DNA of 42,027 nucleotides from a virus. A program made the position numbers and the translations under genes. The notes beneath the pieces are model-generated. The model searched no databases. It was given only the letters and a program-made list of their open reading frames with translations, and was not told where the DNA came from. The stretch lies in the IMG/VR virus record IMGVR_UViG_3300020476_000001, positions 1-42,027 of that record; one strand, given 5' to 3'. Positions 1 through 42,027 of the stretch are shown piece by piece (within the stretch, counting starts at the first letter, position 1; the number at the start of each line of letters is the position of its first letter).

Positions 1-69
1 GCGTCGGTACGCGTGCATCGCCTCCGGGTGGTGAACGCCCAGTACCAGGGCAAGACGAAGCGCTCGTAG
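1..69 (+). CDS. 3' end of the small gene at 41669-42019 (duplicated by the circle overlap)
   Basis: This is the last 22 codons and the TAG stop (67-69) of the gene that is complete at the right end of the window. On the circle there is only one copy. No function is recognised; see the entry at 41669. Confidence 0.9.
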   Translation, partial: ASVRVHRLRVVNAQYQGKTKRS

Positions 70-77
70 CTTCGTAA
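1..77. repeat. Direct terminal repeat, left copy (77 bp)
   Basis: These 77 bases are identical to 41951-42027. The repeat cuts through the 3' end of a gene that is intact at the right end. A short exact overlap of odd length is typical of a circular contig opened by a k-mer assembler, so I read it as evidence of a circular or circularly permuted map, not as a true terminal repeat. Removing one copy gives a 41,950-bp circle. Confidence 0.95.
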
Positions 78-104
78 CCACATGCCAGGGGCGCGGCCAG
101 ACTT

Positions 105-171
105 GGGGGGCGGGCGCAAGCTCGTCCCCCTCGTGCTGCATGTGGGCAGGCATGAGTCTGCTCCCATGCAG
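105..171 (+). promoter_or_regulatory. Structured leader: two hairpins upstream of the gene at 202
   Basis: Bases 105-115 pair with 120-130 (11 pairs, two of them G-U) closed by a GCAA tetraloop. Bases 136-149 pair with 158-171 (ctgcatgtgggcag with ctgctcccatgcag, 12 of 14 pairing or G-U). The Shine-Dalgarno AGGAG follows at 191-195. The same order (hairpins, then CACAGGAG, then start) recurs before the genes at 41049, 41431 and 41669. An RNA role on the plus strand is inferred. No sigma-70 promoter is obvious in 70-198. Confidence 0.6.
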
Positions 172-201
172 GACGATCAAGTCCAACCACAGGAGAACAT
201 G

Positions 202-378
202 ATGAAGAACGAATACAAGATCAAGGTCCAGCGTAACACGACAGAAGAACTCGACATGAGTTACGCATCGCTGGTACGAGAGGCCACTGATATCTACCAG
301 TCTCAGACTCAGGACCATGTTTGCGAAGCCACCTTCAACGAAGAGGATGGCTGGCAGCCCTGTTCCTGCGAGGACTAG
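202..378 (+). CDS. Small hypothetical protein, 58 aa
   Basis: I do not recognise this family. It is a soluble, acidic protein (start MKNEYKIKVQR) with Cys residues near the C-terminus (one mid-protein and a closing CSC motif), which could bind a metal. Shine-Dalgarno AGGAG at 191-195 lies 6 bases before this ATG; an adjacent in-frame ATG at 199 has only 3 bases of spacing. The reading frame stays open back to 82, but 82-198 is the structured leader and lacks a ribosome site, so the longer form is unlikely. It is the first gene after the one that spans the circle junction and belongs to the run of small plus-strand genes. Confidence 0.7.
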   Translation: MKNEYKIKVQRNTTEELDMSYASLVREATDIYQSQTQDHVCEATFNEEDGWQPCSCED

Positions 379-417
379 GAGAGGACCAACCAACAACAGC
401 CAAGAGGAGGCATGAAT

Positions 418-618
418 ATGGACACAAAGTCCACAACGCTCACCATGGTGAGTGTCTACTACCGTGGACACAACTACATGAAGCTGATGGAAGGCATCCG
501 CTTCACAGATGAGCACGGCAAGACGAGGGTGCTCGTAGATCGAGACGCCTACCACAAGTGGGTGAGCTCGATCGTACCCCGTGGCTGCACGTATTGCCCC
601 GGTGGACACGGGTTCTGA
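418..618 (+). CDS. Small hypothetical protein, 66 aa
   Basis: No family is recognised. The protein ends with a CxxC pair (CTYCPGGHGF), which suggests half of a zinc site. The strong Shine-Dalgarno AGGAGG at 405-410 lies 7 bases before ATG 418, while an in-frame ATG at 412 is only 1 base away, so 418 is preferred. The gene sits 39 bases after its upstream neighbour and 42 before the next and probably belongs to the same transcript. Such small, poorly conserved early proteins in phages often act on host functions, but nothing here shows which. Confidence 0.65.
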   Translation: MDTKSTTLTMVSVYYRGHNYMKLMEGIRFTDEHGKTRVLVDRDAYHKWVSSIVPRGCTYCPGGHGF

Positions 619-660
619 CGTCAAACGATGAACAACCAACCAACAACAGGAGACATGACC

Positions 661-834
661 ATGAACAGCAAGATCTACCAAGATCTACCCAAGGACAGCG
701 CAGCCTACAAAGACGCACGCAAGCGGGCCAACCAACACCCGAACACCACCAGGTGGCGGGTCATCAAGACCATCGTCACTGGCTGGCTCGTAGGATACTG
801 CGTGACACTCGTGATCCTTGTGATCGCTTGCTAA
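661..834 (+). CDS. Small single-span membrane protein, 57 aa
   Basis: A polar, basic N-terminus of about 33 residues is followed by one hydrophobic segment (residues about 38-56, IVTGWLVGYCVTLVILVIA) that runs to the C-terminus, so it is probably a tail-anchored inner-membrane protein. Shine-Dalgarno AGGAG at 648-652 is 8 bases from ATG 661 and only 2 from an in-frame ATG at 655. A frame-extending ATG at 628 lacks a ribosome site. No family is recognised. A membrane regulator or exclusion-type protein is possible but not shown. Confidence 0.65.
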   Translation: MNSKIYQDLPKDSAAYKDARKRANQHPNTTRWRVIKTIVTGWLVGYCVTLVILVIAC

Positions 835-852
835 GAGAGAGAAAGAGAAGAA

Positions 853-890
853 GGAAACTCCCCCCCGCCTGGTTGGGGGGGGGACTTTCC
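853..890 (+). promoter_or_regulatory. GC-rich hairpin between genes
   Basis: Bases 859-866 (T plus seven C) pair with the G-tract ending in A at 884. The stem extends past one C-C mismatch through GGAAA (853-857) and TTTCC (886-890). The loop region reads gcctGGTTGg. No T-tract follows, so it does not look like a classical intrinsic terminator. It lies in the 128-base gap before the gene at 963, upstream of a purine-rich stretch and the Shine-Dalgarno GGAGG. Confidence 0.55.
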
Positions 891-962
891 CCCTAGATAG
901 AAGGAGAGAGTGCGAAGAAGACACCCTTTGAGAAACCCACAGGAGAGAGAGAGGAGGTACTG

Positions 963-1847
963 ATGTCTGACCAGCAGTGTAGCTGCGGACTTCAGTTGAT
1001 CGGTGACATCACCGGCAACCGCATGGTATGCCGTGGGTGCGACCGACCAAAGGAACAGTGCGACTGCAACTACAGGGCCAGAGGTTTTGACCCTGATGCA
1101 GAAGAACTGGACCCGTTCATTGAGGCGTGCGAGCACGGTCACGAAGACGAGATCGTGTGGTACGCCAAAGTGCTGAAGTGCCCACGGTGGTACGTCAAGA
1201 GTGTCATGCGTGAGTATGACAGGCATGACGACTCCATCGAGGCCGTATGTCTCGACATCTTCTCAGTCTATGACGAGGAAGATGATGAGAGATACCAACC
1301 CGACGTAGAGATCGTCTCTGCGCCGAGCCAAGTGAATGCAGTGAGCAGTGATGCCCCTATCGGGGCGGGTTCAAAGGTTGTACCCGCCCCTCAAGGGCAA
1401 ACACAGGAGATAGTGAAGATGAGTCAGACAGACAACGTGAGCGAAGCAGCAACGACCGAGCCGACCGTGACGCAGTGCCCTCCGGGTAGTGCAGTTCCCG
1501 AAACCACGAGCGCTCCGCCGCCCGTGATGGAGGCTCAGGTCCGTCCCGAGGACGACTTCATGGGCTGCTTCAAGCTCTACAACAAGCAGGCCAAGGCACT
1601 GAACGCCTTCCTGAACGAGCAGCACAGCGCCGGGAAAGTCACGGCGAGTGTGTTCTGGATGGCAGCGTTCGTGATCTTCCTCTGGGAGAACTTCGGCCCG
1701 CTCGGCTTTGCTTGCCGCACGCTCTTCGGTAACCCGAAGAACATGAAGGCCATCGAGGCCAAGCTGACGAGCCTGCCCCAGGCACGGAGCCAGGGAGCGC
1801 AGACCGTTCACGACAATGAGGGCAGCTACAGCCGCAGCTTGGCGTAG
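963..1847 (+). CDS. Cys-rich protein with C-terminal membrane segment, 294 aa, possibly two gene products in one frame
   Basis: Not assigned to a family. Residues 1-40 carry six cysteines (C6, C8, C23, C26, C33, C35) in zinc-ribbon-like spacing. Residues 40-110 are acidic. Residues about 112-200 are a low-complexity Pro/Ala/Thr linker. A hydrophobic segment lies at about 226-250 (VTASVFWMAAFVIFLW). The start at 963 follows GAGGAGG. Within the linker the DNA has a perfect 9-bp hairpin (1362-1390), a CACAGGAG ribosome site and an in-frame start at Met153 (1419), exactly the arrangement seen between separate genes elsewhere in this arm. The full ORF may therefore be a fusion of two formerly separate genes, or may yield a shorter second product. 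Confidence 0.7.
   Translation: MSDQQCSCGLQLIGDITGNRMVCRGCDRPKEQCDCNYRARGFDPDAEELDPFIEACEHGHEDEIVWYAKVLKCPRWYVKSVMREYDRHDDSIEAVCLDIFSVYDEEDDERYQPDVEIVSAPSQVNAVSSDAPIGAGSKVVPAPQGQTQEIVKMSQTDNVSEAATTEPTVTQCPPGSAVPETTSAPPPVMEAQVRPEDDFMGCFKLYNKQAKALNAFLNEQHSAGKVTASVFWMAAFVIFLWENFGPLGFACRTLFGNPKNMKAIEAKLTSLPQARSQGAQTVHDNEGSYSRSLA
1362..1390 (+). promoter_or_regulatory. Perfect 9-bp hairpin inside an open reading frame
   Basis: ggggcgggt (1362-1370) pairs perfectly with acccgcccc (1382-1390) around an 11-base loop, tcaaaGGTTGt. It is followed 11 bases later by CACAGGAG and an in-frame start at 1419. The GGTTG loop is shared with the hairpins at 853 and 2339, and a variant AGTTG with the one at 1868, which argues that it is a functional RNA element although it lies in coding sequence. 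Confidence 0.6.
1419..1847 (+). CDS. Probable internal-start product: membrane protein, 142 aa
   Basis: A second initiation site lies in frame inside the ORF that starts at 963. ATG 1419 is preceded by CACAGGAG (AGGAG about 10 bases upstream) and by an in-frame GTG at 1413, the same tandem-start arrangement seen at other genes of this arm. The product would hold an N-terminal Pro/Ala/Thr-rich stretch of about 45 residues and one membrane segment at residues about 74-98. No family is recognised. It may be made in addition to, or instead of, the long form. Confidence 0.45.
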   Translation: MSQTDNVSEAATTEPTVTQCPPGSAVPETTSAPPPVMEAQVRPEDDFMGCFKLYNKQAKALNAFLNEQHSAGKVTASVFWMAAFVIFLWENFGPLGFACRTLFGNPKNMKAIEAKLTSLPQARSQGAQTVHDNEGSYSRSLA

Positions 1848-1867
1848 CTAGCAGCTCATCCAACAGA

Positions 1868-1908
1868 GGGGAGAGGCAGGGCAAGTTGCTCTGTCTCTCC
1901 CCTTTTTT
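1868..1908 (+). terminator. Intrinsic terminator
   Basis: ggggagaggcag (1868-1879) pairs with ctgtctctcccc (1891-1902), 12 pairs including one G-U, with an 11-base loop, followed directly by six T (1903-1908). This is the clearest Rho-independent terminator in the window. It closes the gene ending at 1847 and splits the plus-strand arm. Confidence 0.85.
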
Positions 1909-1944
1909 GTGCACGCAGTGCGTGACACACCAGTAGAGGTCAAG

Positions 1945-2331
1945 ATGTCAGGAGAAGATCGACAGATCAAGATGACACAAGAAGAGAAGCGAGAGCTTCA
2001 CGATGCCATCATCGACAAGGGCATCGAAGTTACCACCCTCGGAGTGGTAGGATCAGGTGCAGCCACCGCTGCTGGCGAGGTCATGCACATTGCCACCGGC
2101 AGCATCCTCTGGGGACACATGACTGGCACCATGATGGCTCTCTTCCATGGAGCAGTGGCACTTGATGTCACCTTCATCGGATACAGGTTGTATCGGATGC
2201 TCCAGTCGCAGAGAAAGGAGTCGGAGAACAACCGAAACCTTCGACTGCGAGAGCTGGAGATCGACGCCCTGCTCGAAGAGATCCAGAGGGCCAGGTCGGA
2301 AGGGAAGGGAGAGCAACCCTCACCTGCATAG
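1945..2331 (+). CDS. Small membrane protein with two hydrophobic segments, 128 aa
   Basis: Hydrophobic segments lie at residues about 28-57 (TTLGVVGSGAATAAGEVMHI and on) and about 60-85 (MTGTMMALFHGAVALDVTFI and on). They are followed by a charged, helical C-terminal tail of about 40 residues. ATG 1945 follows AGAGGT; the frame is open back to 1909, but that part overlaps the terminator. The layout resembles a small two-span membrane protein with a cytoplasmic tail. A holin role is possible but its early-arm location argues against it. No family is recognised. Confidence 0.65.
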   Translation: MSGEDRQIKMTQEEKRELHDAIIDKGIEVTTLGVVGSGAATAAGEVMHIATGSILWGHMTGTMMALFHGAVALDVTFIGYRLYRMLQSQRKESENNRNLRLRELEIDALLEEIQRARSEGKGEQPSPA

Positions 2332-2338
2332 GTGAGTG

Positions 2339-2377
2339 CCAGAAGGCCGGGGTGGCCGGTTGGCCCCGGCCTTCTGG
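2339..2377 (+). promoter_or_regulatory. Perfect 14-bp GC-rich hairpin between genes
   Basis: ccagaaggccgggg (2339-2352) pairs perfectly with ccccggccttctgg (2364-2377) around the 11-base loop tggccGGTTGg. There is no T-tract. It lies 34 bases before ATG 2411. The stem sequence resembles the hairpin at 5331-5368 (both have AGAAG on the outer left arm and CTTCT on the right). Confidence 0.7.
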
Positions 2378-2410
2378 TTGGGGGATGAAGCAACCACAAG
2401 GAGAGTGAAC

Positions 2411-2797
2411 ATGACACCGCTTCAGAAGAAAGCATCTCGTTTCGATGAGATGCAAACGATGATCTTGCAGCTCGGCCTCGAGAAGGTAGAGCGTGCACTT
2501 GTCCAGCTGTCTTACGATGGCGTGGCCAAGTACAACGTCAGCCTCAACCGCATGACCAAGAAGGAAGCAGATCACGTCATCGAGAAGACGACCACGAGCA
2601 CCTATGACACGAGCAAGTTTCGATGCCAGGTGATCGGGGGCAAGACCAGCGCATCCCTCTGGATCTGGCGACACCTCGGGGATGGAACGAAGGAAGGCAA
2701 CCGCCGCTGCGAGCTGGAGGAGTCGAAGGTGAAGATCGAGATCGAAGGATGGCTGGAACAGAACAAGGACTACTGCGAAAGGAACAACGATGAGTAA
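2411..2797 (+). CDS. Hypothetical protein, 128 aa
   Basis: This is a soluble protein of mixed charge starting MTPLQKKASRFDEMQ, with no recognised family and no obvious motif. The Shine-Dalgarno AAGGAGA sits just before an in-frame GTG (2405) and ATG 2411, again a tandem-start arrangement. The 3' end overlaps the start of the DUF932-type gene at 2790 by 8 bases, so the two are probably co-translated. It may be a partner of that protein. Confidence 0.65.
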   Translation: MTPLQKKASRFDEMQTMILQLGLEKVERALVQLSYDGVAKYNVSLNRMTKKEADHVIEKTTTSTYDTSKFRCQVIGGKTSASLWIWRHLGDGTKEGNRRCELEESKVKIEIEGWLEQNKDYCERNNDE

Positions 2798-3578
2798 CGC
2801 GATACTCTTTGCGAACCCCGGAGAACGGATCACAAGGGAGGACTTGAAGCTCCTGCCTGCGCCCGAAGCAACCGAGACCCATCACCCCGTTGCGTTCCAT
2901 GTCTTGGATGACATCATCCAACACCGGATCCAGAAAGAGTTCGGCCAGGACATCTGCATCGAACCAGAGTACGCACTGAACAAGAAGGCGACTCAGTTCT
3001 TTGCAGTGTACGGGATCCGTGGACTCGAAGAGACCAACAGCGGGACCTACCCGGCAGCTGCCCTTAGCTCGAGCATCGACAAGACGCTTCAGCCAAAGGT
3101 CGCTGGCGGTGGCAAGGTGATGGCCTGCACCAACACGATGGTGTGGGGCAGCCTGCTCGAGGTGTGCAGAAAGCAGACAGCCAACTCGATGGGCGACATC
3201 GAGATGATGATCGTTCGGATCATGACCCAGCTCGAGTCGCACTACTCACAAGCAGAGCTGGAAGTCGATCTGTTCAAGGAGATCGAGGTCTTCGATGACT
3301 CGGGCTACGCTATCCTTGGCCAGCTCTACGGAGGTGGCGTGGTCACGGCGAACCAGCTCACTCGCTCTTTCTCTGCATGGAAGAAGCCCGAGTACGAGGA
3401 GTTCCAGCCCCGCACTGCGTGGAGCTTGTACAACTCAGTGACCGAGGGCCTGAAGAAGGGCCAGCCTGGCCACATGATGGGCAAGTACATGCGCTTGCAC
3501 CAGGACTTCCAACGTCGGTTCGTGAACACGTGGCACGATGAGGGCCGCATCCGATCTCACGACGACGACTTCAATTAG
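2790..3578 (+). CDS. DUF932-like (phage/plasmid-type) protein, 262 aa
   Basis: The middle and C-terminal parts resemble the DUF932 family found on phages and plasmids: a CTNTMVWGS block after a basic/Gly stretch (residues about 105-120), then a C-terminal RTAWSLYNSVTEGLKKGQPG block (about 210-229) followed by a helix. DUF932 proteins are common near phage replication and recombination genes, but their biochemical role is not established. The protein has no signal peptide or membrane segment. It overlaps the upstream gene by 8 bases and is followed by a 139-base gap with two stem-loops. The family call rests on pattern memory only. Confidence 0.6.
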   Translation: MSNAILFANPGERITREDLKLLPAPEATETHHPVAFHVLDDIIQHRIQKEFGQDICIEPEYALNKKATQFFAVYGIRGLEETNSGTYPAAALSSSIDKTLQPKVAGGGKVMACTNTMVWGSLLEVCRKQTANSMGDIEMMIVRIMTQLESHYSQAELEVDLFKEIEVFDDSGYAILGQLYGGGVVTANQLTRSFSAWKKPEYEEFQPRTAWSLYNSVTEGLKKGQPGHMMGKYMRLHQDFQRRFVNTWHDEGRIRSHDDDFN

Positions 3579-3597
3579 ACTGTCACTCTCCTGTGGC

Positions 3598-3689
3598 AAC
3601 CGGCACATCCCCGACATAACAGGGCCGGGGGGCCTGGGGATGTACCAAGAGGGGGAGGGAGTACCTGAGAAGGCGCTCCCTCCCCTTCT
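3598..3689 (+). promoter_or_regulatory. Two stem-loops in the gap before the XRE-type gene
   Basis: A first imperfect stem joins ggcacatcccc (about 3601) to ggggatgtacc (about 3636), 10 of 11 pairing. A second stem joins 3648-3661 to 3676-3689, 14 pairs with one G-U around the core ggggagggag/ctccctcccc. There is no T-tract. The second hairpin ends 28 bases before ATG 3718, the same placement as the hairpins before 2411 and 5412. It could attenuate, process or protect the message. Operator sites for the downstream regulator could also lie here. Confidence 0.55.
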
Positions 3690-3717
3690 GAACTCAGCGC
3701 AATGAAAGGAGCCGAGA

Positions 3718-4167
3718 ATGGAACGATCATCTGCGAAACACAACCACGTGAGTGGCCGGCATACCATCAAGAAGCTGGTCGAGACCCACAACCTTTCACT
3801 GGCTGCCATTGCAGACGGAGTGGGATGCTCTGAGCAGACGGTGCGTCACTGGTACGCAGGTACACGAGAGCCTCAGCTTGGCTTTCGCGTGAACCTCGCT
3901 CGCTACTATGACGCAGTGAAGAAGCACGGAGCTTCGGGTGCAGCAGATGCCATGCAAGAGCTTCGACACCGATCCCTCCACTTTCTTCCTCTTCGCGAAG
4001 CGCGGACAGAGGTGCATGGGCTGACGAAGGAAGGATCTGCACTCGTGGATCTCATCAACGAGCGACCGATCCCCGAGCGACTGAATGTCATCAGTGCAGT
4101 GGCACAGGGGATCGCGAAGGAACACACCCAGCAACCAGAGGAGGGAGTGAAGAATGGACAAGGATGA
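3718..4167 (+). CDS. XRE/Cro-type helix-turn-helix regulator, 149 aa
   Basis: Residues about 15-52 form an XRE-like HTH. IKKLVETHNLSLAAIADGVG is helix 1-2 and the turn, and SEQTVRHWYAGTREPQ is the recognition helix with the typical W-Y/S-x-G-x-R-x-P ending. The rest is helical with no known domain. The protein probably binds DNA as a dimer and controls the plus-strand arm, possibly at repeats in 3579-3717 (inferred). The start follows AAAGGAG. Its 3' end overlaps the next gene by 14 bases. In a genome without an integrase it is more likely an early-late switch or copy-control protein than a classical lysogeny repressor. Confidence 0.75.
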   Translation: MERSSAKHNHVSGRHTIKKLVETHNLSLAAIADGVGCSEQTVRHWYAGTREPQLGFRVNLARYYDAVKKHGASGAADAMQELRHRSLHFLPLREARTEVHGLTKEGSALVDLINERPIPERLNVISAVAQGIAKEHTQQPEEGVKNGQG

Positions 4168-4384
4168 CAAGAAGCGCTCTGTTCGAGACGAGTATCTCTG
4201 GGAGCTGCTCGAACCCCACCAGCACCACTGGCAAACTACTGACAGTGGCGTGCCTGTTTGCATTCGATGCAAGCTGAACCCCGATGATCCCTTTGTCACC
4301 ATTGCGGGGGGCTGGAAGACAGGACAATGCTGGGGTGAGAACGGGCTGGACTTCATCATGCGTCTCATCACCGAAGGAGTTTGA
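4154..4384 (+). CDS. Small hypothetical protein with CxxC motif, 76 aa
   Basis: The protein has HxxHW near residue 24 and a CIRC pair at about 36-39, plus a lone Cys at about 59, so a partial zinc site is plausible. A Shine-Dalgarno GGAGGGAG lies upstream inside the end of the XRE-type gene, and the two genes overlap. It belongs to a set of small Cys-pair proteins in this arm (202, 418, 4391, 41431). No function is recognised. Confidence 0.6.
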   Translation: MDKDDKKRSVRDEYLWELLEPHQHHWQTTDSGVPVCIRCKLNPDDPFVTIAGGWKTGQCWGENGLDFIMRLITEGV

Positions 4385-4390
4385 CACCTC

Positions 4391-4606
4391 ATGCCTACCG
4401 ACTGGAGCATGGGCGGAAACTATCCGCCTGGCCTGACACAAGCAGAGCTAGACAGGCACCTCGACTCACCTCACATCTGCCACGGATGCGAGGACTCCTT
4501 CCCCGAAGACGCATTGTTCTGGGACAGTGTCCTGGACCAGCTGTTCTGTGCAACATGCAAAGAGATAGGAGAAGACGACGACGATGAAGAAGCTGAAGAC
4601 TCATGA
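4391..4606 (+). CDS. Small zinc-ribbon-like protein, 71 aa
   Basis: Two cysteine pairs, HICHGCEDSF at residues about 29-38 and FCATCKE at about 52-58, have zinc-ribbon spacing. The C-terminal 14 residues are almost all Asp/Glu (GEDDDDEEAEDS), which could mimic DNA or bind a basic partner. A GGAG lies 12 bases upstream of ATG 4391. The 3' end overlaps the RadC-type gene by 23 bases, so translation is probably coupled. The role is unknown. Confidence 0.65.
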   Translation: MPTDWSMGGNYPPGLTQAELDRHLDSPHICHGCEDSFPEDALFWDSVLDQLFCATCKEIGEDDDDEEAEDS

Positions 4607-5084
4607 TCTTGACTACTATGTGAGAGAGGTCGAGCTCCAATACAAAGACAGACAGCATTGGATGGTCACCTTTCCTCTCAAGACCCCAGAGAAAGCAGGT
4701 CGGGCGCTTGCTTCTATCCTGGACACCAAGCCACAAGAACAGTTCGGGGTTCTTTCACTGGATGTCCGGCTCAAGCCCATCAACTTCTTCTTCGTATCAC
4801 TTGGAAGCATGAGTGCTAGTCTTGTTCACCCTCGAGAAGTCTTCCGAACTGCCATCGCAACGGGAGCACACTGCATCATCATTGCTCACAGCCACCCATC
4901 TGGGGATGCCAACCCATCGGACGAGGACGTCTCTATCACAGAGCGAATGGTCAGTGCTGGCTATCACCTCGGCATTCATGTAGTAGATCACTTCATCGTT
5001 GCTGCTAACAACTACTACTCATTCAGAGAGCATGACCGAATGCCCGAGGTGATCGAAGAACATGACGGAGACAGAGCACGGTAA
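4584..5084 (+). CDS. radC: RadC-family JAB/MPN+ protein, 166 aa
   Basis: The C-terminal two thirds is a RadC-type JAB1/MPN+ domain with an intact JAMM metal site: Glu52, then HSHPSG at residues 102-107 and Asp115 in PSDEDVSITERM, followed by the family's closing block GIHVVDHFIVA. The N-terminal helix-hairpin-helix part of cellular RadC is absent, as is usual in phage and plasmid forms. Cellular RadC was named for DNA repair, but its real activity is unsettled. JAMM domains are usually metallo-isopeptidases or proteases. It lies just upstream of the recombination block, which fits a DNA-transaction or anti-restriction role (inferred). Confidence 0.85.
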   Translation: MKKLKTHDLDYYVREVELQYKDRQHWMVTFPLKTPEKAGRALASILDTKPQEQFGVLSLDVRLKPINFFFVSLGSMSASLVHPREVFRTAIATGAHCIIIAHSHPSGDANPSDEDVSITERMVSAGYHLGIHVVDHFIVAANNYYSFREHDRMPEVIEEHDGDRAR

Positions 5085-5460
5085 GACCACAGTCTGGACC
5101 GTAGGCGAAGCCATACAGGTACGTGTGGGCACTCGATGGAGAAATGGACGACTCGAAGAGATCCAGATCGACAACGATACCAACGAGATCCGCATCGGTT
5201 ACTCATTTCATACTGACCTCACTGACAGGGTGCACTATGTCAGCATTGACAAAGTCCGAAAGCACGGTGAGCTAGACGAAGATGAGTGGGCAGCCTACGA
5301 GAAACGCGAGAAGGCAAAGGAAGAGAAGGACAGAAGTCGGGGGTCTACGGGGCAGCCCCCGACTTCTGGTCCGGGTAGATGGAAAACAGACAGCAAATGG
5401 GAGATGAAAGCATGGCGGGAGAAGACAGCAAGGAACAAGGAACGATATGGGAAGGACTGA
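5062..5460 (+). CDS. Hypothetical protein, 132 aa, with basic C-terminus
   Basis: Residues about 10-65 look like a small beta-rich fold (VGEAIQVRVGTRWRNGRLEE, then IRIGYSF), reminiscent of SH3-like or KOW-like domains. The remainder is highly charged and probably disordered. A strong Shine-Dalgarno (GAGGTGATC, matching the 16S tail) lies at 5046-5054 inside the RadC-type gene, which it overlaps by 23 bases. The coding sequence contains a perfect 13-bp hairpin (5331-5368), and its 3' end overlaps the annealing-protein gene. No family is recognised. Confidence 0.6.
   Translation: MTETEHGKTTVWTVGEAIQVRVGTRWRNGRLEEIQIDNDTNEIRIGYSFHTDLTDRVHYVSIDKVRKHGELDEDEWAAYEKREKAKEEKDRSRGSTGQPPTSGPGRWKTDSKWEMKAWREKTARNKERYGKD
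5331..5368 (+). promoter_or_regulatory. Perfect 13-bp hairpin inside coding sequence, upstream of the Rad52-type gene
   Basis: cagaagtcggggg (5331-5343) pairs perfectly with cccccgacttctg (5356-5368) around a 12-base loop. It lies within the ORF at 5062-5460 and ends 43 bases before ATG 5412. Its length, loop size and outer AGAAG/CTTCT arms match the intergenic hairpin at 2339-2377, which suggests that it serves the downstream gene and not the protein it is embedded in. Confidence 0.65.
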
Positions 5461-6323
5461 GAGCTCCGTTCCCGAAGGACAGCTTGAAGTGGAGAGTCGG
5501 TGCCACCAGCCGGGATAAGACCCGGTGCATGGCGCTGGCCTACATGGACGCACGCATGGTCATGCGCCGCCTCGATGATGTGGTGGGTGAGGCAAGTTGG
5601 AGCACCAACGTCTTCATGGCAAGCGACGGACGCTGTGTCTGCAAGCTGACCATCCGAGTTGGCAACGAAGACAATTCTTGCCTTGTCGAGCGATCCGATG
5701 CCAGTGGGTTCACGCAGAATGGTGGACGCAAGGGTTTCGGGTATGGGGACATGGTGAAGGGTGCCGCGAGCGAGGCATTCAAGAGAGCGGCTGCTCAGTT
5801 CGGGATCGGTCGCTACCTCTACGACCTCGAAGCCAAGTGGGTTCCCTATGACGAGCGCACCAAGCAGATCACAGCCGAGGGCCTGGAGATGCTGGGTGGT
5901 GGGGAGATGGATGAGACAGCTCCTGTGCCGGAAGAGCAACCCGCTGCGCCTGCTGCTGCCGCATCGCCTTCCCGTCGTAGGAACCCTGGAACTCACAGGT
6001 CGGACGGAACTCCTCGAGCAGCGAGAGCACCGGCTGGCCAGCGTGAGTTCGTATCAGCAGCAGAGAAGAAGGATCTCTACCGTGCCAATTTCAGAGCACT
6101 CGAGGCGGTGCATGGCAAGGACGCAGCCGATGACATGCAGGCCAGCGCGAAGTTCGAGCCTGTGAACTTTGCCTGCTCGCAGCTCGGCGCAGATCGGCTC
6201 GACAACCTCTACGCAGACCAGGTAGATGATGCGAAGCAGGCCATCGCTCGTTGGCAGGCGCATCATGCTCAGCCTGGCCAACCCCAAGAGGCACCCGCTG
6301 ACGACTTCGATGAAGTCTTCTAG
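5412..6323 (+). CDS. Rad52-type single-strand annealing protein, 303 aa
   Basis: Residues about 13-155 match the Rad52/Rad22 family: an LRAPFP...LKWRVG opening, then CMALAYMDARMVMRRLDDVVG, a CKLTIRVG strand, and the diagnostic MVKGAASEAFKRAAAQFGIG followed by RYLYDLEAKWVPYD. Such proteins form rings that anneal complementary single strands and act in phage recombination and recombination-dependent replication. Residues about 175-215 are a Pro/Ala/Arg-rich linker. The C-terminus ends DDFDEVF, an acidic-hydrophobic tip like that of SSB proteins. ATG 5412 has GGGAG 8 bases upstream; an earlier in-frame ATG at 5379 lacks a site. It heads a block with a nuclease-like and a Gp157-type gene. Confidence 0.85.
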   Translation: MAGEDSKEQGTIWEGLRAPFPKDSLKWRVGATSRDKTRCMALAYMDARMVMRRLDDVVGEASWSTNVFMASDGRCVCKLTIRVGNEDNSCLVERSDASGFTQNGGRKGFGYGDMVKGAASEAFKRAAAQFGIGRYLYDLEAKWVPYDERTKQITAEGLEMLGGGEMDETAPVPEEQPAAPAAAASPSRRRNPGTHRSDGTPRAARAPAGQREFVSAAEKKDLYRANFRALEAVHGKDAADDMQASAKFEPVNFACSQLGADRLDNLYADQVDDAKQAIARWQAHHAQPGQPQEAPADDFDEVF

Positions 6324-7109
6324 ATGGCCTACAAGAGGAAGAAGAAGGGCCTCTATGCGAGGAAGAAGCTCTCGCCCGAGTACCTGCTGAGCAAAGAAGA
6401 GCGCGCGAAGATCATGTACTTCGCAAAGCAAAGAGCAGCGAAGGTGAACAGAGGCTACGTGCGGAACCGCTCGTACTCTGACGGGGACGCTACTCTCTTC
6501 AATGCCATTGGGATCGCGGGTGAGATCTGTTGGGCACGGTATCTCTGTGTACCTTGGTATCACAACCCCAGCCCTGTACATGGGGATCACCACAGAGCGG
6601 GTGACCTTCAGGACCGACAGGGTGCCTGGATCGAGGTCAAGACGAGCCGTAACCCAAGGGCAGTGAGGATACCCCCGAGCACTGGAATGACTTGGGGGTA
6701 CCTCGCTGCCTCATGGTGGAACCCAACAAGAAAGATCATCAGGTTGATGGGCATTGCCCCGCAAACCATGGCTATTGCCATGTCCGTGGAGAAGGAGACG
6801 AAGCGGAAAGATGGGACTCAGTACACCGTACTTCAGTTGGAAGCGGGTAGCCTTCCTAGTTGTGACTCGATCTTTACAAACTACGGTCGTACATCTCATC
6901 CTTCCGGTGGCCAGGGCTTGCACTGTCCGTGGTGCATCATGGGTCCGTGGTACTGTGACCAGAGCAGTTGCGAGGAGGCTGCCGCTAGGAGAGCTATCGA
7001 GATCGACGACCTCTCAAAGCAACCCATCACCAGCAAGGAGCAGGGTGGCTGGGGTGCTTCAGCCAAACAGAAACAGGAGAAGCAGGATGAAGCTATGGGA
7101 AGTAAGTGA
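6324..7109 (+). CDS. PD-(D/E)XK-type nuclease-like protein with Cys cluster, 261 aa
   Basis: Residues 63-106 carry the core of a PD-(D/E)XK nuclease fold: GIAGE (Glu67), Asp94 in RAGDLQ, and WIEVKT with Glu104 and Lys106. A later cluster HC-x2-C-x6-C-x4-C (residues 200-216, plus Cys180) could hold zinc or an iron-sulfur centre. The N-terminus is very basic. It starts directly after the annealing protein's stop (TAG-ATG) and overlaps the Gp157-type gene, so it is probably the exonuclease or resolvase partner of the annealing protein (inferred from order). Overall similarity to a named family is not clear to me. Confidence 0.65.
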   Translation: MAYKRKKKGLYARKKLSPEYLLSKEERAKIMYFAKQRAAKVNRGYVRNRSYSDGDATLFNAIGIAGEICWARYLCVPWYHNPSPVHGDHHRAGDLQDRQGAWIEVKTSRNPRAVRIPPSTGMTWGYLAASWWNPTRKIIRLMGIAPQTMAIAMSVEKETKRKDGTQYTVLQLEAGSLPSCDSIFTNYGRTSHPSGGQGLHCPWCIMGPWYCDQSSCEEAAARRAIEIDDLSKQPITSKEQGGWGASAKQKQEKQDEAMGSK

Positions 7110-7587
7110 CAAGATCGAGATGATCCTCGCAGAGTGCGTGGATCACAAGACCGGGGAGATCGAGCCGGAAGCAGAGAAGCAACTCGATGATCTCCAGATG
7201 GAGAGGAGGAAGCTCGTCTTCGAGATCGCACGCTACATCAAGGGCGAGCGAGCCGAAGCGCTGGCCATCCTCAACGAAGCAGACAAGCTCGTGAAGAGGG
7301 CGAAGTCCCATCAGTCACGCGCCAGTTGGCTCGAGTCCTACATCTCGAAGCACGTCACAGAAGACGAGAAGTACGAGGACCCCACGGTGAAGGTGCACTG
7401 GAAGAAGAGCACTGCTGTGAAGCTCGAGTTCCCGGATGACCTCGAGCATGGTCACGTCGATCCTGGATATGTGAAACAGAAGCTCGTCTATTCAGTAGAC
7501 AAGGCAGGTGCGCTGAAAGAATTGCGTGCAGGCACTCGCATTCGTGGCCTAGTGCTGGAGTCACGCACCAAGCTGAGGATCGACTGA
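7087..7587 (+). CDS. Siphovirus Gp157-type protein, 166 aa
   Basis: The layout matches the Gp157 family. A helical N-terminal half (about 1-90) starts LWEVSDKIEMI, with D-x-K-T-G-E-I at about 19-25 and a long coiled segment. The compact C-terminal half has KVHWKKSTAVKLEFP, VKQKLVYSVDKAGALKELRAG and a closing IRGLVLESRTKLRI. Family members are phage proteins often beside recombination genes; some were linked to phage resistance in lactic streptococci, and the molecular role is unknown. The start lies inside the nuclease-like gene (AGCAGG upstream), and the stop overlaps the next gene's ATG. Confidence 0.8.
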   Translation: MKLWEVSDKIEMILAECVDHKTGEIEPEAEKQLDDLQMERRKLVFEIARYIKGERAEALAILNEADKLVKRAKSHQSRASWLESYISKHVTEDEKYEDPTVKVHWKKSTAVKLEFPDDLEHGHVDPGYVKQKLVYSVDKAGALKELRAGTRIRGLVLESRTKLRID

Positions 7588-7886
7588 TGGGTGCAGAATA
7601 CGACGACCTCATCTTCGAGGCGAAAGACCTGAAGAGCGCAGTAGGCATTGTCGATAACCATATCGACTATTGCCAAAGCGAGTACGGACGCGGTGGGTAC
7701 ACGGGTACCTTTGCCGAATGCCCAAGTGTTCAGTTTGAGCCCCATATCTTTTCGGATATGGAGAATGCTCGTCAATACCTGGAGGGGGCAACCTTTAAAT
7801 GGGACTCCGCCATACTCGTCCGCTTCCGGGAAGACAAGGCATCCGGGAACTTGCGATGGATCGCAGGTGGATGGTTCAGTAGCTAG
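7587..7886 (+). CDS. Hypothetical protein, 99 aa, last gene of the plus arm
   Basis: No family is recognised. The protein is acidic and aromatic-rich, soluble, with two cysteines. The start overlaps the Gp157-type stop (TGATG), with GAGG just upstream, so translation is coupled. Its TAG stop (7884-7886) overlaps the minus-strand o-spanin stop (7883-7885) within a CTAGCTAG palindrome, making it the tail-to-tail boundary of the two arms. Confidence 0.65.
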   Translation: MGAEYDDLIFEAKDLKSAVGIVDNHIDYCQSEYGRGGYTGTFAECPSVQFEPHIFSDMENARQYLEGATFKWDSAILVRFREDKASGNLRWIAGGWFSS

Positions 7887-7917
7887 CTAGCACCGATCAA
7901 ACAATAGCGAGCTAGCT
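7881..7917. terminator. Possible bidirectional terminator hairpin at the convergent gene junction
   Basis: agctagct (7881-7888) is repeated as an inverted copy at 7910-7917, giving an 8-bp stem with a 21-base loop that spans both stop codons. The motif is self-palindromic, so other pairings are possible, and there is no T-tract on either side. It is the only candidate for stopping the two converging transcripts. If it fails, the arms make antisense RNA. Confidence 0.35.
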
Positions 7918-8125
7918 CTTGGACCCAGCCTTGGACCATGGGGCACTCACTGAGCTCAGGGCCGCAAGCGTCCTCGAACTGAACCAGTGCCATCTCGCTC
8001 ATCTGCGGGCAACGCACCATTAGCCCGGCTCTTCTTGTTTGACAGGATGTCAAGAGAACGACGAGGAGAAGGAACAGGACCAGACAATATGTCGAGAGCT
8101 TCCTTTGTCCGCTCAAGGTCTTCAT
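7883..8125 (-). CDS. o-spanin (Rz1-like outer-membrane lipoprotein), 80 aa
   Basis: A basic N-terminus (MKTLSGQRK) is followed by a hydrophobic signal segment and the lipobox LLTSC (Cys about 28), so the mature protein is a lipoprotein of about 53 residues, probably in the outer membrane. The gene lies mostly inside the i-spanin gene in another frame (170 bases of overlap), the classic Rz/Rz1 arrangement. The two would join across the periplasm and fuse inner and outer membranes in the last step of lysis. Four further cysteines in the mature part could form disulfides. It is the last gene of the late operon. Confidence 0.8.
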   Translation of the reverse strand: MKTLSGQRKLSTYCLVLFLLLVVLLTSCQTRRAGLMVRCPQMSEMALVQFEDACGPELSECPMVQGWVQELARYCLIGAS

Positions 8126-8249
8126 GCAATTCCTTCCTGACCGCCTTGTCGAAGCCACCCCTTCTGGCCTGAAGGAACAACCAGGTAACCATACCAAGGC
8201 AAGCAATGGTGGTTACGCCAAGGACCAGGACTACGGTTGTTGTGGTCAT
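7956..8249 (-). CDS. i-spanin (Rz-like), 97 aa
   Basis: The protein opens MTTTTVVLVLGVTTIACLGM, an N-terminal signal-anchor (residues about 4-25), followed by a charged helical periplasmic part (ELHEDLERTKEALDIL) and a basic tail. This is the inner-membrane spanin layout. ATG 8247-8249 overlaps the upstream gene's stop (ATGA). The o-spanin gene is embedded in it in another reading frame. At 97 residues it is short for Rz but within the range of phage i-spanins. Confidence 0.8.
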   Translation of the reverse strand: MTTTTVVLVLGVTTIACLGMVTWLFLQARRGGFDKAVRKELHEDLERTKEALDILSGPVPSPRRSLDILSNKKSRANGALPADERDGTGSVRGRLRP

Positions 8250-8437
8250 TCCGCATTCCTGGCCTTTCCTGCATTGGCACCGAGAAAATTCAAGACCTTG
8301 AGAAGAAGGTCCACGATCTTGTCGTCGGACTTGTTGGGGGTCCACATTGAGATCACGGCAAACCCGCCGATGATCTGCAATGCAGCATCCAAGAATGTGG
8401 GTATTGCGTTCACGAGTTCCATCATGCTGTCCATCAT
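8246..8437 (-). CDS. Holin-like small membrane protein, 63 aa
   Basis: One hydrophobic segment lies at residues about 13-33 (FLDAALQIIGGFAVISMWTP), then a TPNKSDDKIVDLLLKVLNFLG segment and a short basic tail. Small proteins of this pattern lie beside spanin genes in other phages. The start shown overlaps the upstream stop (ATGA) and follows GGGAG; a frame-extending start at 8467 has no site. A pinholin or class III-type holin, or an antiholin, is plausible from position. Function is inferred from context. Confidence 0.6.
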   Translation of the reverse strand: MMDSMMELVNAIPTFLDAALQIIGGFAVISMWTPNKSDDKIVDLLLKVLNFLGANAGKARNAE

Positions 8438-8676
8438 TCTCTCCCTACTACGAGCGTAATGACCCAAGCAGCAGCAGTGACCAGTGTTCCTGTCACTGCA
8501 ACAGCGGTGTAAACCTTGGCAACCGTAGCAGCAACGGTGGCCTCTAGTTTCCTGAGAATTTCGTCGTGCATATCGAGCACCAGCTTGGTATTTCTCAGGT
8601 CATGGCGTATCTCCTCGACGTGGCGAGTCATGTTTCCCCATTCTCTTCCAGTCGGGCCGCCATTTTCATCGGGCAT
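8434..8676 (-). CDS. XhlA-like or holin-type protein with C-terminal membrane segment, 80 aa
   Basis: A polar, helical N-terminal region of about 50 residues (HVEEIRHDLRNTKLVLDMHD is part of it) is followed by a C-terminal membrane span (about 55-76, VYTAVAVTGTLVTAAAWVIT). This layout is that of haemolysin XhlA-like phage proteins, which act with holins in lysis. ATG 8674-8676 begins one base after the upstream stop. It could itself be the holin, with the 63-aa neighbour as regulator. Confidence 0.55.
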   Translation of the reverse strand: MPDENGGPTGREWGNMTRHVEEIRHDLRNTKLVLDMHDEILRKLEATVAATVAKVYTAVAVTGTLVTAAAWVITLVVGRE

Positions 8677-8677
8677 G

Positions 8678-8965
8678 TCACTCTGGGGCCACGCAAGTAA
8701 ACTCAAAGACATTGATGACAGCATCTTGAACTGTCAAGGTTCGACCCGCGTCCAGGCTGAAGACCCTGATGACATTTGTACTTTGGTACTCCGAGTTTAC
8801 CCGCTCGGATATCCCGTGAAACACATGAGGGTCTACCTCTACGTTAGGCTCGCCTTCTTCTTCTTGGCCTGAATTTACACCTAGGTATTTCACGGTGCAG
8901 TCTTGTGCCTGGGCTGTGGCCAGGGCAGGTGAGATCAGAAAGAAGAAAAGCAGTATGAGTTTCAT
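8678..8965 (-). CDS. Exported small protein 4 of a tandem cassette, 95 aa
   Basis: A Sec signal peptide is clear (MKLILLFFFLISPALATAQA, likely cleaved after AQA). The mature part of about 75 residues is acidic with Cys near both ends (QDC at the start, FTCVAPE at the end), suggesting one disulfide. The start overlaps the upstream stop by one base (TAATG). The C-terminal Cys position recalls the endings of the two larger exported proteins upstream. No family is recognised. Confidence 0.7.
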   Translation of the reverse strand: MKLILLFFFLISPALATAQAQDCTVKYLGVNSGQEEEGEPNVEVDPHVFHGISERVNSEYQSTNVIRVFSLDAGRTLTVQDAVINVFEFTCVAPE

Positions 8966-9615
8966 TACTCCACCTTCAGTGTGACCATGCACACGGCATT
9001 GATGTTGTCGAGGTCGCCAGAAGCAGCAGTGTCGATGTTTGCCAGAACAACCATACTGGCGACATCAGCGGTTACACCGATCTCAAAGTTGGGAGTGGCC
9101 GTCACACTTACGCCACCCGCATCGTTGCTGTCTAGCGTGACGGTAGTGGTATCCACCCCCACGCTATCCCCGTCTCTCCATCCGACCTTAAAGTCCAGGT
9201 CCTCTGTATCGACAGGGCTACTGGTTGGCAGCGGAAAGGTCAACATGCACTCGAGCTTGGTGGCTGTCCACTTGACACCCGCAGGCTTGAAGGCGTCGTT
9301 GTACCGCCAGGACCCTGTGGTGTCTTCGTCCCAGTCTCTTAGACCCGTTCCATAACAGTCATAGGTGGTAAGGAAGTGGGTTGTGGTAGACGTACCAAAG
9401 TAGCCACCTGAAACAGACTCGATGATGGGCGTCCTGTGCATACAGATCCAGTCACTACCATCGAAGTCTTCCTGCTCTGCTCCAGCGAGCCTGAAGGTAC
9501 GGGAGTCGTAGACCGCAGCAGACGCAGCGGGAGCGGGGGCTGGCACTTTCTGTATGTCTCCAGCATAAGAGATACTGCTTGCAGCCAGCAGGAGGAAGGT
9601 AATAAGCCAGCTCAT
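8965..9615 (-). CDS. Exported protein 3 of a tandem cassette, 216 aa
   Basis: A Sec signal peptide (MSWLITFLLLAASSISYAGD, cleavage after SYA) precedes a Pro/Ala-rich stretch and a beta-rich mature domain with cysteines in WICMHR, YDCYGTG, LECMLTF and AVCMVTLKV. The same Cys-containing blocks, in the same order, appear in the 275-aa protein upstream, so the two are probably paralogues. The protein is unlikely to be a virion protein made in the cytoplasm; periplasm or outer membrane is expected. Start and upstream stop overlap (ATGA). No family is recognised. Confidence 0.7.
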   Translation of the reverse strand: MSWLITFLLLAASSISYAGDIQKVPAPAPAASAAVYDSRTFRLAGAEQEDFDGSDWICMHRTPIIESVSGGYFGTSTTTHFLTTYDCYGTGLRDWDEDTTGSWRYNDAFKPAGVKWTATKLECMLTFPLPTSSPVDTEDLDFKVGWRDGDSVGVDTTTVTLDSNDAGGVSVTATPNFEIGVTADVASMVVLANIDTAASGDLDNINAVCMVTLKVE

Positions 9616-10439
9616 TCCGTCGTAACCTCAATGGTTGCCATGCAAATAAACTGCGCGTTGAACATATCGTTGGGATATCCAGCAGCCGCAGGCCAGTTGG
9701 TGACTGAGTTCATTTCAACCCAACCAGTAGGTGCCCAAGTGAATGAGTTCGCAGCCGCTTCCGGCGTGTACATGGGGTCTGCACCCGAAGCGACATAGGT
9801 GCCATCGGCCTGGAGCGCAACGCTGAGGGTTACGACATCGTTGTCCATGGCTTCTGCGGTCAGATCTCGAGCTGCGAAATTGAAGACGACATCAGCGCTT
9901 GCTGATCCACCGACCTGCGTATTCCCATGTGTCGCAGTGGTCCCTTGATCGTATCCCCGCATTCTCATGCAACTGTAGTTCTTCCATGTCCAGTCCAAGG
10001 CACCTGGCAACATGTGACCTACATAAGTATGCGAGAAGGCAGGCCCATCAGGTGTCGAGACATCGCTGTCTTCGTCCCACTCTGCATAGTACCCATCTGG
10101 ATCAAGGTCATCGCAGCCTGCGTATAGCCAGCCATTGGGTGTTCCAGCGATCCACGGCTTGTCAGTCAGGAGCCAAGGGTATCCCACCGACTCACCTGTA
10201 GTGACCACACTGAAGTAATTCTGCCACTGGTACTGAGTGGACATACAGACGCCTTCCGCATTGCTTACACGATACTCAACTGAAACGGCGTAAGTCTCAT
10301 AGTCAACCCAGGTATAGACACGCTCAATGGCCTGGTCTCCACCCCCTCCACCACCGAGTGCAGGCGCGAATGCACTGGTACCCGCCTCGACATGGAGAGG
10401 CAGGAGCAAAAGCATCGCGGCGAGAAGGCTGCCCCACAT
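9612..10439 (-). CDS. Exported protein 2 of a tandem cassette, 275 aa
   Basis: A signal peptide (MWGSLLAAMLLLLPLHVEAG, cleavage after VEA) and a poly-Gly stretch precede an aromatic-rich beta domain. Cysteines lie in EGVCMSTQ, YAGCDDLD, NYSCMRMR and QFICMATIEV, matching the order of Cys blocks in the 216-aa protein downstream. Asp-rich loops (DDLDPDGYYAEWDEDSD) could bind calcium. Possible roles are superinfection exclusion at the surface or a lysis accessory; none is shown by sequence. Confidence 0.7.
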   Translation of the reverse strand: MWGSLLAAMLLLLPLHVEAGTSAFAPALGGGGGGDQAIERVYTWVDYETYAVSVEYRVSNAEGVCMSTQYQWQNYFSVVTTGESVGYPWLLTDKPWIAGTPNGWLYAGCDDLDPDGYYAEWDEDSDVSTPDGPAFSHTYVGHMLPGALDWTWKNYSCMRMRGYDQGTTATHGNTQVGGSASADVVFNFAARDLTAEAMDNDVVTLSVALQADGTYVASGADPMYTPEAAANSFTWAPTGWVEMNSVTNWPAAAGYPNDMFNAQFICMATIEVTTE

Positions 10440-10441
10440 AC

Positions 10442-10876
10442 CTACCTCTGATGGACTTTGATCGTGATGTTCGAGCAGTCGGTGTCAGTTGCAAGAACGG
10501 CATACAGGTAGGGCAAGAGTGGTGCTGCCTGCCCGTCGATGAGAAGGATGGAAGTGCCCGTCGTATCTGTTGCATCGAGGTTCAGCACCCCGACGCTGTG
10601 CCAAGGCTTCCCTCCTGTACCAAAGGCACTGTCCTCCGATCTTGTATAGATGGTGGCAGTGCCAGCCGCAGAGCAGTCATCATTCCTTGCAAGCTCAATG
10701 GCAACGCTCTCGAACTGGTATATGCGGACAGGTCCACATAGATCAGGGTCGGCGGCTGCCACCCCATCACAAAGAAGATCGCATCGAGCGTTCCCCCAAG
10801 TAGCCCCATCGGTGCACTTCGCTGCGAATGCAGGCGAGGCAAGCAACAAGCCCACCATCAGTACGATCCACTTCAT
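10442..10876 (-). CDS. Exported protein 1 of a tandem cassette, 144 aa
   Basis: A signal peptide (MKWIVLMVGLLLASPAFAAK, cleavage after AFA) is followed by a mature part with paired cysteines (KCTDG, RCDLLCDG, DLCGP, DDCS, DCSN), probably a disulfide-bonded beta fold. It starts by overlapping the small membrane-protein gene upstream (ATGA) and ends 2 bases before the next exported protein. No family is recognised. It is less similar to the 216- and 275-aa proteins than those are to each other. Confidence 0.7.
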   Translation of the reverse strand: MKWIVLMVGLLLASPAFAAKCTDGATWGNARCDLLCDGVAAADPDLCGPVRIYQFESVAIELARNDDCSAAGTATIYTRSEDSAFGTGGKPWHSVGVLNLDATDTTGTSILLIDGQAAPLLPYLYAVLATDTDCSNITIKVHQR

Positions 10877-11109
10877 ATCATCCCCCCTACTGCACCACCC
10901 ACTGTCCAGAAGGCGATGTCTGTGAGTCTGTTGAGCCCGAGCTTCTTGTCACCCGTGGCCTGCATCTGTGTCACCTCACGTACCAAGCCAAGGAACATAC
11001 CCATGAGTGCTGTCTGTATGACAGGCATGGGCCAGGGTATGGTGCGTACAAAGATCACTACCATGAAGGCAGCGAGTACATGAGCGAGCTGGTTGATGAT
11101 GGAACTCAT
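10873..11109 (-). CDS. Small membrane protein, holin-like, 78 aa
   Basis: Hydrophobic stretches lie at residues about 7-22 (LAHVLAAFMVVIFVRT), 28-44 (PVIQTALMGMFLGLVRE) and weakly 66-78 (IAFWTVGGAVGGMI), with a charged stretch between (ATGDKKLGLNR). It is directly behind the tail fibre, with a 4-base overlap, a usual place for a holin, and is a competitor for that role with the proteins at 8246 and 8434. The sequence alone does not decide. Confidence 0.6.
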   Translation of the reverse strand: MSSIINQLAHVLAAFMVVIFVRTIPWPMPVIQTALMGMFLGLVREVTQMQATGDKKLGLNRLTDIAFWTVGGAVGGMI

Positions 11110-12413
11110 GTTGGCTTGAGACCGATGGCGAGGTAAGCCATGTAGTCATTTTGTGAATACATCTTGAGGCCCGTGGTGCTAGAGACGTAGCACCACTCTG
11201 CTCTTGACTGCCCGCCAGTGGGGTCGTTGTCTTCTCTGATACCAGTGCCACCCACAACAAACCAGACAACAGAAAAATGGTCGCTTACGTCTATTTCCAC
11301 CTCCGTCTGCGTGTTGGCAAGTACATGGTCAAAGCGAATACGGAAAGGGCCGATGTCGATGTTCCCCTGTTTTACTGCGCCACCACCTTCTCCGGTTGCT
11401 ACATTAGTCGCAGCCGTAATAGCTCCGACCGTAATATCCTGATCGATCTCACTCAACTCATAAGTGCTGCCACCGCTTGCCACACGCACCAACTTGGACA
11501 CATCGCCGCTTGCACCTGTTAGGTTGGGGGTTGCTTCAAAGCGAGGGATGTCAAACTCGTAGCCAGTTCCCGCAGCATTGACCTTCAATGTCTTTGCTGC
11601 ATCTCCTCCCCCACCCGGTGCGGGTACATTCAGAGCATTGGTTAGGTTGGACAAGAGCACCCAGGGGTTCGATCCGTTTCCATCGGAGTAGTAAAGATCC
11701 CTGGTGTTCGTTTCGTAATAGAAGCCCTTCCCAAACGCAGCGGTACCTGGCTTGTCTCCAGATGTACCAGCTTGGAAGTTCTCTACATCCCCCTTGTCAT
11801 AGGGCACATCCAGCGCAGCTCTCCATGCCGGGTTGTCTGCAAGAGGAAGAAGCGTTTGACCAGCGTCTCCAACAGAGACAGAGCCGGGGCTTATAGTCGA
11901 TACTGCGGTAGCGGTGACCTCTCCATTTGCATCGAAGCTCATCAGCTTGTTGGCACGGTCGGCCTTGTCGGGCAACTCCATTGCCGTATCGCTGTCTGTT
12001 GCCCCCGTAGTGTCACTTGCCTTTACGCGTACCGATCTCTTCCTGAAGAAGTCCAGCTCTTGAGACTGCACTGCTGCGAGATCCAGGTCATTCGACAAGG
12101 TGGTACTGGCAAGACGTCCACCTGGTTGGTACGTGGTTTCTTGGACGATGGGCGTGGAGCGAACGATGTGCCAAGTGGTACCGGCAGGGATGGTGGCAGC
12201 CGGGGTGATGCGGAATGTAGATGTATGGTTGGAAGGCGTAGTCTTGGCGATGGTATAGTCAACGCCAGAAATGAGAAGGGTTCTCACACCCGTGGCAGCT
12301 ACGATCTTGTTGATGACTACATCGCTTGTCTCAACACCTACAAAGTCAGTCGTGAAAGCACCGGAAGATGACCCAGCTACAGTGAATTTGACGGTGGTGT
12401 TTGTCACGCTCAT
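11106..12413 (-). CDS. Tail fibre with T7-type N-terminal domain, 435 aa
   Basis: Residues 1-110 resemble the T7 gp17 virion-attachment domain: short beta blocks SVTNTTVKFTVAG, FTTDFVGVETSDVVI, a VRTLLISGVDYTIA strand and PAGTTWHIVRSTPIVQETTY, then LASTTLSNDLDLAAVQSQEL. The middle is low-complexity shaft (SVSVGDAGQTLLPLADNPAW). The C-terminal 100 residues probably bind the receptor. No depolymerase motif is evident, and the fibre is shorter than T7 gp17. ATG 12411-12413 overlaps the giant protein's stop (ATGA); the frame is open further upstream, but that would lie inside the giant gene. Confidence 0.75.
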   Translation of the reverse strand: MSVTNTTVKFTVAGSSSGAFTTDFVGVETSDVVINKIVAATGVRTLLISGVDYTIAKTTPSNHTSTFRITPAATIPAGTTWHIVRSTPIVQETTYQPGGRLASTTLSNDLDLAAVQSQELDFFRKRSVRVKASDTTGATDSDTAMELPDKADRANKLMSFDANGEVTATAVSTISPGSVSVGDAGQTLLPLADNPAWRAALDVPYDKGDVENFQAGTSGDKPGTAAFGKGFYYETNTRDLYYSDGNGSNPWVLLSNLTNALNVPAPGGGGDAAKTLKVNAAGTGYEFDIPRFEATPNLTGASGDVSKLVRVASGGSTYELSEIDQDITVGAITAATNVATGEGGGAVKQGNIDIGPFRIRFDHVLANTQTEVEIDVSDHFSVVWFVVGGTGIREDNDPTGGQSRAEWCYVSSTTGLKMYSQNDYMAYLAIGLKPT

Positions 12414-15400
12414 CGGAATGGCACTCCTTCTCGCAACCCCGGTATTCCCATGGTTCCTGAGTCGAGGGTAAAGGCAGTCTTTCTTCTCATCTGGTACTCC
12501 ATACCTGAGAAGGCATCTCGAAATGTCTTGTTGAAAAGGAAGTGGTTGTTCAGCCAGGTCTGCCTTCGCCAGGCATTCCACTCGGCCTTGCGAGGCTGCT
12601 CTCCGAACAGAGCGATGCCCGTCACGGCAGCACCCATCTTCCCTGCATCTACAAGGGTGCTTACGCTTGGGCCAAATGTCTCCGTGAAAAGGTTTCTGTT
12701 TGTGTAGAGAAACTCCTTGTCTACAGAACCCGTTAGCACGTTGCCAATGGTAGCCTTTCCGTTGGTTGCAAACCCCATCCAGGTGTTGATGTCATCCAGG
12801 ATCCCCGTGAAGCCTGCCCTGCTTACGCCGTTTCGCAGCCACCAGATCAGCCCATCCTCATCGTCAATACCGGGGACATTCCATCCGCCGGCCTGTGCCT
12901 TGAGGTAGATGGAAAGCATGGCAAAACCAGTAGCGATACCAGCACCCGTGATGAATGCAGCATCGGGACGCTGAAGCGCGGGGATCGTGGTCTGCATCGT
13001 AGAGGCAAAGGCGAATGCCTTGTACTGAAGGACAAAGCGACCCATGTCTCGGCTCATAAAGAGGGGGCGATCACCCACACCTGGGGTGTTGATCGTCGAG
13101 TCGATCCCTGAGCGGAGTGCAGATCGGAACTTCTGACGAGCGCCGCTGTCATTCCATGTCTCAGTCTCAAGGATACGAAGCCTGCTCTCGACTGGCTTGT
13201 CCTTCACCTGGTTCCAGATACGGAAGGCATCGCTGCCACCGTCGGTAGCTCGAGCCTCACTCGAGATGCCAGCTCGAGCCAACTCCTCAATAGCCTCTTG
13301 GATCTCTGCCTCACTGGCCTCTAGTCCATCCCACTTCCTACCAGTCGCAACGATCTGCGTATAGTCGATGATACGCTGAGCGATCATGACCCCAGACCAT
13401 TGCTTCAAGTGCTGGTTCCATGCTGATAGTCCATTGATGATGGACATCTCATCGGAGGCAGTGGCAAGCATCCTCTCGAAACGGTTGACACCATAGCCAC
13501 CACCCAGGTCGTATAGATCCAGGGTGCGCCTGTTCGTCCACCAGTCTGCTGCTGTCCCTGCAAGCTCAGCCTCACGGGCGTTGAGCTTCACAGTGTCCCA
13601 GTCGCGGAAGAGGGTGCGTATCCCCGTGCCGTAGACCCGACTCAGACCCATGACCATGGCAGGCCGGACCAGGTCCGGGATACTCGAGAGCATGAAGGTG
13701 CCGCCATCCGTCAGGTAGTTGTGCCTTCTAAGTGCCATGGCACCCCGACGCACCAGCCCATGCGGGTCCTTCGGTATGGCGTATGTGTGACGAAGCAGAT
13801 CGACTGAGGCTTCCAGGTCCCTCCGGTCAGACTCCATTTGTCGCATGAGCTTTCGTCGCTCAATGGAGCCAGGAGGCAGGGCGTCCACACGAGCCTGCAT
13901 CTGGGAGAATGTCGAGTTGAGTAGCCTGCGGAGGCTGGGGTCAGGCTTCCAATACTGGCTCCTCTTTGCTGTGGAGGGTGCCAGTCGCATGTCCAAGCGA
14001 GCAAGCTCGATGTCAGCAGGGGTACTTCGGAACCAGTATTTGAGAATGACGTCGATGTCATTCTCCAGGAAGCCTGCATCTCCCCACATCTTGTCATCGC
14101 CAGGCACCTTGCGGGCTTCTCCGGCCCTCGTCCTTCGCTGGTTGAATACCAGCGGATCCAGCCTGCCCTCTGGCCCAGCGAGGATGGCCTCGTGCATACC
14201 CTCTGCGATCTCAGTTGCATCTATGTCGGTATGGCCCTGGTCTACAAGCTCCTTCTTTACGATGGCAAGCCATTCATCCCGGTCGTCTACCAACTTCTGA
14301 ATGTTCCAGACTCGGGTCACGTAGCTGTTGTTGTAGACCTCAGCCATCTCGAGGGGCAACATTCTGACAGACACCATGGCTCTTCGTGCTGGATCAAAGA
14401 GCTCTCGACGTATCATTTGAGCTGCCTTCGTTACCTCCTCGATAGGAACCTCACCTGCGTAGGGGGTATCGCGATCCCCGTTTCTCAAGGCACGAGTGAC
14501 CCGCTCATAGAAGTGCTTGGGCGTTAGCCCCTTGCCCTTTCCTTTTGCGCGCTCCTTCAGGGCTGTGATGCGGGAAGCAGTGAGTGAGGGCGCATCGGTA
14601 GTGGGCTTTCCATTCAGCTTCTCGACCGCATTGACGTAGAGGTTGGGAAGATCCTGGAGGATCTTGATCTCTTTGTTTCTCCAGTTGACATGGATGGCGC
14701 TCTCAACGCTGTCGATCTTGGGCTTGCCATCTGCGTACTCTTTCATCCATATAGGCCCGTAGTCCAAGAGCATCTGCCCGATCGTCCTGCTCTCGTCGAA
14801 GTCAGACAGAAGAAGCCTGAGCTTGGGGTTGTGTCTCAATATGCGCTGAAGCTGCTGCTCATCTACTCCAAGTATGCTTTGCATGTGATGGCCGTAGGCA
14901 CCGCCGGGTCCTAGTACGTCATAGGGCTGGTGCCCTCTGCCAGTCGGGGGCTTGCGGGGTGGCGTTCGTGCATGGGTACCCCTTACGGGCGGTCGATCCC
15001 CCGGCTCTACCCCACCGTAGAGATCATCGTCCATCTCAGATCCATCACGTGCAGAGACCAGGTCTTCGGGAGTCCGAGGGGTGGGATGCGGGCTATCTGC
15101 CGTATGGCTTGCATGACCCATGTTGCCCGCTTCCCAGGCATCGAGCTTCTCAACAGTCTTGGGACCCACCCCCTCTACATGCTTTTGGAGGTCAGCAAAG
15201 CTGGTGATCTGCTGCTTTGTTTCTTCGGGCAGTGCTGCAATGCGAGCCATCACTGCCTTGTTGAGGATCATTTTTCCGTTGGCGTCAACTAGCCCCTTCA
15301 ACGGTTTCCCGTCTTCGATGCTCTTCATGTAGCTTGGGCTGAGCAGGAAGTTGATGAGCCGGAAGCCCTCGGCAGGGCGCTCTAGGTTGGCGTGGTCAGG

Positions 15401-18400
15401 TGCAGCACCCGTGCTTCGTATGCCTATGCCATCTCCGGGCGAACCTGTCATGCCACTCGCATACTTTCTTGCCACCTCTGGGCTTGTGCCCCATACAGCC
15501 TGTATGCCTATGACCGCTTCGTCGATGTCAACCTGGTCGTAGAACCCTTCAGGTATTCCATCCATTGCCTCTGGATCGTTGGGGTCTTTCCATGTATTGA
15601 CGTTGGCATCTTCTCCATCTTCTAGCCGCGCGATGATGTCGTGCCCCTGGGACTCCGCTTCCCACTTGAGCGCGACGTCCGCATCTGAGAGCTCTCGGTC
15701 TGGAGTCATGAGAAGCTCAACTATTCTTTCGTTGGTAACCGTAGGCGTCGGTTCTCCCTCGGGTACAGGGTCGTAGACCTTCTTCACAACCGTGATGGGT
15801 TTGCCATCGGGACCCTGGATCTCTACTGTTTCTTCCCGGTAACTGGTTTCAGTTGCGGGTACTACCCCTTCAGGCTCGACCTCGCCACGAGCGATCGCTG
15901 CCATCCTTCCTTCGGTGGGAAGCTCTCCTCCCGCAGCAGCAAGCTCTTCGGGTATCTGAATAGTCTCACCTGTCTCCGTCTTTACCCTTGTACCTGGCAG
16001 GCGAGGGCTAGCATGAAGCTGCTCATGTCTTGACATAGACCCAGTACCGACGTGTGCGGCTGCACGGGTTGGGTCAAGTAGTCCTCGTTGTGCGTAAGCA
16101 ATGATGAGGTGGCGCGTAAAGGTGTCCAGGGTCTTGATGCGTTCGTTTTTCCTCGGGTCGCTGTGCCTTGCACCTATGCCGGTGACGATCTCCTCGGGCT
16201 TACCCTCAAGCTCCAAGATGCTTTCGATGCGGGACAGCTCACTCTCTGCCCTGGCGATCTCTCGGTCGATGATCTCTAGGTTCTTCTCGAGACCTGGCGT
16301 TTCGACTGGGGACTTTCCAGGTACCCGTGAGACGGAAGGACCCATGCCGCCTCGCTCTGAAAGAAGCTCAGCGATAGCCGGGTATCTCAATACGTTGTCT
16401 TTGACTGTCTTGAGCCGAAGAACAGGATCTTCGATATGGGTTGCTGCTACCGCACGGAGGATGACGAGGGTTTCATGCAGGTCTTCAGCCCACTTCTCAT
16501 CAAGACGCTTCCGCTCCTGGTATGACTGGATCTCGGAGGGACCACGTTCTGTTTCCCTGTGGACCCGCTCCATCTTGCGGTCTTTGCCCTCAAAGAGCTT
16601 GTGGCTGGTATCTGCGGCTGTAGTCCTATCACCTGGTACGAAGGCCGAAATGCTTTGTACTTCTGCTGATGCAAGCCTCAGCTCATTTCGCGCGTTGATG
16701 AATGCCTGTACACGCTCGAGCAATTCTTCTGTCGCACCATCTTGCCGAAGGCGCTCGAGCACAGCTTCCGTGTCTCCAGCCTCTTTGAGTTGGCCCTCTT
16801 TGCCTAGCGGGGTAAGACCTACGATCTCTTCGCGAAGTGCTGCAAGGAAGTTTGCAGGGCTTGGAAACTGACCGACAAGCCTCGCGTGAAATTCGTCTGT
16901 ATCTCTGAGCCTTCCAAACTCAAGGCGTCTTCCTGTGTCTTGTACCTCGGCCCTGGCTTTCTTTGCTCGGTTTATGGCTCTCCTGTTGGAAGCGTAAGGC
17001 TTGCGTCTACCCTCTTCATCGGGCGTCCTTGTGACCTGGAGCTGGGTGGGTTCTTCGACCCTCTCCCCACGGAAGGCAGTCCCCATGCCTCGTAGGTCTT
17101 GCTCCCCTAGCTCCTCACCCTCGTCTAGTCGGCCACCAGTCGGATGCTGCTCGCTAATGACAACAGGGATCTTGGCTGCTTCGACCTGTTTCTGGTCCCA
17201 TTCCGATAGCAGCTTGTTGACCTTTGCTCTGTAGGCATCGACGTCCCCAGCCTTCGCCAGTGCATTTAGCTCGTCGATCTCCTTTTGCGATGGGGTCCAC
17301 ATCCCACCCATGAGGTCATCTTCTTCCATTCCCCTTCGGCCACCCCTGCTCAGGGTTCGGACGATAGGGATAACCTGCTCTTCGTCTGTGGATATTCGCT
17401 GAGGGACGCCGTTCTCGAGGACTACGTCTACCTTGCTACTCAGGACATACCGGGTGCCCATGTCAGAGATGTTCCGCTTGACGGCTCCCTCTGCGTTTGC
17501 AGGAAGTGCCTCGAATGGGCGCAGGAAGTAGACCTGCATGTACCCCTTCATTGTTGTCCTGGGATCTACAATGAAGCCTCTCAAGCCATCGACGTGTACG
17601 ATGATCCCCTTCCAGGCAGCAGTGTCTTTCCAGTCAGGAAGTACAGCAGATGCTCCACGGGCAGGGATAGTGGGTACGCTAAGCGGCACCTCGAGCGCAT
17701 CGTCTTGGGAGATCTCCCTTGCCCTCTCCACCATGAAGCTCTTGATCTCTGCGATCTGCCTTCTCCAGGACTCGTATCGCTTTCCTCCTCTCTCAGTGCG
17801 CCATGCCGGAAAGAGGGGCTCTTTCCCCCTTTCCTTACGTCTCGCGTCTTTGCTTTGTCGCCTCTTTAGGAGTGCGACACTCTCCGCCATCTTTGCTTCT
17901 AGCTCGCTTATTCGGTTCAGTGCCTTCTGTAGGGCCACGTCCCGGTGAGCCATCGCGGCAGCGTGCTCCCACTTAGTGATCTCCTTGCGAAGGCCCTTCG
18001 GTCGCTTGGGGTATTTCGCGCGGTAGACATCAAGGAGAGACTTGTACCTGCCAGGGTTCTTTTGTTTGATGAAAGCGAGTGTGTCCTCGATCTCATCCCA
18101 CTTGCGCTCTTCGCCGAGCAGCTTGTGAAATTTCAGTAGCGCGTGCTTGTTCGCCGCCCTGATGCGCTCAGCTTCCTCTTCTTTGCGCTCGTGGGTGAGG
18201 AAGGACCGCCTCTCTTGCGCGAGTTCTTCCTTTTGCTCCCGGTAGCTGCGGATCTTTTCTTCGACCCCCTGGATCCTTTCTTCTGCAATTCGTATTTCCT
18301 CCTGGAGAAAGATGGTATCAGGGGCTCCAGCTTCATCTCGGCGCATGGATAGCTGCACCCTCAGTTCAGCAAGATCCCGCTGCATTCGCTTTAGGGTATG

Positions 18401-20842
18401 GGCCGTCAATGATGCGATGTTGGAGCTTACCCTGGAGAGCTCTCTAGTAATGGCAGCCAAGCTGCTTCGGTCGATCTCTAGCTCTGCTTTGCCAACGGAC
18501 TCTTCGGCTGTCCTTGCCTCTGCGTTGGCCTCATCGAGAAGAGCCCTCTCCTTGGAAAGTGTTTGCTCGAAGGCAGCGCTGGCCTCTTCCCCTTCCCCAT
18601 CGGCTAGGGCTCTGGCCTCGCCATCTGCCTTGTCGTAAGACTCTTGTCGGTCCTTTGCAGTCTGTTGTGCCCTGTCGCGTTGTTGTGCGAGTTGAGCGTG
18701 GTGCTTTCGACGAGCATCCTCTTCCAGGTCATGTGCCTTTTGGAGGTCATTGGTCGCTTCGTCCATCTCATCTGCGATGCGAACCTGCTCATCAAGCTCT
18801 CGGTTGATCTGTGCCCGAGCCTCCTCGATCCTTGCTTGGTCTTGTTCGTCGGTTGTTCGTGGAGCGCGATCCAACTCTTCGCGAGCAGCCTTCAGAAGAT
18901 CCTCGGGGACCAACCCCTCACGCCTAATGTATGCCTCTACCGTGAGGCCGGCGGCATCTGCTCCAGCGTAAACAGTCGTGTCGAAAGCATCAGGAGGCCG
19001 TGAACTTCGTGCAAGGGCTACTTCTCCATCCCTAACAAAAGCACGTTTCCTGATCTCGCTGGCTGTTTCCTTGAATACTCTGCTGCCGTAGTGATCGACT
19101 ATGTCTGGATCTTTGACAAGCCACTGATCCTTAGAGATCGCATTGACCGGGTACCACTCGCCAGCCCTCTTGCCGGATGCGCCACTAGAAGACATATAGA
19201 AAATGACTTCTGTGCCGTCTGCGTATCTAACGCGAACCCAGTCGCGGAGATCGCCAACTTGAGCCGGAAGCAAGTCGTACTCAGCCTGTGATGCACTGAC
19301 GCCAGCATCATCCAACAGACGCCCTTGCTCCTTCAACTCTGATACTTTGCTAATTACTTGCTCATTGTTTTTGCGGGATGTAACAGTAGTTTCATCTATG
19401 TAGTCTTTTGCCGTTTCCTCGATACTCCGCCAATTCGCCCCAACCGGCTGCTCGGGAGCCTCAACTGTGTCTTCCAGAGCTTCGCGGGTACGGTCTTCAT
19501 CGAGTCTGCGGGCAGACGCTTCAGCCTCCGCTTCTGTCGGCCCTTCTCGTTCGGGTCTCCTGGGACCCTTGTACTCCTCAGCTATTGCCTGGGCCTCGCT
19601 AAACGCTTTTTCTTTGGGTGTGCGATGGCCGAGTTGCTTGTCTCTTGCTGTTAGGGCTTTGACCTCAACAAAGCCAAGCTCCTCTCCGTCCATGGTCTTT
19701 GCCACGTACCCATTTCGTGACTCAGACCAAGTGACGCTCGCAACCGTGCCCCTTGAGGCTTCTCTTGCTGCCTCAGTTCTTTGAGCGGCTGCTTCAGCCT
19801 CTCTTTCTAGAGCCTGCCTTCTTGCTCTTTCTACTGCCGCACGCTGGCTGGGCGTTAGATCGACAGCTTGATCCCCTTCTGCCAGAATTTCGTCCGCGCG
19901 TTTCTCTGCTCGAACCTCAGCGAGTCCTTCCTGATAGGCAGCACGGGCTCGAGCAATGGCGGAGTCTGCTCTGCTTACCGCCTCTTGAACCCCGGACCTG
20001 GCAGTAGCCACTTGCTCGCCGAGTTCAGTATCAGCGATACGGCGAGCGAGCTTTCTCGCATCAGCCGCAAGCTGAGATACCACCTCATGGGCACGAACGG
20101 GGATGCTTTCGCCCCGCGGCACACCAATGGCATCGTGGTAGTAGCCTGAAATTACATGGCCTACCCCGTTCCAGTATGCCTTGTTTGCCGCCACCGAAAC
20201 CGTACCGACTGCGCCACCGAGTAGAGAGCCAATGAGCGGTGCACCCAGCACGGCGAAGACACTCTCTTCAACGGGACGGTTTTCTTGGGTGAGCTGTAGT
20301 CCTGTCTCTCCCATGGTGGCACCAATGAACCCAGTCTTGGCACCCGCACCAGCAAACTGACGGATGGTCTTGGCTCCCTTGAAGAAGAAGCCCATTGGCA
20401 CCAGGTTCTCTGGAGATATCACACCCATTGCGAGTCGCGAGAAGAAGCCATTGACCGGGTCTTTGTCTAGAAGGTTCCGGTCTTCCTCTTCTTGCATGAG
20501 ACTCTGGTTGATCCAGTACGCCTCTCGTTCCGTGGTTGCACTGGATAGGAGTATCTTTCCTCGATGGGACTGGAGGTATGGATACTTCTCGAAGATCTCA
20601 TCGTTCCAGAGGTCTTCTCTGTTTTCATGCCTGGCAAGGCTCCTGGCCTCTGCGAGGTTCGTGTAGTTGTGGAGGTTGCCACCGAGGAAGTCCAACCTTC
20701 CGGCAGCACTGAGCAGATCTACGAAGTTCGGTTCGGGCTCTGACTGGAAAGAGACTCCCGTAGGAAGTTCGTCGGGCTTTCTCTCTTGAAAGGGGTCCCA
20801 GACCTTACCTTCCAAGCGCTCTGCAAATTCCCTAGCGCTCAT
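12410..20842 (-). CDS. Giant ejection-type internal virion protein, 2810 aa
   Basis: One uninterrupted gene, a fifth of the genome. The N-terminus (1-240) includes hydrophobic stretches (about 150-225) that could enter a membrane. Residues about 255-330 and 640-990 are highly charged coiled-coil-like helices. A small beta region follows at about 1060-1130. An HhH-like DLQKHVEGVGPKTVEKLDAW lies near 1890. The C-terminal third is globular, with a SRDMGRFVLQYKAFAFAS block near 2600 and a hydrophobic segment near 2640, features shared with the C-termini of giant podovirus ejection proteins. By position (between the 1399-aa protein and the fibre) it corresponds to T7 gp16 but is twice as long. I see no intact lysozyme or polymerase motif. 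Confidence 0.75.
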   Translation of the reverse strand: MSAREFAERLEGKVWDPFQERKPDELPTGVSFQSEPEPNFVDLLSAAGRLDFLGGNLHNYTNLAEARSLARHENREDLWNDEIFEKYPYLQSHRGKILLSSATTEREAYWINQSLMQEEEDRNLLDKDPVNGFFSRLAMGVISPENLVPMGFFFKGAKTIRQFAGAGAKTGFIGATMGETGLQLTQENRPVEESVFAVLGAPLIGSLLGGAVGTVSVAANKAYWNGVGHVISGYYHDAIGVPRGESIPVRAHEVVSQLAADARKLARRIADTELGEQVATARSGVQEAVSRADSAIARARAAYQEGLAEVRAEKRADEILAEGDQAVDLTPSQRAAVERARRQALEREAEAAAQRTEAAREASRGTVASVTWSESRNGYVAKTMDGEELGFVEVKALTARDKQLGHRTPKEKAFSEAQAIAEEYKGPRRPEREGPTEAEAEASARRLDEDRTREALEDTVEAPEQPVGANWRSIEETAKDYIDETTVTSRKNNEQVISKVSELKEQGRLLDDAGVSASQAEYDLLPAQVGDLRDWVRVRYADGTEVIFYMSSSGASGKRAGEWYPVNAISKDQWLVKDPDIVDHYGSRVFKETASEIRKRAFVRDGEVALARSSRPPDAFDTTVYAGADAAGLTVEAYIRREGLVPEDLLKAAREELDRAPRTTDEQDQARIEEARAQINRELDEQVRIADEMDEATNDLQKAHDLEEDARRKHHAQLAQQRDRAQQTAKDRQESYDKADGEARALADGEGEEASAAFEQTLSKERALLDEANAEARTAEESVGKAELEIDRSSLAAITRELSRVSSNIASLTAHTLKRMQRDLAELRVQLSMRRDEAGAPDTIFLQEEIRIAEERIQGVEEKIRSYREQKEELAQERRSFLTHERKEEEAERIRAANKHALLKFHKLLGEERKWDEIEDTLAFIKQKNPGRYKSLLDVYRAKYPKRPKGLRKEITKWEHAAAMAHRDVALQKALNRISELEAKMAESVALLKRRQSKDARRKERGKEPLFPAWRTERGGKRYESWRRQIAEIKSFMVERAREISQDDALEVPLSVPTIPARGASAVLPDWKDTAAWKGIIVHVDGLRGFIVDPRTTMKGYMQVYFLRPFEALPANAEGAVKRNISDMGTRYVLSSKVDVVLENGVPQRISTDEEQVIPIVRTLSRGGRRGMEEDDLMGGMWTPSQKEIDELNALAKAGDVDAYRAKVNKLLSEWDQKQVEAAKIPVVISEQHPTGGRLDEGEELGEQDLRGMGTAFRGERVEEPTQLQVTRTPDEEGRRKPYASNRRAINRAKKARAEVQDTGRRLEFGRLRDTDEFHARLVGQFPSPANFLAALREEIVGLTPLGKEGQLKEAGDTEAVLERLRQDGATEELLERVQAFINARNELRLASAEVQSISAFVPGDRTTAADTSHKLFEGKDRKMERVHRETERGPSEIQSYQERKRLDEKWAEDLHETLVILRAVAATHIEDPVLRLKTVKDNVLRYPAIAELLSERGGMGPSVSRVPGKSPVETPGLEKNLEIIDREIARAESELSRIESILELEGKPEEIVTGIGARHSDPRKNERIKTLDTFTRHLIIAYAQRGLLDPTRAAAHVGTGSMSRHEQLHASPRLPGTRVKTETGETIQIPEELAAAGGELPTEGRMAAIARGEVEPEGVVPATETSYREETVEIQGPDGKPITVVKKVYDPVPEGEPTPTVTNERIVELLMTPDRELSDADVALKWEAESQGHDIIARLEDGEDANVNTWKDPNDPEAMDGIPEGFYDQVDIDEAVIGIQAVWGTSPEVARKYASGMTGSPGDGIGIRSTGAAPDHANLERPAEGFRLINFLLSPSYMKSIEDGKPLKGLVDANGKMILNKAVMARIAALPEETKQQITSFADLQKHVEGVGPKTVEKLDAWEAGNMGHASHTADSPHPTPRTPEDLVSARDGSEMDDDLYGGVEPGDRPPVRGTHARTPPRKPPTGRGHQPYDVLGPGGAYGHHMQSILGVDEQQLQRILRHNPKLRLLLSDFDESRTIGQMLLDYGPIWMKEYADGKPKIDSVESAIHVNWRNKEIKILQDLPNLYVNAVEKLNGKPTTDAPSLTASRITALKERAKGKGKGLTPKHFYERVTRALRNGDRDTPYAGEVPIEEVTKAAQMIRRELFDPARRAMVSVRMLPLEMAEVYNNSYVTRVWNIQKLVDDRDEWLAIVKKELVDQGHTDIDATEIAEGMHEAILAGPEGRLDPLVFNQRRTRAGEARKVPGDDKMWGDAGFLENDIDVILKYWFRSTPADIELARLDMRLAPSTAKRSQYWKPDPSLRRLLNSTFSQMQARVDALPPGSIERRKLMRQMESDRRDLEASVDLLRHTYAIPKDPHGLVRRGAMALRRHNYLTDGGTFMLSSIPDLVRPAMVMGLSRVYGTGIRTLFRDWDTVKLNAREAELAGTAADWWTNRRTLDLYDLGGGYGVNRFERMLATASDEMSIINGLSAWNQHLKQWSGVMIAQRIIDYTQIVATGRKWDGLEASEAEIQEAIEELARAGISSEARATDGGSDAFRIWNQVKDKPVESRLRILETETWNDSGARQKFRSALRSGIDSTINTPGVGDRPLFMSRDMGRFVLQYKAFAFASTMQTTIPALQRPDAAFITGAGIATGFAMLSIYLKAQAGGWNVPGIDDEDGLIWWLRNGVSRAGFTGILDDINTWMGFATNGKATIGNVLTGSVDKEFLYTNRNLFTETFGPSVSTLVDAGKMGAAVTGIALFGEQPRKAEWNAWRRQTWLNNHFLFNKTFRDAFSGMEYQMRRKTAFTLDSGTMGIPGLREGVPFR

Positions 20843-23800
20843 TGAGCCCTCAAGCTGTCGAGGATGTTGGGTACATCAGCTCCACTATGCCTGGGCTTCG
20901 GCCTGGTCATCTCGTCTTCGTCTATGCTCATTCCAAGGGCAAGGCGCATCTCTTTGTGGACCTGGTGGTATGCGAAGTCCCCAGATCGTGTAATTTGAGC
21001 GTAGCCAAAGCTATGACTCATCATGGGAGGAGACACGATCTTGCTGAGCTGTACTGCAAGTTGCCGTATGGCAAGTGGGTCTTTCTTGAGCCGAGTCCTT
21101 ACATCGGAGGAGAGAGTCCCCATTCTTTCTGATACAGAGACAGATGAGTTCTCGACCCGCATTTGCCCCTCATGCAAGGCCTGGAAGATGAGGTCATTGC
21201 GGATGCGCTCAACCCTGCGTTTTTGCACGAGCAGAGTTTTCTCTGCCCACTCTGTTGGAGAGAACGTCTTGGGGTTTTGAAGCGTCCCAAAGCCCCTTAC
21301 ATGGTCGTACATGTCGTGGAATGATCGAGTCTTGCTGTCGAAGTGCTGCATGTCGAAGGTGCCATCACCGTTCCCTCTGTAGCGGAGCCCCCAGATGTCA
21401 CCTGCCGCGTAGAGCTGACGAGTCTGTAGGTACCGGAGCGCCTTTCGCATGTCTATGCCAAACTGGTTGGGATCATTCTTGTCCACTGTGAACAGCTCGG
21501 CAAAGTTCGTCGCTGTGTAGTATGTGTTTCCGTTGGCTTCGGCGTCTTCTTTGCTTTGACCCCATAGCTTGCCGGTGTAAGCTGGACCAGGCCCGGCCAC
21601 AGCTATGTCGCGCATACCGACGCCCTCAACGACTACGGCAGGCATGGCCTCTGGGTGCTCCTGGAGGTACTTGTTCCTTTCCTCGACCGTATCGAATTTG
21701 ACTCTGTTGCCCTCTTTGTCCACTGCGTAGTTTTCAGTTGCAACAATGTTGGCGAGAGACATGTAGGCTTGTAGGGCCTTTGGGTCATTCAAGCCCATTA
21801 GCGTTGCACCCATTTCTTTCATGAAGTCCACTGTCGTCAGATCCCAGCCAAGCCTTCCTTGGGACTCTGAATACATCGCGGATCGCTTTGAGGCTACTTG
21901 TATGATGTCTTGGCCCCATTGAAAGATGGAAACTGGATCTGCAAGAGCCCCGCCCAATATGAACTCAAACGCCTCGCCGGCGTTGTCGAACCCATCTGCC
22001 CAGATACCCTGACCTGACCAGTTGGCAGGAAATATGAGCTTGCCCTCGGCACCACGGACGGTGTCTGGCATGAGGAGCCTTCCGGCTGCAACGAGGCTGA
22101 AGAGGTTTTGCCCGACAGCCCTCACTTCTGCTGCTGGGACGTACTCGGATGGGTACAGGCCCTCGATCATTGGCTCCCTAGAGAGGGGGTGTTGCTTGAT
22201 CTGCCCTCCGTAGTCCTCAAGCTCCCTCCCCCATCCACCCCTTACGAACATGGCATCTACAGCGTGTCGGGTGGCACCCTCCCAAGAGCCATCGGTGAGC
22301 GCATAGCCATCCTTCATGGCAGCACGGAAATGGAGCATGAAGTCCATGAAGGCTTCACCCCCAGGTTGCTCCCGGATCTTTGCTCCATCCTCTGTTTTGA
22401 TGAAGTTGTCCTGCCAGTACTCAAGGATGGGCTCGATGGCCACATCCCACTCTACGCCCTGCCTTTCCATTTCCGCTTCCAGGTCGTTCCAGATGGCGGT
22501 GTCGAAGAATACGCCTGTGCCGATGAAGTGCTTGAAGGCCTCTGCGTTGACTTGCTCGATCTTCGTGGCCGTGAGTATCGGGAGGCCGGTGGCCTCGGAG
22601 ATCCTCGTCTCCCCGTTGGGGTCCTTTTGTACCCACCCTGCCATTTGCTTGCTTATTGCTTGTGCTCGGTCAGAGGTTTCATCGGAAAACACCTCCCATT
22701 GCCTTTCGGCCAAGGTGCGGGCTTGGTCGAAGGTTGGCGACTGCTTGTTGCTAGGGTGGGTTAGGTTCACGATCTCTTGGAGTATGAAGAGCGGCTTGTC
22801 CTCTAGGTATGGATCGAGTGCCTCTACACCCTTGTGGCGAAACTTTCCATCTAGCTCATGAATGGCCCCAACCACGGCCTTCATGTCCTGCTGGCTTCCA
22901 GAGGACCAAAGCCGTGCCCACTGGCTTCCGGTTTCTTCTGGCAAGTATCCGTAAGTGCCAAAGAACGCTGTGTCAAATTTTCGTACGGCAGTCGGATCAG
23001 TTGCGTCTAGGCCGTGTGTCTTCGCAAGCGTGGCGTGAAGAATGTCAAATATGCCCTGGTTTGATGGGTCAGTGCCGTCGTATTGCCCATTGCCACTGAG
23101 TATTAGGTTTGCCGCCCTGTAGTTCTTCAACTGCTCATCTGTAAGCTGAGTGGCTGCTGCAAACTTGTTGAGCAGTGTGAGTTCATCTCTTTCGTTAAGG
23201 ATGCCCCTGCCCCTCAAGTTCGCGAGATGTGCCTGGATGAGTCTCTCGTCACCAGAGGTGTAGATCGTTTCTACGTCTAGCTGAGATGCAGCACGCTGAA
23301 TGAATGCCGAGTAGTCAGCAGATACATGCTCCCGGTCCTTGCCAAGCAGAAGCTCGATCTCGGCAATTTTTCTCCTCATGGTCAGGAGGTTTGTACCCCT
23401 ATCTGTGGGGTTTCCATCGGTAAATGGAACAGGACCCTCGTGCTGACGCCACACTTCCCTGTCAATTTCAGTGGCTTGCTTTCTGAATGCCTCCTGCTCT
23501 TCAGGAGATAGCCCCATTTCCTTGGCTGCGTCGGGGTTGCTGAGGATGTCTTGGAGTGCGCTGTTCCTTGGAATGGGGTGGGGGTCTGGGAAAAACCAGC
23601 GGGCTGCTCCAGCAAGAAGAGAGTGCGCCTCTCCCCTTTGCTCTTCGGTAATTCCAGGGATCTCGTCAAGACCTTCCATGAGGTCCACGAGATAAGAACG
23701 AATGGACGCCTCGTTGTCTGGCCCCCAAGAGTTCATTGACTCTCGCACCAAGGCGCTCAGATCGACTGCATTTTGCAGCCACTCGTCAAGCGTATCTGCT

Positions 23801-25038
23801 TTGTACTGCTTGTACTCCTGGCCCGTAAGGCCGTAGATCGCGTTTTGATGGGTAATGTGTAGAGACTTGAAGCGTTCGTCCGTTTCTATCAGGTCTGCGT
23901 TGGCCTTTGCAGCCTGCTCTGCCGGGAGCTCTCTCTCGTTCTGGTGTATCTCTTGGACGAGTTTGTCGTAAATACCTTGGCTTTGCTGTATTTCTCTAGC
24001 GCGCTGCCTTCCACCATGTCCCATTTCTACCCGTGCAATGGCTAGATCTCGGATCTCGTTCTGTTCTGGGGTATTGCCTTGCAAACTTTGCAGTCCTGTG
24101 AGGTCGTCTCTGATCTCGAATTCCTGAACTGCGGCGGCGAAGTCGTCAAGTGCGATGCCCGTCTCCATTGCGAGCAGCCTGTTCTGAATGGCTCTTGTAT
24201 GTGGGCTTGGCGGCAACTGAGAGAGAAGCCCCTGCGCTTCTTGTGCGAAGGCAATGTCTCCCGTTGACTGTGCTACAGCAAGCATAGAGGTCGCGAGTTG
24301 GACTGTGTCCTCATAGAATTTTGTTTCTATTTGGTTGTTGAGTCTTACTGCATCCTCTGGCTTGACAACTTTGTTGAAGAGGGGGTGCTGCATTTGCGCC
24401 TTTGCGCCATCTGGGTCCCCTGCGGCAGAGAGCATGGAGGCGTTTCCTAGAAGGAAATTGGCGATGCCAGACCTTGCGAACTCGTCTACCCCTTCTTGCG
24501 TCAAATGGCCCTGGGCGAGCGCCTCCATTGCAGGGGCCATGTAGTCAGGTAGCCACCGCTCGAGCTCTCTTCCCTTGATGAGTGCATCAGAGAGAGACGA
24601 CTGTCCGTGCATCTCTAGGTTGGACACGACTCGCTTGTTCGCTCTTTCTGTAGCCACGCCCATTGCAATGCGGCGGCCATCGGATAGCTGACGACCGATG
24701 CGAGCTTGTGCGAGTGGCATTGTGGCCCGGTCAATACCGCTTAGTTGCGGGAGGATACCCTCTACCCTCTTCTCGTACTCAGGGAGTATCTCGTCCACGG
24801 CGTTTGGGTTTTCGTCTACCCACTGAGTGAAGTCTTGTACGGCAAGGTTTGCTTGCGTACTGACTTCTAGCTCTTGGGCAAGCGCAGAGGACCGGGCCAT
24901 CTTCTCGAGATATTGGTTGGTGATCTCGGGAATGGCAGCCATTGTTTTGGCTGCGGTAGAGGGCTGAGCACCGCTGCGTGCAGTCCTGTATGCAGATGCG
25001 GGTGCATCAAGGGGCGTGAGCTTGATCTCTCTTGCCAT
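20839..25038 (-). CDS. Internal virion (ejection) protein, 1399 aa
   Basis: A predominantly helical, soluble protein starting MAREIKLTPLDAPASAYRTA, with no signal peptide or cysteines in the N-terminal half. Position and size class match T7 gp15-type ejection proteins, which assemble in the head and form part of the DNA-translocating channel in the periplasm. It is about twice the length of T7 gp15. The C-terminal part contains a Pro-rich hinge and mixed alpha/beta regions with no domain I can name. It overlaps both neighbours (4 bases and 1 base), so stoichiometry is probably set by translational coupling. Confidence 0.7.
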   Translation of the reverse strand: MAREIKLTPLDAPASAYRTARSGAQPSTAAKTMAAIPEITNQYLEKMARSSALAQELEVSTQANLAVQDFTQWVDENPNAVDEILPEYEKRVEGILPQLSGIDRATMPLAQARIGRQLSDGRRIAMGVATERANKRVVSNLEMHGQSSLSDALIKGRELERWLPDYMAPAMEALAQGHLTQEGVDEFARSGIANFLLGNASMLSAAGDPDGAKAQMQHPLFNKVVKPEDAVRLNNQIETKFYEDTVQLATSMLAVAQSTGDIAFAQEAQGLLSQLPPSPHTRAIQNRLLAMETGIALDDFAAAVQEFEIRDDLTGLQSLQGNTPEQNEIRDLAIARVEMGHGGRQRAREIQQSQGIYDKLVQEIHQNERELPAEQAAKANADLIETDERFKSLHITHQNAIYGLTGQEYKQYKADTLDEWLQNAVDLSALVRESMNSWGPDNEASIRSYLVDLMEGLDEIPGITEEQRGEAHSLLAGAARWFFPDPHPIPRNSALQDILSNPDAAKEMGLSPEEQEAFRKQATEIDREVWRQHEGPVPFTDGNPTDRGTNLLTMRRKIAEIELLLGKDREHVSADYSAFIQRAASQLDVETIYTSGDERLIQAHLANLRGRGILNERDELTLLNKFAAATQLTDEQLKNYRAANLILSGNGQYDGTDPSNQGIFDILHATLAKTHGLDATDPTAVRKFDTAFFGTYGYLPEETGSQWARLWSSGSQQDMKAVVGAIHELDGKFRHKGVEALDPYLEDKPLFILQEIVNLTHPSNKQSPTFDQARTLAERQWEVFSDETSDRAQAISKQMAGWVQKDPNGETRISEATGLPILTATKIEQVNAEAFKHFIGTGVFFDTAIWNDLEAEMERQGVEWDVAIEPILEYWQDNFIKTEDGAKIREQPGGEAFMDFMLHFRAAMKDGYALTDGSWEGATRHAVDAMFVRGGWGRELEDYGGQIKQHPLSREPMIEGLYPSEYVPAAEVRAVGQNLFSLVAAGRLLMPDTVRGAEGKLIFPANWSGQGIWADGFDNAGEAFEFILGGALADPVSIFQWGQDIIQVASKRSAMYSESQGRLGWDLTTVDFMKEMGATLMGLNDPKALQAYMSLANIVATENYAVDKEGNRVKFDTVEERNKYLQEHPEAMPAVVVEGVGMRDIAVAGPGPAYTGKLWGQSKEDAEANGNTYYTATNFAELFTVDKNDPNQFGIDMRKALRYLQTRQLYAAGDIWGLRYRGNGDGTFDMQHFDSKTRSFHDMYDHVRGFGTLQNPKTFSPTEWAEKTLLVQKRRVERIRNDLIFQALHEGQMRVENSSVSVSERMGTLSSDVRTRLKKDPLAIRQLAVQLSKIVSPPMMSHSFGYAQITRSGDFAYHQVHKEMRLALGMSIDEDEMTRPKPRHSGADVPNILDSLRAQ

Positions 25039-25598
25039 CAGAAAGGCCCGGCCTCTTTGGCGTAAATATCTAGACCTAGCTCTTCAGCATAGAACTCGTC
25101 TACGGTGCGGGTATCGAAGCGGGTATCTTTCGGCTTCGGCGTTGTGCCTGGTGCCTTGGTTTCCTCCGGTGGGCTTCCTGCTGGAATGGCCTGAAAGAAG
25201 CTATAGGCTGCACTGGCAATGCTTTGGTACCCCTGCATTCTGTAAGCATCGGCCTTGGCCTGAGACTGCGACAGGTAATACTGTGCGTAGTTCTCGTAGT
25301 CCTGTGCGGCATTCAAAGCATTTTGCCATGCGCGATCCCTCTGTACCGCCAAGACCCTGTCGGGGCTATCGCCCGGCCTGGTGGCGGAAACGCCGCGTGA
25401 GGCGTATAGCCCCATTATCGCCTTTTCCTGGAGCTGCCCCTCTTGCAGCTTTTGCCCCATGGCTTTCGTCCCCGACTCACGTAGGCCGGCAGCTACTTGC
25501 TTCCCCCCTTCGAGCTGTTGGCTGGCGGCTTGAAAACTACCAATGCTTCCAACTATGCTCGAAAGCCCCTGGAACATGTAGAGTACGTTTGCGCTCAT
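25038..25598 (-). CDS. Small internal virion protein (T7 gp14-like position), 186 aa
   Basis: A weakly hydrophobic N-terminus (residues about 5-24, VLYMFQGLSSIVGSIGSFQA) leads into a long Gln/Ala-rich amphipathic helix region (to about 130) and a Pro-rich C-terminal tail. This is the layout of T7 gp14-type proteins, which leave the capsid first and form the outer-membrane pore. It is the smallest of the three ejection-cassette proteins in conserved order. Similarity is by architecture and gene order, not by clear sequence identity. Confidence 0.65.
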   Translation of the reverse strand: MSANVLYMFQGLSSIVGSIGSFQAASQQLEGGKQVAAGLRESGTKAMGQKLQEGQLQEKAIMGLYASRGVSATRPGDSPDRVLAVQRDRAWQNALNAAQDYENYAQYYLSQSQAKADAYRMQGYQSIASAAYSFFQAIPAGSPPEETKAPGTTPKPKDTRFDTRTVDEFYAEELGLDIYAKEAGPF

Positions 25599-26059
25599 TG
25601 AAGGGTCTCCGACACCTTTGCGTATAGGAAGAAGTCCCGGTGGGGTTGGTAGTGCTTTAGCACTCCCTCTTTCGTGAAGCCGTGGTACTCGAGAAGCTCT
25701 GTTACCTTTTCAGTAATGTCGGTATTGCACTCTACTGTTGCCTGAAGGCGATGTATCGGCATTGATGTCCACGGGATAGGCATGACCCGCTTGACCGCCA
25801 AGGCCATCGCGATAGGACGATGGTAAGCCTCTTTTTCGAGAAGGCTCCAAAGCTCGGCACATCCAGGTGGTCCTGGGGATATGCCAAATATTGCGATGAC
25901 TCGGTTTTCTAGCTCGATGGAGCGAGCGTAATGGGCGAGGTTGTCTCGCTGTTCTTCCGCGCCAAGCATCTCGCGCCATTTCTCGCTTCCATCAAAGTAG
26001 GTAGCGACCTTGATGTTTTGTATGTCGAAAGGAGTGGTAGGCCGAATGTTCATCTTCAT
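25595..26059 (-). CDS. GNAT-fold-like protein of the ejection cassette, 154 aa
   Basis: The C-terminal end (ECNTDITEKVTELLEYHGFT, then KEGVLKHYQPHRDFFLYAKV) has the closing helix-strand pattern of GNAT acetyltransferases, with the G-F-x-x-E-G turn. A gene at this place in T7-type phages (gp13 position) encodes a similar protein required for virion assembly. The acetyl-CoA loop is not clearly conserved, so a structural or chaperone role is as likely as catalysis. It overlaps both neighbours by 4 bases. Confidence 0.6.
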   Translation of the reverse strand: MKMNIRPTTPFDIQNIKVATYFDGSEKWREMLGAEEQRDNLAHYARSIELENRVIAIFGISPGPPGCAELWSLLEKEAYHRPIAMALAVKRVMPIPWTSMPIHRLQATVECNTDITEKVTELLEYHGFTKEGVLKHYQPHRDFFLYAKVSETLQ

Positions 26060-29000
26060 CGGTCACTAAACTCAATTCTTGTTTGAGCAGCAAGCACCTG
26101 TGCTGGTTGTGGGCCATCGGATGCGAAGTACCAGCTATTGCTTCTGCCTGCGGGTACGTCGATGCGAGTCTCATAGATCCCCGTAAAGAGCGGAGGGACA
26201 GTATCTCTGTAGTCTGCGTAGGCGCGCATGACACGAGGGATCAGGCTCTCTGTATCATTACCAACAGAGATGTTGGCCAGCCTATTGCATCGAAGCATCA
26301 CCTGGACGGGGGTAGACCAGACCATTGAAGTGGATGCCTGGGTCCTCCCTGTCTCTGCTTCGGGCGGGGGCACCTGGGCTATGGCTCTGTAACCAAAGCC
26401 TATGGTGACCTTGCGAACGGGGTAGTCCAGTGTGATGCTGCCATCGGATGCCACCAAGACGTCCCTATGCCAGGCTCCATCTGCGAGAACAGACACAGTC
26501 TGGTCTGCTAGGTGGGTGAAGCCTGTGAAGGTTTCGGCCATGTCGGTCCCGGCAAGGGTTGAACCACTTCGCACCCCAGTGATGGCAGAAGCAGAGCAGT
26601 CAAGAAACTGGGCATCTTGGATGGCATCTTGCTCTGCAAAGCGAGGAGCAACTCGCTCAATGAACCTTCTCGGCCTGGTGATGCGTACATTCCTGTATTG
26701 GGTTCTAACAGGAACATCGACGCCGATATCTGTAGAGACCTCGTAGTCGTTGTCTATGTAGAGACCAAAGTAGAAGTTTTCACCCGTGAGGTGGCTGCCG
26801 ATAGGAATGCGGACTTTTGCCCATTCGTCGATCTCTGGCGTAAATGAGTAGTCCTGTACGCCCTTTGCCTCTCCAATAGCAATTCCACCGAAGAGATGGA
26901 AATTGGGAAAGGGTGGCTCCGGGTATGCAGCCAGCCCTCCCGCAGCATCGTGATCCTTCGTAGGTCGCACAGTAGGCGTGGTAGAGAAAATGAAGCCCTG
27001 AGATCTCGCAAGCCCGTTTGTCTTGACCTCAAAGGTCAACACGCTATCGGCATATAGCTTGATGGGCGTATCGACGTAGACCCATCGTTCGCCCTGTATT
27101 TCTAGGGTGTCAGTGTCGAGGGGGTCCAGGTCCCCGCGCTGCGGGTCATCCCCCCGTTTCTCTCCCGCTGCATATAGGAACTGGTTGGAGTAGCTGATGG
27201 TTGTATTCGATGTGGGACTTGAGGCTCCGTCTCCAGTGATATCTATGGGGCTAGCCCCCGTAGATGCGTCAGAGGAGCTCGAGTGAAGCGTTACATGAGT
27301 TGAGTCAACGCTTCGTACATAGTAGGTGGTTCCCGTTGTTGTTCCTGCTGGGGCCACGCCGAGTATCTCTACCTTCCAGCCATTAGTAAACGAATGAGAA
27401 GGCACGAGTATCTGGTTCGTGGAAGCAGCCCAGCTCACAGCGTCCCGGTCGTAGGCCTGAGCCTGCTGGTGCGCGGTGTTGGTTGTGAAGGCAGACTTGA
27501 GGGTTGAAGTCTCCCAGTTGATCCGTGGCGCTTCGGAGGACTCCATTCCTCTCCTGACGACAAGGTAGGCATCGCCACCCCTTGTGCTTGGGAGCGTTGT
27601 AGATGCTTCGATGGTCGCGTCAGTGCCGCCCGACATGAACCTAGACCATGCAGAGACCTTTTCCCTTGGGTCAAATGCCAGACAAAGAAGGGTGCCGTCA
27701 GAGCGTGGAACATATATGGCCGGGACCGGGTTGCTGGTGGAGCCTCCGGGGGTTATTTGGTAGCCATCGGCCAAGTGGGGGGCGAGGGCAAACAGGTCCA
27801 TCGTATCGACAGTCTCGGTAGCGGGTTGCCATTCGGCCTGGGACAGGATGGCACCCGACGACTCCACGAAGGTGAGGTACTGCCCCAGAGATACAGGAGT
27901 AGTGCGAGCTGCGCCTGTTCGGGTGGCACGCCTGGCGTTGACGCTTGTTGGCGTGATGGACTCGCCCAGGCTTGATGCCATCATCGAGAAGATGCCTGCC
28001 TGTGTTCCGCAAAGCAGGATCCTCATAGACCGTATCCAGTAAATGGTGTTGAGATCTTCGGACTGGAGGGTAAAGGTCCAAGCGGAAGCATCCGTTACAA
28101 GTCGGTCCCATGGAGAAGTGGATATCAGCTCACCACTCTCGGGGTGTGAAGAGTAAACGGTGCTTTGCTCGTCTGGGCTGAAGTTTTCAAATGCACCGAT
28201 CTGGCTTCCGTAGAGGGTCTGTGGAGAAGAAGTCGTACCCCCGAGAATGAGTCGCTGCTCATGGAACGCGACGGCTGACGGGTAACCCGAGGCTGCATCT
28301 GCCCCGATCGCGCTGAGCTGCCATTCGGATAGAGGGGCGTTAACAGGGCATTCCCTTTTAATTTGGACCTGTGCATAACTCGACTTTGCATCCGCGAGGC
28401 CCAGGATGCTGTGAACGCCAGTTCCGTTCCACCCATCTGCAAAAGTAGGATAGACAAGCGCATCGCTATCAATACCAGGGGCGGTGGCAAAGCCAAAGTA
28501 GTCCTTGCTTAGAACTCTCAAGTAGTAGGTTGTGGTTGTGTTGAGGTGGCTGGGCAGTGTTCCTGTTGTAGAAAGCGTGCAGCGCTCCTGGTCGGTGAAG
28601 CCGTGATCGACCTTGCGTATCCAGGCACTACCAACAATGATGTCTTCTATCGTGACGCCCGAGGTATTCATGTCAACTGGGGAGGTCGCTGCGATAGCTG
28701 CATCTCTCCCTGCGTGGACAGTAAAAACCGTGTCACTTGACTTGTTGATGTATAGCTTTGTTGATCCTACGTCATTGACACCTGTTGCCGACTTGAAGCG
28801 GACAGGGCCTTCTCCTGTGACAAACGGGTGACTTGTGCAGGAGATAGCGCCCACATCCGTAATGTCTACCGTGGCATCGTTCCCGTCGATATCACTAAAT
28901 GTGGGGTTGTCAACGGAGAGTATTGTGCCGTACCCCCATGCGTTGACGTCGTCCGGGTCACCAAAGCGTATCGGCTTGCCAATGTCTGCTGGTGAGAAGA

Positions 29001-30135
29001 TGGCCTCAGAGGCCGTTGCAGTTCTCTCTCCTTTTGCCTTGGAGTCCAGAGAGATCGTAGTGTCTGTTCTAAGGACGTGCGGAGATAGCCTCTGGACACC
29101 CAGGTATGGCCCATCCTCGAGCACAACATCTTCTAGGTACCAGGCTTGGTCGCCGTAGCGAGTCAGCTTTTTCAGTGGGTGTTGGTCGTGCGCGATATAC
29201 AGGAGGTCCTTATCTTGAGCGAACTGGAGCTCTCCTATCTGTGATGATGTGTATTCAGTGTCCAGCTTCAGTAGTTGCTCCGCTCCAGAGGACAGCGTTT
29301 TTTTGGGGTTGATCCCCCAGGCATTAACGGTGCCTTCGTCTGCAAGCTCTACCGGGAGCCCCGCAGCGCTTTCCAAGTAGAAGGCGCTTCGGGTGTAGCT
29401 TGCGCTGGGAATGAGCTTTAGTGTCCCAGATCCCTTTGCCGTGATGTCCACCTTAACTGAGCCCGGCGAGGTCGATAGCGTGATATTCCCGTCCATAGAG
29501 GCATGGCTGGAGATGTAGTAGTCAGTGTCTCTGTCAAGGCCAGTCGGCATTGTGCGTGTGCTGGTAATACGGTACGGACCCATGCCTGCCTTGAGATGCC
29601 TCGATATACCCACGTCTATCGTGTCGCCTGAGGTGCTGATGGCCGTTCCGTCTTGTTCGCATGTCAGCGTAGAGGGCAGCCTGACTGTGTACTCAGTGCT
29701 TGTCGCTAGCCCGCTGGGTGGGTCTGTTGAAAAAGGGTGCAACTCGACAATGGTCCCATCTGTATATCCATGGTTTTCAAACCAGAACTCATCGGTCGCG
29801 ATCCGTACATTGGACGCCTGGCTTCCTACAAGATCCTGGAAATAGAGAGCCTCGTCGCCCTTCGCAAAATGCAGCGCCCCCCCAGAGAAGATGAGGACAA
29901 AGGATGTTGTCTGGGAAAACACGAACGAGACAAGGCGCGCAGTCTCGGTCTCATCGGGGAGTGCAGCCACGTAGACTGTGCCGGGGCGTTTTTCTAGGCC
30001 CCCGGCCCGCATGACCTGCCAGTTTTCACAGCGGAAGAGGCCAGATCGGTAGGCCTCGATGTCCCCTCGACCCGCTAGCGTCGGTCCAATTTCGCCTGCG
30101 TTGAAGGCGTTCTGTACGACGCCCGCTTCAGGCAT
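26056..30135 (-). CDS. Tail nozzle protein (tubular protein B type) with repeated beta modules, 1359 aa
   Basis: The N-terminus is the family signature of podovirus nozzle proteins: NAFNAGEIGPTLAGRGDIEA, then YRSGLFRCENW and GGLEKRPGTVYVA. The protein forms the distal tail tube below the adaptor ring. It is far longer than T7 gp12 (about 790 aa). The extra length includes about five copies of a module with the pattern H-[GF]-x-x-G, P-x-G-L, T-x-Y-Y-[VI], at residues about 120-152, 178-208, 431-465, 508-545 and near 900-970. The C-terminal part has further beta domains (jelly-roll-like FSWTPEIDEW region). The modules may project from the tail and bind the cell surface (inferred). Confidence 0.8.
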   Translation of the reverse strand: MPEAGVVQNAFNAGEIGPTLAGRGDIEAYRSGLFRCENWQVMRAGGLEKRPGTVYVAALPDETETARLVSFVFSQTTSFVLIFSGGALHFAKGDEALYFQDLVGSQASNVRIATDEFWFENHGYTDGTIVELHPFSTDPPSGLATSTEYTVRLPSTLTCEQDGTAISTSGDTIDVGISRHLKAGMGPYRITSTRTMPTGLDRDTDYYISSHASMDGNITLSTSPGSVKVDITAKGSGTLKLIPSASYTRSAFYLESAAGLPVELADEGTVNAWGINPKKTLSSGAEQLLKLDTEYTSSQIGELQFAQDKDLLYIAHDQHPLKKLTRYGDQAWYLEDVVLEDGPYLGVQRLSPHVLRTDTTISLDSKAKGERTATASEAIFSPADIGKPIRFGDPDDVNAWGYGTILSVDNPTFSDIDGNDATVDITDVGAISCTSHPFVTGEGPVRFKSATGVNDVGSTKLYINKSSDTVFTVHAGRDAAIAATSPVDMNTSGVTIEDIIVGSAWIRKVDHGFTDQERCTLSTTGTLPSHLNTTTTYYLRVLSKDYFGFATAPGIDSDALVYPTFADGWNGTGVHSILGLADAKSSYAQVQIKRECPVNAPLSEWQLSAIGADAASGYPSAVAFHEQRLILGGTTSSPQTLYGSQIGAFENFSPDEQSTVYSSHPESGELISTSPWDRLVTDASAWTFTLQSEDLNTIYWIRSMRILLCGTQAGIFSMMASSLGESITPTSVNARRATRTGAARTTPVSLGQYLTFVESSGAILSQAEWQPATETVDTMDLFALAPHLADGYQITPGGSTSNPVPAIYVPRSDGTLLCLAFDPREKVSAWSRFMSGGTDATIEASTTLPSTRGGDAYLVVRRGMESSEAPRINWETSTLKSAFTTNTAHQQAQAYDRDAVSWAASTNQILVPSHSFTNGWKVEILGVAPAGTTTGTTYYVRSVDSTHVTLHSSSSDASTGASPIDITGDGASSPTSNTTISYSNQFLYAAGEKRGDDPQRGDLDPLDTDTLEIQGERWVYVDTPIKLYADSVLTFEVKTNGLARSQGFIFSTTPTVRPTKDHDAAGGLAAYPEPPFPNFHLFGGIAIGEAKGVQDYSFTPEIDEWAKVRIPIGSHLTGENFYFGLYIDNDYEVSTDIGVDVPVRTQYRNVRITRPRRFIERVAPRFAEQDAIQDAQFLDCSASAITGVRSGSTLAGTDMAETFTGFTHLADQTVSVLADGAWHRDVLVASDGSITLDYPVRKVTIGFGYRAIAQVPPPEAETGRTQASTSMVWSTPVQVMLRCNRLANISVGNDTESLIPRVMRAYADYRDTVPPLFTGIYETRIDVPAGRSNSWYFASDGPQPAQVLAAQTRIEFSDR

Positions 30136-30752
30136 TAGTAACCCAGGGCTTGGGGGTCACCTGAAAGAACAGCTCTGCGAGTGGCGCGCTTTCCGCGTGA
30201 GTCGATCCACTCATCGGCCTCAATGACCTCGGGTGTTTTCTCTGTGGAGTCCACAGACCTGGCCTCGCGCATCAGCTCAGCATAGAGCTTTGACTGCTCT
30301 CTTGCAGCCGTAGTGCTCTTGAGGATCCGCTCTGCCCAGTTCATCGCGAGTCTTCTCGCAAAGGCTTCGATAAAAAGGGAGTCGTACTGGCTGGTATCCG
30401 TGACACGGACAATGACCTTGTAGTTGATGGGAGACCCGAGGTCTGTGAGGATCTTCCTGCCCTCTACCACCCAGTCATTGATGTCGTCCGACTCGAGGGA
30501 CAATACTCGCAGTTCGTCATCTGCGAGGTTGTACATGTAGTTCCAGCCCCACTCTGGTGTCCCAACAGAGGTGGCGCTGCGCCTTTGGATGGCAAAGTTC
30601 CAGGTGAACCCACGGAGCACCGCATCGAGCATGAGCGTATAGGTGGCCCTGGCGGTTTCCCCCATCGGCCCTCGGTCGCTATCCATTGAAGCGATCGGTG
30701 GCTGGCCAAGAAAAGAGGCTGCCATGTTGACGATGTCAGTCTTGCTCGGCAT
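30135..30752 (-). CDS. Tail adaptor (tubular protein A type), 205 aa
   Basis: Start MPSKTDIVNMAASFLGQPPI and the block ARATYTLMLDAVLRGFTWNF followed by AIQRR are characteristic of T7 gp11-type adaptor proteins, which form the ring between portal and nozzle. The helical C-terminal half (FIEAFARRLAMNWAERILKS) fits the same family, and the length is normal. It overlaps the nozzle gene by one base (TAATG). AAAGG precedes the start, itself preceded by a hairpin at 30770-30804. Confidence 0.85.
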   Translation of the reverse strand: MPSKTDIVNMAASFLGQPPIASMDSDRGPMGETARATYTLMLDAVLRGFTWNFAIQRRSATSVGTPEWGWNYMYNLADDELRVLSLESDDINDWVVEGRKILTDLGSPINYKVIVRVTDTSQYDSLFIEAFARRLAMNWAERILKSTTAAREQSKLYAELMREARSVDSTEKTPEVIEADEWIDSRGKRATRRAVLSGDPQALGY

Positions 30753-30769
30753 TGAGGACCTTTGCGGTT

Positions 30770-30804
30770 AGGAGGCGACGCCCCGCGTTGAGACGCCGCC
30801 CCCT
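30770..30804 (-). promoter_or_regulatory. Hairpin between the decoration-like and adaptor genes
   Basis: On minus-strand RNA, agggggcggcg pairs with cgtcgcctcct: 11 pairs, two of them G-U, around a 13-base loop. On plus-strand RNA the same positions would be A-C mismatches, so the structure belongs to the late transcript. No T-tract follows. It sits 17 bases before ATG 30752, so it may reduce read-through or shield the start and thereby lower expression of tail genes relative to capsid. Confidence 0.5.
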
Positions 30805-30846
30805 TGGTTCACCTCGCATCCCCCCACAAAAAGGATCCGAAGCGAG

Positions 30847-31398
30847 CTACGTGGCGACGTATGTCATCTCGACGGCAGTGAGCGGTGCTCCACTCGCAAC
30901 CCCAACAAACGTGAGAGTGAGCTCCCAAGTCTCGCAGGGGTCTACGGTGTAGGTTGCTGCGCCTGCATTCATCCTTTCCCAGTTGGTGAACCCGGTCTGG
31001 GCTCGAGTGGTATCGGTGTGATAGAGGACCTGTGTCCCGGTGTCTGCACCAGCCAGCTCCACGTCGTTCGCGATGGATGCGACGGTCGAGATGCTCCCAG
31101 TCGGACCCTGGACGAGACCGCCCTCATTGGAGTAGTAGAACCCGAAGTCTGCCTCGTCGGTTCCACCATAGGCTGGGCATGTGACCGTCAGGCTCACGAT
31201 GATGTCGCTGGACTTCATCGCGAAGAGACGCACCTGATCTGCGGCACCACTGGAGCCCGCCAGGGTGAAAGACGAGCACTTGTAGCGAAGCCGCCCCCCC
31301 ATGAGTCCAGGGTTTGCGATCTGGCTCGTCGTTGCGTCGAGCTGTGCCGACCCGTAATTGATGTTCGGGTTGTACTGGTTCGTGTACGTGATGGCCAT
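30847..31398 (-). CDS. Possible capsid decoration or head accessory protein, 183 aa
   Basis: A beta-rich, Gly/Thr/Ala-rich protein (MAITYTNQYNPNINYGSAQL and on) lies directly downstream of the capsid gene with its own ribosome site (AAGGAG). Position and composition suit a capsid-decorating or minor head protein made in high amount. No sequence family is recognised. A tail-knob role cannot be excluded because the adaptor gene follows. Confidence 0.55.
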   Translation of the reverse strand: MAITYTNQYNPNINYGSAQLDATTSQIANPGLMGGRLRYKCSSFTLAGSSGAADQVRLFAMKSSDIIVSLTVTCPAYGGTDEADFGFYYSNEGGLVQGPTGSISTVASIANDVELAGADTGTQVLYHTDTTRAQTGFTNWERMNAGAATYTVDPCETWELTLTFVGVASGAPLTAVEMTYVAT

Positions 31399-31471
31399 GA
31401 AATGGCGCTCCTTGGATGAGGGAGGCAGCGACCGGCGCGACTCCGCACCGGACGCTCACCCCTCGTTGGGA

Positions 31472-32350
31472 TCAGTCTTCGAGTGAGTCGATACGCATGA
31501 CGCCCGTATCGTCGAGGCGTGCTGCACCGAAGTCGGCGCTGTAGAAGATCTGGGACGAGTTGTTCTTGTCGGGGCGTCGGTCGATGGACGCCTGGACGTC
31601 TGCACCGAATGCCAGGATGACGGCATCGGGTACCCAGACCACGGTATTCCGGTCTGCGGGGCTGGTCTCGAGAGTGAGGATCGGGTTTTCGACCCGGTGC
31701 CACTCGAAGCCCATGAAGGAATTGACCTCACCCTGCACGAGGGCCTTCACGCTGTTGTAGTCAGCGCTTCGGATCTGGTCGATGCTCAGGAGGTGATCGA
31801 GCTGGTATGCGGTCACCGCCCAGTGCCGGTTCGGGGGCTGCTCGTTCTGGTCGAACTTCAGCTTCGCGTTCCGCATGGTGGTCAGACCGACCTTGTTTCC
31901 GTCGTCCGATGCGTCGGCTTCCTGGATCTGGGCAGCCGGCAGAGCCTCTGTGCCTGCTCCATCGACACCAGTCTTGGTGGTACCGATGGCACCGGCCATG
32001 ATGATCTCGTCGATCTTGCGACCGAAGCCAGCGGCCATCGCCTTGGTGTACGAGTTGGTGGGGTCCGTGAGGGTCCGCACCAGGTCCGGCTTGTCGATCA
32101 GATCCGCATCGTCCCAGACGCTCATCTCCACCCAGCGCCGGTCGTGCGGGGTGTCCGAAAGCACCGTGTCGGCGTGCCGACTCTGGCGCTTTGCGGGGCT
32201 TCGGGATCCGATGAAGTCGAAGGACGCGGAGGTTCCGCTGACGGTCTCGCTTCTCACGGAGCCCCGAAGGCGGCTCTCCATCTGCTGCGCTCGCAGCGTG
32301 ATGCCATCGCGAAATTGCTTCACGAAGGCTTCTGTGATCTGTTGGCTCAT
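31472..32350 (-). CDS. Major capsid protein, 292 aa
   Basis: The protein resembles HK97-fold capsid proteins of podoviruses: an N-terminal helix (SQQITEAFVKQFRDGITLRA), then RHADTVLSDTPHDRRWVEMS, LIDKPDLVRTLTDP, a long helix AMAAGFGRKIDEIIMAGAIG, the strand HWAVTAYQLDHLL, and late AVILAFGADVQASIDRRPDK. Gene order (scaffold before, tail adaptor after) supports this. ATG 32350 follows GAGGG; the frame is open 10 codons further but without a better site. A 139-base gap upstream may hold its own promoter. Confidence 0.85.
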   Translation of the reverse strand: MSQQITEAFVKQFRDGITLRAQQMESRLRGSVRSETVSGTSASFDFIGSRSPAKRQSRHADTVLSDTPHDRRWVEMSVWDDADLIDKPDLVRTLTDPTNSYTKAMAAGFGRKIDEIIMAGAIGTTKTGVDGAGTEALPAAQIQEADASDDGNKVGLTTMRNAKLKFDQNEQPPNRHWAVTAYQLDHLLSIDQIRSADYNSVKALVQGEVNSFMGFEWHRVENPILTLETSPADRNTVVWVPDAVILAFGADVQASIDRRPDKNNSSQIFYSADFGAARLDDTGVMRIDSLED

Positions 32351-32489
32351 AGGTATGCCCTCTGTGGGTGTTGGTTGCACACCGCAGTGGGTTGCCCGGA
32401 GCCCGGACCCGCGAACGCCACCCCCTTGAGGCCCTTACGGGTTATCTCAGGAGGTATGGTTCCCGCTGGTTATACGAAGAACGTAATGC

Positions 32490-33380
32490 CTATCGGATAA
32501 AGACGCCACCTTGGTCTCTGTCGGGTCCTTGTGTCCCGGAGTTGGCAGCATTGTAGAGCGTCGACCACTTGGCATAGGCTTCCTTGTGGCCCATGTGTCG
32601 CTCGTCGTGGAGGGCTGCCATGAAGTCCTTGTCGAGCATGGCCTGGTTGATCTGGTCCTGGGCGTCCTGGGGGGTGAGAGTAGGGGCGGGTCTGCTGCTT
32701 GTTACGATGCCGCCCTCCTGCATGGCCTGTCCCAGTTTGGACAGAACCTCTAGCAATTCCGGGTTGTTGCCGATGGCCCCGTCCTCTCCCTGGACTTGCA
32801 TAGCCTCGTTGACGGCATTTCCGTAGATCGCCTGAGCGGCCTCCTGGGCCAAGGAGAGCTTCTCCTGGGTGGCTGCTCCCCATCTTCGCTCCAGGTCAGC
32901 GCGAGCTTTGGAGAGGCCTTCGTCCTGGCTGGCCTTAGCCTGTGCCATGGCCTGCCCTTGAAATTCTACAAGGGCCTGGGAGAGGTTTTGGAACTGGGTC
33001 GGAGTCAGCCCATTTTGCCAAGATACATCTCTCATGGCACCAAGAAAGGACTCGTCGAATGCGGGCATCCCCTCGGGTAGTTGCGGTGCCCCGAGGTTGG
33101 CAGGAGTCTCTGGGCAGCCAAGCTGGCTCATGGCCTGTCGGATCTCAGAGGGGGTCGCATTATCACCTGGGAGCAGGAGACCCTTCGACCCGATCTTGCT
33201 CTCAAGTTCGACGTAGCTCTTGGCGAGTGACGGCACATCCTGGAACTTCGTGAGCGAAGGATGCACCCGGAGCGCCTCTTCCTGGAGGCCGTCTGTCCAT
33301 CTCCCAGCGAGGTTTCCCTCGGGGGTAGCGCTGTCTGCCGGGGCTTCGGGGGTTCCTTCTGCGAGTGTTTCATCAGCCAT
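32490..33380 (-). CDS. Scaffolding protein, 296 aa
   Basis: A hydrophilic, helical, Gln/Ala/Glu-rich protein (start MADETLAEGTPEAPADSATP) lies immediately upstream of the capsid gene in transcription order, the usual place for a scaffold that guides procapsid assembly and then leaves. The C-terminal segment (DERHMGHKEAYAKWSTLYNA) is charged and could bind capsid subunits. No protease is seen nearby. It overlaps the 85-aa gene by 8 bases. Confidence 0.75.
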   Translation of the reverse strand: MADETLAEGTPEAPADSATPEGNLAGRWTDGLQEEALRVHPSLTKFQDVPSLAKSYVELESKIGSKGLLLPGDNATPSEIRQAMSQLGCPETPANLGAPQLPEGMPAFDESFLGAMRDVSWQNGLTPTQFQNLSQALVEFQGQAMAQAKASQDEGLSKARADLERRWGAATQEKLSLAQEAAQAIYGNAVNEAMQVQGEDGAIGNNPELLEVLSKLGQAMQEGGIVTSSRPAPTLTPQDAQDQINQAMLDKDFMAALHDERHMGHKEAYAKWSTLYNAANSGTQGPDRDQGGVFIR

Positions 33381-33630
33381 TCTGTCCTCTGTGCTGTGCG
33401 ATAAGGGTCTCTATCGCTGTGGGTGTAAGGGAGCGCCTTTTCTGGATATGCAACCAGACCATTCTGGCCCCCTCGTTGAAGGCCGACGCCCGGCCCCCAG
33501 GATCGTCGTGTACGTGCGTCAGATCGTCTGGCCTGATCTGTGCCTTCAGGTCCTCCAGGATCACGTCTTCTAGGCGCTGGTAGGCTGTGTAGAGAGCCTC
33601 GTAGTGGGGCCGGGCCTCCTCGGGTTTCAT
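33373..33630 (-). CDS. Small hypothetical structural-module protein, 85 aa
   Basis: No family is recognised. The protein is soluble and helical (MKPEEARPHYEALYTAYQRL). It is squeezed between portal and scaffold with overlaps of 4 and 8 bases, so it is surely translated. Small proteins at this site in podoviruses are often head-completion or assembly factors; that is context only. Confidence 0.65.
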   Translation of the reverse strand: MKPEEARPHYEALYTAYQRLEDVILEDLKAQIRPDDLTHVHDDPGGRASAFNEGARMVWLHIQKRRSLTPTAIETLIAQHRGQNG

Positions 33631-35303
33631 GCAGCAACCTCAGCGGGGCCACCTGGACCGCCCCCTGGGGCAGCCTCGGATAGGGCCTGCATACCGGGTC
33701 CTGCTTTCCCGATCGCTTCAGCGGCTTGAGACATCTGGGCCATCTCGGCCTGCTGCTGCTGGGCCTGCTGCCTGCCTTCCCGGATGGCTTCGACCGCATC
33801 TACATCCATCAGGATGGAGCGCGGTGCGCCATTGGCCGAATGGATGACCCGAAGGCTGTTATCTGCATCGAGGATATCGAAGACGTCGGGAGACTGGGTG
33901 GACTGCGCGATAAGAGCGGCAGACTGCCATGTCTCGAGTACGGATCGGGCATCCGAGACGCGCTGTGCGCGAATAATGGGGCTCACGTAGGTCACCCGGA
34001 TATCCTGTCCCTGAAGTCCTGTTGGGATGGGGCTGAACATCTTGGCTCTGAGCATGATGCCGAAGAGTCTGTTGAGAATGGGCTCCAGCATTTCGCTTTG
34101 CTGCCGACCGATATTGGGTGCCATCAACTGCTGCATACGATGGGACAGCTGGATGACCTGCTCTGCCGTCATATTGGGATCGTCGAAAAGCTGGAGGACG
34201 TTGGCGAAGAAGAGCCGCCTCACAAGCTGTTGCCGAGAGGTGATCTCTTCTTGCGTGAGGTCTACACGAGCCCCGTTTTGCAAGGGACGAATGGCTTCGG
34301 CAGATCCCCCCATTCCGAACTGGGGCTCTACGATATTGACCCCACCGGGATGAGTGCGAATACCATTGAGGATGGACTCGTTCTGTACCAAGAGGGGCGG
34401 GTCGGCTGCCTTCTGGAGCGCCTTGAGTTTGGTCTTGGCCATCTCGTTGAGCATCTTGGCTTCGGGCAATGCCAGGTGACCAGGACCGCGACCGTAGACC
34501 TCTCCTGTTTCTACTGACCAGCGCCCCACCATGATGGGGTTTTCGTCGTAGCCATGGGTCTCGAGGATCATGTCCGACTTACCACCGAGGTAGCAGAAGA
34601 CACCCGTCCACTCCTTGCTGAAAGGAGAGCCCTCTGCTGCGTAGGGGTCATCACTCTTTGCGATGAGGTGCACGACCTTGAAACGCTGCTCGGGGTTGTT
34701 CTTTTCGAGCGCCTTCTGGATCTCGGGGACCTCTGCATCTTGGAAGCGCGCAGCGAATTGCCTTGCGGTTAGCGTGGACTCCCGGAATGTGACGTCGATC
34801 TTCCCATCATCGTCGTCCTCGACATAGAGTTCTTGGAGCGGATGCGCCTTGAAGACGATCTCGTCTTTCCCCTGGCGCGTGAGCGAGAGCCCGCCCATTC
34901 CCCAGCCTGTGACGTCGAGCCAATACTCAGCGATCTGTTGCTGGAAGGCGCTAGCCGCTCCCTGAGTGACAACAAGCATCTTATGGCGAGCATCCTCCAG
35001 CCATGCCGCGTTGTCATAGTCTTCGTTGAGAAGAGGGTTCGTAGGCTCAAGGTCAAACCATTCGGTTGCAGGGTTGGTCAGGAGTCCGTGCATCCCACCC
35101 GCAAGTAGCTGGTGTGCATCGAGACAGGTTGCGTCGTAGATCGCTTCGGTTCTTGTTTGACCTGGAGTTCGGTCGGTGGTGAAGTCCCTTGACCCCAGCG
35201 CATGGTCGCTGATCTCTTGCCATGTGTTCTCGATGACGGAGCGATCACTCTTCAAGCGATCCAGCCATTTGTGAATGCTTGAAGCAGACTCGAAGATGCT
35301 CAT
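33627..35303 (-). CDS. Portal (podovirus head-to-tail connector), 558 aa
   Basis: The protein matches the T7-type head-to-tail connector family: N-terminal helix with WLDRLKSDRSVIENTWQEIS, DATCLDAHQLLAGGMHGLLT, NPATEWFDLE, GWGMGGLSLTRQG, FKAHPLQELYVEDD, and HLALPEAKMLNEMAKTKLKA at about residue 275, a conserved stem helix. The C-terminal region is a Gln-rich barrel helix. The dodecameric ring would sit at the capsid vertex, bind TerL and pass DNA. Length is normal for the family (about 510-560). Confidence 0.9.
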   Translation of the reverse strand: MSIFESASSIHKWLDRLKSDRSVIENTWQEISDHALGSRDFTTDRTPGQTRTEAIYDATCLDAHQLLAGGMHGLLTNPATEWFDLEPTNPLLNEDYDNAAWLEDARHKMLVVTQGAASAFQQQIAEYWLDVTGWGMGGLSLTRQGKDEIVFKAHPLQELYVEDDDDGKIDVTFRESTLTARQFAARFQDAEVPEIQKALEKNNPEQRFKVVHLIAKSDDPYAAEGSPFSKEWTGVFCYLGGKSDMILETHGYDENPIMVGRWSVETGEVYGRGPGHLALPEAKMLNEMAKTKLKALQKAADPPLLVQNESILNGIRTHPGGVNIVEPQFGMGGSAEAIRPLQNGARVDLTQEEITSRQQLVRRLFFANVLQLFDDPNMTAEQVIQLSHRMQQLMAPNIGRQQSEMLEPILNRLFGIMLRAKMFSPIPTGLQGQDIRVTYVSPIIRAQRVSDARSVLETWQSAALIAQSTQSPDVFDILDADNSLRVIHSANGAPRSILMDVDAVEAIREGRQQAQQQQAEMAQMSQAAEAIGKAGPGMQALSEAAPGGGPGGPAEVAA

Positions 35304-35746
35304 ACCATGGCTTCCTCAGTGGGCAAAATGTTTTCTGTGGGACCCAGGCCCTCTCTTCCGGTGACAAGGGTAGTCCCGATGCCGAGCCTCGCTGTTTCTC
35401 CAGCGAACACGCTTTGCTGCTCTCGTGTCCGCTCGAACCTTCTGCGCTGCGCCTGCTCTGCTTTCTGTGCGTCCTCTGGGTTGGCCTTGGTGGCCGGGAG
35501 ATCGACGCCCTTGCTTGACTGCACAGCCCCATAAATGCTGGTAGCCAGGCCACCCACTGTTGTAGCTACAGCGAGAGTGCCTACCGTACCCGCGACTAGG
35601 GCTGCCGTAGTCCCTGCGGCTGCAACAGTCCCACCACCGAGAAGTGCGGTTCCAAGCGGCACCAAAAACGCCATCCAGGCGGCTGCGCTTTCGGGCCACA
35701 GGGCGGCGACGACGAAGGAAGACAAGAAGCCTACGAGCTTGTCCAT
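35300..35746 (-). CDS. Hydrophobic protein of the packaging region, 148 aa
   Basis: The N-terminal 80 residues are hydrophobic, with at least two possible membrane spans (LVGFLSSFVVAALW; TAALVAGTVGTLAVATTVGG). A charged, Gln/Arg-rich helix follows (AQRRRFERTREQQ). Proteins like this between terminase and portal are common in podoviruses; some are minor virion proteins. It overlaps the portal start by 4 bases. No function is recognised. Confidence 0.65.
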   Translation of the reverse strand: MDKLVGFLSSFVVAALWPESAAAWMAFLVPLGTALLGGGTVAAAGTTAALVAGTVGTLAVATTVGGLATSIYGAVQSSKGVDLPATKANPEDAQKAEQAQRRRFERTREQQSVFAGETARLGIGTTLVTGREGLGPTENILPTEEAMV

Positions 35747-35748
35747 GG

Positions 35749-36450
35749 CTAACTCCCGAGAAGGGTTCCGGCACCCACAGAATTGGATGTACCGAGCCCC
35801 CTGCTGTTATCGAAGTTCTGCTGTGCTTGTGTGGGCCTTCTAGACACAGTGACCTTGAGTGCTTCTTTTGGCCCTCCAGCTAGGCCCTGCTCTCTGGCTC
35901 GCGTTGCGAGTGCCAGCTTTTCCATTCGCACCGAACCGGAGCCCCCGACCGATCGCGTTTTGTATCCAGCGAGTGTGGCCGACTCGAGGAGAAGAGTGTC
36001 TAGCTCCTTGCTCCCCGTATCGGGCATTACAGCCCAGTCACCAGCGTGATCGTAAGCGTGAACAGGCTTCCTGAGGTTCTGCGCCTGCCTTCCTTCCATA
36101 AACTCGAAACTGCCTCTTTGAAGGCCCGTGATAGCCGGTAGGTTTTTTACCCTCTCGGTTTCTTTTTCGTGGGTTAGATGCCTCGCGCTTTGTCGAGACT
36201 TGCCGATCCTTGTCCCGGTATCCTTGGCGACAGTGGCAAACTCTCTGTACAGCTCTTTGACCAAACTCTCTAGGTTTTTCCCTTCCATCGTCCCCTGGGT
36301 GTAACCACCTGGCTGCGAAAGAAGGTACCTCTGCCTTTCGATGACCTGGTTACCTACTTTGTCTACGAGCTGTTTTCTTCGCTCTCGTCTAATGAGGTTC
36401 TGCTGGGTCTTCTCGTATTGCTGCCAGGGATAAAGGGGCTTCTTAGGCAT
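35749..36450 (-). CDS. Hypothetical protein between terminase and portal, 233 aa
   Basis: A basic, hydrophilic protein (MPKKPLYPWQQYEKTQQNLI) with a helical N-terminal half and a disordered, Gly/Asn-rich C-terminus. It has no cysteines, membrane segment or known motif. The start lies in the last codons of the large terminase (8-base overlap). It may be a minor head protein. I cannot assign a family. Confidence 0.65.
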   Translation of the reverse strand: MPKKPLYPWQQYEKTQQNLIRRERRKQLVDKVGNQVIERQRYLLSQPGGYTQGTMEGKNLESLVKELYREFATVAKDTGTRIGKSRQSARHLTHEKETERVKNLPAITGLQRGSFEFMEGRQAQNLRKPVHAYDHAGDWAVMPDTGSKELDTLLLESATLAGYKTRSVGGSGSVRMEKLALATRAREQGLAGGPKEALKVTVSRRPTQAQQNFDNSRGLGTSNSVGAGTLLGS

Positions 36451-37915
36451 AGTGCACTCCGTTGCTCATGTCGGGAGCCTTGGGGTCGTATCCCATACCT
36501 ACGGTACTGGGCAACGGGTTCTTGTTCCTGGACTGCCCTCTTGATGAAGCCACCATCATGAGTGCATACCGGGTTGCATCCATGAGGTCGTCGTACTTTT
36601 TGACGATCTTCCCCTGCTTTCGGTGGTAGGTCCGGTACTCATCAAACCACTCGGTCAGGTGCTCGAAGACTCGTAGCCGGCCCTCTCCGAGGTAGCTTTG
36701 CATCTTGGAGATGGCGGGCTCGACATAGTTGGAGCCGTCATCATTGACTGCGTGGCTTCGCAGCATACGGACCCCGGCCTGCTTGTACATTGCCGCGTAG
36801 GTAAGGCCGGTTCCCCGGTCTTCCTGGTGGGCGTCATGTGGCCAAGCGACGGGGATCTGTGCGGCTCCACGGGAGAGGAGTGCGGAGACATGGCTCGAGA
36901 TCCGTGCGTCTAGGCTCTTGTAGCAGTCGGTGACGTAGACGGTGTCGGTATCCCGATCCCAGGCAAGCTGTACGAACGCGCAGGGGTGCACCCCACCGCC
37001 GAGGTCCAGCCCAAAGATCTTTGCAAAATGGCTAGGGATCTCGAACGCGGGGATGCGTATGGCTTCCTCTGGAACATCGTACACCTGTCCAGACCCCAGG
37101 ATCGGGATACCTTCGGCCCTCGCCGTGCGCTCATGGGCAGGGTAGCGCGCGAGGATCCGTTCGTGGTCTTCTGGTGCAATGTGGGCTGCATCCTTGATAC
37201 CCATTCGGACCATACCACGATCCGGGGTATTTGGCCTTGGGTAGAACATGCGGATGACTTCGCTCATTCCGAGGAGCGGGGTGGTGGTGATGTACGCGAT
37301 CCCACCCGTGGCGGTCATCCGGGCCAGGCCCTCTGTCCATTTTCCAATGGGGGGCTCCTCATCGCAGTGGAGGGCATGGAGGGTCTCTGACGCCCACGCA
37401 TCGTCATCCATGTCATAGGACATGAATTGCAGCGTGCTTTCCCCGCCTGTTTTGTGCTTGATACGGATGGTATCTACGAGGCCCGGTACGCCTGGGTGCA
37501 TGACGGGTTTGTCTGCGATGGTATCTTTGGGCACCATGCCAGTTCCCCAGCGCCCACGAGGCCCCAGGATCTTGCGCTGTAGGACGTCGCGTACCTTGCG
37601 TGTAGTCGGCCCAGCAACCCACATGCGGACGGGATGATCGAAGCGGAAGCCATCCCACCACTCTGGATAGAGGCCCGTCAGGTGGAAGCTGTCTTCGGCA
37701 GCCCCACAGGTGGTTTTTCCTAGCTGGTTGCCGGCAAGAAAACAGCGCTCATGCTTCCCCTTGCCCATCCGGTGAAATTCCTGCTGCTTCAGATAGGGTT
37801 TGTAGAGCGCTATCCTCTTCTCTGCTACCTTCGTCAGGCCCGCCACCACCTGCCGGATCTGCTGATCCGACGACGGCGGCAAGGAGCGCGTTGACGTCGA
37901 GGTCGATCGCGCCAT
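36443..37915 (-). CDS. terL: Terminase large subunit, 490 aa
   Basis: The ATPase shows an adenine motif (KQQEFHRMG, about residues 42-50), Walker A GNQLGKTT (about 61-68), Walker B LHALHCDEEP (about 183-192) and coupling motif AYITTTP. The RNase H-like nuclease shows three acidic sites: FGLDLGGGVHPC, WPHDAHQEDRG and KKYDDLMDATRYAL. All catalytic elements seem intact. It cuts and packages DNA at the portal. ATG 37913-37915 has GGGAGG 6 bases upstream, inside the small-subunit gene, so the genes truly overlap by 167 bases in different frames. Confidence 0.95.
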   Translation of the reverse strand: MARSTSTSTRSLPPSSDQQIRQVVAGLTKVAEKRIALYKPYLKQQEFHRMGKGKHERCFLAGNQLGKTTCGAAEDSFHLTGLYPEWWDGFRFDHPVRMWVAGPTTRKVRDVLQRKILGPRGRWGTGMVPKDTIADKPVMHPGVPGLVDTIRIKHKTGGESTLQFMSYDMDDDAWASETLHALHCDEEPPIGKWTEGLARMTATGGIAYITTTPLLGMSEVIRMFYPRPNTPDRGMVRMGIKDAAHIAPEDHERILARYPAHERTARAEGIPILGSGQVYDVPEEAIRIPAFEIPSHFAKIFGLDLGGGVHPCAFVQLAWDRDTDTVYVTDCYKSLDARISSHVSALLSRGAAQIPVAWPHDAHQEDRGTGLTYAAMYKQAGVRMLRSHAVNDDGSNYVEPAISKMQSYLGEGRLRVFEHLTEWFDEYRTYHRKQGKIVKKYDDLMDATRYALMMVASSRGQSRNKNPLPSTVGMGYDPKAPDMSNGVHYA

Positions 37916-38477
37916 CGCTGGCCTCCCATAGCGTGTTCTTCAGGTTCGAGAGCAGCTCATCCAGGGATAGCCCCTCGAGCGCCCCAACCTGCTCATGCCG
38001 GATCTTGGCTTCTCTCGGAAACATACCGAGTTCCCGTCCCAGAAGCTCGACTGCTGTATTGACCGCTTTTACGTCAGGCTTGGGGATGGGGTTCCCATCT
38101 TCGTCCTTGACGATCTCCCCTCGGTGGAGATGGAACTGGTTCCTGGCTTCATCGACGTTGCGGAGGAGCACCCGGAGCACGTCTTCTCGCGCATAGGTGA
38201 CATCCTCTAGCTGGCGGCGCATCCGCTCCTTCTGGAGCCACCCGATCCGCTCCCGGATCATCGGTTTCCGCTTCAGCTTGAGGGCCTGTGCGATAGGATC
38301 CTTCCCTTTGCCCCCCATGGCGAGGTAGGCGGCATCGGGCTTGAGCCCCCCAAGGGCGATATACTGGGAAAAATGCTCCCAGTGTGCCCTGGCAAGGGGC
38401 TCTGAGGGATCGAAGCCCTCGGGGAGCGCTATATGGCCCCAAGACCGGCTATCTCTAGGGAGAATGTCGGTATCCAT
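37749..38477 (-). CDS. terS: Terminase small subunit, 242 aa
   Basis: Residues about 30-90 carry a terminase small-subunit type HTH (HWEHFSQYIALGGLKPDAAY, then LAMGGKGKDPIAQALKLKR), a helical middle part, and a Gly/Asp-rich C-terminal tail that reads in another frame over the start of the large subunit. It would recognise the packaging site. ATG 38475-38477 lacks a Shine-Dalgarno; the bases before it are pyrimidines because the opposite strand there carries AGGAGG for the divergent gene. No better start is visible, so it may be leaderless or weakly translated. Confidence 0.8.
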   Translation of the reverse strand: MDTDILPRDSRSWGHIALPEGFDPSEPLARAHWEHFSQYIALGGLKPDAAYLAMGGKGKDPIAQALKLKRKPMIRERIGWLQKERMRRQLEDVTYAREDVLRVLLRNVDEARNQFHLHRGEIVKDEDGNPIPKPDVKAVNTAVELLGRELGMFPREAKIRHEQVGALEGLSLDELLSNLKNTLWEASDGAIDLDVNALLAAVVGSADPAGGGGPDEGSREEDSALQTLSEAAGISPDGQGEA

Positions 38478-38488
38478 AGGAGGATACG

Positions 38489-38701
38489 ATGCCTTGTCAT
38501 TGCGTATGTGGCAACTTCTTGCGGGAGACAGCCTACAAGATGCGGGAGTCCCCCTGCCGTTGTGACGAGCCTGGCCCTGGTAGGAGCTTTCTACGTCAAC
38601 CGGCTATTCGGGTCACTGAGGCCCAATTCAACGAGCGTCGTAAGCACGGGCTGCCCATTCAGCTCGACTGCGAGAAGAGCCTGGACCACGACTGGGTATG
38701 A
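38489..38701 (+). CDS. Small Cys-rich protein, 70 aa, first gene of the plus arm
   Basis: Cysteines at residues 3, 5, 7, 23 and 25 (MPCHCVCGNF, SPCRCDEP), plus one near 61, suggest a metal-binding knot. The N-terminus resembles the CxC pairs of the protein at 963. A perfect AGGAGG (38478-38483) lies 5 bases before the ATG and touches the divergent terminase start codon. Its stop overlaps the next gene's ATG (ATGA), supporting real translation. No family is recognised. Confidence 0.6.
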   Translation: MPCHCVCGNFLRETAYKMRESPCRCDEPGPGRSFLRQPAIRVTEAQFNERRKHGLPIQLDCEKSLDHDWV

Positions 38702-39069
38702 CACCGCGCATTCAGTTCAAGAAAGGGGTGTTTCTGCACCCTCGGCACCTCGACTTCGGCATGATCGAGGCCCTACAGATTGCAAGAGACTGTGCGCCGC
38801 CCCTACGCGACAACATTCTGGTCGTCAGCTCAGCAGAAGACGGGAAGCATGGAGAGGGGTCGCTGCATTACCACGGTCGTGCGTGGGACATTCGCTACAA
38901 AGGGCACTTCGATCCGGGTGACCGGGAGGGTGCGGTCCTTGCGGCATCCGACAACGAGCTTGAGCACCTGGCTGGAAAGTGGCAGGAGTCCCTGGAGCGG
39001 CAGCTCCCTCCGGGGTGGCAGGTAGTTCTTCATTCCAGCCACATTCATATCGAGCTGGACATCTCCTAG
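38698..39069 (+). CDS. M15-type peptidase, probable endolysin, 123 aa
   Basis: The zinc-site pattern of M15 (VanY/D-Ala-D-Ala carboxypeptidase-like) peptidases is present: S-x-H-x-x-G-x-A-x-D as SLHYHGRAWD (His57, Asp64), and HIH near the C-terminus (SHIHIELD, His115/His117). It has no signal peptide, is compact, and is of the size of small phage M15 endolysins. It would cut peptide cross-links of host peptidoglycan. Unusually it lies in the arm opposite to the spanins and holin-like genes. A role in DNA-entry-stage wall cutting is less likely since it is not in the virion operon. Confidence 0.75.
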   Translation: MTPRIQFKKGVFLHPRHLDFGMIEALQIARDCAPPLRDNILVVSSAEDGKHGEGSLHYHGRAWDIRYKGHFDPGDREGAVLAASDNELEHLAGKWQESLERQLPPGWQVVLHSSHIHIELDIS

Positions 39070-39071
39070 TA

Positions 39072-39115
39072 GAAGACCCCCCGGACGGGCCTTGCTTCCG
39101 TCACGAGGGGTCTTC
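39072..39115 (+). promoter_or_regulatory. Hairpin between the two M15-like genes
   Basis: gaagacccc (39072-39080) pairs with ggggtcttc (39107-39115), 9 perfect pairs, enclosing a second short stem (cgga/tccg). CACAGGAG follows at 39119-39126. There is no T-tract. The placement just before a ribosome site matches the other stem-loops of this arm. Confidence 0.55.
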
Positions 39116-39128
39116 AGCCACAGGAGAA

Positions 39129-39770
39129 GTGACCTTTTGTAGGTTACCCTCTTCCCAGATGGGCAACAACATCACGCTCCCTGGCCGCATACAGAAGTTG
39201 TCGGAGGTCTCAAAGGGTCTGATGGCCCTGAGCGAGGAGTATCATCGTGCGCTGATGGCTCCCGTGGAGGCACTGGAGCGCCGTCCAGGCCTACGGCCTC
39301 CGGTATCGGCAGCGCCTTCTGTGGGTGGCAGCATTGAGGACCAGATCCTTCAACTGGTGGAGATCAGCAGGAATAGCCCTCCCAAGCAGGTGTGGAATCT
39401 CATGAGGAAGGAGAGTCTCCCTGCGCTTCAGCGTACAAATGCCCATTGGGCCATGCTTCGTGCGGGGATGCCGCAGCTCACGAGTGGGTCACGCACGATC
39501 CATCCGGTAACTGGCGAGGAAGACACGGGGGCACATGGCCATGGGCTTGCCTATGACGTGGAATGGCCGAAGACGAAGGATGGGGAGTTCGTCTCACCCG
39601 AGTTTTTCGTGGGCTACATACGGGAGATGGACCGGATGGGATGGTATGTGAGCCTGAAGGGGGGTCCGGGGGAACATGCTACGGGTCGGCACGTCCATCA
39701 TCAGATGAAGAAGGGCACCTATTCCTTGATGCGAAATGAGGGACCCTTTTCGCTGGTAGGAGGTCGATAG
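39129..39770 (+). CDS. Second M15-like peptidase-type protein, 213 aa
   Basis: The C-terminal half shows H-x-x-G-x-A-x-D (AHGHGLAYDVEW, His136, Asp143) and a late HVH (GRHVHHQM, about 188-190), the same order as in the protein just upstream and in M15 peptidases. The N-terminal 120 residues are helical and unassigned. A GTG start at 39129 has CACAGGAG just upstream, as at other genes here; ATG 39159 is an alternative with a weak site. It may be a virion-associated wall enzyme or a second endolysin with a targeting domain. Catalysis is inferred from motifs. Confidence 0.55.
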   Translation: MTFCRLPSSQMGNNITLPGRIQKLSEVSKGLMALSEEYHRALMAPVEALERRPGLRPPVSAAPSVGGSIEDQILQLVEISRNSPPKQVWNLMRKESLPALQRTNAHWAMLRAGMPQLTSGSRTIHPVTGEEDTGAHGHGLAYDVEWPKTKDGEFVSPEFFVGYIREMDRMGWYVSLKGGPGEHATGRHVHHQMKKGTYSLMRNEGPFSLVGGR

Positions 39771-39771
39771 G

Positions 39772-40314
39772 ATGCCCACGAAGCTCCCCTTTGAGCCCGA
39801 AGACAGGAACTTCGCAAGAGATCCTATGGACCAGGCTTCCCTCAGCTTTGAGCGATGGGAGCGGATGGGGCGACCGGGGCCTGGGGAGCAGGGGAGTATC
39901 GGGCCTCTGCGCCCTGCAAGTATGGCCGCTGCCATTACCCGCGAAGGCATTGACATGGCCCCGCAAGTGCTTGCTCAGATAGGGGCAATGACTGCGGGTG
40001 GGGCATTGGCCAGGGGTGTAGGGATGGCCATGGGAGCCGCAGGACGCCAGATGGCTTCGGCATACTCGAGGGTGATACCGCTCGTTACTCGAACCGTAGA
40101 CCGCACCCAGGCCATGCTACTCCAAAGGAGTCAGTACCTTATGGCCATAGGCAAATGGAAATATATTCTTCCGCCGGGTGGGATCGGAGCGGCAAGCACT
40201 ACGCTCGGGAGCTACCACGCCCAGACGATGAATGCCCTTCGGGCTGCCCCCACGGATACAGACCCCTTCATGCGAGACTTGCCAGCTTATCCGAACAGAC
40301 AACCCAAGCCGTGA
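39772..40314 (+). CDS. Hypothetical protein with hydrophobic middle, 180 aa
   Basis: Residues about 48-90 are rich in Ala, Gly and Met (MAPQVLAQIGAMTAGGALAR, then GVGMAMGAAG) and could contact a membrane; the rest is Arg/Pro-rich. AGGAGG at 39759-39764 is 7 bases before the ATG, and the gap from the M15-like gene is one base. No family is recognised. It might help the neighbouring peptidase reach the cell wall or be a minor virion protein encoded outside the main operon. Confidence 0.6.
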   Translation: MPTKLPFEPEDRNFARDPMDQASLSFERWERMGRPGPGEQGSIGPLRPASMAAAITREGIDMAPQVLAQIGAMTAGGALARGVGMAMGAAGRQMASAYSRVIPLVTRTVDRTQAMLLQRSQYLMAIGKWKYILPPGGIGAASTTLGSYHAQTMNALRAAPTDTDPFMRDLPAYPNRQPKP

Positions 40315-40392
40315 CCGCAAGGCAGGCCGAAGCTCCGGGGAAGCCGACGATACGCCACCCGGACGGGAAGGACCTGGACAGTCCAAGCCTGT

Positions 40393-40735
40393 GAACATTC
40401 AAATGTACTGAGGCTCCTTGGCTTCCTCTACTCAGTACGAATGTTCTGACCCACTTGGGGGAAATTCTCCACGAACTACCGCTAGGTAGAGTGGCGGAGC
40501 CCTGCCTTAAACAACCAGGGTAATAGGTGAATGGACGTACCCCAGGGTCAGGAGACCCGTAGGTGAATTGTCCAGAGGGGATAGGTCAAGTGAAACCGGA
40601 CTGAAGTCACCGGACCCCACTCCCCCCAAGCGCTTTGCGAAGACGGCACAGCAGTGCCCCAGACCAGAAAGAACCTCTCCCCCCTACAGGGTGGGGTGGG
40701 GGCGGACGTTCCGCTTCCCTCCCGCTTTACACTCA
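40393..40735 (+). ncRNA. Candidate structured non-coding RNA (no gene for about 430 bases)
   Basis: Between 40315 and 40750 no protein gene is evident, yet the sequence is dense in perfect pairings. An extended stem forms from 40393-40400/40439-40446 plus 40405-40412/40431-40438. A three-way junction is closed by 40451-40455/40490-40494 and holds two hairpins (40458-40462/40466-40470 and 40476-40480/40485-40489). Further stems are 40500-40504/40516-40520, 40532-40536/40570-40574 around gggtc-AGGA-gaccc (40545-40558), 40645-40649/40654-40658 and 40702-40706/40710-40714. I cannot match it to a known RNA class. It may be a separate RNA or a long leader of the gene at 40751. An origin or packaging region built of inverted repeats is the main alternative. 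Confidence 0.5.
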
Positions 40736-40750
40736 CAGGAGAGAGACAAC

Positions 40751-40948
40751 ATGTTCGCAAGTATCGCAAAGAAGATGGGTCGTGGGCACGGTCACGTGGA
40801 GCACCAGGTGGGCGAGGTCGCGGCACCGCTCAAGGCTGCATACATGGAGGGACTCGACGAGGTTCGTAACGAGTACGTGGAGAAGAAGGCGCTCGAGGCG
40901 AAGCGCGAGGAGCTGGTCAAGCGCATCCTCAAGGAGATGGCTGCCTAA
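40751..40948 (+). CDS. Small basic helical protein, 65 aa
   Basis: An N-terminal basic stretch (MFASIAKKMGRGHGH) is followed by a single long charged helix (LDEVRNEYVEKKALEAKREE) that could form a coiled-coil dimer. CACAGGAG lies 9 bases before the ATG. The frame is open upstream into the folded non-coding region, but no start there has a ribosome site. The role is unknown. Small basic helical early proteins may bind nucleic acid, but no motif shows it. Confidence 0.6.
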   Translation: MFASIAKKMGRGHGHVEHQVGEVAAPLKAAYMEGLDEVRNEYVEKKALEAKREELVKRILKEMAA

Positions 40949-41042
40949 GCAGTTGTCATCACAGTGGTGATGGGCGGCCGGTCCAACCCCGCGCCGTTAA
41001 ACCGCATGTGGGGTCCAAAGCCCCCGCAACACACAGGAGAAC
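40949..41042 (+). promoter_or_regulatory. Repeated structured leader, copy A
   Basis: After the stop codon comes a hairpin (40957-40962/40967-40972, catcac-AGTG-gtgatg). Then comes the conserved block GTTAAACCGCATGTGGGGT (GTAAA-x-CGCAyGTGGGGT in the other copies), the facing arm ccccgc (41022-41027), and CACAGGAGAAC before the start. This copy has the proximal GTGGGG/CCCCGC pairing but lacks the distal CCCCATGTGC arm of copies B and C. Confidence 0.6.
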
Positions 41043-41048
41043 GTGAAT

Positions 41049-41324
41049 ATGCCCGCAATGGCAAGCGACATCGAGACCCGTGAGCTGGTGGACATCCAGG
41101 TCGGTATCGACCGCATGGAGCACCACCACAACGTCTACAAGGAGGTGCACGGCATCCGGCCCCGGTTCTGGGACCATGTCGAGTACGCCTTGATGTCAGC
41201 CCAGTGTTGGGAGGGTCTCCTCTTCGACCTCGAGCAGGAGTGGCAAGCCGTCCGCTTCTACGAGGACGACGATGCCTTCCCGACCTCGGGTGAGGGATGG
41301 GCTCTCGTCTCGGATGACAACTAG
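41049..41324 (+). CDS. Small acidic hypothetical protein, 91 aa
   Basis: No family is recognised. The protein is soluble and rich in His, Trp and acidic residues, with a helical middle (ETRELVDIQVGIDRMEHHHN). AGGAG is 9 bases before ATG 41049 and 3 before an in-frame GTG at 41043, the tandem-start pattern of this arm. It is the first of three consecutive small genes, each behind its own copy of the repeated leader. Confidence 0.6.
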   Translation: MPAMASDIETRELVDIQVGIDRMEHHHNVYKEVHGIRPRFWDHVEYALMSAQCWEGLLFDLEQEWQAVRFYEDDDAFPTSGEGWALVSDDN

Positions 41325-41427
41325 CTGAGGACACTCGGGGTTCCATCCCCCGAGGGTAAAGCGCACGTGGGGTAGTCCAAGCCCCCACAGTGGAGGGTAA
41401 AGAACCCCATGTGCAACACAGGAGAAC
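41325..41427 (+). promoter_or_regulatory. Repeated structured leader, copy B, with two competing stems
   Basis: The leader begins at the stop codon with CTAGCTGAGGACACTC. A 7-bp hairpin (41334-41340/41348-41354) follows, then GGTAAAGCGCACGTGGGG. The arm 41363-41372 can pair either near (GTGGGG with CCCCAC, 41383-41388) or far (GCACGTGGGG with CCCCATGTGC, 41405-41414, one G-U). The far stem ends 5 bases before AGGAG. The two foldings exclude each other. Confidence 0.6.
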
Positions 41428-41430
41428 ATG

Positions 41431-41568
41431 ATGGTCCAATGCACAAGGTGTGGGGAGTGGGAGAACGCATGGGATCTCGTTGATGGCTGGTGCATGTGGT
41501 GCACCTTGCCAGAGAACGACCCCGAGCACGAAGTCTTTCCTCCCGTCCGTGGAACAAAACCTAGCTGA
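41431..41568 (+). CDS. Very small zinc-ribbon protein, 45 aa
   Basis: A short gene between two leader copies, starting MVQCTRCGEWENAWDL and continuing with WCMWC. The two CxxC pairs 17 residues apart form a minimal zinc ribbon, and a Pro-rich tail ends at TGA 41566-41568. AGGAG is 6 bases before ATG 41431 and 3 before an adjacent ATG at 41428. Conserved Cys pairs, the ribosome site and leaders on both sides support it as a real gene despite its length. The role is unknown. Confidence 0.65.
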   Translation: MVQCTRCGEWENAWDLVDGWCMWCTLPENDPEHEVFPPVRGTKPS

Positions 41569-41662
41569 GGGCACTCAGGCGCAAGCCTGGGTGTAAAGCG
41601 CATGTGGGGTCCCAAGCCCCCACGTTGGAGGGTGGTAAACCCCATGTGCAACACAGGAGAAC
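41565..41662 (+). promoter_or_regulatory. Repeated structured leader, copy C, with two competing stems
   Basis: The hairpin 41571-41580/41585-41594 (10 pairs, two G-U) is closed by a GCAA tetraloop. GTAAAGCGCATGTGGGGT follows. The arm 41600-41609 can pair near (GTGGGG with CCCCAC, 41618-41623) or far (GCATGTGGGG with CCCCATGTGC, 41640-41649, two G-U). Compared with copy B, the base change C to T in the left arm keeps pairing through a wobble. CTAGCTGAGG and CACAGGAGAACATGA flank it as in copy B. Confidence 0.6.
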
Positions 41663-41668
41663 ATGACA

Positions 41669-42019
41669 ATGGCGTATGCCAACAACACGACGACCGTCCA
41701 GGGTGAGATCAAGACACTGTCCAAGCCCATCACTCAGAAGGGCGTGGATGGAGAGTTCACCTACCGGGCAGGCACGATCCAGGTCAAGTACCAGACAGAG
41801 GTACCTGGCATGGTTCTTGACTTCGTGATCCGGGACCGGGACGGTGCCGAGAACCTGGCCAAGTACAACGGCGTAGGTCACGATGCGACGTTGCTGGGTT
41901 CTCTCCACTCCGACTTCAAGTCCATCAAGGACGAGAAGGGTGTGGAGCTGGCGTCGGTACGCGTGCATCGCCTCCGGGTGGTGAACGCCCAGTACCAGGG
42001 CAAGACGAAGCGCTCGTAG
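41669..42019 (+). CDS. Small hypothetical protein, 116 aa, spanning the circle junction
   Basis: A beta-rich, basic soluble protein (MAYANNTTTVQGEIKTLSKP; ends QYQGKTKRS) with no recognised family. AGGAG is 9 bases before ATG 41669 and 3 before an in-frame ATG at 41663. Its last 69 bases lie in the end repeat and recur at 1-69. The composition (Lys/Asp-rich, single domain) would suit a small nucleic-acid-binding or inhibitor protein, but nothing specific is seen. Confidence 0.65.
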   Translation: MAYANNTTTVQGEIKTLSKPITQKGVDGEFTYRAGTIQVKYQTEVPGMVLDFVIRDRDGAENLAKYNGVGHDATLLGSLHSDFKSIKDEKGVELASVRVHRLRVVNAQYQGKTKRS

Positions 42020-42027
42020 CTTCGTAA
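41951..42027. repeat. Direct terminal repeat, right copy (77 bp)
   Basis: Exact copy of bases 1-77; see that entry. It includes the stop codon of the gene at 41669 (TAG, 42017-42019) and 8 following bases. Confidence 0.95.

Follow-up and report, generated by a model that had tools for sequence, protein, structure and literature searches.

The window, that is, the whole stretch of DNA analysed here, is a 42,027-bp virus record whose first 77 bases are identical to its last 77 bases. We read this identity as an assembly overlap and the genome as complete and circularly assembled. Terminase, a T7-type portal and capsid are encoded by leftward genes, and the structural half also carries, on the − strand between 12410 and 30135, three giant proteins of 2810, 1399 and 1359 aa that are presumably virion or ejection proteins. 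A rightward gene group extends from about 38433 to the end of the window and continues from position 1. Within this group lies a 436-bp gap (40315-40750), bordered upstream by an ORF at 39772-40314 and, directly 3′, by a 65-aa ORF on the + strand (40751-40948) that is preceded by an SD-like site, CAGGAG (40736-40741), and shows a weak AbpA-like match under the cut-off. The preliminary description of this locus had reported about 430 bases without a gene, and this was borne out: none of the frames has an ORF that spans 40315-40750. Since, in addition, the partial frames tested gave no match to Pfam or PHROGs families, a coding region on either strand of the gap was rejected. Neither a sigma-70-type promoter nor a + strand terminator was found near the gap region. 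Phages can use promoters of other types than sigma-70. ARAGORN detected no tRNA or tmRNA in the genome.

Structure prediction on the + strand placed most of the gap inside one closed unit. Its long-range closing stem is predicted to pair 40308-40321 (GCCGU...CGCAAG) with 40634-40647 (TTTGCG...ACGGC), enclosing about 340 nt, with a pairing probability of 0.89 in the outer and 0.99 in the inner part; in a 750-nt context these values were 0.65-0.83. The folding unit thus begins at about 40308, roughly 90 bases 5′ of the start proposed previously; that start, 40388, was too late and left the 5′ strand of the closing stem outside the claimed region. Inside the closing stem, an extended hairpin (40393-40446, +) consists of two 8-bp stems (40393-40400/40439-40446 and 40405-40412/40431-40438) separated by a 4-nt bulge and capped by an 18-nt loop, with a pairing probability of 0.97-0.98 and a z of −4.4. 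It is followed by a multi-branch core (40454-40630, +) with arms B to E, the outer stem of which, CTTGGGGG/CCCCCAAG (40454-40461/40623-40630), is uncertain (0.32-0.73). When the 5′ part was included, this stem and the base of arm D, the fourth arm, reached a pairing probability of only about 0.3. Robust pairing (0.92-1.00) was predicted for the extended hairpin and for the tips of three arms, B, D and E, among them the GGGTC-AGGA-GACCC hairpin at the tip of arm D (40545-40558, +; 0.99), and fairly robust pairing (0.78-0.87) for arm C. A 9-mer, TAGGTGAAT, is repeated on the + strand within 40523-40568, with copies at 40524-40532 and 40560-40568 and a third, imperfect one at 40581. The local pairings named in the preliminary description, namely the 8 + 8 bp extended stem, the CTTGGGGG/CCCCCAAG stem and the hairpin with an AGGA loop, do therefore exist.

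Folding energies were measured against dinucleotide-matched shuffles. The + strand of the gap region folded at −138.4 kcal/mol (z −2.90) and none of 100 shuffles was as good, while the − strand was weaker (z −2.07). However, among 127 equally long sense-strand windows from this genome, 8.7% had an equal or lower z, and by our estimate about 7 complementary 7-nt pairs should arise by chance in 471 bp. The statement that the density of pairings is hard to explain by chance was therefore too strong. Of the shuffles, only 2.5% contained a long-range helix as good as the closing stem, and so did only 2.9% of the genome windows; the segment tested had been picked so as to fit the stem. The ensemble definition of the fold was ordinary.

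No family of Rfam 15 reached its gathering score within 40297-40750, the best chance match being mir-662, which scored 22.6 bits where its cut-off is 88, so that the covariance-model search agreed with the earlier remark that no known class could be recognised. Group I and group II introns and RNase P were rejected because the region did not match their Rfam core models, and a tRNA or tmRNA because neither Rfam nor ARAGORN gave a match. Letters of the conserved loop of the Type-P5 twister (RF02684), CCAAGCC, recur at 40298-40310 and 40377-40389; nevertheless, a twister at 40377 was rejected, as RF02684 was unmatched in the region even at E≤10. The region is like ROOL and GOLLD, large non-coding RNAs of phages and prophages with elaborate folds that have been studied by cryo-EM (PMC12286853), only in being a candidate for a large, branched phage RNA without an assigned function. 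These RNAs are often located near tRNA islands, and many of the GOLLD RNAs are longer than 800 nt (PMC12286853). The candidate, in contrast, is shorter (about 350-400 nt), matches neither of the two nor any other Rfam family and belongs to a genome without tRNA. Accordingly, the label of candidate new phage structured RNA could be kept in part: the region is a candidate, being without Rfam class and better folded on its + strand than the shuffles, but its novelty is undemonstrated and its z is not extreme for this genome.

Although the gap region itself is not a twister, Type-P5 twisters were found directly downstream on the same strand. Two of them, at 40966-41025 (40.7 bits) and 41564-41621 (45.2 bits), exceeded the RF02684 gathering score of 37.6. 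A further twister-like element at 41324-41385 (+) had no Rfam twister match and was recognised by self-BLAST, with 80% identity over 111 nt to the copy at 41564. Small ORFs alternate with these copies downstream of the region, forming ORF-ribozyme units. What had been taken for leader-controlled small genes are thus small ORFs with twisters between them, and two of the supposed leaders are the Type-P5 ribozymes. Twister ribozymes cleave at a U-A step (PMC5408937), which makes it probable that cutting of the transcript occurs between these small genes. The position of the ribozymes directly downstream on the same strand also implies that the + strand of the region is transcribed.

Searches with the neighbouring proteins recovered a sole close relative, an IMG/VR genome referred to here as L002, which stems from sample IMG 3300009103. 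A block spanning 40297-40701 (+), which holds the proposed RNA and overlaps the end of ORF 39772-40314 by five codons and the stop, differed from L002 at only 2 of 405 positions (99.5% identity). Both differences fall at positions predicted to be unpaired, one of them (40404) in the bulge of the extended hairpin. Upstream of about 40295, the 3′ part of ORF 39772-40314 was non-homologous in L002, and downstream of 40701 divergence increased. Hence, the near-identical block roughly matches the limits of the fold, whereas the neighbouring genes showed either 12-16% divergence at fourfold sites or no homology. This near identity suggests constraint on the RNA block. It is merely suggestive, because the two genomes form a mosaic with many near-identical tracts: a quarter of all aligned 405-bp windows have at most five differing bases, and several genes have zero differences at fourfold-degenerate sites. 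The identity was accordingly rejected as proof of selection, given the equally similar tracts elsewhere in the pair. L002 has a fusion of the first twister with the downstream part of the third copy (41324-41385) and lacks the two genes between them. Since the join falls within the ribozyme, this loss of two ORF-ribozyme units looks like recombination between twister copies.

Wider searches, which covered phages, plasmids, pattern matches in IMG/VR and 2.8 Mb of fetched loci, returned no diverged homologue of the region. DNA similarity in phages and plasmids amounted to nothing beyond short chance matches, and an exact 27-mer of the region hit a single stretch in viral contigs. The pattern TAGGTGAAT-gap-TAGGTGAAT occurred in 64 stretches of viral contigs and was real only in L006, which is the L002 contig; the remaining stretches failed a covariance model of the core. 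In prokaryote genome contigs, nhmmer and blastn found no similarity among the pattern matches listed. Taken together, pattern scans and the core covariance model gave no true homologue beyond L002 in the sequences searched. Two sequences considered as diverged relatives for their capsid, terminase and Rad52 genes (L086 and L087) end short of the region. A distant relative, G001 (L107/L112, IMG/VR 3300009370_000065; TerL 49%), resembles the window in having, at the equivalent position, a non-coding stretch rich in GC and in hairpins (L112:1240-1579, − strand, z −2.3). That stretch, however, has another predicted layout and no detectable sequence similarity to the RNA of the window, and G001 was rejected as a diverged homologue, its sequence at the corresponding place being unrelated. 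On the same strand of this contig, a hairpin-rich non-coding stretch of about 600-700 nt (L112:880-1579) lies 3′ of a zinc-finger-like ORF.

The explanation that we tentatively prefer, while giving it somewhat less than an even chance, is that the gap encodes a folded non-coding RNA domain of a rightward polycistronic transcript, which twister cleavage would separate from the genes downstream. The domain would comprise about 340-400 nt (from about 40308 to 40647, possibly to 40701) and would sit between two genes of the long rightward operon. Transcription of the + strand would yield it within the polycistronic RNA, where this segment would adopt a closed fold with several arms. By cleaving itself, the Type-P5 twister at 40966-41025 would then part the domain from the genes further downstream, leaving a processed piece made of the RNA domain and the 65-aa gene. 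In this piece the domain could function as a stable RNA or, as the 5′ part, have a protective or regulatory role. We infer its transcription, its release and any function; the lack of a gene, the predicted folding, the downstream twisters at Rfam level and the one near-identical relative are in its favour. That it represents an undescribed class of phage RNA, about 350-400 nt long, with a long-range closing stem, at least four arms and downstream genes separated by twisters, is doubtful, and the region is plausibly regarded as an orphan structured phage RNA candidate and not as a demonstrated class.

A serious rival to the RNA domain, though in our judgement an unlikely one, is a neutral foldable spacer: an intergenic spacer or remnant without RNA function, whose moderate fold would be driven by composition and whose identity with L002 would reflect recent exchange. 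It is consistent with a z inside the genome's own spread and with the many tracts equally similar between the window and L002. Neutral spacers in compact phage genomes are usually lost or fast-diverging, and this argues against a spacer here, as do the uncommon long-range closing stem and the rough coincidence of the near-identical L002 block with the fold limits. Alternatively, the region could be a long 5′ leader that regulates the 65-aa gene in cis, with alternative pairing of its segments to the ribosome binding site or the start codon setting translation. The region does lie directly 5′ of the SD-like site of this gene; moreover, the SD region (40733-40739) finds a complement in 40388-40394, and the start region (40754-40760) in the closing-stem strand 40635-40641. 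Yet a stretch of this length should contain 7-nt complementarities by chance, and these regulatory pairings were rejected as being at chance level. In addition, the C-terminal part of the 65-aa gene is strongly diverged in L002 and the RNA block is not. We consider such a leader unlikely.

A DNA element, either a replication origin or a packaging site in which the inverted repeats act as DNA, had also been put forward. Apart from the inverted repeats and the repeated TAGGTGAAT 9-mer, which would fit it, no positive evidence emerged: an iteron array, an A+T-rich segment and a sharp skew switch are all absent from the region, and its GC content (about 0.58) is the same as that of its surroundings. 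The pac site of P22-like headful phages usually lies within or close to the gene for the small terminase, whose position here is 37749-38477. We therefore regard a DNA element as very improbable.

If confirmed, the RNA domain would be an addition to the orphan structured RNAs of phages, and one whose polycistronic transcript appears to be divided by ribozymes into gene-sized pieces. If not, the locus would serve as a caution: unless diverged homologues can be compared, dense folding in a single GC-rich genome is weak evidence.

Other folded elements were observed elsewhere on the + strand of the window. A strongly folded intercistronic element at 85-180 (z of about −7 in a 200-nt window) is not in Rfam and is near-identical in L002, with one difference in 92-200. 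The ORF at 963-1847 contains very stable in-frame folding around 1340-1420 (z of about −8 for 991-1353), as well as an internal SD-like site with an ATG at about 1419, and may represent two genes or hold a translational control element. On the 3′ side of this ORF, a hairpin followed by a T run (1866-1912) has, by eye, the appearance of an intrinsic terminator.
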